A DNA stretch of 64,000 bases from positions 1,860,001-1,924,000 of the forward strand of contig NZ_CP044523.1 in NCBI RefSeq assembly GCF_008831545.1, given 5' to 3'. Position numbers and translations under genes: made by a program. Positions within the stretch are counted from its first letter, which is position 1. The number at the start of each line of letters is the position of its first letter. Below, piece by piece: positions 1-64,000 of this stretch. This DNA comes from Halorussus halophilus (GTDB lineage Archaea; Halobacteriota; Halobacteria; Halobacteriales; Haladaptataceae). The notes under the pieces were generated by a model. The model was not told the origin of the DNA and ran no database searches. It was given only the letters and a program-made list of their open reading frames with translations.

Positions 1-3000
1 CGAAGACGCCCGGCGTCGCTGCGTACAAGTTCAAGACGCCGTACAGCGTCCCCATGTAGACCAGCGGCACGGAGATACTCGACCGGTATCCTCGCTGGAG
101 CGCTTCGGCTCGCCACGGGTCGAACGGCGGGTCGCGATGTAGGTTGTTCTGGACTTGAGGTTCGTGGGTTTCGACAGCGCGCCCAGCCGGGCCGTTTCCG
201 GTCGGCGATTCGTCTGCCGTGATCGTGATAGCGTCCAGATACCCCTGTTCGACGCCAGCGGACTCTCGGGAGACTATCTCTCCCCCGATAGCGTTCTGTT
301 CGCCGATCCAGACGAACCGGTACGGGTCGGAGTTCGCCAGCAGCGTACAGACGGACTGCTCGATTTCCTCTCGACTGGAAGCCTGGGTCAACAACTGTGT
401 GAGGTCTCGAATCACCGAATTGATTCGGTTGACTCGTTCGAGCGTCGTCGTCCGGTCTTCCAACTCCTCAGTGCGCTCTCTGAGTTGTGCTTCACGCTCG
501 ACGCGGTCGAGGGCGGCTTCGACGTTCGCCACGAAGATGTTCGCAAGCGTGGCGTCCTGTTCACTGAACGCATCGGGAGTCGTCGCACCACTGATGAACA
601 CGCCGTAGCTCCCGATAGGGAGGACGATGACGCTCTCTAGGGGCGTTTCGGCATCGGCTAGTTCTGCGTCCGATTCGATGTCGTTGACGACTCGCTCTCG
701 TTGTTCGGTGTACACGCGCCACGGAAGGTCGCGCTCGGCTTCGAACAGCAATTCGTCGCCCACGAGTTCGGTCACCTCGGACGTCCTCGCAATCGGTGCC
801 AACCGGCCGGTCTGGTCGTCGTAGCGTTCGATGGCCGTCATAGGCAGTTCGAGCGCCTCGTGAGCCGTCTCGACGGCCATCTCACACACTTCCTGTGCGG
901 TCTCGGCAGTCGTGAGGGCTTGCGCGAGTTCGTTGAGTTGTTTCAGTTGCTCCTCTCGGCGCTTGCGGGCACTGATGTCTCGAACGACGCCCACCCTGCC
1001 GTTGCGCCCGTCCCCGAGTGGGAGCAGCGAGATTCGAGCCTCGATAGGTAACGGATTCCCGCCCGCAGTCTGGAGGACCGCTTCGTACGTCATCACGTCT
1101 TGGTCCGTTTCGGCGAGTTCGGCCTGAATCTCCTCGACGTCGGCACTGATTTGTTCGGACGTAATCATCGTCGCTGGCTGGCCGAGAATCTCTTCGCGAG
1201 GGTAGCCGACCATGTCCGCGTAGGCCTGATTCACGCCGATGAATCGGCCCTCCTCGTCGAGTGCGTAGACGCCGTCGCGGGCGGTCTCCAGCATCGCGTT
1301 GGCCTGTTCGAGTTCTCGCTCTCGTTCTTTGCGCTCGGTGACGTCCTCGAACGCGAAGACCGTCTTCGTGACCGCCCCAGTCTCGTCTTCGAGTGGCGCA
1401 CCGTTGACGGACAGCCAACGGGGTTCCCCTCCCGGACGCCGAACTTGCACTTCCTGCTGGAGAGATTCGCCGGTCTCCAAGACTTTCCGATACGGTCGTT
1501 GCGGGTCCTCGATTGGGTCGCCGCGCTCGTCCATTGTCTGGAGTTCGAGGTCGTCGTAGGTCAAGTCAGAATCGTCGTCTAGCGACACGTCGAGTATCGA
1601 CTCCGCGGCGTCGTTCACGTACTCGAACTGCCCCTGTGCGTCTATGATGACGATACCGAGCGGACTGGTTTCGAGGATACGAGTCTTGAGATTACGCTCC
1701 TCGCGGAGTGCCTGTTCCGCCTGTTTGCGGAGCATGAGGCGTCCGAGACTCGCCGCAACTCCCGCGGTCGCCTGTATCATACCGTCGTCGGACTCACGAT
1801 GCTCGGGCATCGCGAAGACGACTACCGCGACGACCTTGCCACCGGCCGTAATCGGAACCCCGAGTGCGGCCTGTAGTCCGACTCGCGCTGCCTCGTCGGC
1901 CCGAACGAACTGCGCTTCGGGTTCGCTGGACACGTCGGACATCCACTCCGGTTCGGCCGACTCCCAGACGCGTCCAGGGAGGCCTTCGTTACGCTTGAAC
2001 GTCATCGACTCGGACGCCTCGTAGAAGCGCAGGTAGTCGTTCGATTCGACGTACTTCGAGGTGTGACGCGCGAGGTGCGTCCCTTCTTCGTCAGGCACCC
2101 ACGCTTCACCGTACGCCCAGTTCATCGCCTCACCCACGTCGCTCAACGCGATTTCTACGCCCTCTTCGAACGTGCTCGCCTCCGCGATTTCGCGGGTGAC
2201 CTCGTGGAGGAGTTCGCGTTCGGCCCGCAGTTCTTTCTTCTCGCTGACGTCCCGGAGGATGCCGGTGAAGAAGTGTTCCCCGTCGTACGTGAGTTCGCTA
2301 AAGGAGATGCTCAGCGGGACTTCGCTCCCGTCTTTGTGCTGGGCCGGAAGTTCGATGTTCTCCCAATCGAGTTGCTGCTCACCGGTATCCAGATACCGCT
2401 GGAACGCCGACTCGTGTCTCTCGGCGAGAGGGTCGCTCATGAGTTGCGTCAGCGGTTCACCGATTATTTCCTCCGGTTCGTACCCCAAGATGTCTTCGAT
2501 GGCCGGGTTCGCGAAGTGAATCACGCTCTCCGTGTCGATGGTGACGATCGAGTCCGGCGTGGTTCGAGCGAGCGATTCGAGTTGGCGTGCTGGTTTCTCC
2601 AATCCGGGGCGCTCGACCGCAAACCCCTCCGAACCCGAGGACTCCTCCGGCCCGTCTGCTTTGGCCTGACGTGCGGTATCGAACTGATTGTGCAGTCGGT
2701 TAGTGAGCGCCGAAACATCCGCCGAATCGTCGTCAATGGGCACGATTTCGTCGATGCCCGACGAGTACGCGTCTCGGAGAAGACTCGCCGTGACGTCGTC
2801 GGTGAGGAGAATTGTGGTCATAGACGGTCGGTCGGCCAACACGGACGTGAGAAACGAAATGCCGTCCGTCGAATCGAGGTCGTAGCGACTGACGATAGCG
2901 TCGTACGCAGTCCGTTCGCACCGCTGGACGGCACGCTCCGTAGTCTGGACAGTATCGACGAGAAACTCCGAGGCAGTTGCTTCCAGGGCATTGGAACGCG

Positions 3001-3058
3001 ACGTGCTGACCGCTTCGTTCGGTTCGACGTAGAGGATGTGAATTGTAGCGGTACTCAT
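1..3058 (-). CDS. Multi-PAS/GAF sensor protein (Bat-like or histidine kinase), C-terminus cut off by window edge
   Basis: The reading frame is open from ATG at 3058 to position 1, giving at least 1019 residues. Order seen: a receiver-like domain (about 5-120), PAS (about 155-275, followed by ILRDVSEKK), GAF (about 285-435), two PAS (about 440-690, ending FEDVTERKE and VRDISARKR), GAF (about 695-840) and a further GAF running off the edge. The receiver domain looks degenerate: at the usual phospho-acceptor place it reads VSRYDL, where functional relatives have VSDYD, so Arg stands where Asp is expected. Such architectures in haloarchaea end either in a bacterio-opsin-activator HTH_10 domain or in a HisKA/HATPase pair; the missing end decides which. 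Cytoplasmic, no membrane segment seen. Likely senses light, oxygen or a small ligand; the signal is not determinable. Confidence 0.9.
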   Translation of the reverse strand, partial: MSTATIHILYVEPNEAVSTSRSNALEATASEFLVDTVQTTERAVQRCERTAYDAIVSRYDLDSTDGISFLTSVLADRPSMTTILLTDDVTASLLRDAYSSGIDEIVPIDDDSADVSALTNRLHNQFDTARQAKADGPEESSGSEGFAVERPGLEKPARQLESLARTTPDSIVTIDTESVIHFANPAIEDILGYEPEEIIGEPLTQLMSDPLAERHESAFQRYLDTGEQQLDWENIELPAQHKDGSEVPLSISFSELTYDGEHFFTGILRDVSEKKELRAERELLHEVTREIAEASTFEEGVEIALSDVGEAMNWAYGEAWVPDEEGTHLARHTSKYVESNDYLRFYEASESMTFKRNEGLPGRVWESAEPEWMSDVSSEPEAQFVRADEAARVGLQAALGVPITAGGKVVAVVVFAMPEHRESDDGMIQATAGVAASLGRLMLRKQAEQALREERNLKTRILETSPLGIVIIDAQGQFEYVNDAAESILDVSLDDDSDLTYDDLELQTMDERGDPIEDPQRPYRKVLETGESLQQEVQVRRPGGEPRWLSVNGAPLEDETGAVTKTVFAFEDVTERKERERELEQANAMLETARDGVYALDEEGRFIGVNQAYADMVGYPREEILGQPATMITSEQISADVEEIQAELAETDQDVMTYEAVLQTAGGNPLPIEARISLLPLGDGRNGRVGVVRDISARKRREEQLKQLNELAQALTTAETAQEVCEMAVETAHEALELPMTAIERYDDQTGRLAPIARTSEVTELVGDELLFEAERDLPWRVYTEQRERVVNDIESDAELADAETPLESVIVLPIGSYGVFISGATTPDAFSEQDATLANIFVANVEAALDRVEREAQLRERTEELEDRTTTLERVNRINSVIRDLTQLLTQASSREEIEQSVCTLLANSDPYRFVWIGEQNAIGGEIVSRESAGVEQGYLDAITITADESPTGNGPAGRAVETHEPQVQNNLHRDPPFDPWRAEALQRGYRSSISVPLVYMGTLYGVLNLYAATPGVF

Positions 3059-3330
3059 TTTGGACCTGTCCCATCACCCGCCCAGTTACTGTGTCTTTCT
3101 AGCTAGACGGTCGTAGACTGAAAAAACGTGTGGCCGTCTGGCGACCGGCTTTCTCGGTCCGAACGGCTATCTTTAGTCAAACGACCTTAGTTGGGCTCTG
3201 GTTCCCATTAGTCGTCGATTGGCAGTCGATGCCCGTCAGAAAAACGCGTTCAAATTACCGCTCGGAGGAAGCAACACCGTCTAGAAACACAGATTCACAG
3301 TTATGCTGCTCGACGCCGTTCGAGGGTGGC
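3059..3330. promoter_or_regulatory. Divergent intergenic region between sensor gene and SDR
   Basis: About 270 bases between two divergent genes. It carries A/T-rich patches (for example around 3120 and 3245) and a TTAT-containing patch near 3300, roughly 27-30 nt before the SDR start, compatible with a leaderless promoter. No convincing operator or small gene was seen. The frame of the SDR stays open upstream to 3130 but that stretch does not look coding. Confidence 0.35.
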
Positions 3331-4098
3331 ATGAGTGACCAACTCAGCGACCAAGTCGCCGTCGTAACGGGTGGCGCGAGCGGAATCGGCCGAGCAATCG
3401 CACGAATCTTCGCCGAAAACGGTGCCGACGTGGTGGTCGCCGACGTTCGAGACACCCCACGCGAAGGCGGGACGCCGACGCACGAACTCATCGAGGACGA
3501 AACAGACAATCGAGCTGCGTTCGTTGAGTGCGACGTCTCCGACACTGACGACCTCGAAGCCACAGTCGCGACCGCCGACGAGTTCGGCGGCGTCACCGTG
3601 TGGGTGAACAACGCCGGCATCTTCCGGACCGAGGAGTTTTTCGACGTGACACCCGAGGAGTACGACCAATTGCTGAACGTCAACGTCAAAGGCGCGTTCT
3701 TCGGCGCACAGTACGCCGCCGAAGCGATGGTCGAACGCTGCGGCGGAAGCATCATCAACGTCTCCAGTGTCGCCGGTATCCTCGGCAACGGCGGCTACGT
3801 CAGTTACTGCACCTCGAAAGGTGCCCTCCGACTACTGACCTACGCACTCGCGCATCGACTCGGCCCCGACGGCGTGCGAGTGAACGCGATTCACCCCGGT
3901 GGCGTCGAAACCGCGATGCTGGGGGACGCCCACCTCGACGACCAAGCCCGTGACGCGTTCGTGCAAGCCATTCCGTCCCGTCGGATGGGCGAACCGAACG
4001 ACATCGCCGACGCCGCCCTCTTCCTGGCGAGCGACCGCTCGTCGTACGTCAACGGCGAATCGCTACTCGTGGATGGTGGCTACACCAACACTGGGTAG
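3331..4098 (+). CDS. SDR family oxidoreductase
   Basis: Predicted NAD(P)-dependent short-chain dehydrogenase of 255 residues, the usual size for classical SDRs. Visible motifs: cofactor loop TGGASGIG (residues 13-20), NNAG (93-96), catalytic Ser146 in NVSSVAG, and YCTSK with Tyr159 and Lys163. C-terminal YVNGESLLVDGG is typical of glucose-1-dehydrogenase/3-oxoacyl-reductase-like members. The acidic Asp-Val-Arg after beta-2 suggests NAD preference (inference). The ATG at 3331 was chosen because the family begins a dozen residues before the glycine motif; upstream in-frame codons lack family similarity. Substrate unknown: a sugar or hydroxyacyl dehydrogenase is possible. It stands alone, with a gene-free region behind it. 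Confidence 0.9.
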   Translation: MSDQLSDQVAVVTGGASGIGRAIARIFAENGADVVVADVRDTPREGGTPTHELIEDETDNRAAFVECDVSDTDDLEATVATADEFGGVTVWVNNAGIFRTEEFFDVTPEEYDQLLNVNVKGAFFGAQYAAEAMVERCGGSIINVSSVAGILGNGGYVSYCTSKGALRLLTYALAHRLGPDGVRVNAIHPGGVETAMLGDAHLDDQARDAFVQAIPSRRMGEPNDIADAALFLASDRSSYVNGESLLVDGGYTNTG

Positions 4099-5113
4099 AC
4101 GACGGCGTGGAAATCACATTGTCCCTCTACTCCGCGGCGTGCAAGAACCACCGCTCGTTACGTGCCTCAGCGTGGAATACTGTCACGAAGCAGACGTGCA
4201 CGTACAGGGACCACACTTCACAAGACAACTCCATTTCGGAAGGATACCCGACGAAGCCAATCCTTACACGATTAGAACCCACAAGCGAGATTCTAGCGTG
4301 AAGAACACGGCCCGATAGGGAGTCACCCCTCCCGAAAGAGACACACCAATAAGGGGCGAGTAGTGGGTAGTGAAGGAGTGGAAAAATGGTTTCTGGGTTT
4401 TCGCTTCGGCGAACGTAAAACTGGTAGATAGCAGCGTGAACACGCTGTATTCTGGGTGTACGTTCTCAGCGCACCCCCTACCTCAAACTATTCTGACAGC
4501 CCGATACCCATTCCGAATCACCAGATAGCATCTGGGTATCGAACTTCTCGGGGAGTTCCTCCCCAGAAAGACGCATATGATGCGAGGCACCCCTCGTTGG
4601 GAATTCTCTCTACACCACCGCAGTCCCGTGGTTTCTACCATTCGATCATCCCCACGCAGCTAGTCTCCACTACCCTCTCACCCTCGATACCCCTCCTCAG
4701 CACGACCCCATCGAAGTACTTTCGGGGACTACGCAGACGTATCGAACCCGACTCTGCACTCGAACGCCCCGCTCCTGCCCGCAGTACCCGTGAATCCGTC
4801 ATCCACTCACTAGTGAGAGCAGTCGAAGTCCGCATCTCCATCTTGGCTTTCGAAACGACAGGGATGGTGCCATGCCCAACATTGCGTCTAGTGTATCGCC
4901 AAACGTACACCCCCTCAACATCGATCTCAACTTCTAAGATTCATCGAGACGCCCGCTACCGCCAGCAGCAATCACGTACATCCCTCTATTCATCCGGGAG
5001 AACACTTCTGAAGGGCGTCTGTTCGATATTTATATCATACGCTGTAGCTGATTCCAGTAGTAGCTGAGAGCCACGATTCTATACAGGCAGTAGAGTGGTC
5101 CTATGGGGTGTTT

Positions 5114-5133
5114 CCAGAATGAGCGCATTCTGG
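5114..5133. repeat. 8-bp inverted repeat with 4-nt loop
   Basis: CCAGAATG (5114-5121) and CATTCTGG (5126-5133) are perfect reverse complements separated by AGCG. In RNA this would be a stable tetraloop hairpin; in DNA a dyad for a dimeric protein. It sits inside the gene-free region and has no obvious adjacent gene. Confidence 0.6.
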
Positions 5134-5158
5134 CCCCCAATTCAATTCCGTGGATTTG

Positions 5159-5358
5159 AAGTTCAAAACCGGGTGTACACGCCTGTTTTTCCATATCTCG
5201 ACGCCTGACTTCCAGATCATACGCTTCGCACCCAGAGTATCGAATCCAGTGATTTCTCTGGATAGCAGCCATCTCACAAGGATACACGTCCTTCGTCTAG
5301 CCAACTCTCTTGGGGAGGACAAGAATCTGAAACCGCCGAATGCAAGTTCAAAACCGGG
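5159..5358 (+). repeat. Direct repeat AAGTTCAAAACCGGG, two copies
   Basis: The 15-base word occurs at 5159-5173 and again at 5344-5358, 185 bases apart, each followed within two bases by TGTAC. An inverted, shorter relative (CCCCGGTTTGTAC) is at about 5581. Spacing and orientation are compatible with iterons or protein-binding sites; function unknown. Confidence 0.55.
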
Positions 5359-5777
5359 GATGTACCGTGAAATTCGATATTCGGGCGTCGAACGCTTCCC
5401 TAGACCGTTACCCCAGCACTATCCTGGATTCCATCTTGCTTCTCTCATCACCGGATAGAAGCTATGTCTACGTCGAAATCACCAAACAGGGGTTCGATAG
5501 CAGTCAACTAGAACTCAGTGCTCGTTGGCTACTGAATTTGAGGGTGTACACCCCCTAACGCAAGTCTACTCCCGGGAATCCCCCGGTTTGTACTCTGCTC
5601 TCAGTCCGGCGTAGCGCAATCCTCGAAAGAGAACACTCACTTCAACGGGGTGGACAATTCGTAGCGCCCCCTCTCGATTGCACCCGTCCGACCACACGAC
5701 GACAACAACCACGATTATGACCACGAACGCTCTGCTCGCGCTCGGGGGATTCTATCTGGCCCTGACAGGCGAGGGCC

Positions 5778-6605
5778 ATGTCAACACCAGAGCCACTCCC
5801 CGAGAGCACCACGTGTCCAACCTGCAACCGCGAATTCAATACTGAAAGAGGGATGCGCGTCCACCACACCACCGTCCACGACGAACAACTCCCCAACCAA
5901 CACTGCTCGGACTGTGACACCGCATTCTACGCGCCATACACTGATCGAGTCCGGTGTGAGGACTGCAACCGGCCACACCAAACAGGACCACGCGATACGA
6001 CACGCGGCGACACCACCGGAATCTGCCTTACCTGTGATTCGACGTTCACGTACTACTCCTCAGAGAAAGAAGGCCACTACTGTCCAGAATGTGTCGCTGA
6101 CGACAATATCGATTGCACCGTTCACGTCCAAACCACAGCGCAGGTGTCGGTCTCCTGTGCGAACTGTGACGAACCACAGTCGGTGTTTCCCTCAGAAGCC
6201 ATCGAACAAACTAATCACTTCTGCGACCGTGCCTGTTATCGCGAGTGGCTATCCACGACGCAACAAGCCGAAGGAAAGTGGAGTAAGGCAGATAATCCCA
6301 ACTGGAACGGCGGCATAGCTCTAGATGAACCGTACGGCGAGGGCTGGCCGCAAGCACGTCAACGAACCCTCGAACGTGACGACCATACCTGCCAGCGCTG
6401 TGGAGACACCAACAACGAACTCGGCCAAAACCCAGACGTCCACCACATCCACCCCGTGAGAACATTCGACGATCCGCGTAACGCGCACACGCTCGACAAC
6501 CTCATCTGCCTCTGCCGAACATGTCATCTTGCCGTTGAACAAACTGATGCGACGCTCAAGCACAACTGCAACCGAGAGAAACCATACATAAAGACAAATA
6601 ACTAA
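5778..6605 (+). CDS. HNH endonuclease with multiple zinc fingers
   Basis: 275 residues. N-terminal C2H2-type finger (C13, C16, H29/H30, H34), then paired Cys-X2-Cys knuckles at C43/C46 with C60/C63, C83/C86 with C102/C105, and C127/C130 with C149/C153. The C-terminal HNH nuclease domain (about 195-255) has C205-X2-C208, the metal/catalytic HHIH at 222-225, Asn241 and C246-X2-C249. Predicted DNA endonuclease, cytoplasmic. Similar free-standing zinc-finger HNH proteins are scattered in haloarchaeal genomes and behave as selfish or defence-related genes (family knowledge). Composition is lower in GC than neighbours and it sits between a repeat-rich gene-free stretch and a tRNA gene, which suggests horizontal acquisition (inference). 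The target is unknown. Confidence 0.85.
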   Translation: MSTPEPLPESTTCPTCNREFNTERGMRVHHTTVHDEQLPNQHCSDCDTAFYAPYTDRVRCEDCNRPHQTGPRDTTRGDTTGICLTCDSTFTYYSSEKEGHYCPECVADDNIDCTVHVQTTAQVSVSCANCDEPQSVFPSEAIEQTNHFCDRACYREWLSTTQQAEGKWSKADNPNWNGGIALDEPYGEGWPQARQRTLERDDHTCQRCGDTNNELGQNPDVHHIHPVRTFDDPRNAHTLDNLICLCRTCHLAVEQTDATLKHNCNREKPYIKTNN

Positions 6606-6684
6606 CCCATACACGAACCCCACCAAAAACTAAGAAACACATAGAAAACCCATTCTTCCACTTAGAATCTAAGGAAAATTGGAG

Positions 6685-6759
6685 TGCTCCGTCAGGGATT
6701 CGAACCCTGGTCCTTGCCGTGAGAGGGCAAGATGATTGGCCGGACTACACCAACAGAGC
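6685..6759 (-). tRNA. tRNA-Glu (anticodon CTC)
   Basis: Reading the minus strand from 6759, the acceptor GCTCTGT pairs with ACGGAGC before discriminator A (one G-U pair). The anticodon arm is TTGCC/GGCAA with loop CTCTCAC, giving CTC, which reads GAG. The T-arm is CAGGG-TTCGAAT-CCCTG. CCA is not encoded. A TATA-like box lies about 43 nt upstream (6801-6807 as read on plus), and a T-run follows the 3' end. tRNA genes are common integration sites; no duplicated 3' tRNA fragment was seen in the window. Confidence 0.95.
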
Positions 6760-6974
6760 ACGTCGGCGTTTCTTCGCAATTCACGGTAGTGCCAGAATAG
6801 GTTTAAGAGTTGCGTTTCGGCCGTTGCGTGGCGGGAATTCTCATGACACAGACGCCGAACGAGCGACGGTTACGAACGGTTCACGGATGGACAATCCAGA
6901 ATTTCTCACTCGTTCAGGGTGACAGCTACGAATAGAAGTAACCCATCCGACTGTTTATCGGCACGCGAAATCGT
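6760..6974. other. Short intergenic region between tRNA-Glu and membrane HTH gene
   Basis: About 215 bases holding the tRNA promoter (TTTAAG on plus at 6802-6807) and otherwise nothing recognisable. No gene or repeat could be supported. Confidence 0.4.
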
Positions 6975-8204
6975 TCAGCCGCTGTCTTCCAGCGGTGACC
7001 CTGCGGCGTCGGGTTCGTGGCCTTCGAGGCTGATGATGTTCTCGCGGCCGACGCGGAGTTTGCTGATGTCGCCTTCCTCTTCCATTTCGGAGAGGAGCAT
7101 GCTCACTTTCGACTTCGACCAGCCAGTCTCGTCTACGATGTTGACCTGCTTCATGCGTCCGCCGTTCTCGTCCAAGAGCTTTCGGACGCGGGCTTCGTCG
7201 GTGAGTAGTTCTTCGTCACTGACCGACGGTTCCGAGGACGCCGACTCGTCGCGACGACGAGTCGTGGCGGTAGCGCCACCGGGACTACCACCGCTTCCGG
7301 GGTTGTTGTCGTTGCCACCGGTTAGTGACCCGAAGTCGCCCTGTCGCCACGCGAACGCGGCGGCGAGTCCCAACAGGAGGACGACTGCTGCGACGAACAG
7401 CATGAGTGGCGACCCACCGTCTCCGTTGCCGTCACCTCCCGGTGGTTGGCTCGCGTTCCCGTCTTGGGTCGTGTTGTTCGACGGGCCCGACCCGTTGTCG
7501 CCCGTCGTCGTCGTGGTCTCTTGTTTGACTTCCTTGAACGTCACGCGTGGCCGACGGTCGGTGAAGTCTCGTTCACCCTTCCACGTTATCGACTCACTGC
7601 TCGCCAAGTTATCTCCGGACGGTGACCAGCCATCTGGCGAAGCAGACGCGAATTTGAGTCCCGACCCAGTGTGAACGACTAACGATTGGTTCGGTCCGAT
7701 GTAGAGTCCACCTTCGAATACGTCACCAATGAATGGTTGTCCGCTGTCTTCCGTCGCGCCCACGAACGCAGACCACTGGAACGACATGGTCACGACCCCA
7801 CGGTTTTTGCTGGCGAGGCCGTCGAGTTTTGCCTGCTTGGAGAATTCTTCGGCTTTCATCGTCCGTCCAGTCGCGTTCTGTCCGGCGCTCGCTAGTTGGC
7901 GCGCCTGCTGTTTGAAGTTGGAGTAGAGTTTCGTGGAGTTGTTGTTGAACTCCTTAGCGAACTGTCTGAACTGTTGGCGTTCGGACTCGTTGTTCAGCGT
8001 TCGCTGGTAGACGAACGTCCACTTCGCGCTTCCGTTGTCGTAGACCGTAATGTGAAACTCGACGCTGTCGAAGTCGTCCGCAGCACCCAAGCTCTTCGGA
8101 GTCGCGGACACGTCTCGCGTAGGCTGGGCCTCTGTAATCGCCCCTACAGGGATTGCCCCGACGAGTAAGGCGGCCACGAGGCCGACAACCACCAGCCGTC
8201 TCAT
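6975..8204 (-). CDS. Membrane-anchored protein with C-terminal winged-helix domain
   Basis: 409 residues: a signal peptide (about 1-22), an extracellular domain of about 200 residues, a Gly/Asn/Thr-rich low-complexity linker, one transmembrane helix (about 265-287), a second flexible Gly/Asn linker, and a cytoplasmic winged helix (about 345-400) with a GWSKSKVSMLLSEME recognition segment. The layout is that of a one-component, membrane-bound transcription factor that may couple an outside signal to DNA binding. The start is well supported: TATAAAA at 8229-8235 lies about 27 nt before the ATG, giving a leaderless transcript. Haloarchaea have several paralogues with this plan, all poorly understood. 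Ligand and targets are unknown. Confidence 0.8.
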   Translation of the reverse strand: MRRLVVVGLVAALLVGAIPVGAITEAQPTRDVSATPKSLGAADDFDSVEFHITVYDNGSAKWTFVYQRTLNNESERQQFRQFAKEFNNNSTKLYSNFKQQARQLASAGQNATGRTMKAEEFSKQAKLDGLASKNRGVVTMSFQWSAFVGATEDSGQPFIGDVFEGGLYIGPNQSLVVHTGSGLKFASASPDGWSPSGDNLASSESITWKGERDFTDRRPRVTFKEVKQETTTTTGDNGSGPSNNTTQDGNASQPPGGDGNGDGGSPLMLFVAAVVLLLGLAAAFAWRQGDFGSLTGGNDNNPGSGGSPGGATATTRRRDESASSEPSVSDEELLTDEARVRKLLDENGGRMKQVNIVDETGWSKSKVSMLLSEMEEEGDISKLRVGRENIISLEGHEPDAAGSPLEDSG

Positions 8205-8228
8205 GTACGTTATTGCTCCATTGCCCGG

Positions 8229-8235
8229 TATAAAA
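8229..8235 (-). promoter_or_regulatory. TATA box of the membrane HTH gene
   Basis: TTTTATA (read on minus) centred about 27 nt upstream of the ATG at 8204, so the start codon should be at or next to the transcription start. Confidence 0.6.
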
Positions 8236-8255
8236 GACCTTTTGACGTAGGACTG

Positions 8256-9422
8256 TCACCGAACCATGGTACCAGATGACATGACTCGTGCCGTCGATTG
8301 CCACGCTGTCACGTCCTCCAGTGGGTTCGAATCTAACACCAAGAGGTCTGCTCTGTAGCCTTCAGACACTTTTCCGGAGTCGGAGAGTCCCAGCAAGTTG
8401 GCGGCGTTGACCGTCGCGGCCTCCAACGCGTGCCGTTCGGAGAGTCCGTACTCGACCAGTAGTTCCAGTTCTTCGGGACTGTCGCCGTGGAAGTTGAACG
8501 GCGTCCCGGCGTCGGTTCCCATGGCGATGGGGACGCCGGCGTCGAGCGCGTGGTCGAACGCGTCTTCGAACGCGTCGGACGCTTCCTCGGCTTTACGAAC
8601 TGCGTACTCTGGGATTCCTGCCGTTGTTCCGGCCTCCTCGATGCCGTGGAGGGCTTTGGCTGTCGGCACCCAGTACGTCCCTCGGTCGGCCATCAATTCG
8701 GCCGCCTCGCGGTCCATGAACGTCGCGTGTTCGACGCTGGAGACGCCCGCGCGGACGGCGTTCTTGATGCCCGCCGTGCCGTGGGCGTGGGCCGCGGTCG
8801 GAACACGCTTCGCGGCGGCCACTTCTATCAGCGCGGTCAACTCCGCTTCGTCGAGTTCGGGCGCGCCGACCATCGCGCCTTCCGTCAGGACACCCCCAGT
8901 CGCCATGCACTTGACCACGTCAGCGCCGCGCTTGAGTTGCTCTCGGGCTGCTTTCTTGACCTCCGGGACGCCGTCGGCCTCCCTGCCGAACCAGTGGCCG
9001 TGACCGCCGGTCATGATGACGTTCTGTCCGCACGCCAGCACTCGCGGGCCGTCGAGAACGCCTGCCTCGACCGCCTTGCGGGCGTCGAGTGCGAGCGAAC
9101 CGGGTGCGCCGAGGTCACGAACAGTCGTCACGCCTGCGTCGAGTGCGGCTTCGAGGTTCGCCGCGGCACGGTACGCCAGCGTCGCTTCGCTGTCGTCTTT
9201 TGTCGAACTCAGGTCGGCCCGCCCGTCTGCCATCAGGTGAACGTGTGCGTCTATCAGTCCGGGGACGACGTACTGTCCGTCTGCATCCACGACATCGGCC
9301 GACTCGGGAGCCGTCGAGTCACCGCGTGCGGTCACCTTGGTAACCATTCCATCTTCGACGACCACGTCGGCGGCCCGCGCACCATCTGCGTCTACGACCG
9401 TTCCACCACGGAGTACCAGCAT
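8256..9422 (-). CDS. Amidohydrolase family protein (imidazolonepropionase-like)
   Basis: 388-residue metal-dependent hydrolase. Metal and catalytic motifs run in the usual order: DAHVHL near residue 60, a Lys in VVKCMATGG, HAHG, SVEHATF and the Asp of MGTDAGTP. The N-terminal and C-terminal beta-sandwich pieces (LVLRGGTVVDADG and GYRADLLVLDSNP) are typical. Members hydrolyse cyclic amides, peptides or nucleobase-like rings; many 'imidazolonepropionase-like' members are Xaa-Pro or prolidase-type enzymes. Cytoplasmic. The ATG at 9422 was chosen over a longer frame because the extra N-terminus would overlap the divergent SDR and lacks family similarity. Confidence 0.87.
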   Translation of the reverse strand: MLVLRGGTVVDADGARAADVVVEDGMVTKVTARGDSTAPESADVVDADGQYVVPGLIDAHVHLMADGRADLSSTKDDSEATLAYRAAANLEAALDAGVTTVRDLGAPGSLALDARKAVEAGVLDGPRVLACGQNVIMTGGHGHWFGREADGVPEVKKAAREQLKRGADVVKCMATGGVLTEGAMVGAPELDEAELTALIEVAAAKRVPTAAHAHGTAGIKNAVRAGVSSVEHATFMDREAAELMADRGTYWVPTAKALHGIEEAGTTAGIPEYAVRKAEEASDAFEDAFDHALDAGVPIAMGTDAGTPFNFHGDSPEELELLVEYGLSERHALEAATVNAANLLGLSDSGKVSEGYRADLLVLDSNPLEDVTAWQSTARVMSSGTMVR

Positions 9423-9503
9423 CGTCCCCTCTATTCGCGCGCTGGCCCCTAAATTACTAGGTACCGGCGAAAGAGCCAACAGACCGGGTGCCGCACGATT
9501 GGT

Positions 9504-10262
9504 ATGGCAGACACATCTCTCGACCGCGAGGCACCACTCGACGGCAAGACCGCGCTCGTCACCGGCGCGAGTTCGGGAATCGGCGAGGCGACCGCGCACG
9601 CACTGGCCCGCGAAGGCGCGAGCGTGGCACTCGCCGCCCGCCGCGAGAAGGTGCTGGAAGACATCGGCGAGAAAATCGAGAGCGAACACGGCGCGGAGAC
9701 CCTCACCGTCCCGACGAACGTACGGGACGAAGGCAACGTCGAGGAGATGGTCGAGACGACAGTCGAGCAGTTCGGCCAACTCGACGTACTGGTCTGTAAC
9801 GCCGGACTCGCTCGCGGAGAGTCCGTAGAGAAACTGTCCACCGACGACTACGAGACGATGATGGAGACGAACGTCGATGGCGTCTTCTACGCGACGCGGG
9901 CGGCGTTACCGCATCTCCGAGAACAACGAGGCAACCTGATTTTCGTGGGAAGTTTCGCCGGACAGTACCCGCGGCCGTTCAACCCGGTGTACGCCGCGAG
10001 CAAGTGGTGGGTCCGAGGCTTCGCCCACAGCGTCGAAGGTAACGTCGGTTCGGATGGCGTCGCGGTCACCGTCGTCAACCCCACGGAGGTCCGCTCGGAG
10101 TTCGGCGACAGCTACGGCCAGTCGTTCGCCGAGCGGTTCGAAGAAGGCGAGGTGACCGAACCGGAGGAAGTCGCGGAGGCGATTCTCTTCGCCGCGAAAC
10201 AGGAGGGCTCGACGGTCAGCGAACTCGACATCTACCGGCGCGACAAGTTCAGTGGGTTCTAG
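9504..10262 (+). CDS. SDR family oxidoreductase
   Basis: 252-residue classical short-chain dehydrogenase. TGASSGIG near residue 20, CNAG in place of the usual NNAG, catalytic Ser in VGSFAG and YAASK. The basic AARR after beta-2 suggests NADPH (inference). The C-terminus ELDIYRRDKF is characteristic of the YdfG/'SDR family' group acting on hydroxy acids or ketones. It is divergent from the amidohydrolase and convergent with the FAD/Fe-S oxidoreductase, whose stop is 4 nt away, so no operon is implied. Confidence 0.9.
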   Translation: MADTSLDREAPLDGKTALVTGASSGIGEATAHALAREGASVALAARREKVLEDIGEKIESEHGAETLTVPTNVRDEGNVEEMVETTVEQFGQLDVLVCNAGLARGESVEKLSTDDYETMMETNVDGVFYATRAALPHLREQRGNLIFVGSFAGQYPRPFNPVYAASKWWVRGFAHSVEGNVGSDGVAVTVVNPTEVRSEFGDSYGQSFAERFEEGEVTEPEEVAEAILFAAKQEGSTVSELDIYRRDKFSGF

Positions 10263-10265
10263 GAT

Positions 10266-13200
10266 TCAATCGAGCGCCTGCGCCACTTTCTCGATTGGGT
10301 GCGGTGGTTCGTCCCCCATCTCCTTGCCCTCCCAATCGCCCAACTGAGTCCGACACGAGGCTCCCGGCGCGACGACGGTGTCGCTCTCGCTCTGTTCGAC
10401 TTGCTCGAACAGAATCTCACCGATTGCCTGACTCATCGAGTAGTGTTCGGCCTCGTAGCCGAAGCTTCCGGCCATTCCACAGCATCCCGAGTCGAGGTCG
10501 TCAACCTCGTAGCCCGCCGCTCGCAGGACGCTCGCGGCGTGGCCGTCCTTCTTCGTCGCCTTCTGGTGGCAGTGGCCGTGATAGGTCAGCGTTTCGGCGG
10601 GGGCGTCGAAGTCGAGGTCGAAGTCGAACGAGTCGAGGTACTCACAGACGCCGTAGGTGTTCGCGGCGACTCGTTCGACGGACTCGTCCGAGAGCAAGTC
10701 CAGATAGTCCGACTGTAGCATCACTGCGTCGGATGGTTCGACTACCACTACGTCCCAGCCGTCCCTGACGCGGGGTGCGAGCGCAGCGACGTTCTGTTCA
10801 GCTTGCTCGCGGGACTTGTCGAGGAACCCCTTCGAGTGTGCCGGACGACCGCTCGCCGTCACGTCATCGGGAATTTCGACGCGGACGCCCGCGCCTTCGA
10901 GGACACTCACCGCGGCTTTGCCCGCGTCGGGATGGTTGTAGTTCGTGTAGGTGTCGGGGAACAGCAGGACCTTCCGAGTCGCGTCGTCGGTCCGAATCCG
11001 TGGCCCGCCACGATTCTCGAACCAGTCGGTGAGGCTCTCCCGGTGGAATTGAGGGAGACTCCGTTCGCTGGCGATGCCGACTGTCTCTTCGAGCAGTGCT
11101 CTTGCGCCCGGCATCTTGCTGGCCAGATTCGAGAGCGGAGCCAATTTACTCCCCAACTCCGAGAGGCGGTCGATGTTGGCGAAGATGCGTTCCCGTAGTT
11201 CCACGCCGTGGCGCTCGTGGTACTCGTGTTCGACTTCGGCTTTGAGTTTCGCCATATCGACCTCGCTCGGACAGTCGCGGGCACAGCCCTTACAGCCGAT
11301 ACAGAGGTCCATCACCTCGGCCATGAACTCCACGTCGAACTGCTCGTCTTCAGGCAAGTCACCACTCATCGCCTGTCGGAGCATGTTCGCGCGCCCTCGC
11401 GTCGCGGTGACCTCCTCGTCCGCCGCGCGGTAGGTCGGACACATTACGCCACCGGTCGTCTCTTGGCCGCCGCGACAGCCACCACAGCCGTGACAGAGTT
11501 CGACCATCCCCTGAAAGCCGTTCTCGTTGTCCCAGTTCAACTCGGGCGCGAAGCCCGCGCTGAACTCGTAATCGGGGTCGAACCGCAGGTTCTCGGTCAT
11601 GTCCACGTCACCGCAAACTTGGCCGGGATTCAGCAACCAGTTGGGGTCGAACGCCGATTTGAGGTCCCGAAACACGCCCCAGACGTGGTCGCCGTACAGC
11701 TTGTGGTTCCACTGCGTTCGGGCCCGGCCGTCGCCGTGTTCGCCAGAGACGGAGCCGTCGTACTCGACCACGAGGTCCGTCGCGGCGTCGGCGATGGCTT
11801 CCATCTGGTTGACTCCGGCCGGACTCTTCGTGTTCACGAGCGGCCGGATGTGCAGACACCCCGGCCCGGCGTGGGCGTAGAAACTGGCGAAGGTGTCGTT
11901 GTCCTCCAAGACCTGCTGGAAGTCCGCAACGTATTCCGGGAGGTTCTCCGGCGGCACCGCGGCGTCTTCGATGAACGAGATGTGTTTGGCGTCGGAAGTC
12001 CGCGAGAGCAGAATCGGCAGTCCGGACTTCCGGAGCTTCCAGAATCGCGCGCGTTCGGCTTCGTCGTGAGCTTCGAGGAAGCCGAAGGCGTTCGCGTCCT
12101 CGCTCTGGCCTCTGTCTTTCCTCAGTTCCTCGACCTTCTCCTTGCCGTCCGCGTCGTCCTCGGCGTAGAACTCCACGAGCAGGACCGAGTTCGTCCCCTC
12201 GGGGAGCATCTCGACCACGTCGCGAAACTCCTCTGTCTCGCGCGCGAGGTCGATGAGCACGTCGTCCAGCACCTCGACGGCGGAGGGGTCGTGGTCCACA
12301 ATCGGAGCCACGTCCGCCATCGCGGTGAGCAGGTCGTCGTACGCCAGCAACGCCATCGACTTCGTTTCAGGCACTGGTTCGAGACCGACTTTCGCCTCCG
12401 TGACGATTGCCAGCGTGCCCTCACTTCCGGCGAGCAAGCGCGCGAGGTTTACGGTGCCCGATTCTGAGTTCGACTCTTCGACGAGTCTATCCAGATTGTA
12501 CCCCGAGACGTTGCGCTTCAAATCGGGGTACGCCTCCTCGATGGCTTCGCTCTCTTCGTCCACGACGCGCGCAACTTCGGCGTAGATTCGCGCCTCGATG
12601 TCGCCTTCGGGGTCGCCCTCCGCACGGAGTTCGGCTAGCGTCACCTCGCCGAAGGTCGTCACGGTCCCGTCTGCGAGGACGACTTCACATTCCTCGATGT
12701 AAGCGTCGGTCTTGCCGTACTTCAGCGAGTGCGAGCCAGTCGAGTTGTTGCCGATGGCTCCGCCGAGCGCCGACTTATCGCCCCACGCGGGGTCCGGCGC
12801 GAACTTGAGGTCGTGTGGCGCGAGTTCCTGATTCAGTTCCCCCAGTATCGCGCCGGGTTGCGCGCGAGCGGTCTGTTTCTCCGGGTCCACGTCCAGCACG
12901 GTCCCCATGTGCCGCGTGAAGTCCAGTACGACTGCTTCGTTGACGGACTGCCCGGCGAGGCTCGTTCCCCCTCCTCTCGGGAGGACCGGAACCTCTCGGT
13001 CGGCGCAGTACTCCATCACCGCCGCCACGTCCGCCGTCTTCGTCGGGAAGACGACGCCGATTGGCGTCACCTCGTACGCACTGGCATCCGTCGCGTAGAG
13101 TTGTCGAGAGTAGCTGTCGAATCGCACCTCGCCGTCCACAAGCGACTGGAGGTCCGCGACGAGTCCGGGGCGCTGTACGTCGGCCGACTGGTAGTCGTAG

Positions 13201-13283
13201 TCGGCCCGTTCGTCGTCTGCGGGGTTGCTGTTGTCCGGTGGGTCGCCAGCGTCGCTTGTGTCGCTAGCGTCACGTGTGGCCAT
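10266..13283 (-). CDS. FAD-linked oxidase/Fe-S fusion (D-lactate dehydrogenase-like, Dld-type)
   Basis: About 1005 residues joining GlcD-, ferredoxin- and GlcF-like parts. In order: PCMH FAD-binding fold (about 55-290, with PRGGGTSLAGQ and the GGAIGNNSTGSHS loop), FAD-oxidase C domain (to about 560), cysteine-rich segments CHGCGGCRGG and CIGCKGCARDCP that can bind 4Fe-4S clusters, and two CCG domains (HGHCHQK and DSGCCGMAGSFGYE). Such fusions oxidise D-lactate or glycolate and pass electrons to the membrane quinone pool. Start: the ATG at 13283 is preferred to 13340 because a TATA-like box at 13354-13360 would put transcription downstream of the longer start. It is divergent from an Lrp/AsnC regulator that may control it. 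Confidence 0.9.
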   Translation of the reverse strand: MATRDASDTSDAGDPPDNSNPADDERADYDYQSADVQRPGLVADLQSLVDGEVRFDSYSRQLYATDASAYEVTPIGVVFPTKTADVAAVMEYCADREVPVLPRGGGTSLAGQSVNEAVVLDFTRHMGTVLDVDPEKQTARAQPGAILGELNQELAPHDLKFAPDPAWGDKSALGGAIGNNSTGSHSLKYGKTDAYIEECEVVLADGTVTTFGEVTLAELRAEGDPEGDIEARIYAEVARVVDEESEAIEEAYPDLKRNVSGYNLDRLVEESNSESGTVNLARLLAGSEGTLAIVTEAKVGLEPVPETKSMALLAYDDLLTAMADVAPIVDHDPSAVEVLDDVLIDLARETEEFRDVVEMLPEGTNSVLLVEFYAEDDADGKEKVEELRKDRGQSEDANAFGFLEAHDEAERARFWKLRKSGLPILLSRTSDAKHISFIEDAAVPPENLPEYVADFQQVLEDNDTFASFYAHAGPGCLHIRPLVNTKSPAGVNQMEAIADAATDLVVEYDGSVSGEHGDGRARTQWNHKLYGDHVWGVFRDLKSAFDPNWLLNPGQVCGDVDMTENLRFDPDYEFSAGFAPELNWDNENGFQGMVELCHGCGGCRGGQETTGGVMCPTYRAADEEVTATRGRANMLRQAMSGDLPEDEQFDVEFMAEVMDLCIGCKGCARDCPSEVDMAKLKAEVEHEYHERHGVELRERIFANIDRLSELGSKLAPLSNLASKMPGARALLEETVGIASERSLPQFHRESLTDWFENRGGPRIRTDDATRKVLLFPDTYTNYNHPDAGKAAVSVLEGAGVRVEIPDDVTASGRPAHSKGFLDKSREQAEQNVAALAPRVRDGWDVVVVEPSDAVMLQSDYLDLLSDESVERVAANTYGVCEYLDSFDFDLDFDAPAETLTYHGHCHQKATKKDGHAASVLRAAGYEVDDLDSGCCGMAGSFGYEAEHYSMSQAIGEILFEQVEQSESDTVVAPGASCRTQLGDWEGKEMGDEPPHPIEKVAQALD

Positions 13284-13353
13284 AGGTCGCCGTAGGGCGG
13301 GGTTGCCGAAAAGTGGTTGGCTTCGGGCAGGGCTCGTCACGACAGCCCGACAC

Positions 13354-13360
13354 TTAATTA
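13354..13360 (+). promoter_or_regulatory. TATA box of the Lrp/AsnC gene (possibly shared, divergent)
   Basis: TTAATTA centred about 29 nt before the ATG at 13386. Read on the other strand it is nearly symmetrical and could serve the divergent oxidoreductase, with a leader of about 45 nt. Confidence 0.5.
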
Positions 13361-13385
13361 GCGCGAGGACTTACACTCCCGGGAG

Positions 13386-13871
13386 ATGGACGAACGCGAC
13401 GTGACTATCCTGAAAGCTATCTCGGACTTGGGGACCGGCAGTCCCGAGAAGTTGAGCGAGGAGACGGACATCCCCGTCTCGACGATACACTACCGACTGA
13501 AGAATCTCCGCGAGGCTGGCGTCATCGAGAACGACCTCTACGACATCGACCTCGAAAAGGCCGGACTGGGCGTCACCGTCGTCGCGGAGGTGCTGGCGGA
13601 CTACACCGGTCCGTACGAGACCGTCGGCGACAAGATTCGTGAGGTCGAGGGGGTCACGCAGGCGTTCTTCACGATGGGCGAGACCGACTTCATCGTCATC
13701 GCTCGCTTGCCAGATAGCGACGCGGTCGAGCGCCTCATCAGTGATTTCGAGGCGATTCCGGAAGTCGAGCGCACGAACTCGACGTTCGTCATCTCGACGC
13801 TTCGGGACACAGAGCGACCGTTCCAGAGCTACAGTCTGGAGACGCTGATTTCGGAATTGGCGGAAGAATAG
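13386..13871 (+). CDS. Lrp/AsnC family transcriptional regulator
   Basis: 161 residues. An N-terminal winged helix (about 1-60, DVTILKAI.., PVSTIHYRLKNLREAGVI) is followed by a RAM/AsnC effector domain (about 65-145). Lrp-type regulators form dimers to octamers and respond to amino acids or other metabolites. It is divergent from the giant FAD/Fe-S oxidoreductase with only about 100 nt between the starts, so regulation of that gene is the simplest hypothesis (inference). Downstream is a gene of unrelated composition. Confidence 0.88.
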   Translation: MDERDVTILKAISDLGTGSPEKLSEETDIPVSTIHYRLKNLREAGVIENDLYDIDLEKAGLGVTVVAEVLADYTGPYETVGDKIREVEGVTQAFFTMGETDFIVIARLPDSDAVERLISDFEAIPEVERTNSTFVISTLRDTERPFQSYSLETLISELAEE

Positions 13872-13875
13872 AGTT

Positions 13876-14577
13876 CTACTCTTGGTTTCGTAGCGACGGC
13901 CATTTGTATTCGAATCCGGGTAGTGGTGACCCTATCCAGTCCAGAAATCCCTCAGTTTGGTTGGTTGTAAACTGGAGTTCTGTTCGGGTGAAATGCGGTT
14001 CCAACCCTTGTTCCGAAAATAAATTTTTCAGATATTCTGCTCGGTCAGCTTCGTTTGTTGCCTTTATCATCACACACGGTCGGTGATCTTTCTCCTGTGC
14101 AAGCCAACCGTCACAGACATACCACATTTTCGCTATCGTCGGCGTAATCGTAAGATCGCTAGGAAACCTTTTCTCCCCAGATCTGTACCACTGCTTAAGT
14201 TCGTGAAGTTGTGGATGTGATCGTGTCCGTAATCCGTGTAGGTCATTGTATTCTTCCCTGTTCGTTACTGTAAATTTCTCATGCTCCGATTCTGCGGCCT
14301 GTCTGTACTGGTAATCTGCATCACGATCTAAAAAGACACCCGTAGAAAGAACGCCAAAGCAGTCGTCCAAGTAGGAGAGAAATGCAGGATTCGTCATTCG
14401 AATACGAAAATGAGGGTTAGGGTCGCTTCGACCATGTATATCTCCATCCCCCATAAGTAGGCCAACAAGAATTTCAATTTGGTGTTCTGAAAACGACGGC
14501 CTTTCACACTCAGACCTAGCCCAGTGAGTTCCAAGTCGCTTGAAATTACGCCTGCAGGATGGACAAGTATCTGCCAC
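13876..14577 (-). CDS. Free-standing LAGLIDADG-type homing endonuclease
   Basis: 233 residues starting with GTG. LVGLLMGDGDIHG (about 37-49) matches the LAGLIDADG helix with its catalytic acidic residue, and AKMWYVCDGWLAQE (about 149-162) looks like the second copy. The N-terminus carries a zinc-finger-like CPSC...H...C arrangement (CPSCRRNF, then His18 and Cys24). Composition is clearly foreign: AT-rich third positions, and few acidic residues compared with every neighbour. It overlaps nothing, sits 5 nt from the end of the convergent Lrp gene and 42 nt after thyX, and is not inside an intron or intein. Predicted site-specific DNA cleavage. thyX is a classic host for introns and inteins, so the neighbouring gene may be its target (inference). 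Confidence 0.8.
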   Translation of the reverse strand: MADTCPSCRRNFKRLGTHWARSECERPSFSEHQIEILVGLLMGDGDIHGRSDPNPHFRIRMTNPAFLSYLDDCFGVLSTGVFLDRDADYQYRQAAESEHEKFTVTNREEYNDLHGLRTRSHPQLHELKQWYRSGEKRFPSDLTITPTIAKMWYVCDGWLAQEKDHRPCVMIKATNEADRAEYLKNLFSEQGLEPHFTRTELQFTTNQTEGFLDWIGSPLPGFEYKWPSLRNQE

Positions 14578-14584
14578 AACCTAA

Positions 14585-14606
14585 ATTTAGTCTATATTGA
14601 CTAAAT
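14585..14606. promoter_or_regulatory. Inverted repeat over the LAGLIDADG gene promoter
   Basis: ATTTAGTC (14585-14592) and GACTAAAT (14599-14606) form a perfect 8-bp dyad around TATATT. On the minus strand it overlaps the likely TATA element and ends 8 nt before the GTG start, a good place for a repressor. Being 14 nt past the thyX stop, it could instead act as a thyX 3' hairpin. Confidence 0.5.
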
Positions 14607-14619
14607 AGTTATCGGCATG

Positions 14620-15363
14620 CTATGGTGCTAGTCTGTTCTTTCGGTTTTTCATGTTCTCCTCGTAGTACGCGAACGTGATGGGACACCATTCCTTCGCCAA
14701 ATCAAGAACTCTCTCAGTCATTTCACGAATTTCCCATTGACTGTCTGCCGCCGCGCGCATGTCTGCGACGTGCATCAACATCCGGGCGTTCATCGACATG
14801 ACCATGTTCACCTCTGTCCCGATAGGGAGGACGAATCGGGCGTCCTCGGGGGGCATTCCCAAGTCGAGGAGTTCCTGGTACTCCTCGACGGACCGCTTGA
14901 CCGATTCTTGGAATATCTCCTCGCGCTTCTCGATGGTTTCGTCGTCCACTGCACCGCCTTTCTGGTTACGTCCGATCCAGTCCGGGTCGCTCGCGGAGGG
15001 CGGCGTGACGACCATCTCGCCCTCGCCCACAGCCTCGGGGTCTACGTCGTCGAACGCGACGTACCTCATACTCTGGACGTCGAAACTGACGTGGCGGTGG
15101 CGTGTTATCTGTGCCATGCAGGACCGACTGATGCCTTTCACTGCGAACGTCGCTTGGACGTGTTCGAACGGGCCATAGTGACCGTGGCTGAGGAGGTGGC
15201 CGATGAGCGTTCGCTTCTTCTCCTCGATGTCGTCGCCTTCGATGGACGCCATCCGCTCCTCGAACGTCTGGTCGCCGACGAAGTCGCTCATGTAGTCGTT
15301 GCGCGCGCCGGTACAGATGACCTCCTCGGGGTCGTCGGTGGCTTCCAGCAGTGTAACCTCCAT
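14620..15363 (-). CDS. thyX: FAD-dependent thymidylate synthase ThyX
   Basis: 247 residues, usual size for ThyX, a homotetrameric flavoprotein that makes dTMP from dUMP using methylene-tetrahydrofolate and NADPH and releases tetrahydrofolate. The signature reads RHRHVSFDVQSMRY: the RHR and the S...S-x-RY frame are kept, while Asp replaces the common Asn/Glu of the motif. Other conserved parts are ISRSCMAQITRH and the C-terminal LAKEWCPITF. No thyA is seen in the window. Its stop is followed by a dyad and the LAGLIDADG gene. The start at 15363 opposes an MBL hydrolase start at 15469. Confidence 0.95.
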   Translation of the reverse strand: MEVTLLEATDDPEEVICTGARNDYMSDFVGDQTFEERMASIEGDDIEEKKRTLIGHLLSHGHYGPFEHVQATFAVKGISRSCMAQITRHRHVSFDVQSMRYVAFDDVDPEAVGEGEMVVTPPSASDPDWIGRNQKGGAVDDETIEKREEIFQESVKRSVEEYQELLDLGMPPEDARFVLPIGTEVNMVMSMNARMLMHVADMRAAADSQWEIREMTERVLDLAKEWCPITFAYYEENMKNRKNRLAP

Positions 15364-15468
15364 GTGTCTCTGGTCGGTTCTCTCGTCGGTGCCATCAAAA
15401 ACGTTCTGTCGTCACCTCGTCCACCCCTCAACGATAGGCACAAACCCCCCGCGTCCCTACCGGCGAAC

Positions 15469-16044
15469 ATGATAACGAATCTTGCGCGCGGTGCGCAGGC
15501 GTTCACGAGCAACGCCTTCCTCGTGGAGGGCGAGCGGACGGTACTGGTCGATACGGGAGCGAACTTCGACATCGTGGCAAAACTCGAAGAACGCGACATC
15601 GACCTCGACGCAGTCGTGCTGACCCACACTCACCCGGACCATGTCGGCAACCTCCAAGCGGTCAAGGACGCCTTCGGCGTGGACGCGTGGGGCTACGACA
15701 CCGACCAACCAGGTGTGGACCACGCCATCGCAGACGAGGAGTCGGTCACTCTCGGCGACGACGAGTACGTAGCTTACCACACGCCGGGACACAAGAACGA
15801 CCATCTCTGTTTCTACTCGACGGCCGCGGGCGTGTTGTTCGCGGGCGACCTCGTCTTCCAGAACGGGAGTTTCGGCCGCACCGACTTGGAGGAGGGCGAC
15901 CGCGAACAATTAATCGAGAGCATCGACCGCATGCGTGCGGCGGTGGACGACCTCGGCGCGATGCACACCGGTCACGGGCCGAGCGTCGAGATGAATCCGA
16001 GCCAAGACATCGAGTTGGCGGCGCGCGCCGCTCGGATGAACTAG
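15469..16044 (+). CDS. MBL-fold metallo-hydrolase
   Basis: 191 residues. Zinc ligands appear as HTHPDH (about 46-51), His in TPGHKNDH, Asp in FAGDLVF and the C-terminal His in HTGHGP. Members include glyoxalase II-type thioesterases and lactonases; the short length without a C-terminal helical domain argues for a small generic hydrolase. The ATG at 15469 was chosen since the family begins right at the first beta strand; the longer open frame is antisense to thyX. Cytoplasmic, substrate unknown. Confidence 0.88.
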   Translation: MITNLARGAQAFTSNAFLVEGERTVLVDTGANFDIVAKLEERDIDLDAVVLTHTHPDHVGNLQAVKDAFGVDAWGYDTDQPGVDHAIADEESVTLGDDEYVAYHTPGHKNDHLCFYSTAAGVLFAGDLVFQNGSFGRTDLEEGDREQLIESIDRMRAAVDDLGAMHTGHGPSVEMNPSQDIELAARAARMN

Positions 16045-16060
16045 GCCGAGTCGAGCAGGA

Positions 16061-16858
16061 TTAGGTCAGGTCGAGCAACGCGTCGTAAGCCTCGGCGTAC
16101 GCCTCGTCCACTCGTTCTGGGGCTGTTCGTTCTTCGCCACCGAGTGCCGGAAGCGAGACGACCGCTTCGGGGTCGATGGGGTCTGTCACGTCGGAGACGT
16201 GCGCTTCGAGTCGGCCGTCGCGGGCGCTCCCGGAGGCGACGCTCCGCGCTCGCAAAAACCGGTCACCGCGATAGGCGGTCATCCGACCGGGTTCCACGAC
16301 TGCGACGGCGTCGAACTCCACGTCGCTGGTAGGAACCGCGATGTCGCCGTAAGACTCGACGACCGCACGCTTCGTCTCTCGAATCTGTTCGGCCAGTCGC
16401 TCGAACGCCGGGAGGTGACGGCTTCGAGTCACGGCGTCTAACTCGTCTACGGTCGTGACGCGGTCGGCGTCGGCGAGCGAGAGGTTCGCCCGCGCAGACT
16501 CGGGCACGTCGGCGTTGGCGTTCACGACGAACGAGTCGCCGACGCGGTCGCAGACGAACTCGCGGCGAGCCGTCCCGACGAGTCCGGTGTCGGGACCTGG
16601 TGAGGGTCGCCAGAGTCGATGGACGGGGTTGAGCGATTCCGGTTTCCAATCGCCGCGACTCGCGGCCGCGAGTCGCTTGGCGTCCTTACCGTAGAGTCGG
16701 CCTGCCTCGACCGCGCGGCGGTAGTCGTCGTGGTCGAACCAGTAGTCGTTGCCCGCACGCGGTTTGAACCCGACGCCGTCGATGCGGGCGAGCAGGCCGG
16801 TCGTGAACGTCGTCTTCCCGGCGTCTACTCGCGCACTGCCGACGACCAGTATCGTCAT
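16061..16858 (-). CDS. P-loop ATPase, dethiobiotin synthetase-like fold
   Basis: 265 residues. The N-terminus carries a Walker A-like loop GSARVDAGKTTF, resembling the deviant P-loops of DTBS/CobQ-type enzymes, and the rest is specific to haloarchaea. It overlaps the DUF5827 gene by 4 nt (ATGA), so the two are translated together. The ATG at 16858 was chosen because of that overlap and because the P-loop follows within about ten residues. Biochemical role unknown; a function with a small-molecule ligase or nucleotide-dependent regulator is possible. Confidence 0.8.
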   Translation of the reverse strand: MTILVVGSARVDAGKTTFTTGLLARIDGVGFKPRAGNDYWFDHDDYRRAVEAGRLYGKDAKRLAAASRGDWKPESLNPVHRLWRPSPGPDTGLVGTARREFVCDRVGDSFVVNANADVPESARANLSLADADRVTTVDELDAVTRSRHLPAFERLAEQIRETKRAVVESYGDIAVPTSDVEFDAVAVVEPGRMTAYRGDRFLRARSVASGSARDGRLEAHVSDVTDPIDPEAVVSLPALGGEERTAPERVDEAYAEAYDALLDLT

Positions 16859-17127
16859 GTGTCGGTCTTCAGTCCGTAGTAGCCCGGTTCGTCGTCGCTC
16901 TCGGGTTCGCCGACGACGAGGTCCTCCGCGTTGACGATGACCCACGGAATCGCCCAGTCCAGTAGTATCTCCTCGGTCTCCACGTCGATTTCGGCGTTCG
17001 GGTCGAGACCCTGCATGAGTCGGGCGATTTCGTAGACGGTGTACATCTTCTCGGGTTCCAGTAGTTCGTCGGCCTCGTAGAAGTCACAGGGGTGGAGTTG
17101 GTCGAACTCGTCCTTGGATTTCGGCAT
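16855..17127 (-). CDS. DUF5827-like small protein
   Basis: 90 residues, very acidic, starting MPKSKDEFDQLHP. It is compact, with no membrane segment or metal motif; the C-terminus ends GYYGLKTDT. I recognise it as a conserved haloarchaeal protein of the DUF5827 type. It is the first gene of a two-gene unit and shares a 4-nt overlap with the downstream ATPase, which suggests a partner or regulatory role. Upstream in-frame codons belong to the repeat region and were excluded. Confidence 0.75.
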   Translation of the reverse strand: MPKSKDEFDQLHPCDFYEADELLEPEKMYTVYEIARLMQGLDPNAEIDVETEEILLDWAIPWVIVNAEDLVVGEPESDDEPGYYGLKTDT

Positions 17128-17166
17128 GTGTCGGGCTACGGGGGTGTGGTGCGTAAAACGTTCGAA

Positions 17167-17400
17167 GCGAGACGTGAACGAGCGAAGCGAGTGAAGGTCT
17201 CGAAGTGGAGCGGTGAAACCGCGAAACAGGAAGCGAGGCGCGCGGAGCGGGCCTCGTACCGGAACGGCGAAGCCGTGGAGGAGAGCGAGACGTGAACGAG
17301 CGAAGCGAGTGAAGGTCTCGAAGTGAAGCGGTGAAACCGCGAAACAGGAGGCGAGGCCGCGGAGCGGGCCACCACCCGGAACCGTGACGCCGTAGGCATC
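17167..17400. repeat. Imperfect tandem repeat, period about 118 bp, two copies
   Basis: The segment at 17167-17253 recurs at 17285-17370 with only a few differences, and the following bases also align weakly, so the unit is about 118 bp. Inside are nested near-palindromes such as GAGCGAAGCGAG and GCGGTGAAACCGC. Similar GAGCGAAGCGAG-type words are frequent between and at the ends of haloarchaeal genes. It may be a duplicated repeat element or transcribed hairpins downstream of flanking genes. Confidence 0.75.
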
Positions 17401-17433
17401 GAACCACAAATACGTCTGAAACGTCAAACCGAA

Positions 17434-17458
17434 TATTTATACTACGTCCCTCGGACGT
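17434..17458 (+). promoter_or_regulatory. TATA box and overlapping downstream dyad
   Basis: TATTTATAC at 17434-17442 lies about 30 nt before the ATG at 17469 (leaderless). Directly after it ACGTCC (17444-17449) and GGACGT (17453-17458) form a 6-bp dyad with 3-nt centre, the classical position for a repressor that blocks polymerase. Confidence 0.5.
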
Positions 17459-17468
17459 TGGGCAGTAT

Positions 17469-17900
17469 ATGGGCGATGGTATCGAGGAGCAGTTTCCGGA
17501 CGGCAAAACTGAACTGGTCGATGCGTTCTCTTCGTTCGGGGGCGATGCACTCCGCGACGTTTGGTTGTTCGACCAATCCGGCCACGAGTCGTTGTTCCTC
17601 CGCGACGACGTGGCCGAGAAGATAGCGGACCTCGACGTCGCTACGTTCGTGGACAACGAGCGGTACGGCTACGTCACGCGCGAGACGTACTCCGACCTCC
17701 ACTACACGTCCTACGAGTACACCGTCAGAGGATTCGACGAGTACGAACAGTTCCGAACGTTCCTCGCCGAAGACGAGCGGAAAATCGGTCTCTTCGCCAG
17801 TTTCGACCGTCGCTCGGAGGGGTACAACTTCGGCGACCTCAGCGAGAGCGTGCAGCAACTCGTCGAAGCGTATCCGCCGGAGGCGTTCGACCCCGAGTGA
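17469..17900 (+). CDS. Haloarchaeal hypothetical protein
   Basis: 143 residues, acidic, soluble, rich in aromatic residues (HYTSYEYTVRGFDEYEQF). No catalytic motif or membrane segment is recognised. The start is supported by a TATA box about 30 nt upstream. It is convergent with pstS, whose stop is 7 nt away. Function not assigned; the dyad in its promoter suggests it is regulated, perhaps by itself. Confidence 0.75.
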   Translation: MGDGIEEQFPDGKTELVDAFSSFGGDALRDVWLFDQSGHESLFLRDDVAEKIADLDVATFVDNERYGYVTRETYSDLHYTSYEYTVRGFDEYEQFRTFLAEDERKIGLFASFDRRSEGYNFGDLSESVQQLVEAYPPEAFDPE

Positions 17901-17906
17901 GCAGAC

Positions 17907-19019
17907 TTACTTCGTCGTCTCGGGCAACTTCTGTTTCTCTTCTTTGCGGCGCTCGGCAGTCAGTTTCGCGTAGCCCTGCGTCTCGACGTACTTCTGCTGA
18001 CCGAACTCACTGACTATCATGCGCAGGAAGGCGGCTTCCTTCTTCGAGGTGCCATCGTAGGTGTAGCAATGGAGGTCACGCGAGAGCGGGTAACTCTTCT
18101 CGGCGAGGTTCTTGCCCGGTTCGTACACCTTACCGTCGAAGGAGAGTTTCACGGCGGGCACGTCGGGGGTGACGAACGCGAGCGCCATGTAGGCGATGGC
18201 GTTGTTGGACTTCTGGACCAGCGTCTTGACCTGCTGATTTTGGCCCTTGCGTACGTCTACGCCCGGCATCTTCGCGTCCGGAGAGCCGAGCATGTTCGCG
18301 CGGAACGCAGTGTCGGTCCCAGACCCGACCGAACGACCGACGGCCTGAATCTCCTTCTCTTCGCCACTGTACGACGAAATCTCGCTCCAGTTCTCGATTT
18401 CGCCCGTGTAGATTTGCTTGACTTCTTCCGCAGTGAGTTTCGTGACGCCTGCTTCTTTTATTTCGCTACTGACGACGATAGGCTGGGCGTCCACGCCGAC
18501 GACGTGATTCTTGAACTTGTTCAACTCTTCTTCACTGGCGTCGGGGAGTTCCGCATCGACCGGCGCACTCGCGTTGCCGATGTCCACGAGTCCCTTCTTC
18601 AGTTTCTCCAGTCCGGTCCCAGAGTGACTAAGCCCGACCGAGACGCGGAACGGCGGGTTGCCGCTGTCGCCGCCCTCGAAACCGTAGAGACCCGCCCAGT
18701 AGTCGGCGAGACTCTCGTCTGTGTCGATGCCGTACTGGCTCGGGCCCCAGTACTCCTTGTCGTCTGCTGGCGGGTTCGACGACCAGACCGACCCCGCCGT
18801 GTTGGCGATGGGGAACACCGTCGAGGAACCGCCCGCCTTCAGCGTCCCCGAACTGTTTCCGTCCGAGGTTCCACTGCCACTTTCCGTTCCGGAGTCGCCG
18901 CCTTTTCCTTCCGGTTGACCACTGTTCGCGTAGCTTCCCACGCAACCAGCGAGTGCGAGCGTGCTTCCAGCACCAGCAGCCTGTAGGAACGTCCGTCGTG
19001 ACGTTTGGTCTGTCATCAC
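17907..19019 (-). CDS. pstS: Phosphate ABC transporter substrate-binding lipoprotein PstS
   Basis: 370 residues. Twin-arginine signal SRRTFLQ with lipobox LAGC (Cys about 26) shows Tat export and lipid anchoring outside the cell. A Gly/Ser/Asp-rich linker follows, then a periplasmic-binding-protein fold with phosphate-loop features GSSTVFPI and SVGSGTDTAFR. It would hand phosphate to PstCAB, but no pstC, pstA, pstB or phoU lies nearby, so it is an orphan here. A TATA element (19043-19048, minus) lies 27 nt before the start, so the transcript is leaderless; MM at the start makes 19016 an alternative. Upstream palindromes suggest phosphate control (inference). Confidence 0.9.
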   Translation of the reverse strand: MMTDQTSRRTFLQAAGAGSTLALAGCVGSYANSGQPEGKGGDSGTESGSGTSDGNSSGTLKAGGSSTVFPIANTAGSVWSSNPPADDKEYWGPSQYGIDTDESLADYWAGLYGFEGGDSGNPPFRVSVGLSHSGTGLEKLKKGLVDIGNASAPVDAELPDASEEELNKFKNHVVGVDAQPIVVSSEIKEAGVTKLTAEEVKQIYTGEIENWSEISSYSGEEKEIQAVGRSVGSGTDTAFRANMLGSPDAKMPGVDVRKGQNQQVKTLVQKSNNAIAYMALAFVTPDVPAVKLSFDGKVYEPGKNLAEKSYPLSRDLHCYTYDGTSKKEAAFLRMIVSEFGQQKYVETQGYAKLTAERRKEEKQKLPETTK

Positions 19020-19042
19020 CCGAATCGAGCCGCGTCTACTGC

Positions 19043-19071
19043 TTAAACCCTCCGAAGAAAATATATATTTT
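19043..19071 (-). promoter_or_regulatory. pstS promoter: TATA box and 14-bp AT palindrome
   Basis: TTTAAG (read on minus, 19043-19048) is the likely TATA box. Ten bases further upstream AAAATATATATTTT (19058-19071) is a perfect palindrome, a typical place for an activator or repressor site in haloarchaeal promoters. Confidence 0.5.
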
Positions 19072-19105
19072 ATCCATATCTAATTATTTCTCTCTATTGG
19101 AAGTG

Positions 19106-19135
19106 ATTCACATGGGTAACCTATAGTTTGTGAAT
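19106..19135. promoter_or_regulatory. Distal inverted repeat upstream of pstS
   Basis: ATTCACA (19106-19112) and TGTGAAT (19129-19135) are exact reverse complements with a 16-nt gap, about 90-115 nt upstream of pstS. It may be a regulator half-site pair for phosphate control. Confidence 0.4.
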
Positions 19136-19204
19136 TTGTGGCAGGGATACTACTCCGTACGTAGATATATCAGCATTCGAAATTAGGACGGAGTGGAGAG
19201 TCAG

Positions 19205-19861
19205 TTACCGAGCGCCCGACTCCGAGTCTTGCAGCGATTCTTCGACGCTTCGGACGAGTCGTGACTGCAAGAGGGCGTTCACCGGAATCAGAAGCAACCA
19301 CGTGAGAATCGCTAGTTCGAAGTCGAACACCGCGACGACTATCGAGAGGACAAACACCAGTGGCGAACTGAGAAAACGTGCCGATTGAATCCTGACGGTC
19401 CGGGAAGCGAGACCCTCCTCGACGAGGTTCTTCCACGACGCGTACAGCCACAGTACGAAGAGTGTGAACCCGGTGAGTGCCAGCACGCCGGAATACACCA
19501 TGACACCGAACTGGTTCGGATAGGTCGTGAACATGCTAGTAGCGAAGGGAACGAACGCGACCATAAGCAAGAAGAGCAGATTGAGCCACAACACTCCTCT
19601 ATCGTGTTTTTCGAAGTGAACGAAGATTCGCCGGTGGAGTATCCAGTACATACCGATGACCAGAAAACTCAGGACGAAACCGAGGAACTCGTGCCACTGC
19701 TCGAACACGTGGTTCGGGAGGGACGACACCGGAACCCCTTCTGGAATAGCTGGAACCGTGATGTCCAGCACCAACAGCGTGATTGCGATGGCGATGACCC
19801 CGTCACTCAACGCCGGGAGTCTGTCCGTCTCCTCTGATTCTCTCCGAAACGGAACGGCCAT
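19205..19861 (-). CDS. TMEM175-family potassium channel (DUF1211)
   Basis: 218 residues, about six membrane helices. The signature helix near residue 17 reads LPALSDGVIAIAITLLVLDI, matching the conserved FSDGV-AIA-TLL motif of TMEM175 proteins, which line the ion path in prokaryotic tetrameric channels; Leu/Ala replaces the Phe. One repeat only, as in bacterial and archaeal forms. Expected to conduct K+ through the cell membrane; relevant in a salt-in halophile. The C-terminus is short and charged. No operon partner. Confidence 0.85.
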   Translation of the reverse strand: MAVPFRRESEETDRLPALSDGVIAIAITLLVLDITVPAIPEGVPVSSLPNHVFEQWHEFLGFVLSFLVIGMYWILHRRIFVHFEKHDRGVLWLNLLFLLMVAFVPFATSMFTTYPNQFGVMVYSGVLALTGFTLFVLWLYASWKNLVEEGLASRTVRIQSARFLSSPLVFVLSIVVAVFDFELAILTWLLLIPVNALLQSRLVRSVEESLQDSESGAR

Positions 19862-19972
19862 AGATCCTCTGCGCTAGCAATACACAACCGCTTTGTGCCG
19901 CTTCCCAGTTTTCCGAGTGGTCCACTCACGGACTACTTCGACCGCCGCAAAAAACGAGGTGAGTCTGCCGAC

Positions 19973-20584
19973 TTACTCGAAGGTGCCGACGACTTCGTCG
20001 TAGTTCTCCGCGACGTCGTCCCAGTCGATGACCTCGAAGAAGTTGCTCACGAAGTCACCACGGTCCGGGCCGTAGTCGTAGTAGTAGGAGTGCTCCCAGA
20101 CGTCGAGCGCGAGGATGGGGTGACTGCCCCAGAGTGCGCCCTGGTCGTGCTTGTCTACCTTGACGTTGCGGAGTTGGCCTGCGACCGAGTCGTAAACGAG
20201 CAGTGCCCAGCCACCTGCGGCGCTCGCAGCGGCCTCGAACTCGCCCTTCCAGCCTTCGTAGGAACCGAAGTCCTCTTCGATGCGGGCGAGCAGGTCGCCT
20301 TCGGGTTCGCCGCCGCCGTTCGGGTCCATGTTCTCCCAGAACAGCGTGTGCAGGTAGTGACCACAGCCGTTGTGGGTCACGCCACCGAGCGCGCCCCCGG
20401 TGCTACCGAAGTCGCCGCTCTCGCGGTTCTCGGCCAGCGTCTCTTCCGCACCGGCAAGGCCGTTGACGTAGCCCTGATGGTGGGTGTCGTGATGCCACGT
20501 GAGCACCTGTTCGCTGATGTGCGGTTCGAGCGCGTCGTAGTCGTACGGAAGCGGTGGCAGTTCGGGGTTGGATTGCTCGGACAT
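19973..20584 (-). CDS. sod: Superoxide dismutase (Fe/Mn), haloarchaeal type
   Basis: 203 residues. Metal ligands are the His in WHHDTHHQGYV, the His in GHYLHTLFWENMDPNGGG, and Asp and His in LDVWEHSYY. The segment KHDQGALWG with the YYYDYGPDR ending is the canonical halobacterial Mn-SOD pattern. It removes superoxide in the cytoplasm. An unusually good Shine-Dalgarno GGAGGAG (20591-20597 on plus, complementary strand) sits 7 nt before the ATG, with a TATA box at about 20622-20628. It follows a second, unlike SOD on the same strand, 172 nt upstream. Confidence 0.95.
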   Translation of the reverse strand: MSEQSNPELPPLPYDYDALEPHISEQVLTWHHDTHHQGYVNGLAGAEETLAENRESGDFGSTGGALGGVTHNGCGHYLHTLFWENMDPNGGGEPEGDLLARIEEDFGSYEGWKGEFEAAASAAGGWALLVYDSVAGQLRNVKVDKHDQGALWGSHPILALDVWEHSYYYDYGPDRGDFVSNFFEVIDWDDVAENYDEVVGTFE

Positions 20585-20590
20585 GTGTAT

Positions 20591-20597
20591 CTCCTCC
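20591..20597 (-). promoter_or_regulatory. Strong Shine-Dalgarno of sod
   Basis: GGAGGAG, 6-7 nt before the ATG at 20584. Most genes in this window look leaderless, so a full SD here is unusual and fits high, constant expression. Confidence 0.5.
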
Positions 20598-20756
20598 GGC
20601 GTAATTTTGTCACTTATCGGTGTTAAACCTTGAGAAGTCGTTTGGTAGCACGTATCTAGGTCGGGAATTTTCTCCGCGAAGAAGACGGCAGGACCCGAAT
20701 CGAGTGCCTGGGCGCGTCGGCCGAAAGACGAAGAAATCGAATCGTTCGTCGCGTCG

Positions 20757-21383
20757 CTACCGAGTGTGTGCCGGAATCGTGTCGGCCTTCCGTGCGTTGT
20801 CGTACCGGTCGCTCACGTCGTCCCAGTTGACGATGTCCCAGAAGTTGTCCACGTAGTCGCCGCGGTTGTTCTCGTACTGTAAGTAGTACGCGTGCTCCCA
20901 CACGTCGAGGACGAGCAGTGGCGTCGCACCCTGCGGATGCTGGTTCTGGTGGTTCTCCGCCGCGACGACGAGTGGTTCGTCGCTGATGTGGTCGTAGACC
21001 AGCATCCCCCATCCGGAGCCTTCGACGTTCTTCGCGGCCGCCGAGAAGTCGGCTTTGAACTGGTCGAAACTCCCGAAGTGGTCGTCGATAGCGTCCGACA
21101 GCGGGCCATCCGGTTGTCCACCGCCGTTCGGGTCCATGTTCTGCCAGAAGACGGTGTGGTTGACGTGGCCCGAGAGGTTGAACGCGAGGCTTCGCTTGAC
21201 CGCGCGCGTGTCGCCCCACTCGTCGGAGTCTCGCATGCTCTCTAACTTGTCGAGAGCGGCGTTCGCGCCGTCTACGTAGCCCTGATGGTGCTTGTCGTGG
21301 TGCAGTTCCATGATGCGCTCGTCGATGACCGGTTCGAGCGCGTCATTGTCGTACGGTAGGTCCGGTAGTGTGTAGGTCGCCAT
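20757..21383 (-). CDS. Second superoxide dismutase (Fe/Mn), bacterial-like
   Basis: 208 residues. Metal ligands are the His in HHDKHHQGYV, the His in GHVNHTVFWQNMDPNGGG, and Asp/His in LDVWEHAYYLQY. Segments LAFNLSGHVNHT, GSGWG and FWDIVNWDDV resemble actinobacterial/mycobacterial SodA more than the neighbouring haloarchaeal SOD, and the HDQGALWG segment is replaced by HQNQHPQG. The C-terminus is extended (KADTIPAHTR). The ATG at 21383 was chosen: it is preceded by GGGGGAG and a TATA-like GTTTAAC at about 21418. Possibly a bacterial-origin gene placed in tandem (inference), with different metal preference or regulation. Confidence 0.93.
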   Translation of the reverse strand: MATYTLPDLPYDNDALEPVIDERIMELHHDKHHQGYVDGANAALDKLESMRDSDEWGDTRAVKRSLAFNLSGHVNHTVFWQNMDPNGGGQPDGPLSDAIDDHFGSFDQFKADFSAAAKNVEGSGWGMLVYDHISDEPLVVAAENHQNQHPQGATPLLVLDVWEHAYYLQYENNRGDYVDNFWDIVNWDDVSDRYDNARKADTIPAHTR

Positions 21384-21504
21384 TGGTCTCCCCCGATGCT
21401 CGCACGACGGGGGCGTTGTTAAACGATGTGCAAGCCCTCGAAACCCCGATATGCGGCTTTTCGGACACTCGACTTCGCGTCCAAATCGGACGCTCGGAGC
21501 GCCA

Positions 21505-22035
21505 TCAGAGCGAACACTCTCGGGGGTCGCCAGCACGCGCAAGGAATCCCAGGAGTAGGACGATACCACCCACTCGTAGTAAGTCGCCGTGGAACGGGAG
21601 CGCCGCCAGCGCGCCAGCGAACCCGAGGAACCCGAGCAGGCCCGCGCCACAACTCGCACAGCCAGAGGCCACCATGCCGGGAAGGACGCCGAACAGGTCC
21701 GACCCGCTGGAGACACCCGTCGTCCTGATCTGCCCAGCGGTGTGGACGACAGCGATACCGGTCAACAGCGCGTACAGCACTATCATGCCAAGGCCAGTCG
21801 CGCCGTTCGTGGCGTAGGTGTTCTGAGTCAGCAACACAAGCGTCTCGTCGAACCAGTGGACGCCCGCACCCAGCATCTGCATCGACATTCCGGGGAACGT
21901 ACTCAGTACGAGCAAGACGTACGTGAGGACGGTGACGACTGCGACTGCGGCGACTCGCCGTCCAGTCTCGAACGGATAGGACAGCGCGTCTCGCAGTTGG
22001 CGTCCTAACCGCGAAGCTGTGTCGGTCGTGGTCAT
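21505..22035 (-). CDS. Membrane protein with CASC motif, coupled to DsbA-like lipoprotein
   Basis: 176 residues, about four membrane helices (around 30-52, 75-100, 115-140, 145-165). A very conserved-looking helix reads SGCASCGAGLLGFLGF: a Cys-Ala-Ser-Cys pair followed by a Gly-rich stretch. Its ATG overlaps the stop of the upstream thioredoxin-fold lipoprotein gene by 4 nt (ATGA), so they are one operon. I do not recognise a named family. A membrane dithiol next to a DsbA-type protein suggests electron exchange with it, or metal handling (inference). A shorter reading is less likely; upstream frame is antisense-like. Confidence 0.75.
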   Translation of the reverse strand: MTTTDTASRLGRQLRDALSYPFETGRRVAAVAVVTVLTYVLLVLSTFPGMSMQMLGAGVHWFDETLVLLTQNTYATNGATGLGMIVLYALLTGIAVVHTAGQIRTTGVSSGSDLFGVLPGMVASGCASCGAGLLGFLGFAGALAALPFHGDLLRVGGIVLLLGFLARAGDPRECSL

Positions 22036-22841
22036 GCGTTTCGAACTTTCTCGATGGCACTCTGGAATCGCTCGTAGGGCTGTGCGCCGACTATCTTCCC
22101 GGCCTTGTCCGACTTCGGATTGTAGAGGACGAACCCTGGGGTCGCGGAAATCCCGCTCTTTCGTGCGGTCTGTACGTCGGCGTCGATTTCCGAACTCGCC
22201 CACTGTCTGTTCTCTCGCAGGCACTTTCGAAGCCGGTCGAGTTTCACGCCGTTTACCTTCCGCGTGATAGCGTAAAGATTTTCCTTGGAGGCCCACCCAG
22301 AGTTCGGCTTCTTCTGGGCGTCGAAGACGGCGGCGTGCCACCGTTTGTACGCGGCGGGGTTCGACTCTCGAACCTGTCGCCAGACGCACTTGGACATCCG
22401 CGCGGCGGTCGTAGACGCGTCGCCGATGTTCGGGAATTCGAGGAAGACGAGGCGGACCTCTCCACTGCGAACTTCGTTCTCCGTCAACTTCGGGAGGGCG
22501 TTCTGTTCGAATTTCTCGCAGAACGGACACTGGAAGTCGCTCCAGTAGTAGATGTCGACGGGCGCGTCTTTCGCCCCCATCACGGGGTTGGCCTGCATCT
22601 GAACACCGTAGTTCGTCGTGCCGTCCGTCGCGTACAGCAGGGAGTCTCCAGCGTTGCCCGCACCACCGGTCGTCGCGGTCCCACTTGCTTGCGTCCTCGC
22701 GACCGTCGTGGTCGCGGGTCCGGCCTCGGAGTTCGTCGTTTCCTGACTGGGTGACCCCGTGAGGCTCGAACAGCCAGCGAGTCCAGCGAGGGCGGCGGCG
22801 GTTCCACTCAGCATCGTCCGTCTAGTCGTCTGTCCGGTCAT
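22032..22841 (-). CDS. DsbA-family thioredoxin-fold Tat lipoprotein
   Basis: 269 residues. Tat signal (TTRRTML) with lipobox LAGC near residue 22, then a Thr/Ser/Gly-rich linker. A thioredoxin/DsbA fold follows with active-site CPFC in YYWSDFQCPFCEKFE (about 105-118) and a cis-Pro loop ISATPGFVLY. Predicted extracytoplasmic thiol oxidoreductase or isomerase anchored on the outer face. It is the first gene of a two-gene unit with the CASC membrane protein. The ATG at 22841 was chosen because the Tat motif then begins at residue 5; the longer frame puts 18 residues before it. Confidence 0.9.
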   Translation of the reverse strand: MTGQTTRRTMLSGTAAALAGLAGCSSLTGSPSQETTNSEAGPATTTVARTQASGTATTGGAGNAGDSLLYATDGTTNYGVQMQANPVMGAKDAPVDIYYWSDFQCPFCEKFEQNALPKLTENEVRSGEVRLVFLEFPNIGDASTTAARMSKCVWRQVRESNPAAYKRWHAAVFDAQKKPNSGWASKENLYAITRKVNGVKLDRLRKCLRENRQWASSEIDADVQTARKSGISATPGFVLYNPKSDKAGKIVGAQPYERFQSAIEKVRNA

Positions 22842-22940
22842 GGTTGTCGGGCGGCCCGGATACGGCCACAACCGGGAGTGAATCGACACGGCCACTTAAC
22901 CCCGGATGGGCAGTCTCAGCGCGTGAAGTAGCCCGGTAGG

Positions 22941-22948
22941 TTTTAAAA
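22941..22948 (+). promoter_or_regulatory. TATA box of the ArsR-like regulator
   Basis: TTTTAAAA, about 26 nt before the GTG at 22971, which therefore starts a leaderless message and supports the GTG start. Confidence 0.6.
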
Positions 22949-22970
22949 TCCGCGACGGGAAACAGGGAAC

Positions 22971-23327
22971 GTGAGTGAGGACTGCACTTCCGCGGACCTG
23001 TTGGGCCTACTCGACGACGAGTGTGCGCGGACTATCCTCACCAAAACGAGCCGTGAACCGATGTCTGCACAGACACTCGACGCGGAGTGTGAGGCCTCCC
23101 GGCCAACCATCTACCGCCGACTCAACGACCTACTCGATTGCGACCTCGTGGAGAAACGTACCGAACCAGCACCCGACGGCAACCACTACGCCCGCTACGC
23201 GGCGACCGTCGAACGAATCGAAGTGTTCGTCGAAGAGAACGGCATCGAGGTCGAACTCGGCGACGACGAGGGCCACGCCGCCGACCGCTTCACGGACGTG
23301 TGGCACGGAATTCGGGGTGAGGAGTGA
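22971..23327 (+). CDS. ArsR-like winged-helix regulator
   Basis: 118 residues from a GTG start. Winged helix across about 5-75 (LLGLLDDECARTILTKTS, EASRPTIYRRLNDLL), then a short acidic C-terminus. Similar small HTH proteins pair with a DUF7521-like membrane protein in haloarchaea, as here: its TGA overlaps the next ATG by one base. Two cysteines (Cys5 and Cys18, plus Cys48) might sense metals or redox, but no clear site is seen. It is divergent from the DsbA-like lipoprotein, which it may regulate (inference). Confidence 0.85.
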   Translation: MSEDCTSADLLGLLDDECARTILTKTSREPMSAQTLDAECEASRPTIYRRLNDLLDCDLVEKRTEPAPDGNHYARYAATVERIEVFVEENGIEVELGDDEGHAADRFTDVWHGIRGEE

Positions 23328-23590
23328 TGGAAGGCATGCTCTTCGTCGGTAAACTCTTGACCATGGGACTCGGCCTCCTCATCGCGCTACGGGGCTTTCA
23401 GGGGTATCGCCGCAACGAGAGCGAACCGATGCTGTTCGTCGGCGTCGGGTTCGTCTTCCTCACCTTCGGCGGTATCATGGGCTGTTCGTTCATCCGAGCC
23501 TCGGGGATGGCACCGGGAACGCTCGGCGTCGTCCAGACCGGTCTCGTCGCCACCGGCATGGGGTTCGTCCTCTACTCACTGTACGGGTAG
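23327..23590 (+). CDS. Small membrane protein (DUF7521-like)
   Basis: 87 residues with three predicted membrane helices (about 5-20, 32-50, 60-85). Consistently found next to small HTH regulators (from memory of haloarchaeal genomes); function unknown. ATG at 23327 overlaps the stop of the regulator gene by one base, indicating translational coupling. A GTG one codon upstream is possible. Confidence 0.75.
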   Translation: MEGMLFVGKLLTMGLGLLIALRGFQGYRRNESEPMLFVGVGFVFLTFGGIMGCSFIRASGMAPGTLGVVQTGLVATGMGFVLYSLYG

Positions 23591-23619
23591 CGAACCTACG
23601 TGACTGCTCCGACTTCCAC

Positions 23620-25068
23620 TCAGTCCTCCTCGCCGCGCGCTTTCTTGAACATCTCGATGGCTTGCTCGCGGCGCTCGCTGTGGTCTACGATTGGTGCGGA
23701 ATACTCCGGCGCGAGTTCCTCGCGTCGGTCGTCGCTCAGTTCGGTCCATTCGTGAATCTCGTCGGCCGGAACGCTCTCTAGTTCGGGAACGAACTTCCGG
23801 ATGTACTCGGCGTCTTCGTCGTAGCGTTCGCCCTGCGTCGTGGGATTGAAGATGCGGAAGTACGGTTGGGCGTCGGTTCCCGTCGAGGCGGCCCACTGCC
23901 AGCCACCGTTGTCGTTGCCGGTGTCGTGGTCGGCCAGTTTCTCGCGGAACCAATCGTAGCCCGCGCGCCAGTCGAGCATCAGGTCCTTCGTGAGGAAGGA
24001 GGCAACTATCATCCGTAGGCGGTTGTGCATGTACGCTTCCTGTCTGAGTTGGCGCATTCCGGCATCGACGATTGGATACCCAGTCTCGCCGTCTTTCCAC
24101 GCCTGAAGCGCCTCAGAATCGTCACGCCATTCGATGGGATTCTCGTAGCCCTTGTAGTTGTTCGACACTACGTCCGGCCGGGCCGACAGCACGTGCGCGT
24201 AGAACTCTCGCCACGCGAGTTGCGACTGGAACTCCCGAACGGAGGCGGCTTCGCTCTCCTCGTCGTCCGGGTCGCCGTCGGCCTTCGACATCGCGCTCTC
24301 AGTCGCTTCCCAGACCTCTCGAATACCGATGGTGCCCCACTTGAGATGGGCCGAGAGCCGAGAAGTCGCGTTCCGCGTCGGATAGTCGCGGTCTTCCTCG
24401 TAGCGGAAGACGGCGTCGTCGCAGAACTCGGCAAGTAGTTCGCGCGCCTCGTCGGTTCCAGCAGGAGGCACGTCTGCGTCTGGCTCTTCGAAGCCGAGTT
24501 CTGAGAGCGTCGGGAGTTTCCCGACCGCTCCCGACACTTCGGCGATTCGTCCGGCGTCTGGCACGTCAAGGGCGTCGTCTTTTCCCCGGTCGCGCCACTT
24601 CTTCCAGAAGTAGGTGTAGACGGAGTAGTGTTCGCCCTCGTTCGTCCGAATCGTGCCAGGTTCGTGGAGCAGTTCGTCGTGGTAGGCGGCCCGCGAAACC
24701 GCGGCTTCGTCGAGCGAAAGTCTCACCTCAGAGTCGCGTTGGCGGGCGATACCGGAGTAGTCCCGGTTCCAGTAGATAGCGTCTGCGTCGTACTTGTCGG
24801 CGAGTCGCGGCAGTTCCTCGCGTGGGTCACCGTGCGCGACAACCAAGTCGCCGCCGAGTTCGCGGTACGACTCCCGGAGAGCTTCGAGCGCGTCGAGCAT
24901 GAACGCGACTCGGGACGGCGACCCGTGCCTCAAAATTTCGGGGTCGAAGACGAACACCGGAAGAATCTGGTCGTCTCCGGCGGCCAGCGCACGGTTGTCG
25001 GCGACTCGGAGGTCCCGACGATGCCAGTGAAGATGCACGGAAGAATCTTCGGCGTAGACGAACGTCAA
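23620..25068 (-). CDS. phr: Deoxyribodipyrimidine photolyase
   Basis: 482 residues. N-terminal Rossmann antenna domain starting VHLHWHRRDLRVADN, C-terminal FAD domain with TSRLSAHLKWGTI, SQLAWREFYAHVL, the DAGMRQL, HNRLRMIVASFL and the terminal DTGNDNGGWQWAASTGTDAQPY block that defines class I CPD photolyases. Uses blue light and FADH to split cyclobutane pyrimidine dimers; an obvious need in sun-exposed brine. It follows TrmB by 9 nt on the same strand, but no functional link is expected. Confidence 0.95.
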   Translation of the reverse strand: MTFVYAEDSSVHLHWHRRDLRVADNRALAAGDDQILPVFVFDPEILRHGSPSRVAFMLDALEALRESYRELGGDLVVAHGDPREELPRLADKYDADAIYWNRDYSGIARQRDSEVRLSLDEAAVSRAAYHDELLHEPGTIRTNEGEHYSVYTYFWKKWRDRGKDDALDVPDAGRIAEVSGAVGKLPTLSELGFEEPDADVPPAGTDEARELLAEFCDDAVFRYEEDRDYPTRNATSRLSAHLKWGTIGIREVWEATESAMSKADGDPDDEESEAASVREFQSQLAWREFYAHVLSARPDVVSNNYKGYENPIEWRDDSEALQAWKDGETGYPIVDAGMRQLRQEAYMHNRLRMIVASFLTKDLMLDWRAGYDWFREKLADHDTGNDNGGWQWAASTGTDAQPYFRIFNPTTQGERYDEDAEYIRKFVPELESVPADEIHEWTELSDDRREELAPEYSAPIVDHSERREQAIEMFKKARGEED

Positions 25069-25077
25069 ACGACCGGC

Positions 25078-26130
25078 TTACTCTGGCAGTTCGAGGACGA
25101 CTTCGGTCGCCTCAAAATCCTCGACGAAGGCGTTCTGTCCGCCGATAGTGTACGTCCCAGACCGCGTCTCGACGACGAGCGCGTTCTCGACGGGGAACGA
25201 GTTGTTGATAGGTCTGACCAGTCCCTGACGAACCTCGACGACACGTCCGTCGAGTTCACCCGACTCCTCTCCGGGGGTGATTTTCTGCCCGCGGACGGTC
25301 GCACGAAGTTCGGTGCCGGATCGCAAGTGGAGCGTCGCCTGTAGCACGGCGTGGCGGAAGTCGGTGTACGACCCGAGTGAGTCGCTGGGGGTCGTGACGT
25401 AGACCTCCTCGGCGCTCGGCCAGTAGTTGCCGAAGAACGACCCGATGATGACGGGAGCGAGGTACTCTTGGGTGAACGCGATGGCCCGCTCGCCCGACCC
25501 CGACCGAGAACTCATCTCTGTCGGCGCGAGGAGACTCGACACGCGGTCTGCGACAACCATCGTCGGCATTGGTTCACGCCACATGCGAGCGACGCTGGCC
25601 AACCCGTCGAGGTCGGGGTGGTCCGCCGGGTCGCTGCCGGGGAGTATCAGCACCACGAGGACGCCGCGGTCGATGGCGGCCCGGAGTTCGTCGGCCACGT
25701 CGGCGAGGAGGGCGTGCGGAATCGAGGCGATTATCTCCTCGTCGGCCTCGCTCACGAGGTCCCTGACCCGCTTCTCGACGGTGACGTAGGACTTGATTAT
25801 CTCGAAGCCCTCGGACTGGGGCGCGGTCTGGGAGTAGCGAGACTCCAACTCGGGCCGCATCGCTTCGAGGTTCCGAGAGAGCGTGTCGATGACCTCCGCT
25901 GGTGGGTTCGCCCGGATAGTCGTCGGCACCGCGTGGTCGTTCACCGAGACGAAGCCTCGTTCTTCGAGCTTCTCGCTGATGCTGTAGACGTAGCGTTTCG
26001 ACACACCTGCGTCGTCGGCGATGGTACTCGCCTTCGCCTCTCCGTGTTCGAGTATCGTCAGGTAGGTGTCGGTCTCCTTGTCCGAAAGCCCGAACTGGCG
26101 GAGTTCGTCGGCCAGTGGGGAGTCGCTCAT
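25078..26130 (-). CDS. trmB: TrmB-family sugar-responsive regulator
   Basis: 350 residues. Winged helix at about 1-70 (LRQFGLSDKETDTYLTILEHG, SKRYVYSISEKLEERGFV), followed by the PLD-like and beta-sheet effector domain typical of TrmB (LVSEADEEIIASIP..). In Pyrococcus and Thermococcus TrmB controls maltose/maltodextrin uptake; in Halobacterium it controls central carbon genes. Here it borders the alpha-glucan cluster, so maltodextrin- or glucose-responsive control of the importer, glucoamylase and CGTase is likely (inference). No exact TrmB operator was found by eye. Confidence 0.88.
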   Translation of the reverse strand: MSDSPLADELRQFGLSDKETDTYLTILEHGEAKASTIADDAGVSKRYVYSISEKLEERGFVSVNDHAVPTTIRANPPAEVIDTLSRNLEAMRPELESRYSQTAPQSEGFEIIKSYVTVEKRVRDLVSEADEEIIASIPHALLADVADELRAAIDRGVLVVLILPGSDPADHPDLDGLASVARMWREPMPTMVVADRVSSLLAPTEMSSRSGSGERAIAFTQEYLAPVIIGSFFGNYWPSAEEVYVTTPSDSLGSYTDFRHAVLQATLHLRSGTELRATVRGQKITPGEESGELDGRVVEVRQGLVRPINNSFPVENALVVETRSGTYTIGGQNAFVEDFEATEVVLELPE

Positions 26131-26228
26131 ACTGCCTTCTTCTAGAGGAATCCACTTACCTTACTCGGTCGGTGCAAGGAAGAGTATCCGAATTTCTCTC
26201 CGCTTCGTTCCGAGAACCTCGCTACTCG

Positions 26229-28274
26229 CTACCCCTCCAAAACGACAACGTCCTCCACGAGCACTTCTTCGCCGTCGTTCACGTCCTCGCCGGTCAGCAG
26301 GTCCGTCGTGTCGGCCACGTCAACGTCTACTGCTCGCGGTTCCGCGTCGAAGTTCAACACGACCACGAGTCGTTCGTCCTCGTCCTCGCGGGCGTACGCC
26401 GTCACGCCGTCGCTGTCGGCGTCGTACGCGACCGGTTCGACGCCCTCCGCACGGAGCGCGGGATGCTCGTTGCGGGCGTGGACGAGTCGGCGGTGGAACT
26501 CGGTGAGGTCGGCGTCGCCGTCGTGCCAGCGCATCGTGCCGCGGTACTCCTTCATGCCGCGCTCCTGTCCGTAGTAAATCATCGGAACGCCGGGCATCGT
26601 CAGGGTCGCGGCGGCGGCCGCGCGGAGCGCGTCCTCGCCACACTCGCCGACGTAGCGGTCTTCGTCGTGGTTCTCGACGTATCGCAGGTGGAGCGCCGAG
26701 TCGGGGAACCCGTGTCGCTTGGCGTCTTCGAGCGCGTCGAAGACGGCGTCGGCGGGTCGCTCGCCCTGTCCGATTTCCCGGAGCGTACCGTACAGCGTCG
26801 TGTCGTAGTGTACGTCGAACTCGTTCTCGTGGAAGTCGGGGTCGCGCGGGATGGTCTCGTCCATCAGCAAGAAGTCGTCGCCTTCGTCGTCGCTAACTCG
26901 CTCCCGAACTTCCTTCCAGAAGCCGTGCGGGACGCCCCACGCCACGTCACAGCGGAACCCGTCCACGACCGAAGCCCACTCCTCGACTACGTTTAGCATC
27001 CACTGACGAACCGCCAGCGAGTCGTAGTTCACGTTCGGAATGCGCGTCCAGTTGAAGTAGTAGCCCGGCGCGTTCTCGCCCGCCCAGTCCACGTCCGAGG
27101 TCTCCTTCTCGGCGGGTTTCTGCTCGTAGTGGTCGGCGTACGACTCGACGCCCGCTCTGTGCATCTGGAAGGCTGGATGGTCGCGGGAGGTGTGGTTGAT
27201 GACGAGGTCGAAGACCACCCGGATGTCGGCGTCGTGGCACCGTTCGACCAGCGACAGGAACTCCTCGCGCGTGCCGAGGTCCGTCGCGGTGTCGAAGAAG
27301 TCAGTGATGTGATAGCCGTGCTTGGTCGGACTTTCGAGAACCGGCGTCAGCCAGACCACGTCCACGCCGAGCGATTCGAGGTACTCGACGCGCCGCTCTA
27401 TCTCTTCGAAGGTCGTCTCGACCGTCTCACCCGCGAACGAACGAACGAAGATTTCGTACATCGTCGCGTCTTCGGCCCACTCCGGCGGGTCGTTCGGTCG
27501 CGTGACGGCCACGTCGCTCCCAGACGTTTCGAGCAGTACCGTGTCACCGACACTGTGTCGCTCAGCGAACGAAACCGCGTGAACCCGCGCGAGCGAGGGG
27601 AGCGAGTCGATAGGCGCGCGCAGTTTATTGGCCTCAATGCTGACGGCGTCTGCCGAGAGGTCGTCGCGGTCGTCCAGATAAAATTCGACGTTCGGCGCGT
27701 CACCGCTCGGTGCGGCCGCTTCCGTCGCGGTCACGACTACCTCGTCGCCTTCGACTGTGGCATCCAACTCCACGCGGGGACGACCGGGCCCCTCGACGGT
27801 CGCATCGACAGTGGTCGAGAGTTCGAAGTCGTCGTTGACGACGAAGATGGCTTCGTGGTCGCCCGGCGGGAGGTCGAACTCCGCGACGTAACCGCCGTCT
27901 TGGCGCGCGGGTCGGTCACGCCCGAGCGTGTAGTCGTTGAACGGCGCGGCGACCGAAATCTTCTCGACCTCGTCTTGGGGAATCGGTAACTCCGAGTCGG
28001 AGAGTTCGAACCGAACGGTCGTCCGCGGGTCAGGAAAGGCGCGCACGGTCTGGGAGTGCGTCCCGTCGGGTGCGTCGAGTTCGAGTCGATAGACGCCCGG
28101 TTCGTCGGGGGCGAACTGGACGACCGGACCGTCACCGACCGATGCGGTGCTGTCTGTCGGGCGGTCGCCGACCGACCATCGGAACGTCGCGTCCGTCGTC
28201 GGATTACGGGGGGCGAGTTCGACCGTCTCCCCGACGTGCGTGAACCGCGGCGGGCCGGGATGGTGCGTTGGCAT
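26229..28274 (-). CDS. Cytoplasmic GH13 alpha-amylase family enzyme (cyclomaltodextrinase/neopullulanase-like)
   Basis: 681 residues without signal peptide. N-terminal beta domains (about 1-260, including a PKD-like/CBM-like start), then the GH13 barrel with its four blocks: VVFDLVINHTS, DGFRCDVAW (nucleophile Asp), LLMDETI (acid Glu) and YVENHDEDR; a small C-terminal beta domain ends DTTDLLTGEDV. The N-terminal module and lack of export signal point to an intracellular enzyme that opens cyclodextrins or trims maltodextrins. It is transcribed away from the glucoamylase with about 105 nt between starts. Paired with the importer and CGTase it fits an import-and-hydrolyse scheme. Confidence 0.88.
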   Translation of the reverse strand: MPTHHPGPPRFTHVGETVELAPRNPTTDATFRWSVGDRPTDSTASVGDGPVVQFAPDEPGVYRLELDAPDGTHSQTVRAFPDPRTTVRFELSDSELPIPQDEVEKISVAAPFNDYTLGRDRPARQDGGYVAEFDLPPGDHEAIFVVNDDFELSTTVDATVEGPGRPRVELDATVEGDEVVVTATEAAAPSGDAPNVEFYLDDRDDLSADAVSIEANKLRAPIDSLPSLARVHAVSFAERHSVGDTVLLETSGSDVAVTRPNDPPEWAEDATMYEIFVRSFAGETVETTFEEIERRVEYLESLGVDVVWLTPVLESPTKHGYHITDFFDTATDLGTREEFLSLVERCHDADIRVVFDLVINHTSRDHPAFQMHRAGVESYADHYEQKPAEKETSDVDWAGENAPGYYFNWTRIPNVNYDSLAVRQWMLNVVEEWASVVDGFRCDVAWGVPHGFWKEVRERVSDDEGDDFLLMDETIPRDPDFHENEFDVHYDTTLYGTLREIGQGERPADAVFDALEDAKRHGFPDSALHLRYVENHDEDRYVGECGEDALRAAAAATLTMPGVPMIYYGQERGMKEYRGTMRWHDGDADLTEFHRRLVHARNEHPALRAEGVEPVAYDADSDGVTAYAREDEDERLVVVLNFDAEPRAVDVDVADTTDLLTGEDVNDGEEVLVEDVVVLEG

Positions 28275-28343
28275 ATTCGTGGCAAGTTAATCGAGTTGCT
28301 TCACTGTTGCGCTATCGGAAAATGTGTGAACTACAATTTCACC

Positions 28344-28353
28344 AAATATTATT
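28344..28353 (+). promoter_or_regulatory. TATA box of the glucoamylase gene
   Basis: AAATATTATT lies about 30 nt before the ATG at 28380, supporting a leaderless start at that codon. Confidence 0.55.
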
Positions 28354-28379
28354 ACGGCCGATTCTCATTACTGATTCGA

Positions 28380-30431
28380 ATGACGCTCCGCGATGCCCTC
28401 GACGACTACAAGCTCGATGACGCCGAGTCGCCGATTTTTCCCGGCGAGCGGCGTTCTACGTCTGGCTGCTTCTCCGGGCGCGACGGCCGACTCGTCCACG
28501 TCGCCCGGGACGGGTCGCTCAGAGACTACGGCTACCCGCTCACCGGCCTGAACGGACTCGTCCGTTCTCGGTTCGGGGTCCGACTCGGCGACGACGTTAC
28601 GTGGTTCGACGACTGTCCGACTCGCTCGCAACGCTATCACGACGACACTGCGCTCGTCGTGACCGAACACACGGTTCCGACAGATTGCGCCGACACCCTC
28701 GCCACTGGCGACCAGCGCGTCGTGACCCAGTACGACCTCACGGTCGGCGACGGCCACGTGACCCACTTCGAAGTCGGTGACGACGCCGAACTCGTCGCGT
28801 TCCTCGGGTTCGCGCCCGAAGCGCGCGAGACGCGAATCGGGCAACTCAGCCACGAGGGCGCAGTCGAACTGTTCCACGCCGACGAACACGACTTCGTCGG
28901 CAGTGACGCAGACGGGGCGGAGTTCTGCGGCGAAGTCCCCGCGAGCTTCGAAGAACTCCTCTCCGAGGAACCGGTCGAGTTCCCCCGGAACGCGACGGGC
29001 GGCCGGTACGAGGAGAGTCAACTCAGTGGGAATCTCGTCTGCAACCTTCCCGCGGCAGACGGAACGACGACGCTCGTCACGCTCTTGACCGACCGCGACG
29101 ACCGGTCTCGGAGCGAGGCACTGACTCGCGTCGCCGAACTGACGGAGACTCACTCGACGGTTTCCGACCTCGAACGTACTGCCGAGGCCCAGACACCCGA
29201 CGTAATCGACGCGTCGGTACCGTACGAAGCGGCCGCGACGGCCGACCTCCGAGTGCTCGACCTGCTCTCGGCGGAGACTGGTCTCCGCATGGCCGCGCCC
29301 GACTTCGACCCATTCTACGCGTACTCCGGCGGGTACGGCTACACGTGGTTCCGAGACGACGCCGAAATCTCGGCGTTCTGCTTCGAGGCCGACCAGCGAT
29401 TCGACCTCGAACTCGACGACCGCCACGCGAAGGTCGCGAAGATGTACTGCGAGATTCAGCGGTCGGACGGCACGTGGCCCCACCGCGTCTGGCCCCGAGA
29501 CGGGACGCTCGCCCCCGGTTGGGCGAACGGCCGCCTCGAAGCGGGCGACGACCTCGACTATCAGGCGGACCAGACCGCCAGCGTCGTCACGTTCCTCGGC
29601 ACGTACTTCCCCGCCGTCGAGGACGAGAATCTCGGTTCACGAATCAGGCGCGCACTCGACCGGGCGATGGACGGACTCGACGACACGCTCGCCGACGACG
29701 GGCGTCCAATCGCCTGCCAGAACGCGTGGGAGGACATGAACGGTCGGTTCACGCACACCGCCGCGACGTTCCTCGAAGCCTACGCGACGCTGGCACAGCA
29801 CGGACCGAGTGCCGCCGTCCGCGAACGCGCGGGAGAGCGAGCAGAGCGCGTCTACGACGCACTCGATGACCTCTGGGTACCCGAACGCGGCATCTACGCA
29901 CTCCGAGAAACCGACGGCGAACTCGACGACAGATGCGACTCTGCGACGTTCGCACTCGCCAGCGCTCACCGTGCGTACGCCGAGTACGGCGAACTCGACG
30001 ACCAGCGAGTCGAACGCCTCTGTTCGCACGTCCGCACAGTCGCCAACGCACTCGACCGCAACGTCGGCACCGTGCGGGGACTGGTCCGCTACGAGGGCGA
30101 CGACTGGCGACAGAACGGACAGGACGGCGAGAAAATCTGGACCGTCTCGACCGCGTGGGGTGCGAACGCGGCGGCGAACGTGGCAGTGATTCTCGCCGAC
30201 CGCGACGACGACGCCGCAGAGTTCGAGACGCTCGCCCGAGACCTGCTCTCGCTGGTTCTTCCCGGTGGCGACCTCTGTGAATCGAGTAGCTATCTGCCAG
30301 AGCAGTTCTTCGACGACGGCACGCCGGACAGCGCGACGCCGCTCGGGTGGCCCCACGCGCTTCGATTGGCGACCGTCGCGCTGCTGGAGGAGTACGAGAT
30401 GTTGCAGACGCCCGTCACCGAGAAGCAGTAG
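28380..30431 (+). CDS. GH15 glucoamylase (glucan 1,4-alpha-glucosidase)
   Basis: 683 residues. N-terminal beta-sandwich (about 1-270), then the (alpha/alpha)6 GH15 barrel: GYGYTWFRDDAEISAF, DLDYQADQTASVV, the acid Glu in ACQNAWEDMNG, and the base Glu in SSYLPEQFFDD. No signal peptide, so it releases glucose from imported maltodextrins inside the cell. Start ATG at 28380 follows a TATA box by 30 nt. The 3' end is convergent with the ABC ATPase gene (22 nt apart). Alternative: a trehalase or dextranase of the same fold. Confidence 0.9.
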   Translation: MTLRDALDDYKLDDAESPIFPGERRSTSGCFSGRDGRLVHVARDGSLRDYGYPLTGLNGLVRSRFGVRLGDDVTWFDDCPTRSQRYHDDTALVVTEHTVPTDCADTLATGDQRVVTQYDLTVGDGHVTHFEVGDDAELVAFLGFAPEARETRIGQLSHEGAVELFHADEHDFVGSDADGAEFCGEVPASFEELLSEEPVEFPRNATGGRYEESQLSGNLVCNLPAADGTTTLVTLLTDRDDRSRSEALTRVAELTETHSTVSDLERTAEAQTPDVIDASVPYEAAATADLRVLDLLSAETGLRMAAPDFDPFYAYSGGYGYTWFRDDAEISAFCFEADQRFDLELDDRHAKVAKMYCEIQRSDGTWPHRVWPRDGTLAPGWANGRLEAGDDLDYQADQTASVVTFLGTYFPAVEDENLGSRIRRALDRAMDGLDDTLADDGRPIACQNAWEDMNGRFTHTAATFLEAYATLAQHGPSAAVRERAGERAERVYDALDDLWVPERGIYALRETDGELDDRCDSATFALASAHRAYAEYGELDDQRVERLCSHVRTVANALDRNVGTVRGLVRYEGDDWRQNGQDGEKIWTVSTAWGANAAANVAVILADRDDDAAEFETLARDLLSLVLPGGDLCESSSYLPEQFFDDGTPDSATPLGWPHALRLATVALLEEYEMLQTPVTEKQ

Positions 30432-30452
30432 TTCGAACGGTCGTTCGAAATC

Positions 30453-31571
30453 TCAGTTCAACGCCGCCGCTTGTTTTTCCCGCTCGGACAGCGAGTCGCC
30501 GGTCTCCGCGTCGAACAGATGCACGTCCGATTCGGCGAAGTCTACGACCACCGAGTCGCCGGGAGCGGGTTCGGTGTCGGAGTCCACCCGTGCCACGAAG
30601 TCCGGGCCGAGGTCGAGATAGAGGTAGTTGTCGCTCCCGATTGGCTCGACGACTTCCACGTTCGCGCGCAGGTCGCCGTTCTGGGCGACAGTCACGTCTT
30701 CCGGCCGGATGCCGAATCTGACGCGGTCGGGTTCCGCTTGGCGCAGGTCGTCTCCGAGCGCACCCGTGAGGCTGTACTCGAATCCGTCGTCGTTCACCAG
30801 CGTCACCTCGCTTCCCAACTCGACGACTTCGGCGTCGATGAAGTTCATGCTGGGCGACCCCACGAAGCCACCGACGAACTCGTTGACCGGTTCGTCGTAC
30901 ACGTCGGTCGGGTCGCCGACCTGCTGGAGTTGCCCGTCGTTGAGGATGACGATGCGGTCGCCCATCGTCATCGCCTCCTCTTGGTCGTGGGTGACGTAGA
31001 TAGCCGTGATGCCGAGTTCGTTCTGGATGCGCTGAATCTCGGTCCGCATCGTCGTCCTGAGCTTCGCGTCGAGGTTGCTCAGTGGTTCGTCGAAGAGGAA
31101 CACGTCGGGTTCGCGGACGATGGCGCGGCCGAGCGCCACGCGCTGTTTCTGCCCGCCGGACAGTTCGTCGGGCTTGTCGTCGAGCAAGTCTTCGATGCCC
31201 ATCATCTCCGCGGCATCTAACACTTTCTCCGCTCGTTCGTCCTTCGTGAGGTCGGTACTCATCCGGAGGCCGAACGCCATGTTCTGTTCGACCGTCTTGT
31301 GGGGGTAGAGTGCGTAGTTCTGGAACACCATCGCTACGTCGCGCTTGCGGGCGTGAACGTCCGTAACGTCCTGCCCGTCGATGTAGACGCGTCCCGAGGT
31401 CGGCGTTTCGAGTCCGGCCAACATGCGGAGCGTCGTGGACTTCCCGCATCCCGATGGGCCGACGACGGTGACGAACTCGCCGTCGTCGATTTCGACCGAG
31501 ACGTCGTCTACGGCGACGATTCTGCTGTTGTCGAACTCTTTTCTGAGGTCGTCGAGCGTGACAGTCGCCAT
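30453..31571 (-). CDS. Sugar ABC transporter ATPase (MalK/UgpC type)
   Basis: 372 residues. Walker A GPSGCGKSTT, Q-loop FQNYALYPH, signature LSGGQKQR, Walker B VFLFDEPLSNLD and switch His in YVTHDQEEA, followed by a C-terminal TOBE/regulatory domain (about 240-372, FGIRPEDVTV). Energises the importer formed by the two permeases on the opposite strand. The ATG at 31571 is preferred to 31580 and GTG 31595: TTATAC (minus) at about 31597-31603 lies 27 nt before it. It shares the divergent region with the binding protein gene. Confidence 0.9.
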   Translation of the reverse strand: MATVTLDDLRKEFDNSRIVAVDDVSVEIDDGEFVTVVGPSGCGKSTTLRMLAGLETPTSGRVYIDGQDVTDVHARKRDVAMVFQNYALYPHKTVEQNMAFGLRMSTDLTKDERAEKVLDAAEMMGIEDLLDDKPDELSGGQKQRVALGRAIVREPDVFLFDEPLSNLDAKLRTTMRTEIQRIQNELGITAIYVTHDQEEAMTMGDRIVILNDGQLQQVGDPTDVYDEPVNEFVGGFVGSPSMNFIDAEVVELGSEVTLVNDDGFEYSLTGALGDDLRQAEPDRVRFGIRPEDVTVAQNGDLRANVEVVEPIGSDNYLYLDLGPDFVARVDSDTEPAPGDSVVVDFAESDVHLFDAETGDSLSEREKQAAALN

Positions 31572-31853
31572 TATCTGCATGGGTGGGAGTGACACTGTAT
31601 AACTCTTCCCCTCTCAGCCTAATCTATGATGTAGTATTTCGTCATTTGTTTCGTTTCGCCAGTTACGTGCGAGGTATTTCGCGCTGATTGAAACCGGGGG
31701 TACGCAGTGGTCCGGTCGAAATCGGGGCAGACACCAACTGACCGACAAGAGAGGAATAGACCATACAGGCTATCTATTGCTGTTTTGGATTCGAACGACC
31801 GGGAGAATCCGAAGATTTAAGGCGTGAACAAGTTATTCATCCTTTATTCCCCC
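31572..31853. promoter_or_regulatory. Divergent control region between transporter ATPase and binding protein
   Basis: About 280 nt. It contains the ATPase promoter (TATA near 31600, minus), a TATA-like GATTTAAGG at 31814-31822 for the binding protein, and just upstream of it GGATTC (31787-31792) with GAATCC (31805-31810), a dyad that may bind the sugar regulator. No small gene was seen. Confidence 0.5.
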
Positions 31854-33140
31854 ATGTCAATGAATCGCAGAACAGCACTGAAGTACTTCGGCACTGGAGC
31901 GCTCGTCGCGTCGGCGGGTTGCGCCAGCGTTCAGGAGCAGAGCGGAACGACTAGTAGCGACGGCGGCAGTGCAGGCGACGAGACGAGCGGCGATTCCACC
32001 GGAACGACCGAATCGTCCGGTCCTGCCGGAGAGGCGAAAATCTGGTACTCGCTCCCCGAGAGCGAGGTCGACGCCCGGAAGAAGGCCGTCGAGAACTTCA
32101 ACGGGTCGTCCAAACACACCATCAAGGGGTCGGACATCTCGGACATGCGCAAGAAGACGACGAGCGCAATCCCGGCCGGTCAGGGTCCCCAGACGTTCGA
32201 GTGGGCACACGACTGGGTCGGCGACTACTACCAGCGGGGCTTCGTCGTGGACCAGAGCGACAACCTCTCGGTCAGCCTCGACAAGTTCACCGAGGCCGCC
32301 GCCCAAGCGGTCCAGTTCGAAGGCAACGTCGTCGGACTCCCCCACGACGCCGAGACGGTGGCACTCGTCTACAACAAGGACGTCGTGGACGAACCGCCGG
32401 AGACGGTCAGCGAGATGAAGTCGGTGATGGAGGACCACCACGACCCCGACAACGGAAAGTACGGGATGAGTTCCCCCGTGGACCCGTACTTCTGTAGCGG
32501 TTGGGCACAAGCATTCGGCGGCTACTACTTCGACCCGAAGAAGGACCCGATGCTCGGCCTCTCGAAGTCCGAGACGGTCAAAGGGTTCGAGTTCTTCATC
32601 GATAACTTCAAACAGTACATGCCGAAAGACCCCGGGTACGAGGCCCAAGCCGCCGCGTTCGCGGAAGGCAACGCCGCGTTCGCCGTCAACGGGCCGTGGT
32701 ACCTCGCTACGCTCAACAAGAAGGGCGTGGACGTGGGTGTCACCACGCTCCCGAAACCCGAAGGTGGCGAACCCAACCCGTACACCGGCATCACGATGTG
32801 GTACTTCACCAAGCCGATGAGCGAGGGCGGCGCGGACGCCGCCGCCGCGCGTTCGTTCATCGAGTGGTACACGACGAACGAGGACATTGCGCTGAAGGGC
32901 GCGAAACAGCAAGGCTCCATCCCGGTGCTGAAGAGTCTCGCCGGTAGCGACGAACTCCCGCCGAAGGTCAAGGGCTTCTCGGAATCCGTCCAGATGGGGA
33001 CGCCGATGCCGACTCACCCCAAGATGAACAAGGTCTGGGGGCCGCTCGGCACCGCCCTGACGAAGGCGTTCAACGGCGACGCGAGCGTGAAGAAAGCGAT
33101 GCAACAGGCAGAAAAATCGATTCGTAGCAACTGGGACTGA
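31854..33140 (+). CDS. Sugar ABC transporter substrate-binding lipoprotein (MalE type)
   Basis: 428 residues. Tat signal NRRTALKYFG with lipobox SAGC (Cys about 23), then a Ser/Gly/Thr linker. Type-II binding-protein fold with maltose-protein features: DWVGDYYQRG, VGLPHDAETVALVYNKDVV, FAVNGPWYLATL and YTGITMWYFTK. Captures maltodextrins or cyclodextrins outside the cell, as the genomic neighbours imply. ATG at 31854 was chosen; ATG at 31860 is also possible. It is followed by the first permease after only 2 nt. Confidence 0.9.
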   Translation: MSMNRRTALKYFGTGALVASAGCASVQEQSGTTSSDGGSAGDETSGDSTGTTESSGPAGEAKIWYSLPESEVDARKKAVENFNGSSKHTIKGSDISDMRKKTTSAIPAGQGPQTFEWAHDWVGDYYQRGFVVDQSDNLSVSLDKFTEAAAQAVQFEGNVVGLPHDAETVALVYNKDVVDEPPETVSEMKSVMEDHHDPDNGKYGMSSPVDPYFCSGWAQAFGGYYFDPKKDPMLGLSKSETVKGFEFFIDNFKQYMPKDPGYEAQAAAFAEGNAAFAVNGPWYLATLNKKGVDVGVTTLPKPEGGEPNPYTGITMWYFTKPMSEGGADAAAARSFIEWYTTNEDIALKGAKQQGSIPVLKSLAGSDELPPKVKGFSESVQMGTPMPTHPKMNKVWGPLGTALTKAFNGDASVKKAMQQAEKSIRSNWD

Positions 33141-33142
33141 TC

Positions 33143-34108
33143 ATGAGTACCGCTTCGCGCGTCGCACAGCGGTTCGAAGAAGTTCCGTTTTTGGAGAAGG
33201 ACGACGCCTCGTTACTGCTAGTGCTACCGGGACTGTTCGTCTTCTCGGCGTTCATGTTCTTCCCGGTGCTGTACCTCGTCGGCATCTCGTTCACGGACGC
33301 TCGACCCGCGACGCTGTTCGCAGGCGAAGGGGTCGTGTCGATACTGACGTTCGGCGAGGCGGCGTTCGTCGGCATCAAGAACTACGTCGCGGTGCTGACG
33401 GACCCGCAGTTCTGGACCTCGTTCACAACTACGTGGCTGTACGTCGCCACGAGCGTCGTCCTGAAGGTCGGACTCAGCATCGGCGTCGCACTCGTCGTCA
33501 CGGGCGACCGAGTGCGCGGCAAGCGCGTGATGCGCTCGCTCATCATCGTGCCGATGGGCCTGCCCGCTATCTTCACCGTCACGGTGTGGCGCGGCATCTT
33601 CAGTTCGGCGGAGTTCGGACTGGCGAACCAACTGCTCGGCATGCTCGGCTTCGAATCCGTGTCGTGGCTCAGCGAACGCTGGATGGCGTTTCTGGCCTAC
33701 AACGTCACCGAAGCGTGGTTGGCTTACCCGTTCATGGTTATCATCACTGTGAGTGCGTTGCAGGACGTGCCCGAGGAACTTCACGAGGCGGCAAAGGTAG
33801 ACGGCGCAGGCTACTTCGCGCGATTCCTGCACGTCACACTCCCCTCGATAAAGCGACCGGTACTGTTCGCGTCCATCCTCACGGCGGCCGCGTCGTTCCA
33901 GTCGTTCCTCGTCCCGTACGTCATCAACGAGGGCGGCCCGGCGAGGCAGAACGAACTCATGGTCGTCTACGGCTACAAGGAGGCGTTCAGTTTCGGCCAG
34001 TACGGAGAGGGAGCGGCGATTAGCCTCGTCGCGCTCGTCTTCATCGGCGCGTTCATGTGGATAAACGTCAAGAAGGGACGACTCGCTGACGGGGTGAACG
34101 AACAGTGA
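33143..34108 (+). CDS. Sugar ABC transporter permease (MalF type)
   Basis: 321 residues with about six membrane helices. The cytoplasmic EAA loop that contacts the ATPase is visible as EELHEAAKVDGAGYFARFLHVTLP (near 210-235). Starts 2 nt after the binding protein stop and overlaps the second permease by 4 nt. It lacks the long second periplasmic loop of E. coli MalF, which is typical for archaea. Confidence 0.9.
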   Translation: MSTASRVAQRFEEVPFLEKDDASLLLVLPGLFVFSAFMFFPVLYLVGISFTDARPATLFAGEGVVSILTFGEAAFVGIKNYVAVLTDPQFWTSFTTTWLYVATSVVLKVGLSIGVALVVTGDRVRGKRVMRSLIIVPMGLPAIFTVTVWRGIFSSAEFGLANQLLGMLGFESVSWLSERWMAFLAYNVTEAWLAYPFMVIITVSALQDVPEELHEAAKVDGAGYFARFLHVTLPSIKRPVLFASILTAAASFQSFLVPYVINEGGPARQNELMVVYGYKEAFSFGQYGEGAAISLVALVFIGAFMWINVKKGRLADGVNEQ

Positions 34109-35187
34109 GTCTGCTTCGCTCCATCGCCGAGAGTCTGAAAGAGGACGCTCGAAACGTCGCCACGACGCCGGTCGAGTCCTACCGAGACGCACGACACACG
34201 TTGCGAGAGGTTCGAGCGGGACGGGTCTCGCCACTCGAACCGTTGAAGACGCTCGGGCTGACGCTCGGCGCGCTCGTCGTCGTCCTCGCGCTGTTGTTCC
34301 CGATTTACTGGATACTCATCTCCGCGCTATCGGGAACCGGTGGGTCGATTTACTCGTCGAACGGGCTTCGACTGCTTCCCCAAGAGCCATCGCTCCAGCC
34401 GTTCCTCTGGGTCGTCGGCGACCTCATCGTGCCGTCGTATCGCATCGGGCTCGGGATTCCGTTCAGCAACTCCGCACTCGTGTTCAACACGCCGGAGTTG
34501 GTGTTCCTCGACGTGTCGAACTACGGCGTGACCGACCCATCGGAGTTCAAGCACTTCCTCTGGAACAGCATGTGGGTCGCCGTCCCGACGGTCATCCTCT
34601 CGATGTGTCTCATCGTCCCGGCGTCGTACGCACTCTCGCGCCGGGAGTTCATCGGTCGCGAGAAGATTCTGTTCGGCTACGTCCTGATGACGCAGGTCGG
34701 TAGCGGCCTCGGCATCGCACTGCTCATCGCGCTGTACGCCGCGTACGTGCAAGTCGGACTCAACAACAACAAACTCGCGCTCTCGGTGTACTACGCCGCG
34801 ACGGCCGTGCCGTTCAACACGTGGCTGTTGAAGACGTACATGGACGGCATCCCGGTCTCCTACGAGGAGGCCGCGATAGTGGACGGCGCGCCGCCGTGGC
34901 GGGTCGTGACCGAGGTCATCCTGCCGCTGTCTGCGGCCGGGCTTGCGACGGTGTTCATCTTCACCTTCCTCACCGGTTGGACGGAGTTCGTCGTCGCTCA
35001 GACACTGCTCGGCACCGAGAACTACACGCTCCCGGTCGGGTTGTTCTCGCTCGTCAGCGAGTACTCCGTGCCGTGGGCGCGGTTCTCGGCGTTCGCACTG
35101 ACGTTCGCGTCGCCAATCGTCCTCGTGTATCTGTTCGCACAGCGGTACATCGAGGGCGGCCTGTCGTTCAGCGGCATGGAAGGATAA
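34105..35187 (+). CDS. Sugar ABC transporter permease (MalG type)
   Basis: 360 residues, GTG start in a 4-nt GTGA overlap with the first permease. Cytoplasmic N-terminus of about 45 residues, then six or so helices; EAA loop SYEEAAIVDGAPPWRVVTEVILP near 252-275. A large extracellular segment between helix 1 and 2 (about 75-150) is longer than usual for MalG. Third gene of the importer operon. Confidence 0.9.
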   Translation: MSLLRSIAESLKEDARNVATTPVESYRDARHTLREVRAGRVSPLEPLKTLGLTLGALVVVLALLFPIYWILISALSGTGGSIYSSNGLRLLPQEPSLQPFLWVVGDLIVPSYRIGLGIPFSNSALVFNTPELVFLDVSNYGVTDPSEFKHFLWNSMWVAVPTVILSMCLIVPASYALSRREFIGREKILFGYVLMTQVGSGLGIALLIALYAAYVQVGLNNNKLALSVYYAATAVPFNTWLLKTYMDGIPVSYEEAAIVDGAPPWRVVTEVILPLSAAGLATVFIFTFLTGWTEFVVAQTLLGTENYTLPVGLFSLVSEYSVPWARFSAFALTFASPIVLVYLFAQRYIEGGLSFSGMEG

Positions 35188-35330
35188 TCGACCCTCGACC
35201 GATTCGTTTTCTTTTGAACGGCTCTGGTATACACGCCCTCAGTAGAAAAATCTAGCTTGCAAAATATTCAATTTATCTACAGCTGTCAAGATTTATTATC
35301 CGTGATGTAATTGTTTTTCATGGATCGTCC
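35188..35330 (+). promoter_or_regulatory. CGTase upstream region with dyad over the start codon
   Basis: AT-rich 143 nt with a TATA-like TTTATTAT at 35291-35298. CATGGA (35319-35324) and TCCATG (35328-35333) form a dyad that includes the start codon; as RNA it would fold the start codon into a hairpin if the message has a leader. The CGTase may therefore have its own promoter and control, separate from the transporter operon. Confidence 0.45.
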
Positions 35331-37472
35331 ATGAGAACTAATCGCAGGGATTTGCTCAAAGCACTGGGCTTCGGTTCCGTCGGATTGGCCGGTAGTCACG
35401 CCGCTGGCGAGTACGATTTGTCGTTCGTCACCCAAGCCTCGGCGGCTACTGGGACTGGTAGCAAAGTCAATTTCGCGGACGACGTCATATACCAAATCGT
35501 CACCGACCGGTTCCACGACGGGAACTCGGGGAACAACCCGAGCGGCGAACTGTACAGTAGCGACTGTTCGAACCTCCGCAAGTACTGCGGGGGCGACTGG
35601 CAGGGCGTCATCGACAAGATTCAGGACGGCTACCTCACCGAGATGGGCATCACGGCCGTCTGGGTCTCTCCGCCGTTCGAGAACATCACCGAAGTAGACT
35701 CCGACAGCGGCGCGTCCTACCACGGCTACTGGGCGCGGGACTTCAAAGACCCCAACCCGTTCTTCGGCGACATGGCGAAGTTCGAGGAGCTGATTTCGGT
35801 CGCGCACAACAACGACATCAAAGTCGTCATCGACTTCGTGCCGAACCACACCTCGCCCTCGACCTCCGACGGCCAACTGGAGGATGGCGCGCTGTACGAC
35901 GACGGGAGCTACGTCACGTCCTACAGCGACGACCCGAACAGCTACTTCCACCACAACGGCGGCACCGACTACTCCAGTTACGAGGGGCAAATCTACCGCA
36001 ACCTGTACAATCTCGCGGACTTCGACCACCACGAGACGTACATCGACCAGTACCTGAAAGACGCCATCAAGCAGTGGCTCGACAAGGGCATCGACGGTAT
36101 CCGCGTGGACGCCGTCGCACACATGCCGCCGCTTTGGCAGAAGACGCTGATGGACACCATCTACGACCACCAACCGGTGTTCACCTTCGGCGAGTGGTTC
36201 CTCGGCGCGGACCAGTACAGCCAGAAGTACTACGACTTCTCGAACGACAGCGGGATGAGTCTGCTCGACTTCCGCTTCGGGCAGGAAATTCGGCAAGTGC
36301 TTCGGGACTTCTCGGACGACTGGCACGGCTTCTGGGACGTGTTGCAGGAGACCCAGAACCAACACGACCAGGTCATCGACCAAGTGCCGTTCATCGACAA
36401 CCACGACATGCCGCGGTTCACCGTCGATAGCGGTGGCGAGGTCAACACCGACATGGCGCTGGCAGTCCTGTTGACCTCGCGCGGTGCGCCGACCATCTAC
36501 TACGGCACCGAACAGTACCTCCAAGGCGGCAACGACCCGGACAACCGCAAGCCGATGCCGGGCTTCGACCGGACGACGACGGCGTACAACGTCATCAAGA
36601 AACTCGCGCCGCTTCGCCAGTCGAACGCCGCGCTCGCCTACGGTGACACCGAGCAACGCTGGATAAACAGCGACGTGTTCTTCTACGAGCGCGAGTTCGG
36701 CGACAACGTCGTGCTGGTCGGCATCAACCGGAGTCAGACGTGGTACGATGTGGATGGTCTGTTCACGGCACTCCCGCAGGGAAGCTACAGTGACCAACTC
36801 GACGGGATACTCGACGGATTCAGCACCTCGGTCAACAGCGACGGCTCCATCGACACGTTCTCGATGGGTCCGCGCACGGTCTGCGTCTGGGAGTACACCG
36901 GCGACACGACCAGTCCCGCGCTCGGTCACGTCGGCCCGACGATGGGCACCCCCGGCCACACCGTCACCATCGATGGCGAAGGCTTCGGCAGTTCGACCGG
37001 GTCGGTGCAGTTCGGTTCGACGGACGCGACCGTCGTCTCGTGGTCCGACACGCAGGTCCAAGCCGAAGTGCCCGCGGTCGCTGGCGGCTACTACGACGTG
37101 ACGGTCACCGACGCCGGGGGCACGTCGAGCAGTGCCTACACTGACTTCGAGATTCTCTCCGGCGACCAAGTGTCGGTCCGGTTCGTCGTCAACGACGCGA
37201 CGACCGAGACTGGCGAGAACGTCTACGTCGTCGGCAACGTCCACGAACTGGGCAACTGGGACACCGCTCGCGCCGTGGGGCCGTTCTTCAATCAGGTCGT
37301 CCACGAGTACCCCAACTGGTACTACGACGTGAACCTCCCCGCCGGACGGGACATCGAGTTCAAGTTCATCAAGAAAGACGGCAGTGGCAACGTGACGTGG
37401 GAGTCCGGGTCGAACCGCACGTACACGACGCCGTCCAGTGGCACCGGCGAGTACACCGATACCTGGAAGTAG
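35331..37472 (+). CDS. cgtA: Cyclodextrin glucanotransferase (CGTase), Tat-exported
   Basis: 713 residues, the length of classical CGTases. Tat signal (NRRDLLKALGFG), then the A/B barrel with VIYQIVTDRF, YCGGDWQG, and GH13 blocks VIDFVPNHTS, GIRVDAVAHM (nucleophile), TFGEWFL (acid) and FIDNHDMPRF. The segment HHNGGTDYSSY and YRNLYNLADFDH matches the CGTase B domain; the central aromatic residue that guides cyclisation is Tyr. Domain C, an IPT/TIG domain (about 530-612) and a CBM20 starch-binding domain (about 617-713) follow. Secreted through Tat, it turns starch into cyclodextrins and maltodextrins for import by the upstream ABC system. Transferase rather than hydrolase activity is inferred from domain order. 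Confidence 0.93.
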   Translation: MRTNRRDLLKALGFGSVGLAGSHAAGEYDLSFVTQASAATGTGSKVNFADDVIYQIVTDRFHDGNSGNNPSGELYSSDCSNLRKYCGGDWQGVIDKIQDGYLTEMGITAVWVSPPFENITEVDSDSGASYHGYWARDFKDPNPFFGDMAKFEELISVAHNNDIKVVIDFVPNHTSPSTSDGQLEDGALYDDGSYVTSYSDDPNSYFHHNGGTDYSSYEGQIYRNLYNLADFDHHETYIDQYLKDAIKQWLDKGIDGIRVDAVAHMPPLWQKTLMDTIYDHQPVFTFGEWFLGADQYSQKYYDFSNDSGMSLLDFRFGQEIRQVLRDFSDDWHGFWDVLQETQNQHDQVIDQVPFIDNHDMPRFTVDSGGEVNTDMALAVLLTSRGAPTIYYGTEQYLQGGNDPDNRKPMPGFDRTTTAYNVIKKLAPLRQSNAALAYGDTEQRWINSDVFFYEREFGDNVVLVGINRSQTWYDVDGLFTALPQGSYSDQLDGILDGFSTSVNSDGSIDTFSMGPRTVCVWEYTGDTTSPALGHVGPTMGTPGHTVTIDGEGFGSSTGSVQFGSTDATVVSWSDTQVQAEVPAVAGGYYDVTVTDAGGTSSSAYTDFEILSGDQVSVRFVVNDATTETGENVYVVGNVHELGNWDTARAVGPFFNQVVHEYPNWYYDVNLPAGRDIEFKFIKKDGSGNVTWESGSNRTYTTPSSGTGEYTDTWK

Positions 37473-37496
37473 AGTACACAGTTACCAGGAAGTAGA

Positions 37497-38309
37497 CTAC
37501 AGGAGAAACCGAACCATCTCGGGGAAGCGCCGTGCCCACGCCGACTCGTGATGGTTCGCCCCTTCTTCGAGAACGAACCGAAGTGCCGATTCGCCGTACC
37601 CTTTCTCCCGTAGCAGTTCGACCATCCGTTCTGCGTCTGCACGGTACTCCCGCGACCGCTCGGGGTCGTCGGGTCTCTCGTCGCCGCCGACATCGACGTA
37701 GAGTTTGCCCGAAACGCGCTCCTGCGCCCGAACGTAGTCGAATATCTCTCCGTCCGTCCACCAGAACGCCGGACTCATCACCCCCGCGAAGCCGAACGTC
37801 TCGGGGTACTCGAAGAAGCCGTAGAGACTGACCAACCCGCCGAGCGACGACCCGGCGATGCCGGTCGAGTCACGTCCCTCCCGGGTCCGAAACCGCTCGT
37901 CCACGAGCGGTTTCACGCGCTCGACCAGAAACGAGAGGTAACTGTCCGCGTTCCCGCCCTCGCGCTCGTCGTGTTGGTATGGAACGTACTCCGTCGCCCG
38001 CGAGTCGTCGGCGTTCGGAACGCCGACGACGATTGCTTCGATGCCCTCGTCGCTCAGTCGCTCCATCGTCTCGTCCACCTGCCACTCGCCGGAGTAGCTG
38101 GTCCGCTCGTCGAAGAGGTTCAAGCCGTCGTGCATGTAGAGGACGGGATAGCACTCGTCGGAACTGCCGTACGACGGCGGGAGGGAGGCGAGCAGTCGTC
38201 GCGGCGATTCGAGTCGCTCGTCTGAGAGTCGGTCAGAGACGCGCACGTCGCCCACGACGGTAGGGTCGTCGCTCAAGTCGTACGGTCGCCACGAAACCGC
38301 TTCGTTCAT
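37497..38309 (-). CDS. Esterase D/enterochelin-esterase-like alpha/beta hydrolase
   Basis: 270 residues, no signal peptide. YPVLYMHDGLNLFDE near residue 55 and nucleophile elbow GSSLGG (about 152-157) are typical of the putative esterase (COG2382/2819) family; Asp and His in the C-terminal part (VDVGGDERPDD and EEGANHHESAW) complete a triad. Substrate unknown; relatives include glycogen- or polysaccharide-associated carbohydrate esterases, and its position beside the alpha-glucan block makes a sugar ester plausible (inference). Convergent with cgtA. Confidence 0.85.
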   Translation of the reverse strand: MNEAVSWRPYDLSDDPTVVGDVRVSDRLSDERLESPRRLLASLPPSYGSSDECYPVLYMHDGLNLFDERTSYSGEWQVDETMERLSDEGIEAIVVGVPNADDSRATEYVPYQHDEREGGNADSYLSFLVERVKPLVDERFRTREGRDSTGIAGSSLGGLVSLYGFFEYPETFGFAGVMSPAFWWTDGEIFDYVRAQERVSGKLYVDVGGDERPDDPERSREYRADAERMVELLREKGYGESALRFVLEEGANHHESAWARRFPEMVRFLL

Positions 38310-38322
38310 TGTAATCTCAGGC

Positions 38323-39570
38323 TCAGTTCGTCGCTTCGGTATCTATCACCACCGATTCGTCCAACTCCGTGACCGAATCCTGCCCACTCAGCGCCAGCGT
38401 CAGGTCCAAGTCCGCGAGGAAGTTCTCACAGACCTCTCGAACGCCTTGCTCGCCATCTATCGCGAGTCCATAGACGTAGGGCCTCCCAAGTAGTACTGCG
38501 TCGGCACCCAACGCGAGCGCCTTTATCGCGTCGGCACCGCGGCGTATCCCGCTGTCGAACAGCACCGCGAACCCGTCGGCCGCTGTGCCACCAGATTCGC
38601 CTACATCGTCCACTACGTCCACTATCCTCGGCAGTGCCTCGACGGCCGAAATCGCGCCATCGACCTGTCTGCCGCCGTGGTTCGAGACGACCACGCCATC
38701 GACGCCCCGCTCGACGGCCTCGCGGGCGTCCGCTGGGTGCAAGATGCCCTTCAGAATCACGGGGAGGTCGGTCTGCTCGCGCACGAACTCGATAGTGTCC
38801 CAGTCCATCGAGAGGTCGCCGAACTGTTCGATAAACTGCCAGAGGGCGGCGCGCTCATCTTCCTCCGGTGGCGCGTCGAGCGACTCGCGGAACGCCGGGT
38901 CAGAGAGGTAGTTCGCCACGCCTTCCCCATCCAAAAACGGCAGGTAAGCGTTCTCCACGTCGCGTTCGCGCCAGCCCATCGTGGGCGTGTCGAGCGTGAC
39001 GACGACGGCCTCGTAGCCTGCCTCCTCGGCGCGGTGCAGAAAGCTCGCGGTCACGTCGCGGTCGGCACTGGGATACAGTTGAAACCAGCCAGTCGTGTCG
39101 CCCAACTCGTCGGCTACGTCCTCCATTCGCGTCGAAGCGGCGGAACTGGAGACGAACGGAACGCCGAGGTCCTGCGCCGCTCGTGCCGTTGCCATCTCGC
39201 CGTCCTCGTGGATGATGGACTGGACGCCGATGGGTGCGAGCAGAACGGGCACCGAAAGCTCTTGGTCGAGCAGTTCCACCGAGAGGTCTCGCTCGGCTAC
39301 GTCCTGCAACATCCGCGGGACGATTCGCCAGCGTGCGAACGCCTCGCGGTTGCGAGCTTTGGTGTCTTCACCGCCCGCGCTCCCGGCGACGTAGGCGTAG
39401 GCTTCCTCCGAGAGCGACTGCATCGCTTCTTCGCGCAGTTCGTCGGGTGAAATCGGGAGGTCCGGTTGCAGGTCTGCCAGCATGCCGCTGGCGTACACCT
39501 CGCGCTGGCGATTCGGGCCGAACGCCTCCGAGGGGTCGTCAGTGGGGGTGTTCGAAGAATCGTCGGTCAT
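38323..39570 (-). CDS. FMN-dependent alpha-hydroxy acid dehydrogenase/oxidase
   Basis: 415 residues. TIM-barrel flavoenzyme of the lactate oxidase/glycolate oxidase/lactate 2-monooxygenase family. FMN and catalytic parts: APIGVQSIIHEDGE, ILKGILHPADA (the active Lys), VVSNHGGRQVDGA with the catalytic His, and FDSGIRRGADAIKAL. The segment between (about 215-260) fits lactate 2-monooxygenase-type proteins common in haloarchaea. Oxidises L-lactate or another 2-hydroxy acid; the electron acceptor is uncertain. ATG at 39570 chosen over a longer frame that lacks similarity. Confidence 0.9.
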   Translation of the reverse strand: MTDDSSNTPTDDPSEAFGPNRQREVYASGMLADLQPDLPISPDELREEAMQSLSEEAYAYVAGSAGGEDTKARNREAFARWRIVPRMLQDVAERDLSVELLDQELSVPVLLAPIGVQSIIHEDGEMATARAAQDLGVPFVSSSAASTRMEDVADELGDTTGWFQLYPSADRDVTASFLHRAEEAGYEAVVVTLDTPTMGWRERDVENAYLPFLDGEGVANYLSDPAFRESLDAPPEEDERAALWQFIEQFGDLSMDWDTIEFVREQTDLPVILKGILHPADAREAVERGVDGVVVSNHGGRQVDGAISAVEALPRIVDVVDDVGESGGTAADGFAVLFDSGIRRGADAIKALALGADAVLLGRPYVYGLAIDGEQGVREVCENFLADLDLTLALSGQDSVTELDESVVIDTEATN

Positions 39571-39631
39571 GGTTCGGGACGCGCCCGCGACCGACTTATA
39601 GCTTCGCCGAGAGGATTCCCACGGACGCAAC

Positions 39632-39638
39632 TATTTAT
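39632..39638 (+). promoter_or_regulatory. TATA box of the SDR gene at 39662
   Basis: TATTTAT about 27 nt before the ATG, consistent with a leaderless transcript. Confidence 0.5.
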
Positions 39639-39661
39639 CGGCTTCGCCCCGAACTCCGGCT

Positions 39662-40471
39662 ATGACAGATATTTCGGTCCCAGCAGACCGCTTCTCCGTC
39701 GCAGGCCAGACCGCCATCGTCACGGGTGCGAGTTCTGGCATCGGCCGCGCCATCGCCGAACTGTTCGCGGACGACGGTGCAGACGTGGTCGTCTGCTCGC
39801 GCGAGCAGGCAAACGTAGACCCCGTTGCGGAGGGCATCGAAGCGAGCGACGCGAGCGGCGACGCCCTCGCCGTCGAATGTGACGTGACCGACCGGCAAGC
39901 GGTCGAGTCTTTGGTCGAAGCAACTGTCGAGGAGTTCGGTGGACTCGACGTGCTGGTCAACAACGCAGGAGCGAGCTTCATGGCGAACTTCGAAGACATC
40001 ACCCCGAACGGCTGGCGGAAGATTCTCGACATCAACCTCGGTGGCACCTACAACTGCACGCAGGCGGCTGGCGAGCATCTGAAAGAAAGCGGCGGGAACG
40101 GAGAGAACAGCGGTAGTATCGTCAATATCGCCAGCGTCGCGGGCCAACAGGGCGCGCCCTACATGAGCCACTACGGCGCGGCCAAAGCCGCAGTCGTCAA
40201 CTTCACGCGCTCGCTGGCCTACGAGTGGGCGGGCGACGGCGTGCGGGTCAACTGCATCGCGCCGGGGTTCGTCGCGACGCCGGGCTTGGCGAGCCAGATG
40301 GGCATCAGCGCCGACGACGTAGAACGTGAGGAAGTCGAGCGACGCGTCGGCATCAGCGAGGAAATCGCGGACGTGGCGCGATTCCTCGCCAGTCCAGCCG
40401 CCTCGTTCGTCGTCGGCGAAACCGTCACGGCGGCGGGCGTGCCCGACGTGCTCGAATCGCCGAACGTGTAA
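39662..40471 (+). CDS. SDR family oxidoreductase
   Basis: 269 residues. TGASSGIG near 21-28, NNAG near 100, catalytic Ser in NIASVAG and YGAAK. Ends in EVGETVTAAGVPDV-like FVVGETVTAAGVP, the usual C-terminal signature of FabG-type members. Likely a 3-oxoacyl or polyol dehydrogenase, NAD(P)-dependent. Divergent from the FMN enzyme, followed by an F420/LLM enzyme after 39 nt; the three may act on related hydroxy acids (inference). Confidence 0.9.
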   Translation: MTDISVPADRFSVAGQTAIVTGASSGIGRAIAELFADDGADVVVCSREQANVDPVAEGIEASDASGDALAVECDVTDRQAVESLVEATVEEFGGLDVLVNNAGASFMANFEDITPNGWRKILDINLGGTYNCTQAAGEHLKESGGNGENSGSIVNIASVAGQQGAPYMSHYGAAKAAVVNFTRSLAYEWAGDGVRVNCIAPGFVATPGLASQMGISADDVEREEVERRVGISEEIADVARFLASPAASFVVGETVTAAGVPDVLESPNV

Positions 40472-40510
40472 TCTACCGTTTAAACCTCGTTCCCGGTGCC
40501 ACGCGTTGAC

Positions 40511-41548
40511 ATGGGAACTATGGTTGCCGGGCACCTCGACTCGCTCATGCCCGACCGAACCGTCCACCTACCGGTGGCCGCTCAACCTAGCATCGACTCG
40601 CTCGTCTCGTTGACCCAGCGCGCGGAGGACCGTGGCTACGAACGTGCGTGGCTCCCCGAGACGTGGGGCAGAGACGCCGTGACTGCGCTCTCGATTATGG
40701 CCGAGCGCACCGAGACCATTGGTCTCGGTCCCTCCGTTCTCAACGTCTACTCGCGCTCGCCCGCGCTGGTCGGCCAGACCGCCGCCACGCTACAGGAACT
40801 CTCGGAGGGTCGCATGCGCGTCGCGCTGGGGCCGTCCGGTCCCGCAGTCGTTCAGGGCTGGCACGGAGTGGACTTCGACCGGCCGCTCCGCCGAACACGG
40901 GAGTACCTCGACATCGTTCGAGCAGTCTGCTCCGGCGAGACTGTCAACTACGACGGCGACATCTTCACCCTCGGTGGGTTCCGACTGCGCTGTGACCCGC
41001 CGGAGAAAGAAGTGCCTATCGACGCCGCAGGGATGGGTCCGAAATCGGTCGAGTTGGCGGGAAGATTCGCCGACGGCTGGCACGCGCTCATGCTCACGCC
41101 AGAGGGCCTCCAAGACCGACTCGAAGACCTCCGGCGCGGGATGGAACTGGGCGACCGGGACCCCGCAGACGTGCGGACCACGCTCTCGCTGAACTGCTGT
41201 GCGCTCGACGACGGCGAGCGCGCCCGCGAACTTGCTCGCGGTCATCTGGCGTTCTACGTCGGCGCGATGGGCACCTTCTACCGAGACTGCCTCTCCCGAC
41301 AGGGGTACGAAGACACCGCGCTCGAAATCGCCTCGGCGTGGGGCAATGGCGACAAAGAAGGGGCACTCGCGGCTATCGGCGACGACCTGCTGGACGACCT
41401 CGGCGCAGTCGGCACTCCAGCGAAAGCCCGTGAAGAGATTCGGAAATTCGAGGAAATCGACGGCGTGGATAGAGTCGCCGTCTCGTTCCCGCGCGGCGCG
41501 GAGCAGGACGAAATCGAGGCGACTATCGACGCGCTCGCGCCGAACTAA
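40511..41548 (+). CDS. Luciferase-like (LLM) F420-dependent oxidoreductase
   Basis: 345 residues. TIM-barrel flavin/F420 family: AEDRGYERAWLPETWGRDAVT near 32-52, the phospho-binding segment GPSVLNVYSRSPALVGQTAATL, and GMGPKSVELAGRFADGW. Closest to haloarchaeal LLM proteins that use coenzyme F420 (family knowledge). ATG at 40511 chosen because of a TATA-like TTTAAAC 30 nt upstream (about 40479-40485); GTG at 40496 is possible. Substrate unknown. Confidence 0.88.
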   Translation: MGTMVAGHLDSLMPDRTVHLPVAAQPSIDSLVSLTQRAEDRGYERAWLPETWGRDAVTALSIMAERTETIGLGPSVLNVYSRSPALVGQTAATLQELSEGRMRVALGPSGPAVVQGWHGVDFDRPLRRTREYLDIVRAVCSGETVNYDGDIFTLGGFRLRCDPPEKEVPIDAAGMGPKSVELAGRFADGWHALMLTPEGLQDRLEDLRRGMELGDRDPADVRTTLSLNCCALDDGERARELARGHLAFYVGAMGTFYRDCLSRQGYEDTALEIASAWGNGDKEGALAAIGDDLLDDLGAVGTPAKAREEIRKFEEIDGVDRVAVSFPRGAEQDEIEATIDALAPN

Positions 41549-41588
41549 GTCGGCAAACACCTTTCTCACTCGACGTTCGACAGGTACC

Positions 41589-42092
41589 ATGACCCAGATG
41601 CCCGAAGTCCGGGTAGACCACGTCGGCATCGCCGTGCAGTCCGTCGCGGACGCCGAACCCTTGCTCGAACTGCTCGGCGCGGAGAAACTGGTCCACGAGA
41701 CTGACCCTACCGGAGCATTTCGGTGGGCGTACTACCTGCTCGGGGACGCCTCGCGGGTCGAACTTATAGAGCCGATTGAAGGGAACGACGAGTCCTCTTT
41801 TCTCACGAAGTTCCTCGACGCGAACGGACCGGGATTGCACCATGTCACGCTCGAAGTCGCTGACATCGACGCGACAATCGAGGTGCTGGAAGTCGAGGGC
41901 GTGCGCGTCGTGGACCGTACCGACTACGACGGTTGGTCGGAAGCGTTCGTCTCGCCGGGAAATCCGACCGGCGTTCTCTTTCAACTGATGGAGTACCACG
42001 AACCGTTCGCTGGAGAGCGTCCCGGTCCCGAGCGACTGGAGCCTAAAACGTTGTACCTCGGCGGCCAACGGTTGAGCGAAGCAAGAGAGTAG
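41589..42092 (+). CDS. VOC-family protein, methylmalonyl-CoA epimerase-like
   Basis: 167 residues. One pair of beta-alpha-beta-beta-beta repeats: VDHVGIAVQSVADAE (metal His12) and GLHHVTLEVADIDAT (metal His). The segment WAYYLLGDASRVELIEP matches epimerase-type members, which are about 130-140 residues; here a C-terminal tail of about 30 residues is added. Could be methylmalonyl-CoA epimerase of the propionate route or another VOC enzyme; no mutase gene is nearby. Begins 40 nt after the LLM gene. Confidence 0.78.
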   Translation: MTQMPEVRVDHVGIAVQSVADAEPLLELLGAEKLVHETDPTGAFRWAYYLLGDASRVELIEPIEGNDESSFLTKFLDANGPGLHHVTLEVADIDATIEVLEVEGVRVVDRTDYDGWSEAFVSPGNPTGVLFQLMEYHEPFAGERPGPERLEPKTLYLGGQRLSEARE

Positions 42093-42109
42093 TACAGGCG
42101 ACGTCGAAG

Positions 42110-43123
42110 TTACTCCACGTCCTTGTAGTACGCGTTTCCTTCGACCATCACCGCACCGCCGTTCGAGGCTTGTGACTCCGACCCCCTCCGTTCTGGCCTC
42201 GGTACCGCAGTCCGGTGAACGGTCCGCCACTTGACAGCGACGAATCCCGCGAGGATGACCAGAAAGCCGATTGCCGTCGCCGTCGAGATGCCGTAGCCGA
42301 ACGCGACCAGTTCGCTCCCGGCGGCGAACATCGGCACTGCGTAGTTGACCAGCGTGACCTCGTTCGGGCCGACTTGCTCCAGTAGGTGGAAGTACGCCAG
42401 CAGACCCCCGATGCTCGCGGCGATGGCGAGATACAGCATCGACACGACTGCCTCGGGCGTGAACGTCGCGGCCGCGACCGACTCGCCGGGGAGTACGGCG
42501 ACCATCGCGTGGAGGACGCCCGCGCCGACGAGCATCATCCACGCCTGCATCGGAACCACCGAGAGGTCGGTGTCGAACTTGCGGGTCAGCACCGAACCGA
42601 GCGCGAAACTCGCCGCAGAGAGTAGGAGCAGGAGGATACCGAGGAGTGCCTGACCACCGGAGCCGTCGGGTTGCGCGACGACGACCACGCCGAGTAGGCC
42701 GAGAACGACGCCGACGACGCCCGTCTTGTCGAGTCGTTCGTCGGGAAGGAGAACGAGCGCGAACAGCGGCGTCAGCACGGGCGTGAGGCTCATGATGACC
42801 GACGCGATGCCACCCGTGACGTACCGCTGGCCAGCGAACAGGAGTGCGAAGTGAACCCCGATGAGAAGGAAGCCGCCGACACCGACCAGTTGCCACTCGT
42901 CTCGACCCCGTGGTCGCCATCGCTTGTCGCTCCTGAACGCCACGACTCCGGCATAGCCCAACAGCAGAATTCCGGCGATATCGTACCGCAACGCAGCGAA
43001 CGTGACCGGCGGAATCGTCTCTAAGCCGACTTCGATGGCGAGGAACGACGTTCCCCAGACCGCGGCGAGAGCGACGAACAACCCAAATTCTCGATACTCC
43101 GATAGGGTAGATGAGTACAACAT
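42110..43123 (-). CDS. EamA/DMT-superfamily transporter
   Basis: 337 residues with about ten membrane helices in two EamA repeats; FALLFAGQRYVTGGIASVIMSLTPVLTPLFAL is the typical repeat-1 segment and SIGGLLAYFHLLEQVGPNEVTL the repeat-2 equivalent. Predicted exporter of amino acids or metabolites. Arg-rich C-terminal tail (about 305-337) extends beyond the usual length. A TATA-like element about 27 nt before the ATG (around 43150) supports the start. Confidence 0.88.
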   Translation of the reverse strand: MLYSSTLSEYREFGLFVALAAVWGTSFLAIEVGLETIPPVTFAALRYDIAGILLLGYAGVVAFRSDKRWRPRGRDEWQLVGVGGFLLIGVHFALLFAGQRYVTGGIASVIMSLTPVLTPLFALVLLPDERLDKTGVVGVVLGLLGVVVVAQPDGSGGQALLGILLLLLSAASFALGSVLTRKFDTDLSVVPMQAWMMLVGAGVLHAMVAVLPGESVAAATFTPEAVVSMLYLAIAASIGGLLAYFHLLEQVGPNEVTLVNYAVPMFAAGSELVAFGYGISTATAIGFLVILAGFVAVKWRTVHRTAVPRPERRGSESQASNGGAVMVEGNAYYKDVE

Positions 43124-43290
43124 ATCTGCGTAATTCTCGTATGAGATTCGTAATAACGCGATGTTCTTGAATCTTCTCGGGAAGACGTTACCGCGTCACA
43201 CGTCTTCGAGGCTCAGGCTGAACCGCGAGCGAGTCGGCGCGCTCTGCCGGGGAACTGGCCCTTATCCGCACGCCAGGCGTACCGGCAGGT

Positions 43291-44262
43291 ATGCGAGCAA
43301 TCGAGGTCCAAGCGTTCGGCGACAGCGACGCCTTGGAAGTAGTCGAGACGGAGAAACCGGACCCCGGTGCGGGCGAGGTTCGAATCGCCGTGGAGGCCGC
43401 GGGCATCAACTTCGCAGACATCATGCAACGCCGCGGCCACTATCAGGGCGGCCCAGAGCCGTCCTACGTCCCCGGTATGGAAGCCGCGGGGACCATCGAC
43501 GCAGTGGGCGAGGGCGTAGATCGCGAGGTGGGCGAGCGCGTCGTCGCCATGACCGGAACCGGAGCCTACGCCGAGTACGCGCTCGCGGACGCGGACTCAC
43601 TGTTCGACGTGCCCGAACCGATGTCGTTCGAGGAGGCGGCCGGGTTCCCCGTCCAGTTCCTGACCGCTCACTGCGTCCTCCACGAGTGGGGCGAACTCGA
43701 AGCGGGCGAGCGCGTCCTCGTCCACGCCGCGGCGGGCGGCGTAGGGACCGCGGCTGTGCAACTCGCCGACGCCGCAGACGCGGAAGTCTTCGGCACGGCC
43801 AGCACCGCGGAGAAACTGTCGCTCGCCGAACGACTCGGCTGTGACCATCCCATCAACTACGAGGAGACGGACTTCCGGGAGGTCGTCGAGCAAGAGACCG
43901 ACGGAGAAGGTGTAAACCTCGTTCTCGACGGCATCGGTGGCGACACCTTCACGAAGAGTCTCGACGCACTGTCGCACTTCGGCCGCGTCGTGGCCTACGG
44001 GGCTGCCAGCGGCGAACCCGGCGAAGTCGATACGTCTCGACTGCTCTTCGAGAACAAGTCCGTCATCGGCTTCCACCTCGGTGATGCGCTCGGCCGTGAC
44101 CCCCAGCGCGTTCTCGCGGCAGTGCCGGAACTCCAAGAGATGCTGCTGAGCGGCGAGTTAGAAATCGTGGTCGGCGAGACGTTCGCACTGGAAGACGCCG
44201 CCGAGGCCCACGCGGCAATCGAGAACCGCGAGACGACCGGCAAAGTCGTGTTGACGCCCTGA
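43291..44262 (+). CDS. Zinc-free medium-chain oxidoreductase (quinone oxidoreductase type)
   Basis: 323 residues. GroES-like N-terminus (FGDSDALEVVETEKPDPGAGEVRIAVEAAGINFAD) and Rossmann domain with VHAAAGGVGTAAVQLA. No structural zinc cysteines, so it belongs to the QOR/crotonase-like MDR group and uses NADPH to reduce quinones or enones. Ends with the standard AHAAIENRETTGKVVLTP. TATA-like CCTTATCC about 27 nt upstream. Cytoplasmic. Confidence 0.9.
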   Translation: MRAIEVQAFGDSDALEVVETEKPDPGAGEVRIAVEAAGINFADIMQRRGHYQGGPEPSYVPGMEAAGTIDAVGEGVDREVGERVVAMTGTGAYAEYALADADSLFDVPEPMSFEEAAGFPVQFLTAHCVLHEWGELEAGERVLVHAAAGGVGTAAVQLADAADAEVFGTASTAEKLSLAERLGCDHPINYEETDFREVVEQETDGEGVNLVLDGIGGDTFTKSLDALSHFGRVVAYGAASGEPGEVDTSRLLFENKSVIGFHLGDALGRDPQRVLAAVPELQEMLLSGELEIVVGETFALEDAAEAHAAIENRETTGKVVLTP

Positions 44263-44320
44263 GAAACGGTTATCTATTCGGCGTCAGAGTGTTCGCGCGT
44301 GCCCGCAACTCGACTCGTAA

Positions 44321-44536
44321 TGCTACGACCACTACGGCAGGCGCGCCTTCGGGGAAGAACGGTCCGTGCAGGTCGAACCCGGCGACGAGTTTGACGCCTT
44401 CCGTGGTCGCCACGGGAGCTACGACCACGCGTTCCCCGAGGAAACGAGTTACTTTCACGCCCACGACGTCGATGTCACTGTCGAAGGCGTCTACGTCGTG
44501 CAGTCAGACGACTCCGAGACGGAAACGACCGGTTAG
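44321..44536 (+). pseudogene. Remnant of a small acidic zinc-finger-like protein
   Basis: From 44321 to the TAG at 44534 the frame reads a 71-residue acidic sequence with high GC at third positions, including YDHYGRRAFGEERSV, RHGSYDHAFPEETSYFHAHD and EGVYVVQSDD, so it looks truly coding. But there is no ATG, GTG or TTG in frame ahead of the first conserved residues and a TAA lies immediately before (44318). Upstream in the same frame ACPQLDS, then stop, then CYD looks like a damaged CP-x-C zinc knuckle. Either a point mutation broke the gene or an unusual start or frameshift is used. Its stop overlaps the stop of the opposite small gene by 2 nt. Confidence 0.4.
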
Positions 44537-44706
44537 TCGCTATCGCCGCTCAGCGACGATTCGAGCGCCAGACTCACACTCGACAGCAACAGTAGTCCGT
44601 GCCCGAAGAGCGTCCGACTCCCGGTCGGGTCGGGTTGCGAGGCGATAGTCACGCCTGCGCGGCCGGACAGCACTCCGAACTCGGAGAGTTTGTGCGTTCC
44701 CCACAT
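44533..44706 (-). CDS. Small membrane protein, 57 residues
   Basis: ATG at 44706, TAA ending at 44533. The sequence starts MWGTHKLSEFGVLSGRAG and contains a hydrophobic stretch GHGLLLLSSVSLALESSL; third-position GC is high (about three quarters), as in neighbouring genes. Not recognised by family. The tail GDSD is acidic. Convergent with the remnant described above; stop codons overlap. Moderate support only. Confidence 0.5.
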   Translation of the reverse strand: MWGTHKLSEFGVLSGRAGVTIASQPDPTGSRTLFGHGLLLLSSVSLALESSLSGDSD

Positions 44707-44786
44707 CGTGGTACCCCTGTTGGGAAATCAATTAGCGGCGGGAACAACTTGAACGTTGTTCAGTCGTGGTAGCACGCCACACGGTT

Positions 44787-45473
44787 TCAGGTCGGGAACT
44801 CGCTCACGTCGATTCCCTCCCGGCGCCCATCCAGAATCGAGAACTGCTCGCAGCGTCGGATTTCGAGCCAGCGAAGGAGGCGCTCGGCCCACCGCAGTTT
44901 CTTCGCTTTCATCTCGTCTACGGCCGAGTCGTCGAAGTCCCAGCCCAAGAACACCAGTTCGTTCGCGCCGAGATGGTCCGCGAGGAACGCCGCCCTGTCG
45001 CCGTCGGTGAACCCGCCGAAGTTGCGAACGTGCGCGACCGGTTCGGCCTGTGTCGTCGCGAGGACGTTCGCTGTGTCGAATTTCGGCACCCACTCTTCGA
45101 CCAGTTCGACGTTGTCGCCGTGGGCGTGGGCCGCGACGGGCGTTCCCTGCTCTGTCAGTTGGCGGGCTGTCTCGGGGTTCTTGTCGATATCCGTCACCAT
45201 GCAGTCGATTTCCACGTCGGCGTCTTCCAGCACGTCGGCGGCCGTCGAAGCCGCGAAGACGGTATCCGCATGTCGAGCGGTTTCCACCTCTCCCTTGAGC
45301 GACGGGCCAGCACCCGCGACTGCGACAGTCTCGCCCGAACAGTCGAGTCGCTGGAGGTTGAACGGCTCGGTCACCTCGGCAAGTACGTCGCGGGCGCGCT
45401 CGTCGCCCTCGCGGGGAAAGCCGAAGTCCGCCAGAATCTCGCTATAGACGGGACTCCACGTCTCGTAGTTCAT
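44787..45473 (-). CDS. mptE: 6-hydroxymethyl-7,8-dihydropterin pyrophosphokinase MptE
   Basis: 228 residues, DUF115 family. VAGAGPSL, TDIDKNP, HAHGDN and GWDFDDSAVDEMKAKKLRWAERLL are the typical motifs. In archaea MptE replaces FolK: it diphosphorylates hydroxymethyl-dihydropterin for pterin coenzymes (EC 2.7.6.3). Sits downstream of folP on the same strand with 109 nt between, so the two make consecutive steps in folate synthesis. ATG at 45473 chosen because the family begins MNYETW; the longer frame adds no similarity. Confidence 0.9.
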   Translation of the reverse strand: MNYETWSPVYSEILADFGFPREGDERARDVLAEVTEPFNLQRLDCSGETVAVAGAGPSLKGEVETARHADTVFAASTAADVLEDADVEIDCMVTDIDKNPETARQLTEQGTPVAAHAHGDNVELVEEWVPKFDTANVLATTQAEPVAHVRNFGGFTDGDRAAFLADHLGANELVFLGWDFDDSAVDEMKAKKLRWAERLLRWLEIRRCEQFSILDGRREGIDVSEFPT

Positions 45474-45582
45474 GGCCAGAATCGCTTGAGACCGGAAGTA
45501 CACCACCAAGTACCCCTACCCGGCGAGGTGCCCTTCCGGCTTCTCAATCCCGAGTTGTTTCTCACCCGGCATAAGCTTTCTC

Positions 45583-46737
45583 TTAGCATTTTGAACCAGT
45601 AATATCCGCGAATATCTGGCTGAGACGGTCGCTATTTCCAGAAATTCGCCTCCGAATCTCCGAAACTGACTTCGGCGACCCAGCGAGTAGCGACGCGTCG
45701 TCACCGACTGCGAAGACGGCTCGCTCTGACTCGACCGCGTGGGAGAGTGTCTCGCGCTCCTCGGGCGAGAGTCCCGAGAGTTCGAACACCCGACCGGTCG
45801 TCGCTTGGGCGACCGATTCGTCGGCACCGATGCGTTCGAGGTGGCGACCGACTTCTTCCGGCGTGGTCGCGTCGAGTTCTTCGACGCGGATGGTGGAATC
45901 GGGCGTGGTACACGTACCTCGCACCCGCTCGCGGGCGAACGCCGCGCCAATCGCCGCGGCGTCCTTCGTCTCGGCTACGTCGTGGGTCCGAATCACGTGC
46001 GCCCCACGCTCGACGGCCATCGAGGTGGCGGCCAGCGACACCGGCAATGCTTCGTCTGTACTCCGTCCCGCGAGGTCGCGGAGGAAGTTCTTGCGGTTGA
46101 TAGACACCAAAATTGGCTGTCCCAATCCGCGGAACTCGCGCAGACGGCGGAACGTCTCGCGGTCGTCTTCGAGAGTCTTCTCCTCGGACCACCCGCCGAA
46201 CGCGGGGTCCACGATGGTCTTGTCGGTCAAGCCACCACGTTGCAGCGCGTCGTAGATGTCGTCGGGTTTCTCGACCGCTCCCGGTCGTTTCAGGTCGGGC
46301 GGACTCGCCATCTTCACGACGGCGGCGTCGTGGTCGCGGCACACGTCGGCCATCGCGGGGTCGGCGAAGCCACAGATGTCGTTGACCATGTCGAAGCCCC
46401 GCGAGAGCGCGGCGTCGGCGACTTCGGCGTAGCGAGTTTCGATGGAGAAGACTGCGTCGCCGGAGACGCGTTCGATAGTTTCGACGGCAGTGTCGAGACG
46501 GTCGAGTTCTTGTTCGGCCGAGAGGACGTCGAATCGCTTGTTCGCAGATTCGAGACCGACGTCCACGATGTCCGCGCCTTCGCCGACGAGTTCGTCATCG
46601 ACGTACTGCGCGGCCTCGTCCGGGTCGTCGTAGACGCTGGGGTCGTAGGGGGACTCCTCGCTGACGTTCAGGACCCCCATGATTCGCGGGGGGTAATCGT
46701 CGCCGATGCCCAACCCCGCGGCGGTGACGTTCTGCAT
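45583..46737 (-). CDS. folP: Dihydropteroate synthase FolP-like
   Basis: 384 residues, with a pterin-binding TIM barrel of about 275 and a C-terminal extension of about 110 (SEEVGRHLERIG.. to NSDRLSQIFADITG). Barrel motifs are present but altered: IMGVLNVSEESPYDPS instead of the usual NVTPDSFSDGG, and VDVGLESANKR instead of DIGGESTRPG; IRTHDVAETKDA keeps the conserved HDV. The product pathway (pABA + pterin pyrophosphate to dihydropteroate) is supported by mptE next door; ThyX elsewhere in the window uses the same cofactor. In Haloferax FolP is fused to FolC; here the extension is not FolC. Confidence 0.82.
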   Translation of the reverse strand: MQNVTAAGLGIGDDYPPRIMGVLNVSEESPYDPSVYDDPDEAAQYVDDELVGEGADIVDVGLESANKRFDVLSAEQELDRLDTAVETIERVSGDAVFSIETRYAEVADAALSRGFDMVNDICGFADPAMADVCRDHDAAVVKMASPPDLKRPGAVEKPDDIYDALQRGGLTDKTIVDPAFGGWSEEKTLEDDRETFRRLREFRGLGQPILVSINRKNFLRDLAGRSTDEALPVSLAATSMAVERGAHVIRTHDVAETKDAAAIGAAFARERVRGTCTTPDSTIRVEELDATTPEEVGRHLERIGADESVAQATTGRVFELSGLSPEERETLSHAVESERAVFAVGDDASLLAGSPKSVSEIRRRISGNSDRLSQIFADITGSKC

Positions 46738-46785
46738 ACCTGGGATGCGGGACGGGAGGGGTAAAAATGGGTCCGTTCCGGCGAG

Positions 46786-47964
46786 TCACGTCGCGACGTC
46801 GCGCCCGCTCTCTTTCGTCGGGAGTCGGATGGCGATTTCGCTCCCCGACACGTCGTTTCTGACGAAGTCTAGCTCGCCGTCCGAATACGCGACTATCCAC
46901 TTCACGAGCCACAGGCCCATTCCACTGCTGTGTTCGAGTCTCGACTCGTCGCCGGACTCGAACACCGACACTTCCGCGTCGGGGATGCCCGCGCCGTCGT
47001 CGGCAATCGTGACGACGACTTCGTCGCCGTCGTCGCCCTCATCACGAGCGACCGACATCCGAACTTCAGGTTGCTCGCCGGGGTGGTGTTCTATCGCGTT
47101 TTCGAGCAGATTCTCGAACGCCGAGTCGATGAGGTCGTGGGCACAGACCATCATCCGGTCCGGGAAATCGGTCACGACCCGAGCGTCGGGATACTCCTCC
47201 AAAATATCGCTACGAATTGCGGTGAGTCGCTCCACGAGGTCTATCGACTCGACGCCCGCACCTCGCTGGGAGACGAGTCGCTCTATTTCGCGGGCGTACT
47301 CCGCGAGGCTGACGATTCTGGCCGTGTGTTCGTGGATCGTTTCGACGTGTTCGGGGTCGGCGTCCTCTGCGGCGACTAAGTCCACGTACCCTTCGACGAT
47401 GTTCACGTTGTTCCGGATGTCGTGACGGAGGACGCGATTCAGGACGGTCTGAGCCTCAGCGAGTTGTTCGGCCTGTCGTCGTGCACGCTCGGTCTGGGCT
47501 CGTTGGGTGCGGAGGCGCGCGCTGTACAGTCCAACGGTCGCCCCCACGACGAATCCACCGCAAGCCCACGAGAACACTGGGGCGGGCGTCAGTTCAAGTA
47601 GGACGCCTTGAGCGTGCTGGAGGAGTTGTTCGGCCAAGCCGCTGAGTCCGAAGACGACGGTTCCCGCCGTGGCCCACAACGAGACGTGACCAAGCGACTG
47701 CTCGTAGCCGCTCTGATGACTCCACCAGACCGCGAATACAGTAATTAAGACAACCGACCCCGGTGCGAGGAGTTTGGCGAGTGTTACGAACAATCGGTCG
47801 CCGTAGGCGAGGACCAACCAGAGATTCACCGCGACCAGACAGAGCGCGATGGCGAGTAGCGAGACGAGTCCGGCGTCTACGACCGACTCGCTCTCTGACC
47901 CACCGACGATGGTACTCTTCTGGGCCGAACTAGACGTATCGTCCCCGTCGGTGGTCAGCTCCAT
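46786..47964 (-). CDS. Membrane-bound sensor histidine kinase
   Basis: 392 residues. Four or five membrane helices (about 28-160), a coiled-coil linker (RLRTQRAQTERARRQAEQLAEAQTV), then the H-box VLRHDIRNNVNIVEGY (His about 188) and HATPase with N-box ENLLENAIEHH, ADDGAGIP and GMGLWLVKWIV. Signals through phosphate transfer; no response regulator gene is adjacent, as is common in haloarchaea. The stimulus is unknown. Confidence 0.9.
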   Translation of the reverse strand: MELTTDGDDTSSSAQKSTIVGGSESESVVDAGLVSLLAIALCLVAVNLWLVLAYGDRLFVTLAKLLAPGSVVLITVFAVWWSHQSGYEQSLGHVSLWATAGTVVFGLSGLAEQLLQHAQGVLLELTPAPVFSWACGGFVVGATVGLYSARLRTQRAQTERARRQAEQLAEAQTVLNRVLRHDIRNNVNIVEGYVDLVAAEDADPEHVETIHEHTARIVSLAEYAREIERLVSQRGAGVESIDLVERLTAIRSDILEEYPDARVVTDFPDRMMVCAHDLIDSAFENLLENAIEHHPGEQPEVRMSVARDEGDDGDEVVVTIADDGAGIPDAEVSVFESGDESRLEHSSGMGLWLVKWIVAYSDGELDFVRNDVSGSEIAIRLPTKESGRDVAT

Positions 47965-47997
47965 TTCTCTCGACCGGAACGTACAAACGAAAACATA

Positions 47998-48306
47998 TCA
48001 TCCCTTCGGCTCTTCGCGGCGATAGACAAGCGGGAGGTACTGCGCCTCCCACTCCAGTTGAACTGATTTGTGGGTGGACCAAACAGGTATCAGTTCGGTG
48101 TGGGTTCGGTCGTCGAGAGAGACAGTGGCAGTCACGGATTCCGGAGTCGCGGAGAGGAGTTCGTCGTGGTCCACGGTGGGTTCCGAGACCACCGACCCGT
48201 CTCGTCCAAGAGTCGTCTGATACACTATCTCGATTCGCTTCTCTCCGTCTTCTCCGGGCAGGTCCGATTCGAGCGTGATGGGGTCGGCGCGCCCGCGGTC
48301 AGCCAT
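47998..48306 (-). CDS. Haloarchaeal hypothetical protein
   Basis: 102 residues, acidic, no motif recognised: short beta-rich sequence (RIEIVYQTTLGRDG, VTATVSLDDRTHTEL) suggests a small soluble domain. The ATG at 48306 was chosen; the longer frame up to 48429 lacks coding character. It lies 33 nt before the histidine kinase on the same strand, so they may be an operon. Confidence 0.6.
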   Translation of the reverse strand: MADRGRADPITLESDLPGEDGEKRIEIVYQTTLGRDGSVVSEPTVDHDELLSATPESVTATVSLDDRTHTELIPVWSTHKSVQLEWEAQYLPLVYRREEPKG

Positions 48307-48481
48307 GCGATTGCTACGTCCTCCGCGAACAACGTATCGACCCTGCGGAGTGTCGCCAATGCCGTAGTCCCTTCTCAAATTCAAATTCTTAGTTCTAATT
48401 GATAAGAAAGGGCTTAATCGTAGCCGCACCGAGCGGGAAGAACGCGCTCTTTTTCACCACCGAACCACTACCCACGGTCAA

Positions 48482-49081
48482 ATGGGCAAGGTCAGCATCG
48501 GGCTTCGTGGCTGGCGATTCGAGGAGGGCGACGTGTTCACCGACGACGGTGACTTCCGACCGATGGACGAGATGCCGGACGACACGCGCAAGCGAGTCGT
48601 CCGCCTCTCCGCGCTGGTCGGGTCGCCGTGCAACGCTTGCTGGTTGATTCACGGCGACGACGACCTCCCGAAGTGCAACGTCGCGGAAGTCGTCTACGGC
48701 GAACCGCTCGGCGAGGTGGTCCTGTGTGCGGAACACGAGGCGGACTTCCTCTACTGGTTCGCCGAAGCGGGCGGGAGCGAGTACAAGGGCCAACAAGAGC
48801 TACAGGACGAGTTCCACGAGTGGTTCGCAGACGGTGGGCGCGCGCCCGAAGGCTACGGCGGCGTCGAACACGTAGACACCGACCCGGACGACCTCCCCGA
48901 ACCGCCCGAACCGGACATGGAAGCCCAGAACGTCGAGATTCCCGAGGACGAACAGAAGCGCATCGACCTCCGGAACATGGAATCGAGCGAGGGGAGGGAG
49001 TCTGACGACGGGACCGAATCGAAGGACGCCGAACTGGACGACTCCGACCTCGACTTGAGCCAGGACTACCCGAAGAAATGA
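48482..49081 (+). CDS. DUF7093-like cysteine-containing acidic protein
   Basis: 199 residues. N-terminal module of about 100 residues with Cys pairs GSPCNACW and LPKCN and VVLCAEHE, possibly a small metal site; C-terminal half is an extremely acidic, low-complexity tail ([12 protein letters not shown].. [14 protein letters not shown]). It overlaps the downstream TrmJ-like gene by 4 nt (ATGA), so translation is coupled. A partner of RNA modification is plausible from context only; function is unknown. ATG is at 48482. Confidence 0.75.
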
Positions 49082-49821
49082 GCGAGAACCCCGCCGTCGC
49101 CATCGTCGAACCGAAGACGCCCGGCAACATCGGCACCATCGCCCGCGCGATGAAGAACTTCGAGATGGACGACCTGAAACTCGTGAACCCGCCGGAGTTC
49201 GGCCGCGACTCAGACGCCTACGGCTTCGCCGGACAGGCCCGCGAAGACGTGCTGCCGAACTACGACGAAGTCACCTTCGACCACCTCGTGGAGAACTACC
49301 ACACCGTCGGCTGTACCGCGACGACGAACGAAGACGCGCGGAAACACCGTCGGTTCCCGTTCAAGACGCCCGCAGAGTTGGCAGACAGTCTCCGCGACGT
49401 AGACGCGCCGACGTGCCTGATTTTCGGCCGTGAAGACAACGGCCTGAACAACGACGAGATGGCCAAAGTAGACGAGGTGTGTTCCATTCCGGCCAGCGAG
49501 GACTACTCCTCGCTCAACCTCGGGCAGGCCGCGACGGTGACGCTGTACGAACTACGGGAGTTGACCGTTTCGGAGACCCAACATCCCGACGTAGAACGCG
49601 AACGAGCGCCGGAGAACGAAATCGAAGGCTTCTACGAGCACTTCGCGGAGTTCTTGGATACCATCGACCACCCCGCCGAGAAGCGCGAGAAGACGACCAG
49701 ATTGATGCGGAGACTGCTCGGGCGCGCGCATCCGACGGTGCGAGAGGTCCGGACGCTTCGGGGTGTGTTGCGGCGCGCGAGCTATCACGCCGCCGACGAG
49801 TCGCGCCGCGGTGGGGAGTAG
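49078..49821 (+). CDS. SPOUT-family RNA methyltransferase, TrmJ-like
   Basis: 247 residues. SpoU/TrmH-type knotted fold: [19 protein letters not shown] at the start, [13 protein letters not shown] (motif 2) and [19 protein letters not shown] (motif 3, SAM-binding knot). C-terminal helical extension as in TrmJ. TrmJ methylates the 2'-O of residue 32 in tRNA; target here is inferred. Start ATG overlaps the upstream stop. SAM-dependent, cytoplasmic. Confidence 0.9.
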
Positions 49822-50034
49822 CGTCCGCAGAACTGCTGGCGCTTCGACAAGTCGCCAGAACCGTTATACCCGGCGGCGGAGAACTGTTAGTCGAGCAGTA
49901 CAGTAGCGACGACTGAACGGGTTTCACGACGAACGAAGACGGATTCAGAAGCTTTGCCCGGCGACCGATTCCGAACGCACGTTCGAACAGATAGTCAACT
50001 CATTTAAAGAAAGACGGAGAAAGTACGTACGAGT

Positions 50035-50868
50035 ATGTTCCCCTCCCTGGAGTTGGGTACCCAGTTCACCCTCATCGTCGCTATCCCGAGCATCGCTGCC
50101 CTGCTCGTCGGGAAGCGACTCTTCCTCCCCGACGAGCGGTTCCGAACCTTGCTTCGAGACTTCCTGCGCACCGACTGGAAGTACCTCGGCGTCGCGTGGG
50201 TCGTCACGGAAATCGTCAACACCCTCGCGTTTCACTTCCACGTCTCCCGGACGTTCACCGGCGCGATTTACGCCGTCGAAGGCGGAACGGTCGCCGCGTT
50301 TCAGGCGATTACCTCGACGCCACTGACCGTGCTCGCCACGGGCGTCTACCTCGTCGGGTTCCCGTTCATCGTCTTGTTCACGTACTTCAAACTGAAAGCC
50401 CACGACGAAGAGGAGGCCCAACGGTACGCGCTGGCGTACGTCGTCCTCGTCATCTCGGCAGTGCCGTTCTTCCTCCTGTTCCCCGTGAAGGTGTCGTCGC
50501 TGTACCTCTCGGACGTAGAGGCGCTGATGTACGAACTCTCCCCGGCCATCCAGTACGGCATCTACTCGACGGACACGCTCGTCAAGGCGTTCCCGAGTCT
50601 CCACACCGGCCTCTCGGTACTGGCGGCGCTGTACGCCCGCAAGGCCGACCAGCAGTACGCCTACACGACCGGCGTCTTGGCCGTCTCCATCGTGTTCTCG
50701 ACACTGTATCTGGGCGTCCACTGGATAACCGACGCCGCGTTCGCGGTCCTGCTGGTGCTGCTCGCGTACCACCTCTCGCGGCGGGTCAGCGAACCTCGCT
50801 GGTCGGTCGTCACGAGAGAGGCACTCGCAGGCGTCCGGTCCAGCGTGCGCCGGGCCGCCAACCGCTGA
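50035..50868 (+). CDS. PAP2-superfamily membrane phosphatase
   Basis: 277 residues, about six to seven membrane helices. The catalytic motifs KAFPSLHTG and YLGVHWITD (the His-Asp pair) are present; the first motif (K-x6-RP) is not clear. Relatives act on lipid phosphates or are inositol phosphoceramide/lipid transferases. A TATA-like TTTAAAG about 30 nt before the ATG supports the start. The region before it (49822-50034) shows no gene. Confidence 0.85.
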   Translation: MFPSLELGTQFTLIVAIPSIAALLVGKRLFLPDERFRTLLRDFLRTDWKYLGVAWVVTEIVNTLAFHFHVSRTFTGAIYAVEGGTVAAFQAITSTPLTVLATGVYLVGFPFIVLFTYFKLKAHDEEEAQRYALAYVVLVISAVPFFLLFPVKVSSLYLSDVEALMYELSPAIQYGIYSTDTLVKAFPSLHTGLSVLAALYARKADQQYAYTTGVLAVSIVFSTLYLGVHWITDAAFAVLLVLLAYHLSRRVSEPRWSVVTREALAGVRSSVRRAANR

Positions 50869-50877
50869 GAGCGTTTC

Positions 50878-51693
50878 TCAATCTCCGCGCTTCGGCTTCG
50901 AGACGAACGTCGTCGGAAGCCAGTCGTAGTCGGGCGACACCTCGTTCGCCAGCACTGCGTTCAGCACGACGCCGACCAACAACACGAGTGCCGCGACGTA
51001 GAACCACGCCAACACCAGCAAGACAGCACCGATGACACCGTACAACTGCACGCTCTGGGAAGTCGTCGCGTAGAGTCGAAACCCGACGCCGGAGAGCGTC
51101 CACGTGGCGGCAGTGAACACCGTCCCCGGAAGCGACTCCCGGACGGTGGTGTCGAGCGGGAAGACGTAGTACAGCGGAAAGAACACTACGACGAGCGCGA
51201 CGAACAAGACGACTGGGCCGAGATACGGCCACGCGGCGTGGGTTACGACGAACGAGAGCGCGACGCCGACGACTGCGAGCAGCGCGAACGCGGCGGCCAC
51301 GACTAGCAGGCCGAGTGCGACGTTGATGAGTCGTTCGAGTGCCGACGCCTCCTTGCGCTCGCCGTACAGTTCGGCGAAACTGCCGTGGAGCGACTCGAAC
51401 ATTCGCACTGCGTTCCACAGCAGGAGAACCGCGGCGATGACTGCCGCGCGTCGTCTGCCCGCGCCGTTGCCGACGTTCCGACGGAGGAACCGAGTCGCGC
51501 CCGACCCTGCGACCGCTTCGAGACCCGGGACGAGCGCGTCGGTCGAACCGGTCAGCGAGAGGCCGAGGAACGCGAGCAGAAAGAGCGGAATCGCCGCACT
51601 GAACATGTGGTAGGCGAGACCCGCCGCAGTGACGGAGAGATGTCGCTCGCGGGAGACGGCCAGAACCGACTTGCACACTCTCAGCACGTTCAC
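50878..51693 (-). CDS. YihY/BrkB-family membrane protein
   Basis: About 271 residues from GTG at 51693 (ATG at 51726 is the longer alternative). Six membrane helices; SVTAAGLAYHMFSAAIPLFLLAFLGL is the family start and QSVQLYGVIGAVLLVLAWFYVAALVLLVGVVLNA the conserved C-terminal part. GTG is preferred because an AT-rich TTATTGTAT element (51715-51723, minus) sits 27 nt upstream. Once called ribonuclease BN, now taken as a transporter-like membrane family. Convergent with the PAP2 gene (9 nt). Confidence 0.85.
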   Translation of the reverse strand: MNVLRVCKSVLAVSRERHLSVTAAGLAYHMFSAAIPLFLLAFLGLSLTGSTDALVPGLEAVAGSGATRFLRRNVGNGAGRRRAAVIAAVLLLWNAVRMFESLHGSFAELYGERKEASALERLINVALGLLVVAAAFALLAVVGVALSFVVTHAAWPYLGPVVLFVALVVVFFPLYYVFPLDTTVRESLPGTVFTAATWTLSGVGFRLYATTSQSVQLYGVIGAVLLVLAWFYVAALVLLVGVVLNAVLANEVSPDYDWLPTTFVSKPKRGD

Positions 51694-51726
51694 CTTCTGA
51701 AGTTTGCAATCAGGATACAATAACAC

Positions 51727-52200
51727 GGTGGCCGACTGGTCGCCGGAGAGCGGCGTCGTACTCCGAGCGGTGGGCGTCCGTTCACCGATTCCGACGCGTC
51801 TGCCCTCCGTCAGACAAATGATTGATTTCGGAGAGACTGAAAGATAAACACACTACTGGTTGTAAATTTCTCGTTCGGGCGTGGTCTATCATCAACGTAG
51901 TTATGAGAAATGAGTCAACTTCACAGAACTTTTTGACTGAGACGAAAAGCAGGTACGGTGTCTCAGTCGGCTACTTTCGGGAGATGGGCCGCTCCCATCG
52001 AATCTATTTCTAGTTTGATACTAAAATAGAAAAGTTGGATAATTACCAGAATTTCGCTTAACCTTCTATAGTATCTTGATATTTTATAATCTATCCACGA
52101 GTAATTTAGAGTGAACGCTTGGTCCGGACGACGCGCTCGTGTGGTGCGCGGATGACCTCCTGGCCCGAACAGCGTGACGCTTCTCGTTGTCCAACCTACT
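51727..52200. other. AT-rich intergenic region
   Basis: About 470 bases of markedly lower GC without a credible gene; the 63-codon frame at 51822-52013 has no acidic bias and is not counted. It holds GATGGG (51983-51988) with CCCATC (51994-51999), a 6-bp dyad, and a long AT stretch (52010-52110) with several TATA-like words. Possibly a regulatory or formerly mobile segment. Confidence 0.5.
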
Positions 52201-52764
52201 ATGAAAGGGGAATATGCATTCTGTCCGAAAAGTGGTGCACGGCTCTCCGAGGAAATACACTACGACGAGTTCGGAAGGGGGTCGCGAACGCCGGTGAGAG
52301 ACGCCCATACGGGCGGCACGAAACCGGAAGGAGAACTGACGAACGGGTCGCTTCGGTCGTCACGCGTCGCCTTGTTCAACCACTTCCGTCGGTGTCACGA
52401 ACAACACGCCGATTCGTCGTGCAAGATGTACTCCCAGACTGCGCTCGCGTTCACTCGCCTGAAGCGGGCGGCGCGAGGCCGTCAGTCGTGGGACATGTAC
52501 GTCTGGTTCGCGCTCGGCCAACGACTCTATGACCTCGGGTACGAGGTGCAGTGGATGAACAGTCACGTCGAACCGCGGTGTCCCGACTGTGCGGGGCGAC
52601 TCAAGTACGACGCAACGGTCGAGCAGCAACTCAGAGCCCGGTGTGGGACCGACTGCACGGGTAACGACGGTGACAAACTCGAAGAGATACGGGAGACGGT
52701 CGCAGACCTCTACGTCCGCGCGTTCGAGGACGCGACCAGACCCGACGAGTTCGCGTTGCTGTAG
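52201..52764 (+). CDS. Haloarchaeal hypothetical protein with zinc ribbon
   Basis: 187 residues from ATG at 52201 (52174 is a longer choice). Only the second half looks typically haloarchaeal: DMYVWFALGQRLYDLGYEVQW, then a zinc ribbon PRCPDCAGRLKYD with ARCGTDCTG, and an acidic tail (EIRETVADLYVRAFEDAT). The first 70 residues are less acidic and may be non-coding or a different start may be used. Function unknown; the ribbon suggests nucleic-acid or protein binding. Confidence 0.55.
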   Translation: MKGEYAFCPKSGARLSEEIHYDEFGRGSRTPVRDAHTGGTKPEGELTNGSLRSSRVALFNHFRRCHEQHADSSCKMYSQTALAFTRLKRAARGRQSWDMYVWFALGQRLYDLGYEVQWMNSHVEPRCPDCAGRLKYDATVEQQLRARCGTDCTGNDGDKLEEIRETVADLYVRAFEDATRPDEFALL

Positions 52765-52829
52765 CCCCGGCCAGTTTCGAATCGCGCCGCGAACGACCTC
52801 GCCGATTTTCAAGCATGGTTAGAGAAGAC

Positions 52830-53873
52830 ATGCGGCTAGTGGAGATCATGGTGCAGACCGAACCTGCACAGGAGCGGATTCTGTCCTTGCTCGACGACGA
52901 GCAACTCGATTACACCGTGACAGATTCGGCGGACAAGGCTGGCTCTTCGGCCATCGTCACGCTGCCGCTCCCGACTCACACCGTCGAAACCGTCCAATCG
53001 CAACTGGACGAACTCGACGTGAACCACGACGCGTACACCGTCGTCGTCAACACCGAAGCCGTGGTCTCAGACGAGTCCGTGGACTCGTGGCCAGAAAACG
53101 ACGAAGAGACGATTACCCGGCGGCGTATCGCACGCGACGAACTCCACTCGAAAGCGGCGAACTTGCTCCCCGAACGGGTGACCTACCTGCTGATGACCGC
53201 GCTGAGTGCAGTGGTCGCCACTGCTGGCGTCTTGCTGGGGTCGATGCCGGTGATGGTCGGGTCGATGGTCATCGCCCCGTTGCTTGGCCCGTCGATGGCG
53301 ACCAGCGCGGCGACGGTCATCTCCGACAACGAACTGTTCGTTCGGAGCGCGAAGTATCAGGCGCTCGGAAGCGTTGTCGGACTCGTCAGTGCGTTGGGCT
53401 TCGCGCTCCTCGCGAAGACGATAGCCGTCCCGTCCGCCGAGATGGACCTCCAGACCAGTCTCCAACTGAGCCATCACACGTCGCCGACGTTCCTGCTCGT
53501 GTCCGTCGCACTCTGTGCGGGCATCGCAGGAGCGATTAGCCTCTCGACCAGCGGGATGACCTCGCTCGTCGGCGTGATGATAGCCGCGGCGGTCATGCCA
53601 CCTATCGGCGTCGTCGGCGTCGGCATCGCGTGGTTTCGCCCGACGGTCGTCCTCGGCTCTGGGGCGGTGGTTCTGGTGAACATGTTCTCCATCAACCTCG
53701 CGGCCATCGTCGGCCTGTGGTACTTCGGCTACCATCCCGAAGACTGGACGACCTTACGGGAGACGCGGAGTCGCATCCTCAAACGAATCCTCGTCCTCGC
53801 TGCACTCGTCGGCGCGTTGGCGCTGTTCCTCTCGAACGTAGAACACAGTCTGCCGGTGCTTCATCTCCCATGA
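52830..53873 (+). CDS. DUF389/TIGR00341 membrane protein
   Basis: 347 residues; ATG at 52830 preferred since the family begins MRLVEIMV, while ATG at 52815 adds five residues. Soluble N-terminal part (about 1-105), then six or so helices with VAPLLGPSMATSAATV- and MTSLVGVMIAAAVMPPIGVVG-like segments of the DUF389 repeat. Function uncertain, transporter-like. Overlaps the next gene by 4 nt (ATGA), starting a long chain of co-oriented membrane genes. Confidence 0.85.
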   Translation: MRLVEIMVQTEPAQERILSLLDDEQLDYTVTDSADKAGSSAIVTLPLPTHTVETVQSQLDELDVNHDAYTVVVNTEAVVSDESVDSWPENDEETITRRRIARDELHSKAANLLPERVTYLLMTALSAVVATAGVLLGSMPVMVGSMVIAPLLGPSMATSAATVISDNELFVRSAKYQALGSVVGLVSALGFALLAKTIAVPSAEMDLQTSLQLSHHTSPTFLLVSVALCAGIAGAISLSTSGMTSLVGVMIAAAVMPPIGVVGVGIAWFRPTVVLGSGAVVLVNMFSINLAAIVGLWYFGYHPEDWTTLRETRSRILKRILVLAALVGALALFLSNVEHSLPVLHLP

Positions 53874-55024
53874 CCACGGAACGCTCAGACACGACCGACG
53901 CTGACGGTATCGGCTCCGAAACAGATTCGGGCGACGCACGAACCGAGTCGTTCGTCCGAGTCCTGGTGTACGCGCTGGGCGTCCTCGCGAAGTTCGTCTC
54001 GCTCGTTGCGTCCATCGCGGCGGTCACGATACGACTCGTCCTCGCAGTCGTCACGAACGACGACAACCAGCGGCGCGCGCGCCGTTGGTTCCTCCTCGAA
54101 GGCAACCGCTGGATAATCATCGGTGCGCTCGTCGTGCTGATATTCGTCGGCTCGGTGACGCTCGGCTTGAGCAACGTCATCGGTGTCCGCGAGAGCAGTT
54201 TCGTGACGACGATGTTCTCGACCATCATCGCGGGCCTGTTCTCGTTCGTCCCGCTGGTCATCGCAGTGAACCAGTTGACGATTTCGCGGCTGTTCGGCAC
54301 GCCCGACAGACTTCGCCAACGAATCGACGGCGTCGAGGAGTTCCGCCGCAGCGTAGAGTCGCTCGCGACCGACACCGTCGTCAGTCCGACCGACCCCGCG
54401 GCGTTCCTCGCCATCGTCGCCGAGACGATGCGCGACCGGGCCGAGAAGTTGGACGAGACCAGCGACGTCGCCGACGAGGAAGTTCGCGCGGAACTGACGC
54501 AACTGGTCGAGGCAGTCACCGAGCAGAGCGAACAGATAGAAGCCGTGGTCGTTGGCGACCCCGAGTTGTTCGTCGCCCTACTCCCGACGATAGACGACGA
54601 CTACTCGGGACAAGCGACTCGCATTCGAAGACTCCTCACTGTCTACGGCGACGACCTCTCCGTCGAGTCCATCGAGTTGCTCGAAGAAATGCGGGAGACG
54701 TACCTCTCGGTGGACGTCGCGCGCCAGTACTTCAAGGTCATCTACCTCCAGCAGGAGTTGGCGACGCTCTCGCGCCTGCTGGCTTACAGCGGGACGACCG
54801 CGTTCCTGACCTCGACGCTGGTCATCATGATTTACGCGAGCGGCTACCCGCCAGCGGTCAGCGAGTTCGTGTTGCTGGTACTCGTGGCGCTCTCGCTGGG
54901 CGTCGCGTTCGCGCCACTCGCCATCCTCTTTGCGTTCGTCATCCGCATCGCAACCGTCGTCAAGCGAACGTCCGCGCCCGGCGCGTTCACGCCGAAGGGC
55001 GAGCGCCCTGCGCACGCGAGGTGA
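53870..55024 (+). CDS. Haloarchaeal membrane protein of unknown function
   Basis: 384 residues. About five membrane helices: 25-50, 72-95, 108-130 at the N-terminal side and two near 300-350; between them a soluble acidic helix-rich region (about 150-290, LSVESIELLEEMRETYLSVDVARQYF). The C-terminus ends basic (KRTSAPGAFTPKGERPAHAR). No family recognised. Coupled to DUF389 upstream by a 4-nt overlap and to the lipoprotein gene 3 nt downstream. Confidence 0.75.
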   Translation: MTTERSDTTDADGIGSETDSGDARTESFVRVLVYALGVLAKFVSLVASIAAVTIRLVLAVVTNDDNQRRARRWFLLEGNRWIIIGALVVLIFVGSVTLGLSNVIGVRESSFVTTMFSTIIAGLFSFVPLVIAVNQLTISRLFGTPDRLRQRIDGVEEFRRSVESLATDTVVSPTDPAAFLAIVAETMRDRAEKLDETSDVADEEVRAELTQLVEAVTEQSEQIEAVVVGDPELFVALLPTIDDDYSGQATRIRRLLTVYGDDLSVESIELLEEMRETYLSVDVARQYFKVIYLQQELATLSRLLAYSGTTAFLTSTLVIMIYASGYPPAVSEFVLLVLVALSLGVAFAPLAILFAFVIRIATVVKRTSAPGAFTPKGERPAHAR

Positions 55025-55027
55025 CCC

Positions 55028-56059
55028 ATGACGAACGACGACCACTCCCGAACCACCCGTCGCAGGTTCCTCGAACTCGGTGCAGGAGCCGCGAACGTCG
55101 CACTCGCGGGCTGTTTCGGCGGCGATGAATCGTCGCCGCCGACCGGCGAGACCACCAACCTCCCGAACCTCGACGAGGACGACGACCGCTGGCACGTCGC
55201 CGATTCGCCGACCCAGATGACGCTCTACGACGCGGTGCGGACCCGTGCCGGACCCTACGCGGTCGGCGAGGGCGGCCGCGTCCTCGGGCGACTCGACGGC
55301 GAGTGGCAGGTCGAACTGGAGAGTGGCCCCCGGGGCGAACACAACGGACTCCACGGCGCGGACGCCACCGCGAACGGTCGCCACCTCTGGTTCTGCGGTG
55401 ACAGCGGCGTCGTCGGGCGGTACGCGGTGGGCGACGGCGAACTGACGGACTTCTCGGCTCCGAAAGGTAAGACTTCGACGTGGGAGGACCTCGCCGTCGC
55501 CGGTCTCGCCGGACAGGAGTGGCTCTACCTCGTGAACGGCTCCGGCGAACTCCTGCGTGGCAAACACGACGGCGACGACGTGACGTGGGAGTCGGTCGTC
55601 AAACCGGGGTCGGGGTCGAGCGCGGCCGCAGTGGCCTTCGTCAATCGCGGCACGGGCTACGTCTGTGACACCTCAGGTAACGTCTTCCAGACCATCGACG
55701 CTGGCAGCGAGTGGCGACGCATCGGCATCGACCACGCAGGCGCGAACTTCCACGACGTGGCCGCCCAAGGCGCAGACGACGTGTCGGTCGCGGCCGATTC
55801 CGGCGGGATGTTCCAGTACAACGGCTTCACGTGGACGCGGCTCTCGGCGGGCGAGAACGCGATTCGTACCGTCGAGCGCAACAAGCACATCGGACTGGCC
55901 GCCGACTCGACAGGCGTCGTCTACGAACTCTCTCGCGGTGGCTGGCAGGCCGTCGGCGTCGGCGACGGTAACGGACTCCACGGGGTCGTTCTCGGGACCA
56001 CCGACGTGCCGGACGTGGCCGTCGGCGCGAGTGGGACGATTCTCGAACATCCACGATGA
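55028..56059 (+). CDS. Tat lipoprotein with Ycf48/BNR-like beta-propeller
   Basis: 343 residues. Tat signal TTRRRFLELG and lipobox LAGC (Cys about 29), then repeated blades of 40-45 residues (GYVCDTSGNVFQTIDAGSEW, DVSVAADSGGMFQYNGFTWTRL, HIGLAADSTGVVYELSRGGW). These resemble Ycf48/photosystem-assembly and WD/BNR propellers. Exposed on the cell surface, probably for protein-protein contacts. Co-transcribed with the two upstream membrane genes, so it may be their outside partner (inference). Confidence 0.82.
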   Translation: MTNDDHSRTTRRRFLELGAGAANVALAGCFGGDESSPPTGETTNLPNLDEDDDRWHVADSPTQMTLYDAVRTRAGPYAVGEGGRVLGRLDGEWQVELESGPRGEHNGLHGADATANGRHLWFCGDSGVVGRYAVGDGELTDFSAPKGKTSTWEDLAVAGLAGQEWLYLVNGSGELLRGKHDGDDVTWESVVKPGSGSSAAAVAFVNRGTGYVCDTSGNVFQTIDAGSEWRRIGIDHAGANFHDVAAQGADDVSVAADSGGMFQYNGFTWTRLSAGENAIRTVERNKHIGLAADSTGVVYELSRGGWQAVGVGDGNGLHGVVLGTTDVPDVAVGASGTILEHPR

Positions 56060-56098
56060 GCGACCGCTACTGTGTAAGCAACTACAGTAAGTTTCTGG

Positions 56099-56290
56099 TT
56101 TTTATGTGTTGAAATCATATCTCTATACGAACCCGGCCCGGCCGACGCCCCCTTCGGGGCGGATGACGCTCGGCTTTCCAGCCGGGACTCTGGCACTCGT
56201 TTTCGACCTGTACCGGCTTCGACCACTACCACTCGCTCGAACGCGGGGCGTTCGAGCGACGAGTTGCGCAATCGGCACACCCAGACAGAC
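56099..56290 (+). promoter_or_regulatory. Promoter and hairpin-rich leader of the permease gene
   Basis: TTTTTATG at 56099-56106 would place a transcript start near 56130, leaving a leader of about 160 nt, long for haloarchaea. It can form three hairpins: CGCCCC/GGGGCG (56146-56161), CTCGGCT/AGCCGGG (56169-56186) and a perfect 12-bp stem with 3-nt loop (56233-56259) ending 31 nt before the ATG. No U-run follows any of them. Candidate metal- or protein-responsive leader, or read-through control. Confidence 0.5.
56233..56259. repeat. Perfect 12-bp inverted repeat with GGG loop
   Basis: TCGCTCGAACGC (56233-56244) and GCGTTCGAGCGA (56248-56259) are exact reverse complements around GGG, the strongest dyad in the window. 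It ends about 31 nt before the permease start codon. Confidence 0.65.
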
Positions 56291-57772
56291 ATGATAGGAA
56301 CACTATTCGACGGTCTCGGTCTCGCGGCCGAGATGGCGTGGGAGACGTGGTGGGCGCTCGTCCTCGGGTTTACCATCACGGGCGCGGTCGAACAGTTCGT
56401 CAGCGACGAGCAGATGACGAGCTATCTCGGCGACGACGGCTGGCGAGAGGTCGGTCTCGGGACGCTGTTCGGGGCGGTCTCCTCCAGTTGTTCGTTCTCG
56501 GCCGTCGCCACCGCGAAAGCACTGTTCAAGAAAGGAGCCTCGGGCGTCGCCGCGCTCGCGGCGTTCATGTTCGCCGCGACGGACCTCGTGGCCGAACTCG
56601 GACTCGTGATGTGGATTCTGCTCGGGTGGGAGTTCGTCCTCGCGGACTTCGTTGGGGGCGTCGTCGCCGTCGTCGTCATGGCGTACGTCTACCGCGAGTA
56701 CGTGCCCGACGAGTGGTTCGAGACCGCCCGCGAACACGCGCTCGCGCTCGACGAAGTGACCTGCCCGGCCTGCGAGATGGCGGCCGACCCCGAGGACGAG
56801 GAGACCGTCAAGAGCGAAGTCGGCGGCACCACCGAGTACTTCTGCTGTGGCGGCTGTCTCCGGGCGTATCGGAATCGAACAGACACCGACGCGGACGACG
56901 CCGAAGCGTCGTCCGTGAGCGCGAACGGCGACTGGGCAGACGACCTCACGTCGCTCTCCGGATGGAAGAAAGCCGCGACCAACAGCGTCCGCGAGTGGGA
57001 CATGCTCTGGGACGACATCGCCATCGGCTTCCTGCTCGCCGGTCTCATCGCCGCGTTCGTCCCGCGAGCGTGGTGGACCTCGCTGTTCGGCTTCGGCGCG
57101 CAGGGCAGCCTGACGTGGGTCTTCGCCGGCGCGATTTTGGGGGTCGTCGTGGGTGTCGTCACGTTCATCTGCTCGGTCGGTAACGTCCCGTTCGCGCTCG
57201 TGCTGTGGACGAACGGGATTCCCTTCGGCGCGGTGTTGTCGTTCATCTACGCCGACCTCATCATCCCGCCAATCGTGAACGCCTACCGGCGCTACTACGG
57301 CAAGCGAATGGCCGCGGTCATCTTCGCCGTGACGGCGTTCGGCGCTGTCGTCGCTGGTGTGTTCGTCCACTTCGCGTTCGACCTGACTGGATTGATTCCC
57401 GCCCAAGGCACTACAGGCGGCACCGCGCCACACGGCTACACGCTCGTCCTCAACCTGCTGTTCACGCCGATTTTCCTCGCGCAAGTCGTCGCGACCTACG
57501 GCCACGAGGATCTCGGCGAGTGGCTGGTCGCCTTGCCGGGCGTCGTCGGCCCGTATCTCTACGGACTGGAGAAGGCGTCTGGTCACCTCGCTACAGCAGG
57601 CCGCGCGCTCACTCACGGCGCGAAAGAACTCGGGGAGGCCCTGTGGCGAGCAAGCCAACTCACCGCGAAACTGCTCCGTGCGCTCGCCAGAGCCGTGAGC
57701 GCAATCGGTGCGGCAGTCGCGACGGCCGTGGTACAACTGCTCGAAGCCTACCGGGATTTCCGCGACGCATGA
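56291..57772 (+). CDS. UPF0718/ArsP-type permease with embedded YHS-like metal domain
   Basis: 493 residues. Two sets of four to five helices. First half has the family segment SSSCSFSAVATAKALFKKGAS; second half repeats it as FICSVGNVPFALVLWTNGIPFGAVLSF. Between the halves, on the cytoplasmic side (about 155-200), lies a YHS/TRASH-like block: CPACEM, a spacer, then YFCCGGCLRAY. Known relatives (ArsP) export organoarsenicals; others are of unknown metal or organic substrate. Extra Cys-rich domain suggests metal sensing or delivery. The C-terminal tail (about 440-493) is helical and amphipathic. ATG at 56291 chosen; overlaps the next start by 4 nt. Confidence 0.85.
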   Translation: MIGTLFDGLGLAAEMAWETWWALVLGFTITGAVEQFVSDEQMTSYLGDDGWREVGLGTLFGAVSSSCSFSAVATAKALFKKGASGVAALAAFMFAATDLVAELGLVMWILLGWEFVLADFVGGVVAVVVMAYVYREYVPDEWFETAREHALALDEVTCPACEMAADPEDEETVKSEVGGTTEYFCCGGCLRAYRNRTDTDADDAEASSVSANGDWADDLTSLSGWKKAATNSVREWDMLWDDIAIGFLLAGLIAAFVPRAWWTSLFGFGAQGSLTWVFAGAILGVVVGVVTFICSVGNVPFALVLWTNGIPFGAVLSFIYADLIIPPIVNAYRRYYGKRMAAVIFAVTAFGAVVAGVFVHFAFDLTGLIPAQGTTGGTAPHGYTLVLNLLFTPIFLAQVVATYGHEDLGEWLVALPGVVGPYLYGLEKASGHLATAGRALTHGAKELGEALWRASQLTAKLLRALARAVSAIGAAVATAVVQLLEAYRDFRDA

Positions 57773-59022
57773 GCCTCGAAGAGTCTCGCGGCCTCGTTGG
57801 CTTTCGAGACGTGCTGGAACGCGAACCCGGGTTGTTCACGCTCGCAGTCCTCACGCTCGGCGTCAACCTCTCCGTCGGCGTCCTCGCGCGCTACGTCCCG
57901 GCGTATCTCCGGGCGTTCGGTGTCGGACCGATTCTCGTCGGCGTCGTCTGGAGCGGTTGGTTGCTCGCGCGGGCCGCACTCCCGTACGTCGGCCACGAGG
58001 CGCTCGCCGACCTACACCCGCGCGCCCTGCTCGCTGGCTTCGGCACGCTGGCGATGCTCGGCCTGTTCGTCTGGCTCGCGGCCCCGCACGCCGAGTCGTT
58101 CGATCCGTGGCTCTGGGTTCTCGCGGGCGGGGTCGTCTTGGAGACGTGGCGCTCGCACGGCCCCGGCGTCACCTTCACCGTCGAAGGTCGGAACCTCTCG
58201 ACCGACCGTTTCGCTCGGAGCCTTGCGACGACACGGACGTTCCGCCGCGTCGGCGTTCTGTTAGGCCTCAGTCTGCTCGTCGTGCTGTTCGCCATGGTGG
58301 GCGAGTTCAGGCCGGGGTTCCAACTCGTCGTCGCAGTCGTCGCATGCGTCGGCGCGGCCGCCACGGTCGGACGCATCGTTCTCGGCGAGACGGACCTCGA
58401 AGTGCCCCTCCGGTCGCCGCCGAGTAGCGAGCGAGTTCGCTCGGACTTGACGGAGTTGGCGACACAACGTCGGTCGCTGTTGCTCGGCGATACGCTGTTC
58501 CGGTTCGCACGCGGCATGTTCTACCCGTTCCTGATTCTCGTCGTCGCAGACAGAGCAGTGCCGGCACAGGTCGCAGGCTTCTCGCTGTCGCCGATCGCCA
58601 TCTTCACCGTCGCACTCGTCGCCGAGACGCTACTCGCGCTCGTCGCCTCGATGCCCGCGACTAGACTCGCAGACGAACTCGGCTCCCTGCCGGTCGCAAT
58701 CGGTGGGGTACTCGTCGTCGCGTTCGTCCCGCTGGGTCTGGCCAGTGTGCCGCCGACTCTCCTCGGTATCTCGGTACTGTTCGCGTGTTTCGGTCTCGGC
58801 GTGGCGACTCGCCCGGTTCGTCGTTCGCTGGTCGCTCGCGCGACCCGCGAAGTCGGTAGAGACGCGGCGGAGTTGTACCGCCTCGTTCGCCGCCTGCTCG
58901 TCGTGCCGAGCGCCATCGTCGGCGGACTGCTGTACGCGAACTCGCCGACGATGGCGCTCGGGCTGGCGACGTCGGTTGCACTGCTCGGTTGCTGGGAACT
59001 CCTGCGGCATTCGACCCAATGA
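57769..59022 (+). CDS. MFS transporter
   Basis: 417 residues, about 12 helices. Starts within a 4-nt ATGA overlap after the permease and ends in a 4-nt overlap with the oxidase gene. LGVNLSVGVLARYVPAYLRAFGVGPILVGVVWSGWLLARA shows the helix 1-2 pattern; GRNLSTDRFARSLATTRTFRRVGVL follows. Not a typical sugar-phosphate type; the substrate is unknown. Cotranslation with permease and oxidase suggests a common function around metals or cofactors (inference). Confidence 0.82.
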   Translation: MSLEESRGLVGFRDVLEREPGLFTLAVLTLGVNLSVGVLARYVPAYLRAFGVGPILVGVVWSGWLLARAALPYVGHEALADLHPRALLAGFGTLAMLGLFVWLAAPHAESFDPWLWVLAGGVVLETWRSHGPGVTFTVEGRNLSTDRFARSLATTRTFRRVGVLLGLSLLVVLFAMVGEFRPGFQLVVAVVACVGAAATVGRIVLGETDLEVPLRSPPSSERVRSDLTELATQRRSLLLGDTLFRFARGMFYPFLILVVADRAVPAQVAGFSLSPIAIFTVALVAETLLALVASMPATRLADELGSLPVAIGGVLVVAFVPLGLASVPPTLLGISVLFACFGLGVATRPVRRSLVARATREVGRDAAELYRLVRRLLVVPSAIVGGLLYANSPTMALGLATSVALLGCWELLRHSTQ

Positions 59023-60560
59023 CTCACGCGCACAAACCTGCCGGACCCACGCGGTGGCTCACGACGCTCGACCACCGCGACATCGGCCTGCTGTACGTCG
59101 CTTTCGGCCTTCTCGCGGGGTTCCTCGGCGGGTTCGACGCGCTGATGCTCAGGACCGACCTGCTCACGTCGCACGCCGACTTCTGGGGCCAGCGCACCTA
59201 CGACGCGCTCTTTACGACCCACGGACTCACCATGCTGTTCCTGTTCGCGGGGCCGGTCATCTTCGGCGTGGGTAACTACGTCGTCCCCCTGCTTGTCGGG
59301 GCGGACGACATGGCGTTTCCGCGCGTGAACGCCGTCGCCTTCTGGATGCTCCCACCCGCCGCGATGCTCCTCCGCGCGGGCATCGTGACGGACGTTCTCG
59401 GCTTCGAGTCGATTCGGCCGCCCGCAGTCGGGTGGACGCTGTACACCCCGATGACCGCCGAGATGCCGAACCCGGAAGTCGATTTGCTGTTGCTCGGCCT
59501 GCACCTTTCAGGGGTCAGCACCATCATGAGCGGAATCAACTTCGTCGTGACCATCGTCGAAGAACGCGACGACGAACGAGTCCCGTGGGCGGACCTCGAC
59601 ATCTTCTCGTGGACGATGCTGACCACGGGCGGACTGGTCGTCTTCGCGTTCCCGATGCTCGGCAGTGCCCTGCTCATGCTGCTGCTCGACCGAAACGTCG
59701 GCACGACGTTCTTCACGGTCGAAGGCGGCGGACCACTGCTCTGGCAACACCTGTTCTGGTTCTTCGGACACCCCGAGGTGTACATCCTCGTCCTACCGCC
59801 GATGGGGCTGGTGAGCCTGATTCTGCCGCGATTTTCGGGCCGGAAACTGTTCGGCAAGACCGCCGTGGTCTACTCGACGCTCGGCATCGGCGTCCTCGCG
59901 TTCGGTGTCTGGGCACACCACATGTTCGTTGCGGGTCTCGACCCCAGAATTCAGGCGAGTTTCATGGCCGTGACGCTCGCCATCGCGGTGCCGAGCGCCG
60001 TCAAGACGTTTAACTGGATTGCGACGATGTGGAACGGCAGAGTGCGACTCACCGCGCCGATGCTGTTCTGCGTGGGAGCCATCGCAAACTTTGTCGTCGG
60101 TGGCGTCACGGGCGTCTTTCTGGCGGCGATTCCCGTCGATGTACTGCTCCACGACACCTACTACGTGGTCGGACACTTCCACTTCATGCTCGTCGGCATG
60201 AGCGTCTACGGCCTGTTCGCGGGCGTCTACTACTGGTTCCCGCTGGTGACCGGCCGGATGTACGACGAGGGACTCGCGAAGTTGCACTTCTGGCTGACGC
60301 AAGTTGGCCTGCTGGTCGCCTTTTTCGTCATGCTGTTGCTCGGGATGGACGGTCTTCCACGGAGAATGGCGACGTATCCCTCACAGTTCGTGCCGCTCCA
60401 GCAGGTGGCGACGATTGGTGCGTACCTCATCGGACTCGCGCAGGTCTTCTGGGTCGGCAACGTCGTCTGGGGCCTGCTCGTCGGTCCCGAAGCAGCGACG
60501 GACCCGTGGGAGTTGGAGCGCGACGGACTGCTCACGACCGAATGGGAGGAAGAACGATGA
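59019..60560 (+). CDS. A-type heme-copper oxidase subunit I, stand-alone
   Basis: 513 residues. All catalytic residues seen: low-spin heme His68 (TTHGLT) and His388, high-spin heme His386 (GHFHF), copper B ligands His251, His300 and His301, and Tyr255 in HPEVY for the His-Tyr crosslink. Glu253 of that motif and Lys329 (VPSAVKTFNW) fit D- and K-type proton channels of class A1. About twelve helices. Subunit II (copper A) and III are not in this stretch. It overlaps the MFS gene upstream by 4 nt and a 21-codon ORF downstream by 4 nt. The electron donor is unknown. Confidence 0.92.
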   Translation: MTHAHKPAGPTRWLTTLDHRDIGLLYVAFGLLAGFLGGFDALMLRTDLLTSHADFWGQRTYDALFTTHGLTMLFLFAGPVIFGVGNYVVPLLVGADDMAFPRVNAVAFWMLPPAAMLLRAGIVTDVLGFESIRPPAVGWTLYTPMTAEMPNPEVDLLLLGLHLSGVSTIMSGINFVVTIVEERDDERVPWADLDIFSWTMLTTGGLVVFAFPMLGSALLMLLLDRNVGTTFFTVEGGGPLLWQHLFWFFGHPEVYILVLPPMGLVSLILPRFSGRKLFGKTAVVYSTLGIGVLAFGVWAHHMFVAGLDPRIQASFMAVTLAIAVPSAVKTFNWIATMWNGRVRLTAPMLFCVGAIANFVVGGVTGVFLAAIPVDVLLHDTYYVVGHFHFMLVGMSVYGLFAGVYYWFPLVTGRMYDEGLAKLHFWLTQVGLLVAFFVMLLLGMDGLPRRMATYPSQFVPLQQVATIGAYLIGLAQVFWVGNVVWGLLVGPEAATDPWELERDGLLTTEWEEER

Positions 60561-60622
60561 TTCGTCGTCTACAAACCGGGATTCCACCGCCACCAGGACC
60601 TCCCGGCCCCTCGACCCGCTGA
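60557..60622 (+). CDS. Tiny proline-rich ORF, 21 residues, coupled to oxidase
   Basis: ATG at 60557 overlaps the oxidase stop by 4 nt (ATGA), and TGA closes at 60622. It encodes MIRRLQTGIPPPPGPPGPSTR: basic start and proline-rich end, without a membrane helix. Tiny oxidase-associated subunits exist in archaeal oxidases, but those are membrane proteins. It could also be a translational coupling device or chance. Coding status uncertain. Confidence 0.4.
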   Translation: MIRRLQTGIPPPPGPPGPSTR

Positions 60623-60659
60623 CCGCTCGCACGACGACCGACCAACGTACTCACTCACA

Positions 60660-61070
60660 ATGCCATTTCCCGCAGAGTCGATACCAGACGGTGCCCTGTT
60701 CGCGCCACACCACTTCCTGTACGGGCTGTATCTGGTCCTGTTCAGATGCGCCCGGAAGTGGGACAATTACCCCAGGACGGAACCGCTCGTGGTCGCCGGA
60801 AGCGCCCTGTTCGCCCTGTTCGGTTGGGCGCACCTCTGGCGGTACTACCCAGTGGCGGGGGCGACAGTGTGCGTCGTCGGCACGCTCGGCACAGTCGTCG
60901 GCGGACTCGTCACGACCAAATACGGCCGCCGCTGGCAGTTGTTCGTCGTCTGGAGCGCGCTCGTCGCGCTGGACGACGCGATTTCCCACGCCTTCGGCGT
61001 CTGGACGCCGCTCGACTGGCTCTGGAACTTCGCGTGGCGACTCGGCGACAGTGCGGCACTGCTCGCCTGA
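60660..61070 (+). CDS. Small membrane protein of oxidase operon
   Basis: 136 residues, four membrane helices (about 12-30, 45-62, 70-90, 95-130). FAPHHFLYGLYLVLFRCARKW and WGAHLWRYYP-like GWAHLWRYYP are characteristic; the ending DDAISHAFGVWTPLDWLWNF contains His and Asp that could bind metal. I cannot name the family. It lies 99 nt after the oxidase stop on the same strand and is likely co-transcribed. Could be an assembly or quinol-side subunit. Confidence 0.7.
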   Translation: MPFPAESIPDGALFAPHHFLYGLYLVLFRCARKWDNYPRTEPLVVAGSALFALFGWAHLWRYYPVAGATVCVVGTLGTVVGGLVTTKYGRRWQLFVVWSALVALDDAISHAFGVWTPLDWLWNFAWRLGDSAALLA

Positions 61071-61169
61071 ACCGCTCCTGCGGGCTACGTGAGGACGGCG
61101 CGCGATGTCGCGCACCGCTCTGCCCACAGTGAACTGCGTCTTCGATTCCCGATTTTACGACTCCCGACC

Positions 61170-61649
61170 ATGACTGTGTACGAGACCACTATCCCCGGTG
61201 TCGGACGGAAGTACGAACTCGAAATCAGCGGCGACGAGCGACTCGCCGTCGTCGTCCACAACGACAGCAGACGCGACGTGTATCGGCGCTCGAAGCGCGG
61301 AGAAAACGAGAAGCTGTTCGGTCTCTCTGGCGCGGAAGCGCGCCGACTCGGGTCGATTCTGGAGGGCGCGTACTTCCAGCCAGTCGAACTCGACGCGCTG
61401 GACGTGCCGCTCGGCGACGCCATCATCGAGTGGTACGAACTGCCCGAAGACGCCACTCTCGTCGGCTCGTCGCTCGCCGAAGCAGACGTGTGGGGCGAGA
61501 CCGGCGCGACCGTCATCGCGGTTCAGCGCGGGTCGGAGACGCATCCGAGTCCGAACCCGGAGTTCGACCTGCGCGCTGGCGACGTGCTAGTCGCGGTCGG
61601 CTCTCGGGAAGAACAAGCGGCGCTGAGCGAACTCGTCCGGGGCGAGTAG
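61170..61649 (+). CDS. TrkA-C domain regulatory subunit of a cation/proton antiporter (KhtT-like)
   Basis: 159 residues. N-terminal part (about 1-75) of KhtT type (YETTIPGVGRKYELEISGDERL), C-terminal RCK_C/TrkA-C domain (about 75-159, FDLRAGDVLVAVGSREEQ). Binds nucleotides or ions and gates the antiporter encoded one base downstream. ATG at 61170 chosen since the KhtT start MTVYETTIPG is conserved. Same orientation and 1-nt gap with the antiporter show an operon. Confidence 0.88.
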   Translation: MTVYETTIPGVGRKYELEISGDERLAVVVHNDSRRDVYRRSKRGENEKLFGLSGAEARRLGSILEGAYFQPVELDALDVPLGDAIIEWYELPEDATLVGSSLAEADVWGETGATVIAVQRGSETHPSPNPEFDLRAGDVLVAVGSREEQAALSELVRGE

Positions 61650-61650
61650 C

Positions 61651-62901
61651 GTGTCACTTCCAATCAGCGTCGTCCTCGGCGTCGTGTTGTTCGCGCTGGC
61701 ACTGGCGGGCGCGCTCGCCGACAAACTCGGCCAGCCGGTTATCCCCGCGTACATCCTCGCCGGAATCGTCCTCGGGCCGAGCGCGCCGTCGCTCGTTCCC
61801 GGCGTCGTCGTGACGAGCGAGGGATTCGTCCACGCGTTCGCGGAACTGGGACTCGTCGCACTACTCTTCTTCCTCGGGGTCCACGTCGAACTCGACCGAT
61901 TGCTATCGAACTACCGACTCATCCTCGTGAACGGCCTGCTCGACTTCGTCGTCAACGTGGCTGTCGGCGTCGGCATCGGTCTGCTATTTGGCTTCGGTCT
62001 CGTCGAGACGCTGTTCGTCGCGGGGATGGTGTACATCTCCTCCAGCGCAATCGTCGGCAAGACACTGGTCGAGCGCGGGTGGGTCCTCGAAGCCGAGAGC
62101 GAGGCCATCTTCGGGACGCTCATCTTCGAAGACCTGGTCATCGCGCTCTACATCGCAGTCCTCTCGACGGTCGTCGTCCACGACGGCTCCGTGGTCGGCG
62201 CGCTCGCCTCTGTGTCGAAAGGTATCGCGTTCCTCGCCGTCGTCGCGCTCGTCGGTTGGTACGGTTCGAGCTACGTCGAGCGACTGCTCGACACCGCGGA
62301 CGACGAGCAGTTCCTCCTGCGCGTCCTCGCCGTCGCCACGCTCGTCGCCAGTGCCGCGACGTTCGTCGGCGTCAGCGTCGGCGTGACTGCCTTCTTCGTC
62401 GGCGCGACAGTCGGCCGTACCGACCTCGTCGAGCGCGTCGAGAAGCGACTGGACCCCGTTCGCGACCTCTTCGCCGCGGTGTTCTTCTTCTCCATCGGGT
62501 TGACGACGGAACTCTCCGCAGTGTTCGACGTGGCTGGACTGCTCGCGGTCGCAGTCGTCGCAACGACCGCCAGCAAGCTACTCAGCGGGACGCTCGGTGG
62601 CCACCTCTACGGACTCGACGCCCGCGGGTCGTTGCGGGTGGGCGTCGGCATGGTCGCGCGCGGCGAGTTCTCGCTGGTGCTGGCCGCGCTCGCTCGAACC
62701 GCCGGAACCGGGCGACTCGGCCGCATCGTTCCGGAGTTCGGCGTCGGCTACGTCCTCGTGATGAGCGTCTTCGGTACGCTGTTGCTCCGCCACGAAGGCC
62801 GACTCGCGGCCCTCAGCGGGGTCGCAGAACGGGGCACTGGTGTGGGCACGTTGACACGAGGCGAGCAATCGACCCGAACGCCGGAACCTAAACGACAGTG
62901 A
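61651..62901 (+). CDS. Cation/proton antiporter (KefB/KhtU, CPA2 family)
   Basis: 416 residues, GTG start 1 nt after the regulator stop. About 12-13 helices; GQPVIPAYILAGIVLGPSAPSLVP and ALLFFLGVHVELDRLL are family starts, VYISSSAIVGKTLVERGW the ion-binding region, VARGEFSLVLAALA the conserved late helix. No C-terminal RCK domain, consistent with the separate regulator. In KhtTU the role is K+/H+ exchange; ion specificity here is inferred. Basic short C-terminal tail. Confidence 0.9.
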   Translation: MSLPISVVLGVVLFALALAGALADKLGQPVIPAYILAGIVLGPSAPSLVPGVVVTSEGFVHAFAELGLVALLFFLGVHVELDRLLSNYRLILVNGLLDFVVNVAVGVGIGLLFGFGLVETLFVAGMVYISSSAIVGKTLVERGWVLEAESEAIFGTLIFEDLVIALYIAVLSTVVVHDGSVVGALASVSKGIAFLAVVALVGWYGSSYVERLLDTADDEQFLLRVLAVATLVASAATFVGVSVGVTAFFVGATVGRTDLVERVEKRLDPVRDLFAAVFFFSIGLTTELSAVFDVAGLLAVAVVATTASKLLSGTLGGHLYGLDARGSLRVGVGMVARGEFSLVLAALARTAGTGRLGRIVPEFGVGYVLVMSVFGTLLLRHEGRLAALSGVAERGTGVGTLTRGEQSTRTPEPKRQ

Positions 62902-62997
62902 GCCGACCTTTGCAGCGGTTGTGACGACCATACCGTCGAAAACAGTCCCGTAATTTTAGGCGGCCGCCTCGTTGAACACATTCCGAGGTGGTCATCG

Positions 62998-63396
62998 GTG
63001 AAAGAACAGTCACGGTTGAACGAATCGTCACTAGTGAACGAAGCATCGGTACTGAGTGAACGTCCCATGACAGCAACTGAATCCACCGACGTAGACTCCG
63101 AGCAGTGCATCGACCCCGAGACCGACCACAGGCCAGACGAGTCGGTCGAGGGAACCGAGAGCGACACCCAATCGACCCGAGTCAGGTTCTGGCTGACCAA
63201 CGACCTGCTGGCGTTCGCGATGAACGTCTCGCTGGCCATCGTCGTCGTCGCTGGCGGCGCAGGATTCCTCGACCTCGCGGCAGTTCCACTGGAGATGCGG
63301 TTGACCTACCTCACCATCGCGGGAGGGTCGGCCGTCTGGACGTTCGGACAACCGGCGTTCGAGACGTGGCGAGAGAACGGGCGCGGCGGTGCCTGA
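62998..63396 (+). CDS. Small membrane protein, two helices
   Basis: 132 residues from GTG at 62998; ATG at 63067 gives 109. N-terminal 60 residues acidic and disordered, then TM helices at about 68-90 and 97-115. A TATA-like AATTTTAGG at 62951-62959 would start transcription near 62980, permitting the GTG start. No family recognised. Its stop overlaps an upstream GTG of the PadR frame. Confidence 0.6.
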   Translation: MKEQSRLNESSLVNEASVLSERPMTATESTDVDSEQCIDPETDHRPDESVEGTESDTQSTRVRFWLTNDLLAFAMNVSLAIVVVAGGAGFLDLAAVPLEMRLTYLTIAGGSAVWTFGQPAFETWRENGRGGA

Positions 63397-63490
63397 CCGC
63401 AGGTTCCGACCGCCACGCCCGGTAGACAGGCCGGAAGTCGGGTTCGACCCCCGCGCGTGGTCTCGGCGGCAGACGCCGCCGGTGTTTGAG

Positions 63491-63859
63491 ATGGGTGTGA
63501 GAGAACAACCAATCGACGGCGCGGAATCGACTACTGAACAGCCAGCCTCGGCGCGCCCGCTTACAGAAATGACCGGGTTTCAGCGGAATCTGCTGCTCGC
63601 CATCGCGTCGCTCGAAGGCACGAACCCGAACGGCGTCGAGGTCAAGCGAACGTTGGAGCAACACTACGACGAAGAACTCAACGAAGGGCGACTCTACCAG
63701 AATCTCCGAGAGCTGCTGGCGAGTGGTGACGTCGAAAAGCTCCCGCTCGACGGGCGGACGAACGCGTACTATCTGACCGACAAAGGCCGCGAGCGACTGC
63801 TCGCACACAGACAGTGGGCCGACGACTGCTTGACCGAAGAGACGAGCGCAGACGAGTAA
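63491..63859 (+). CDS. PadR-family transcriptional regulator
   Basis: 122 residues from ATG at 63491 (GTG at 63389 would add 34 residues that look non-conserved). Core wHTH from about 27: TGFQRNLLLAIASLEGTNPNG, YDEELNEGRLYQNLRELLASGDVEK, NAYYLTDKGRERLLAH. Haloarchaeal PadR proteins bind as dimers and control small sets of genes. Neighbouring membrane proteins may be its targets (inference). Confidence 0.82.
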   Translation: MGVREQPIDGAESTTEQPASARPLTEMTGFQRNLLLAIASLEGTNPNGVEVKRTLEQHYDEELNEGRLYQNLRELLASGDVEKLPLDGRTNAYYLTDKGRERLLAHRQWADDCLTEETSADE

Positions 63860-63882
63860 GCGGTGGCGGTACTGTTCGAACG

Positions 63883-64000
63883 ATGGTACTCAAAGACATT
63901 TTTTCGACGATAGATCGGATGACAGACGGAAAACCCGACGACTCACAGACAGCCGGGGACAGTGCGACAGACGACGCCGAACCGACGAGCGACCCCGAAG
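63883..64000 (+). CDS. Start of an unidentified protein, cut by window end
   Basis: ATG at 63883, 39 codons visible: MVLKDIFSTIDRMTDGKPDD then a very acidic Ser/Thr/Asp-rich stretch, open to the window edge. Lies 23 nt after the PadR stop. Too short to identify; the acidic linker suggests a following folded or membrane domain. Confidence 0.55.
   Translation, partial: MVLKDIFSTIDRMTDGKPDDSQTAGDSATDDAEPTSDPE

Follow-up and report, generated by a model that had tools for sequence, protein, structure and literature searches.

The DNA analysed here is a stretch of 64,000 nucleotides from Halorussus halophilus (the window, numbered from its first letter), which carries the following gene cluster and permease leader features:

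52201-52764, forward strand: gene for ZnP187, a cysteine-rich, zinc-ribbon-like protein of 187 amino acids (open reading frame and alignment)
52815-53873, forward strand: gene for a DUF389 membrane protein (Pfam-type match)
53630-55024, forward strand: gene for a membrane protein (open reading frame from its first start codon; as listed, it overlaps the DUF389 gene)
55028-56059, forward strand: gene for a YCF48-like protein (PSII_BNR, E 1.3e-4, below cut-off)
56098-56106, forward strand: TATA-like promoter element of the permease transcript, GTTTTTATG (from the sequence)
56233-56259, forward strand: 12-bp stem flagged earlier (exact repeat; real, without conservation)
56291-57772, forward strand: gene for an ArsP_1 permease of 493 amino acids with an internal cysteine-rich stretch (Pfam ArsP_1, E 5e-69)
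57769-59022, forward strand: gene for an MFS-like transporter (Pfam match below cut-off; its ATG at 57769, read from the sequence, overlaps the permease stop)
59019-60560, forward strand: gene for cytochrome oxidase subunit I, COX1 (likely ATG at 59019; listed from TTG 58989)

A metal-type permease had previously been proposed for this locus, which agrees with the ArsP_1 assignment and with a resemblance to SO_0444 Cu/Zn efflux proteins (E 1.7e-22, below the curated cut-off); one permease homologue, in L202, gave a weak match to the TRASH domain. Read by eye, the YCF48-like protein has a Tat/lipobox-like N-terminus. The COX1 gene sits within the permease/MFS cluster.

The TATA-like element upstream of the permease would place the transcript start near 56129 and therefore define a leader of about 160 nt, the same length as estimated in a first, sequence-only reading of this DNA. 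That reading had also described the leader as structured and had highlighted a 12-bp stem with a GGG loop, 31 nt before the start codon. Both descriptions proved accurate, since the predicted fold of the leader RNA (-71 kcal/mol) is more stable than those of all 200 shuffled sequences (-60.7 +/- 4.3 kcal/mol; z -2.4), and the inverted repeat is perfect, with arms at 56233-56244 and 56248-56259 and 31 nt separating its end from the ATG at 56291. Moreover, when the spacer between the conserved element described below and the start was dinucleotide-shuffled 200 times, no version contained a stem of this length. Among 16 other permease-linked copies of that element, the longest perfect stem in the same spacer reaches only 3-9 bp, equal to the shuffle level, and the best stem among relatives (9 bp, in L208) was equalled by seven of 60 shuffles. 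The 12-bp stem was therefore rejected as the functional part of the leader, because it is not conserved, and it may be a local structure added in this species only. A longer perfect inverted repeat of 19 bp with an 18-nt loop (58906-58961) is found inside the MFS-like gene, shortly 5' of the oxidase subunit I start.

It is the first hairpin of the leader (56135-56181) that corresponds to a conserved RNA element, so that the earlier stake on conservation of the hairpins was borne out for this hairpin and lost for the 12-bp stem. Upstream regions of permease homologues were compared first, and the element was then traced by pattern and later with a covariance model. Three loci (L006, L007 and L009) share with the window the first hairpin, not the 12-bp stem, in the form of a CCYGG-type arm, YGACGC, a hairpin and then GCGGATGA; the closest permease homologues, from the same genus (L004 and L005), have no element before the permease. 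Searching the window's own genome with a core pattern gave 15 matches, of which one, about 30 nt upstream of the ZnP187 gene (52121-52172), was judged on inspection to be a second true copy. The features of both copies are as follows:

52082-52089, forward strand: TATA-like element of copy 1 (from the sequence)
52113-52180, forward strand: conserved leader RNA element, copy 1 (64.7 bits, E 4.8e-12 in the loci search)
52121-52128 and 52158-52165, forward strand: outer helix of copy 1, with its kink-turn strands at 52129-52131 and 52151-52156 and its CAG at 52170-52172
56127-56189, forward strand: conserved leader RNA element, copy 2 (covariance-model match)
56135-56142, forward strand: copy 2, 5' strand of the outer helix, GGCC-C-GGC (alignment and covariation; register set by hand)
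56143-56145, forward strand: copy 2, non-bulged kink-turn strand C-G-A (positions 3n, 2n and 1n; 2n G and 1n A in all 57 best matches, see below)
56146-56161, forward strand: copy 2, inner hairpin (C-stem), CGCCCC-CUUC-GGGGCG (fold)
56162-56167, forward strand: copy 2, bulged kink-turn strand GAU-GA-C (positions L1-L3, 1b, 2b and 3b; core conservation)
56168-56175, forward strand: copy 2, 3' strand of the outer helix, GCU-C-GGCU (alignment; register set by hand)
56179-56181, forward strand: copy 2, conserved CAG after the helix (alignment A4)

The element is thus about 60 nt long. Its outer helix has about seven pairs and a single pyrimidine-pyrimidine mismatch; the kink-turn core lies between this helix and an inner hairpin that varies, and a CAG follows. 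In copy 2, the strand at 56135-56142 pairs with 56168-56175 through a C.C mismatch, in which 56139 lies opposite 56171. The CAG occupies columns 67-69 of alignment A4, with C in 37, A in 42 and G in 45 of the 48 sequences.

Tracing the element across its order required more than sequence patterns. A stricter pattern matched in 64 of 392 genomes, and a covariance model was adopted because the matches inspected mostly looked like coding sequence; short DNA matches of the leader elsewhere, one in MFS-like coding DNA of L034 and others within long open frames, were treated as chance. Two models were used, R1 from nine seeds and R2 from 48 sequences. The window copies belong to both training sets, and copy 2 scored 53.4 bits (E 2e-9) with R1 in the loci search and E 1.8e-8 (R1) and 1.3e-10 (R2) in the whole-genome searches, where copy 1 was also matched by both models. 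Among the 392 genomes of the order, R1 found matches in 36 at E <= 1e-3, and R2 in 62 at E <= 0.01 and in 35 (about 9%) at E <= 1e-5; many of the R2 matches weaker than E 1e-5 may be due to chance. The set of 63 R1 matches considered below derives from 45 sources, nearly all picked for holding matches. In 90 further loci with permease homologues, mostly from other subgroups or with short flanks, five R1 matches were detected, all in L084, L085 and L101, which are apparently contigs of G022, G026 and G376. In a search at the level of the class, the matches listed all came from genomes of the same order, and most of the named relatives for the permease locus are haloarchaea, including Haladaptatus.

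Covariation analysis in relatives, suggested in the sequence-only reading, revealed that both helices of the first hairpin covary. The seed alignment (A2) holds nine copies, two of them from the window, one each from G013, G022, G023 and G026, two from G032 and one from Haloterrigena salina (L101; apparently G376). Over its 12 pairs, 96.2% of 106 cells are paired and six pairs show changes on both sides, with a covariation score of 0.359 that none of 500 shuffled versions reached (0.154 +/- 0.030); sliding the partner by 1-3 columns leaves a pairing of only 20-51%. The larger alignment A3, with all 63 matches, was fitted to the structure and hence leans towards it, and gives 95.9% pairing, both-side changes at ten of 12 pairs and at most 48.4% in the slid versions. 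RNAalifold predicted the same two helices when given 48 of the 63 matches aligned with MAFFT (15 near-duplicates or weak matches were dropped by the analyst), with both-side changes at eight of 12 predicted pairs. Counts for the insert, the core and the upstream frame were taken on the best-scoring 57 of the 63 matches, in which the inner hairpin measures 13-24 nt, folds as a hairpin in 56 (the exception being a weak match in L200) and gains pairs as the insert lengthens (r 0.83). A second hairpin after the CAG, formed by its ACAG, was found in 15 of 48 sequences compared with 11.0 in shuffles and is not supported. Altogether, the structure and the conservation of the RNA element itself are well supported.

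A close view of the core between the two helices shows Y-G-A on one strand and GAU-GA-N on the other, an exact kink-turn core in which GA faces GAU-GA. All of the best-scoring 57 matches have G at 2n, A at 1n, A at L2, U at L3, G at 1b and A at 2b, while L1 is G in 54 and A in three; this invariance is partly selected, as the core served as bait in the first searches. The prediction for ion-driven folding of this kink-turn is mixed: according to the folding rules given in PMC6298567, a G:C pair at -1b:-1n is unfavourable and a C at 3b favourable, and the element has the G:C pair in nearly all copies and the C in 39 of 57. The same source states that every k-turn analysed there folds once L7Ae is added. 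Instead of a kink-turn, RNAalifold on the alignment of 48 prefers pairs between 3n and 1b and between 2n and L3; since the 2n-L3 pair is G-U in 48 of 48 sequences and never varies, it would rather represent a fixed tertiary motif than a helix.

Of the 57 best matches, 44 have an AT-rich, promoter-like word whose first letter falls 28-31 nt ahead of the model match, and 52 have one between -45 and -14 (the word being loosely defined and the count raw, with no shuffle control); because of this spacing, the element seems to begin at the transcript 5' end or very close to it. Its distance to the projected start codons ranges from about 10 to about 400 nt.

The genes found downstream are largely those of the window cluster. 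The first reference gene after the 63 matches was the ArsP permease in 26, ZnP187 in 18, DUF389 in five, MFS in three, YCF48-like in two and the membrane protein in one, which makes 55 of 63 with a cluster gene; the remainder preceded an uncharacterised 119-aa gene (three), L195p (two), a PadR-like gene (one) or none (two). The reference set consisted of the cluster genes and three extra proteins, so that other genes could intervene, and nine of the 55 cluster matches are seeds or lie on the same contigs, leaving 46 of 54 among the other matches. Loci were chosen by their element matches and not by gene, and copies within one locus are not independent. The element and its assigned downstream gene are on the same strand in 61 of 61 cases, and l7ae is absent from these 61 genes. 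Two genomes (G013 and G008) have no permease copy and carry the element before ZnP187 instead. Moreover, G013 has two R2 matches that belong to neither training set, G013:C1:3893104-3893187 and 3932293-3932376; each stops 10 nt short of a ZnP187 paralogue (at 3893198 and at 3932387, respectively) that was located independently of the element search. L154 (G026) has eight R2 matches, which precede YCF48-like, MFS, membrane-protein and PadR-like genes; five of the eight fall in a stretch of about 10 kb, as if the element multiplied when the cluster is split. Outside the main cluster, three genomes of a single genus also carry the element before the 119-aa gene (L185 2195-2256, L191 4183-4244 and L187 4433-4494). 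With these data, we consider it very probable that the element is a conserved RNA acting in cis on this gene set.

ZnP187 co-occurs with the element. At E <= 1e-8 it was detected in 53 of 392 genomes, comprising 34 of the 35 genomes with the element and 19 of the 357 others (Fisher 3e-34, uncorrected for phylogeny). The only element genome at E <= 1e-5 without ZnP187 is G019, whose cluster (L218) is possibly decaying; there the element adjoins a partial YCF48-like match. In some genomes, such as G376, ZnP187 lies divergently beside the element, with no copy detected in front of the gene. An alignment of 12 ZnP187 sequences (A5) keeps C8, C127, C130, C148 and C152 (window numbering) invariant. 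Comparison with curated families and solved structures gave no match, so that membership of a known family or fold was rejected, and the protein may be a regulator or simply a member of the pathway.

Few cis-regulatory RNAs are known in archaea (as noted in PMC7247131), and a 2021 source names the fluoride switch as the one natural riboswitch of archaea that has been determined by experiment (PMC8241225). The closest parallel is found in the leader kink-turns through which archaeal L7Ae represses mRNAs (PMC6298567; PMC5539422), and the strands of a kink-turn have been described for l7ae of Haloferax volcanii as well (Daume 2017 PMC5539422; Huang 2019 PMC6298567). As described in those reports, the l7ae leader kink-turns share the GAU bulge and the tandem G.A pairs of the element and their motif lies beside the ribosome-binding site, whereas the element is placed at the putative transcript 5' end, precedes the permease/oxidase cluster and not l7ae, conserves its sequence and helices across genera and has in addition a conserved pyrimidine mismatch and the CAG. 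Covarying cis-regulatory leaders are likewise known for archaeal ribosomal proteins, one of them in Halobacteria (Eckert and Weinberg 2020 PMC7247131), but that motif is described before rpsO operons and the element precedes other genes, a distinction drawn by gene context and not base by base. The fluoride (crcB) riboswitch resembles the element in being an archaeal leader RNA that precedes transport genes, but the element has no match to it at the Rfam gathering score. In fact, searching 4227 Rfam families at gathering score over the window and 12 copy-bearing loci returned only a tRNA elsewhere in the window, and at E up to 10 the two window copies gave chance-level matches only. The element was not recognised in the open literature on haloarchaeal riboswitches and structured RNAs, on L7Ae and kink-turns and on candidate RNAs of Halobacteria, where the supplements of surveys could hide such a motif. 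A kink-turn leader is thus of a known kind, and what appear new are the element family, its gene set and its 5'-terminal position.

Several transcripts of one cluster share a structured element at their putative 5' end, and its kink-turn is of the type bound by proteins, which suggests a protein-controlled leader RNA. The element marks transcription units of the cluster (ArsP_1 permease, ZnP187, DUF389, MFS, YCF48-like, membrane protein and COX1) and probably co-regulates them. In the mechanism proposed, an RNA-binding protein would recognise the kink-turn and lock the hairpin, and the locked hairpin would alter either translation start or mRNA stability. L7Ae would be the best candidate binder, because archaeal L7Ae acts on leader kink-turns with the same bulge and G.A pairs, and ZnP187 may supply specificity or metal sensing. 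L7Ae is universal in archaea (PMC5539422) whereas the element occurs in about 9% of the genomes, and hence L7Ae alone does not explain the distribution. We infer the ligand, the direction, the level of control and the protein binding; neither translation nor stability control is visible in the sequence, given the variable distance to the start and the unsupported second hairpin. That the element is a cis-regulatory leader RNA switched by a kink-turn-binding protein has, in our estimate, an even chance of being right. A wider proposal, in which one kink-turn leader, placed 5' on several transcripts, would switch a metal-permease and heme-copper-oxidase set as an RNA regulon, with ZnP187 as a new RNA-binding zinc protein that senses metal or redox state alone or with L7Ae, is speculative and rather doubtful. 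A covarying leader before one cluster in this fraction of the sampled haloarchaeal genomes would offer a genetically tractable case in which to ask whether dedicated regulons are run by kink-turn-binding proteins, and the element ties uncharacterised genes (ZnP187, DUF389, the permease and the oxidase subunit) into one pathway.

A riboswitch, the first of two guesses made in the sequence-only reading, is a real if minor possibility. The kink-turn hairpin and its unpaired conserved nucleotides would then be the direct binding site of a metal ion or small molecule and would control the metal/respiration cluster with no dedicated protein, in line with the strong conservation of the unpaired core, the several copies per genome before pathway genes, a shared gene set that includes a metal-type permease and COX1, and the occurrence of kink-turns in known riboswitches (reported in PMC3651934). 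Against it, the element has only two stacked helices in about 60 nt; a second conserved hairpin was looked for and not found, no conserved expression platform was seen, and no Rfam riboswitch matched. The guess is half right, in that covariation, recurrence and gene context speak for a structured regulatory RNA. The putative 5' position, the stable hairpins and the fact that no expression platform was seen would also fit a constitutive structured cap that protects the mRNA from decay or sets translation efficiency, with no sensing; restriction to one cluster and nearly invariant kink-turn nucleotides exceed such a generic need, making this explanation improbable.

The second guess, a DNA operator formed by an inverted repeat just 3' of the promoter for a metal-responsive regulator, is disfavoured and now very unlikely. 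The arms are indeed palindromic and a PadR/FUR-like gene follows one copy, but half-sites would require a fixed spacing and the arms are separated by 23-34 nt over the 57 best matches (16 in one weak match), the number of insert pairs grows with length, and the element is sense-oriented before all its assigned genes. Moreover, paired columns hold 30 G-U pairs against 14 A-C mismatches (binomial p 0.011, the cells not being independent), the excess expected for RNA of that strand. Least credible of all is regulation of the main gene by an upstream reading frame from the invariant AUG within GAUGA (present in all 57 best matches), which in the window runs for 43 codons (56163-56294) with its TGA overlapping the permease ATG (ATGA), but a conserved peptide was rejected, as the frame is not kept in relatives, where it ranges from 3 to 571 codons.

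Follow-up and report, generated by a model that had tools for sequence, protein, structure and literature searches.

The DNA analysed in this study (hereafter, the window) is a 64,000-nucleotide stretch of the Halorussus halophilus genome, in which an ArsP_1-family permease, a divergent MFS protein and CoxA, an A-type heme-copper oxidase subunit I, are encoded by three overlapping genes. A sequence-only reading of the window had set these genes apart as a linked group of three. The linkage is real, but the three genes are not a complete unit: they form the core of a much larger gene set, here called the island. DUF389, TMX and a Ycf48-like lipoprotein are encoded upstream of the permease; orf136, TrkA_C, antiporter, PadR and a second Ycf48-like gene follow CoxA. 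The features, in window coordinates, are as follows.

52174..52764, + strand: zinc-ribbon-like small protein (ZnF), C-terminal part kept in most islands; DUF3268 match not significant (E=0.089)
52830..53873, + strand: DUF389 membrane protein (Pfam DUF389 E=4e-31), placed by island synteny as an early conserved island gene
53870..55024, + strand: TMX membrane protein, the island marker; no Pfam family above cut-off; overlaps DUF389 as ATGA
55028..56059, + strand: YCF48a, Ycf48-like beta-propeller by profile and fold match; N-terminus with RR and a lipobox-like motif
56291..57772, + strand: ArsP_1-family permease (Pfam ArsP_1 E=5e-69)
56762..56857, + strand: TRASH-like Cys-rich segment (CPAC...YFCCGGC), predicted metal-binding, in the central loop of the permease
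57769..59022, + strand: divergent MFS protein (MFS_1 E=9e-7, below cut-off)
59019..60560, + strand: island CoxA, A-type heme-copper oxidase subunit I (COX1 E=5e-146; diagnostic residues; clade 99/96)
60557..60622, + strand: 21-codon ORF beginning at a third ATGA; lacking in relatives
60660..61070, + strand: orf136, small membrane protein, in the window's family and a few others
61170..61649, + strand: TrkA_C domain protein (Pfam E=3e-15), in a subset of islands
61651..62901, + strand: Na+/H+ exchanger-family antiporter (Pfam E=1e-49), in a subset of islands
63389..63859, + strand: PadR-like regulator (Pfam PadR E=5e-9), in most islands
63919..64000, + strand: YCF48b, second Ycf48-like gene, start only; it runs past the window end (L085 1920-2966)

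The ATGA joins were confirmed at 57769-57772 (permease/MFS) and 59019-59022 (MFS/CoxA), and all three frames are open. The idea that such coupling is uncommon did not hold: overlap alone is not rare, and further ATGA overlaps occur in the window at 16855/16858, 49078/49081 and 53870/53873, the last at the DUF389/TMX junction. The case must therefore rest on conservation. The 21-codon ORF was rejected as a conserved gene because it is missing from relatives, and it probably arose by chance.

The order DUF389-TMX-Ycf48-permease-MFS-CoxA-(s106)-PadR-Ycf48b, with small variations, was found in 46 distinct haloarchaeal loci; this number counts the distinct island CoxAs after a further search round, with profile searches over the fetched stretches. 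The recurrent gene s106 encodes a 106-aa membrane protein. In the same searches PpoB2, HMA and a glutamate-dehydrogenase-like gene were often added to the set, and the latter (Glu/Leu/Phe/Val dehydrogenase) is kept in many islands (e.g., L100 14398-15678). The TMX marker was detected in 38 of 394 genomes of the class (approximately 10%) and in 18 of 86 genera. Permease orthologs in five genomes of the window's family share 55-74% identity, each with the same neighbour set, and a scan of named genomes found the block in Haladaptatus, Natrinema, Haloterrigena, Natronoglomus, Halovivax, Natrialba, Halospeciosus and Halobaculum. Some genomes, H. halobius and Halobaculum among them, have a rearranged block in which several kilobases separate the permease from MFS-CoxA. 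Both four-base overlaps (permease/MFS and MFS/CoxA) recur in relatives, and the MFS-CoxA overlap is kept in many of them. In two annotated public records the island genes bear nothing but generic or hypothetical names, and no description of the island was found in literature searches, subscription papers being mostly outside their coverage. The TMX gene of a Natrinema zhouii plasmid (L289 5213-6688) is publicly annotated as cbb3-type cytochrome c oxidase subunit I; this name looks wrong, because no Pfam family matches a TMX relative and no His is conserved in the family consensus.

The permease passes the gathering score of ArsP_1 (233 vs 32.3 bits) and does not reach the cut-off of the SO_0444 Cu/Zn efflux equivalog NF033936 (80.1 vs 300 bits). 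The CPAC...YFCCGGC site noticed inside it is real and spans residues 158-189. Its description as a YHS-like domain stands only in part: the Cys domain itself is real, but the YHS fit is weak (E=0.035, 14.5 vs 30.3 bits), and TRASH fits better (E=0.0009, 19.7 vs 27 bits), below cut-off as well. The permease conserves Cys67, Cys294 and its Cys domain. In the structural model (pLDDT 75), Cys67 and Cys294 sit between half-helices, and the loop that connects the two halves carries the Cys domain; this predicted layout suggests a soft-metal site. Comparison of the model with the PDB gave no significant match, the best hits (E=0.02) being anion symporters and TRAP transporters. Permease relatives of approximately 400 aa were discarded as island markers because they also occur without the island.

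Oxidase copper can depend on MFS proteins (PMC5829832, PMC10588857). The island MFS proteins are poorly conserved (28-55% identity), with an MFS_1 match in 7 of 12 members. Their identification as CcoA was rejected: no conserved MxxxM/HxxxM, and no conserved Met or His at all, was found across 28 aligned members. A contig scan with the MFS protein as query found nothing, the protein being too divergent. The best MFS matches of most genomes (30-40% identity) were also set aside, as they represent a general paralog and the true island neighbours are often weaker second matches. YCF48a matches Ycf48 (8am5) by PDB profile (E=2.7e-15), and the best fold match of its model (pLDDT 84) is Ycf48 with D1 peptide (5ojr); the Pfam PSII_BNR cut-off was not reached.

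The window CoxA is catalytically complete, as had been proposed, with a full set of heme and CuB ligands and with D132, N139, E286 and K362. Residues are numbered as in Rhodobacter. The residue mapping was checked by alignment to the solved plant COX1 (7jro). The six His ligands, Tyr288 and the K-pathway Lys362 are present in 46 of 46 island CoxAs, the window's included. The D-pathway residues Asp132, Asn139 and Glu286 (A1 subtype), intact in the window CoxA, vary among the others: E286 is lost in 20 of the 46, N139 in 22, and 26 have another residue in place of D132 (Glu in 11). None of these losses occurs in a comparison set of 25 other CoxA paralogs. The residues lost in one island CoxA branch are normally needed for proton pumping. 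The E286 pattern on the CoxA tree requires at least three changes of state. This tree comprises 27 island CoxAs, the first to be collected, together with 25 non-island CoxAs from the same genomes or from relatives; the 27 lie on one side of a branch (99/96). The window CoxA does not reach the cut-off of the CtaD/CoxA equivalog TIGR02891 (619.3 vs 670.75 bits).

The window's genome carries five COX1-family genes. A second lone CoxA in it (L009 9117-10811, C2:204 kb), with no linked coxB, adjoins the island clade as sister. CoxAC-type paralogs (L004/L010, own genome C2:300 kb; L147, L148, L156 and L157) have Met at the Lys362 position and retain D132, N139 and E286; island CoxAs of the Natrialbaceae type show the opposite pattern.

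Cox11, the CuB chaperone, was absent from 8 of 8 genomes tested, and Sco was absent from the window's genome. PpoB2, a copper chaperone according to Pfam, was present in every one of the 13 genomes that encode the long island permease vs 20 of 146 overall (P=6e-14, hypergeometric test on the 146-genome sample, which ignores relatedness). Island genes of relatives pass the gathering score of PF09948 (PpoB2) with 149.9 and 112.7 vs 28.7 bits. Within the fetched stretches PpoB2 lies near at least 32 of 46 islands, and up to 14 show none. It lies close to the block in each of the five family relatives, and the order in Haloprofundus salinisoli is DUF389-TMX-PpoB2-Ycf48-HMA-permease-MFS-CoxA, with the six genes from PpoB2 to CoxA in direct succession. 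The single PpoB2 of the window's genome is unlinked, approximately 1.27 Mb from the island (L206 ~9200-10500, C1:639 kb); its neighbour is an HMA gene, and a Ycf48-like gene lies approximately 7 kb off. In Marinomonas, a PpoB2 protein passes copper to a tyrosinase (PMC2855505).

The sequence-only reading had offered a metal (copper) supply chain dedicated to the oxidase as one explanation. This proposal now has strong comparative support, with linkage in approximately 45 relatives and PpoB2 travelling along. Of the two observations that were to speak against it, one is clearly not made in relatives, where oxidase and permease are linked; the other, an ordinary coxB elsewhere as the partner of the oxidase, is probably true. 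We consider the chances about even that the island serves specifically to load copper into, and to assemble, an alternative A-type CoxA. For the permease and the MFS protein, a copper role is inferred from their gene context.

Three other explanations were weighed. The missing subunit II had suggested direct feeding by quinol or a blue-copper protein; the explanation weighed here is a CoxA without a CuA subunit that takes electrons straight from quinol or halocyanin. In general, haloarchaeal oxidases are believed to receive electrons from halocyanin (PMC8305020). The island of the window indeed contains no coxB, and the two COX2 genes of the genome both lie outside the window. A search for the CuA motif over 1107 predicted genes of the island stretches, which recovered 17 of 17 control CoxB genes, found none outside L254, L256 and L277; a CoxB profile revealed no further coxB, leaving 43 of 46 islands without subunit II. 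The subunit II-facing Asp412 is Gly in 39 of 46 island CoxAs. However, the same change occurs in 9 of 25 other CoxAs, and the His411 position also differs in an actinobacterial CoxA with a solved structure; loss of Asp412/His411 was thus rejected as proof of a missing subunit II. L254, L256 and L277 each carry an orphan coxB with a full CuA motif directly behind the Ycf48a gene, all six genomes checked have 2-4 coxB genes elsewhere, and a cupredoxin-like motif was looked for in island genes and not found. These results weaken direct feeding by quinol or a blue-copper protein, which we regard as distinctly unlikely. We think instead that the CuA subunit II used by island CoxA is a shared one, encoded elsewhere in most genomes, given the three orphan coxB genes and the six genomes, in which COX1-family genes outnumber coxB.

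It is somewhat more plausible, though still unlikely, that the island is a metal/redox stress-defence locus, in which a poorly coupled CoxA consumes oxygen or returns carriers to the oxidised state under stress, while the transporters rid the cell of toxic copper instead of supplying the oxidase. The D-pathway losses, confined to island CoxAs in our comparison, are consistent with poor coupling, the neighbours PadR, TrkA_C and antiporter are stress-like, and the permease family resembles Cu/Zn efflux proteins. Nevertheless, E286 is kept in the window CoxA and in 26 of 46, PpoB2 is known as a delivery chaperone and not as a resistance pump, and the recurrent island genes include no recognisable P-type copper ATPase. 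The least probable explanation is a loose operon of membrane proteins with no shared function, co-inherited as a mobile block, e.g., on plasmids. Some islands are plasmid-borne and gene composition differs between lineages, as this explanation would have it, but order and overlaps hold down to approximately 50% CoxA identity over several families, and PpoB2 still co-occurs in all 13 genomes, in some of which it is unlinked. The copper-loading reading has points against it as well: the poor conservation of the MFS protein and its lack of CcoA motifs, the unlinked PpoB2 of the window's genome, and PpoB2 without the island in seven sampled genomes. A role in copper handling is not apparent for DUF389, TrkA_C/antiporter or the glutamate-dehydrogenase-like gene, and other CoxAs of the same genomes mature without Cox11, so that a general route must exist.

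Under the copper-loading reading, which we prefer, copper would enter via, or be held by, the MFS protein and be carried, where present, by the HMA-type chaperone. The permease with its Cys site would export it, and the membrane chaperone PpoB2 would take it over. Copper would then be inserted as CuB into apo-CoxA, kept ready by the Ycf48-like propellers, and mature CoxA would pair with a CuA subunit II encoded elsewhere in most genomes and within the island in three. The conserved synteny, the PpoB2 association, the intact active site, the single clade and the coxB occurrences are observations; we infer the identity of the metal, its direction, the order of hand-over and the sharing of the subunit. 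A joint reading of island and oxidase is tentative, and we give it a clearly less than even chance: the island as a whole may define an undescribed class of A-type oxidase that possesses its own copper-insertion pathway (ArsP-type permease, PpoB2 and Ycf48 propellers, no Cox11/Sco). With the same reserve, the enzyme of the Natrialbaceae-type branch may have abandoned the D-pathway and use only the K-pathway, as a non-pumping or differently pumping oxygen reductase. The island offers concrete candidate factors and a client for archaeal CuB insertion without Cox11 in cultivable genera, and natural A-type oxidases without Glu286 and Asn139 but with a complete active site, found in this same clade, allow the contribution of the D-pathway to be examined in enzymes as they occur in nature.

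Among known systems, the CcoA-CcoI route of the Rhodobacter cbb3-type oxidase resembles the proposed module in that an MFS protein and a Cys-site membrane exporter are tied to the CuB of one oxidase type. The island differs in its A-type oxidase, in a putative exporter of the ArsP_1 permease family where the Rhodobacter route has a P-type ATPase, and in an MFS protein without CcoA motifs; PpoB2 and Ycf48-like proteins would replace the usual chaperones. The PpoB1/PpoB2 tyrosinase operon of Marinomonas mediterranea likewise encodes a PpoB2-family membrane protein with a copper oxidase, whereas the proposed client in the island is a heme-copper oxidase. The haloarchaeal CoxA/CoxB aa3 oxidases (CoxA1, CoxAC2; PMC8305020) belong to the same A-type subunit I family, and the window CoxA is 64-68% identical to its two closest paralogs in its own genome; the island CoxAs are nonetheless distinguished by a separate clade, the island context and the loss of D-pathway residues in one branch. 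The Ycf48 photosystem II assembly factor shares propeller sequence and fold with the island Ycf48-like protein, which sits instead in an archaeal oxidase island.
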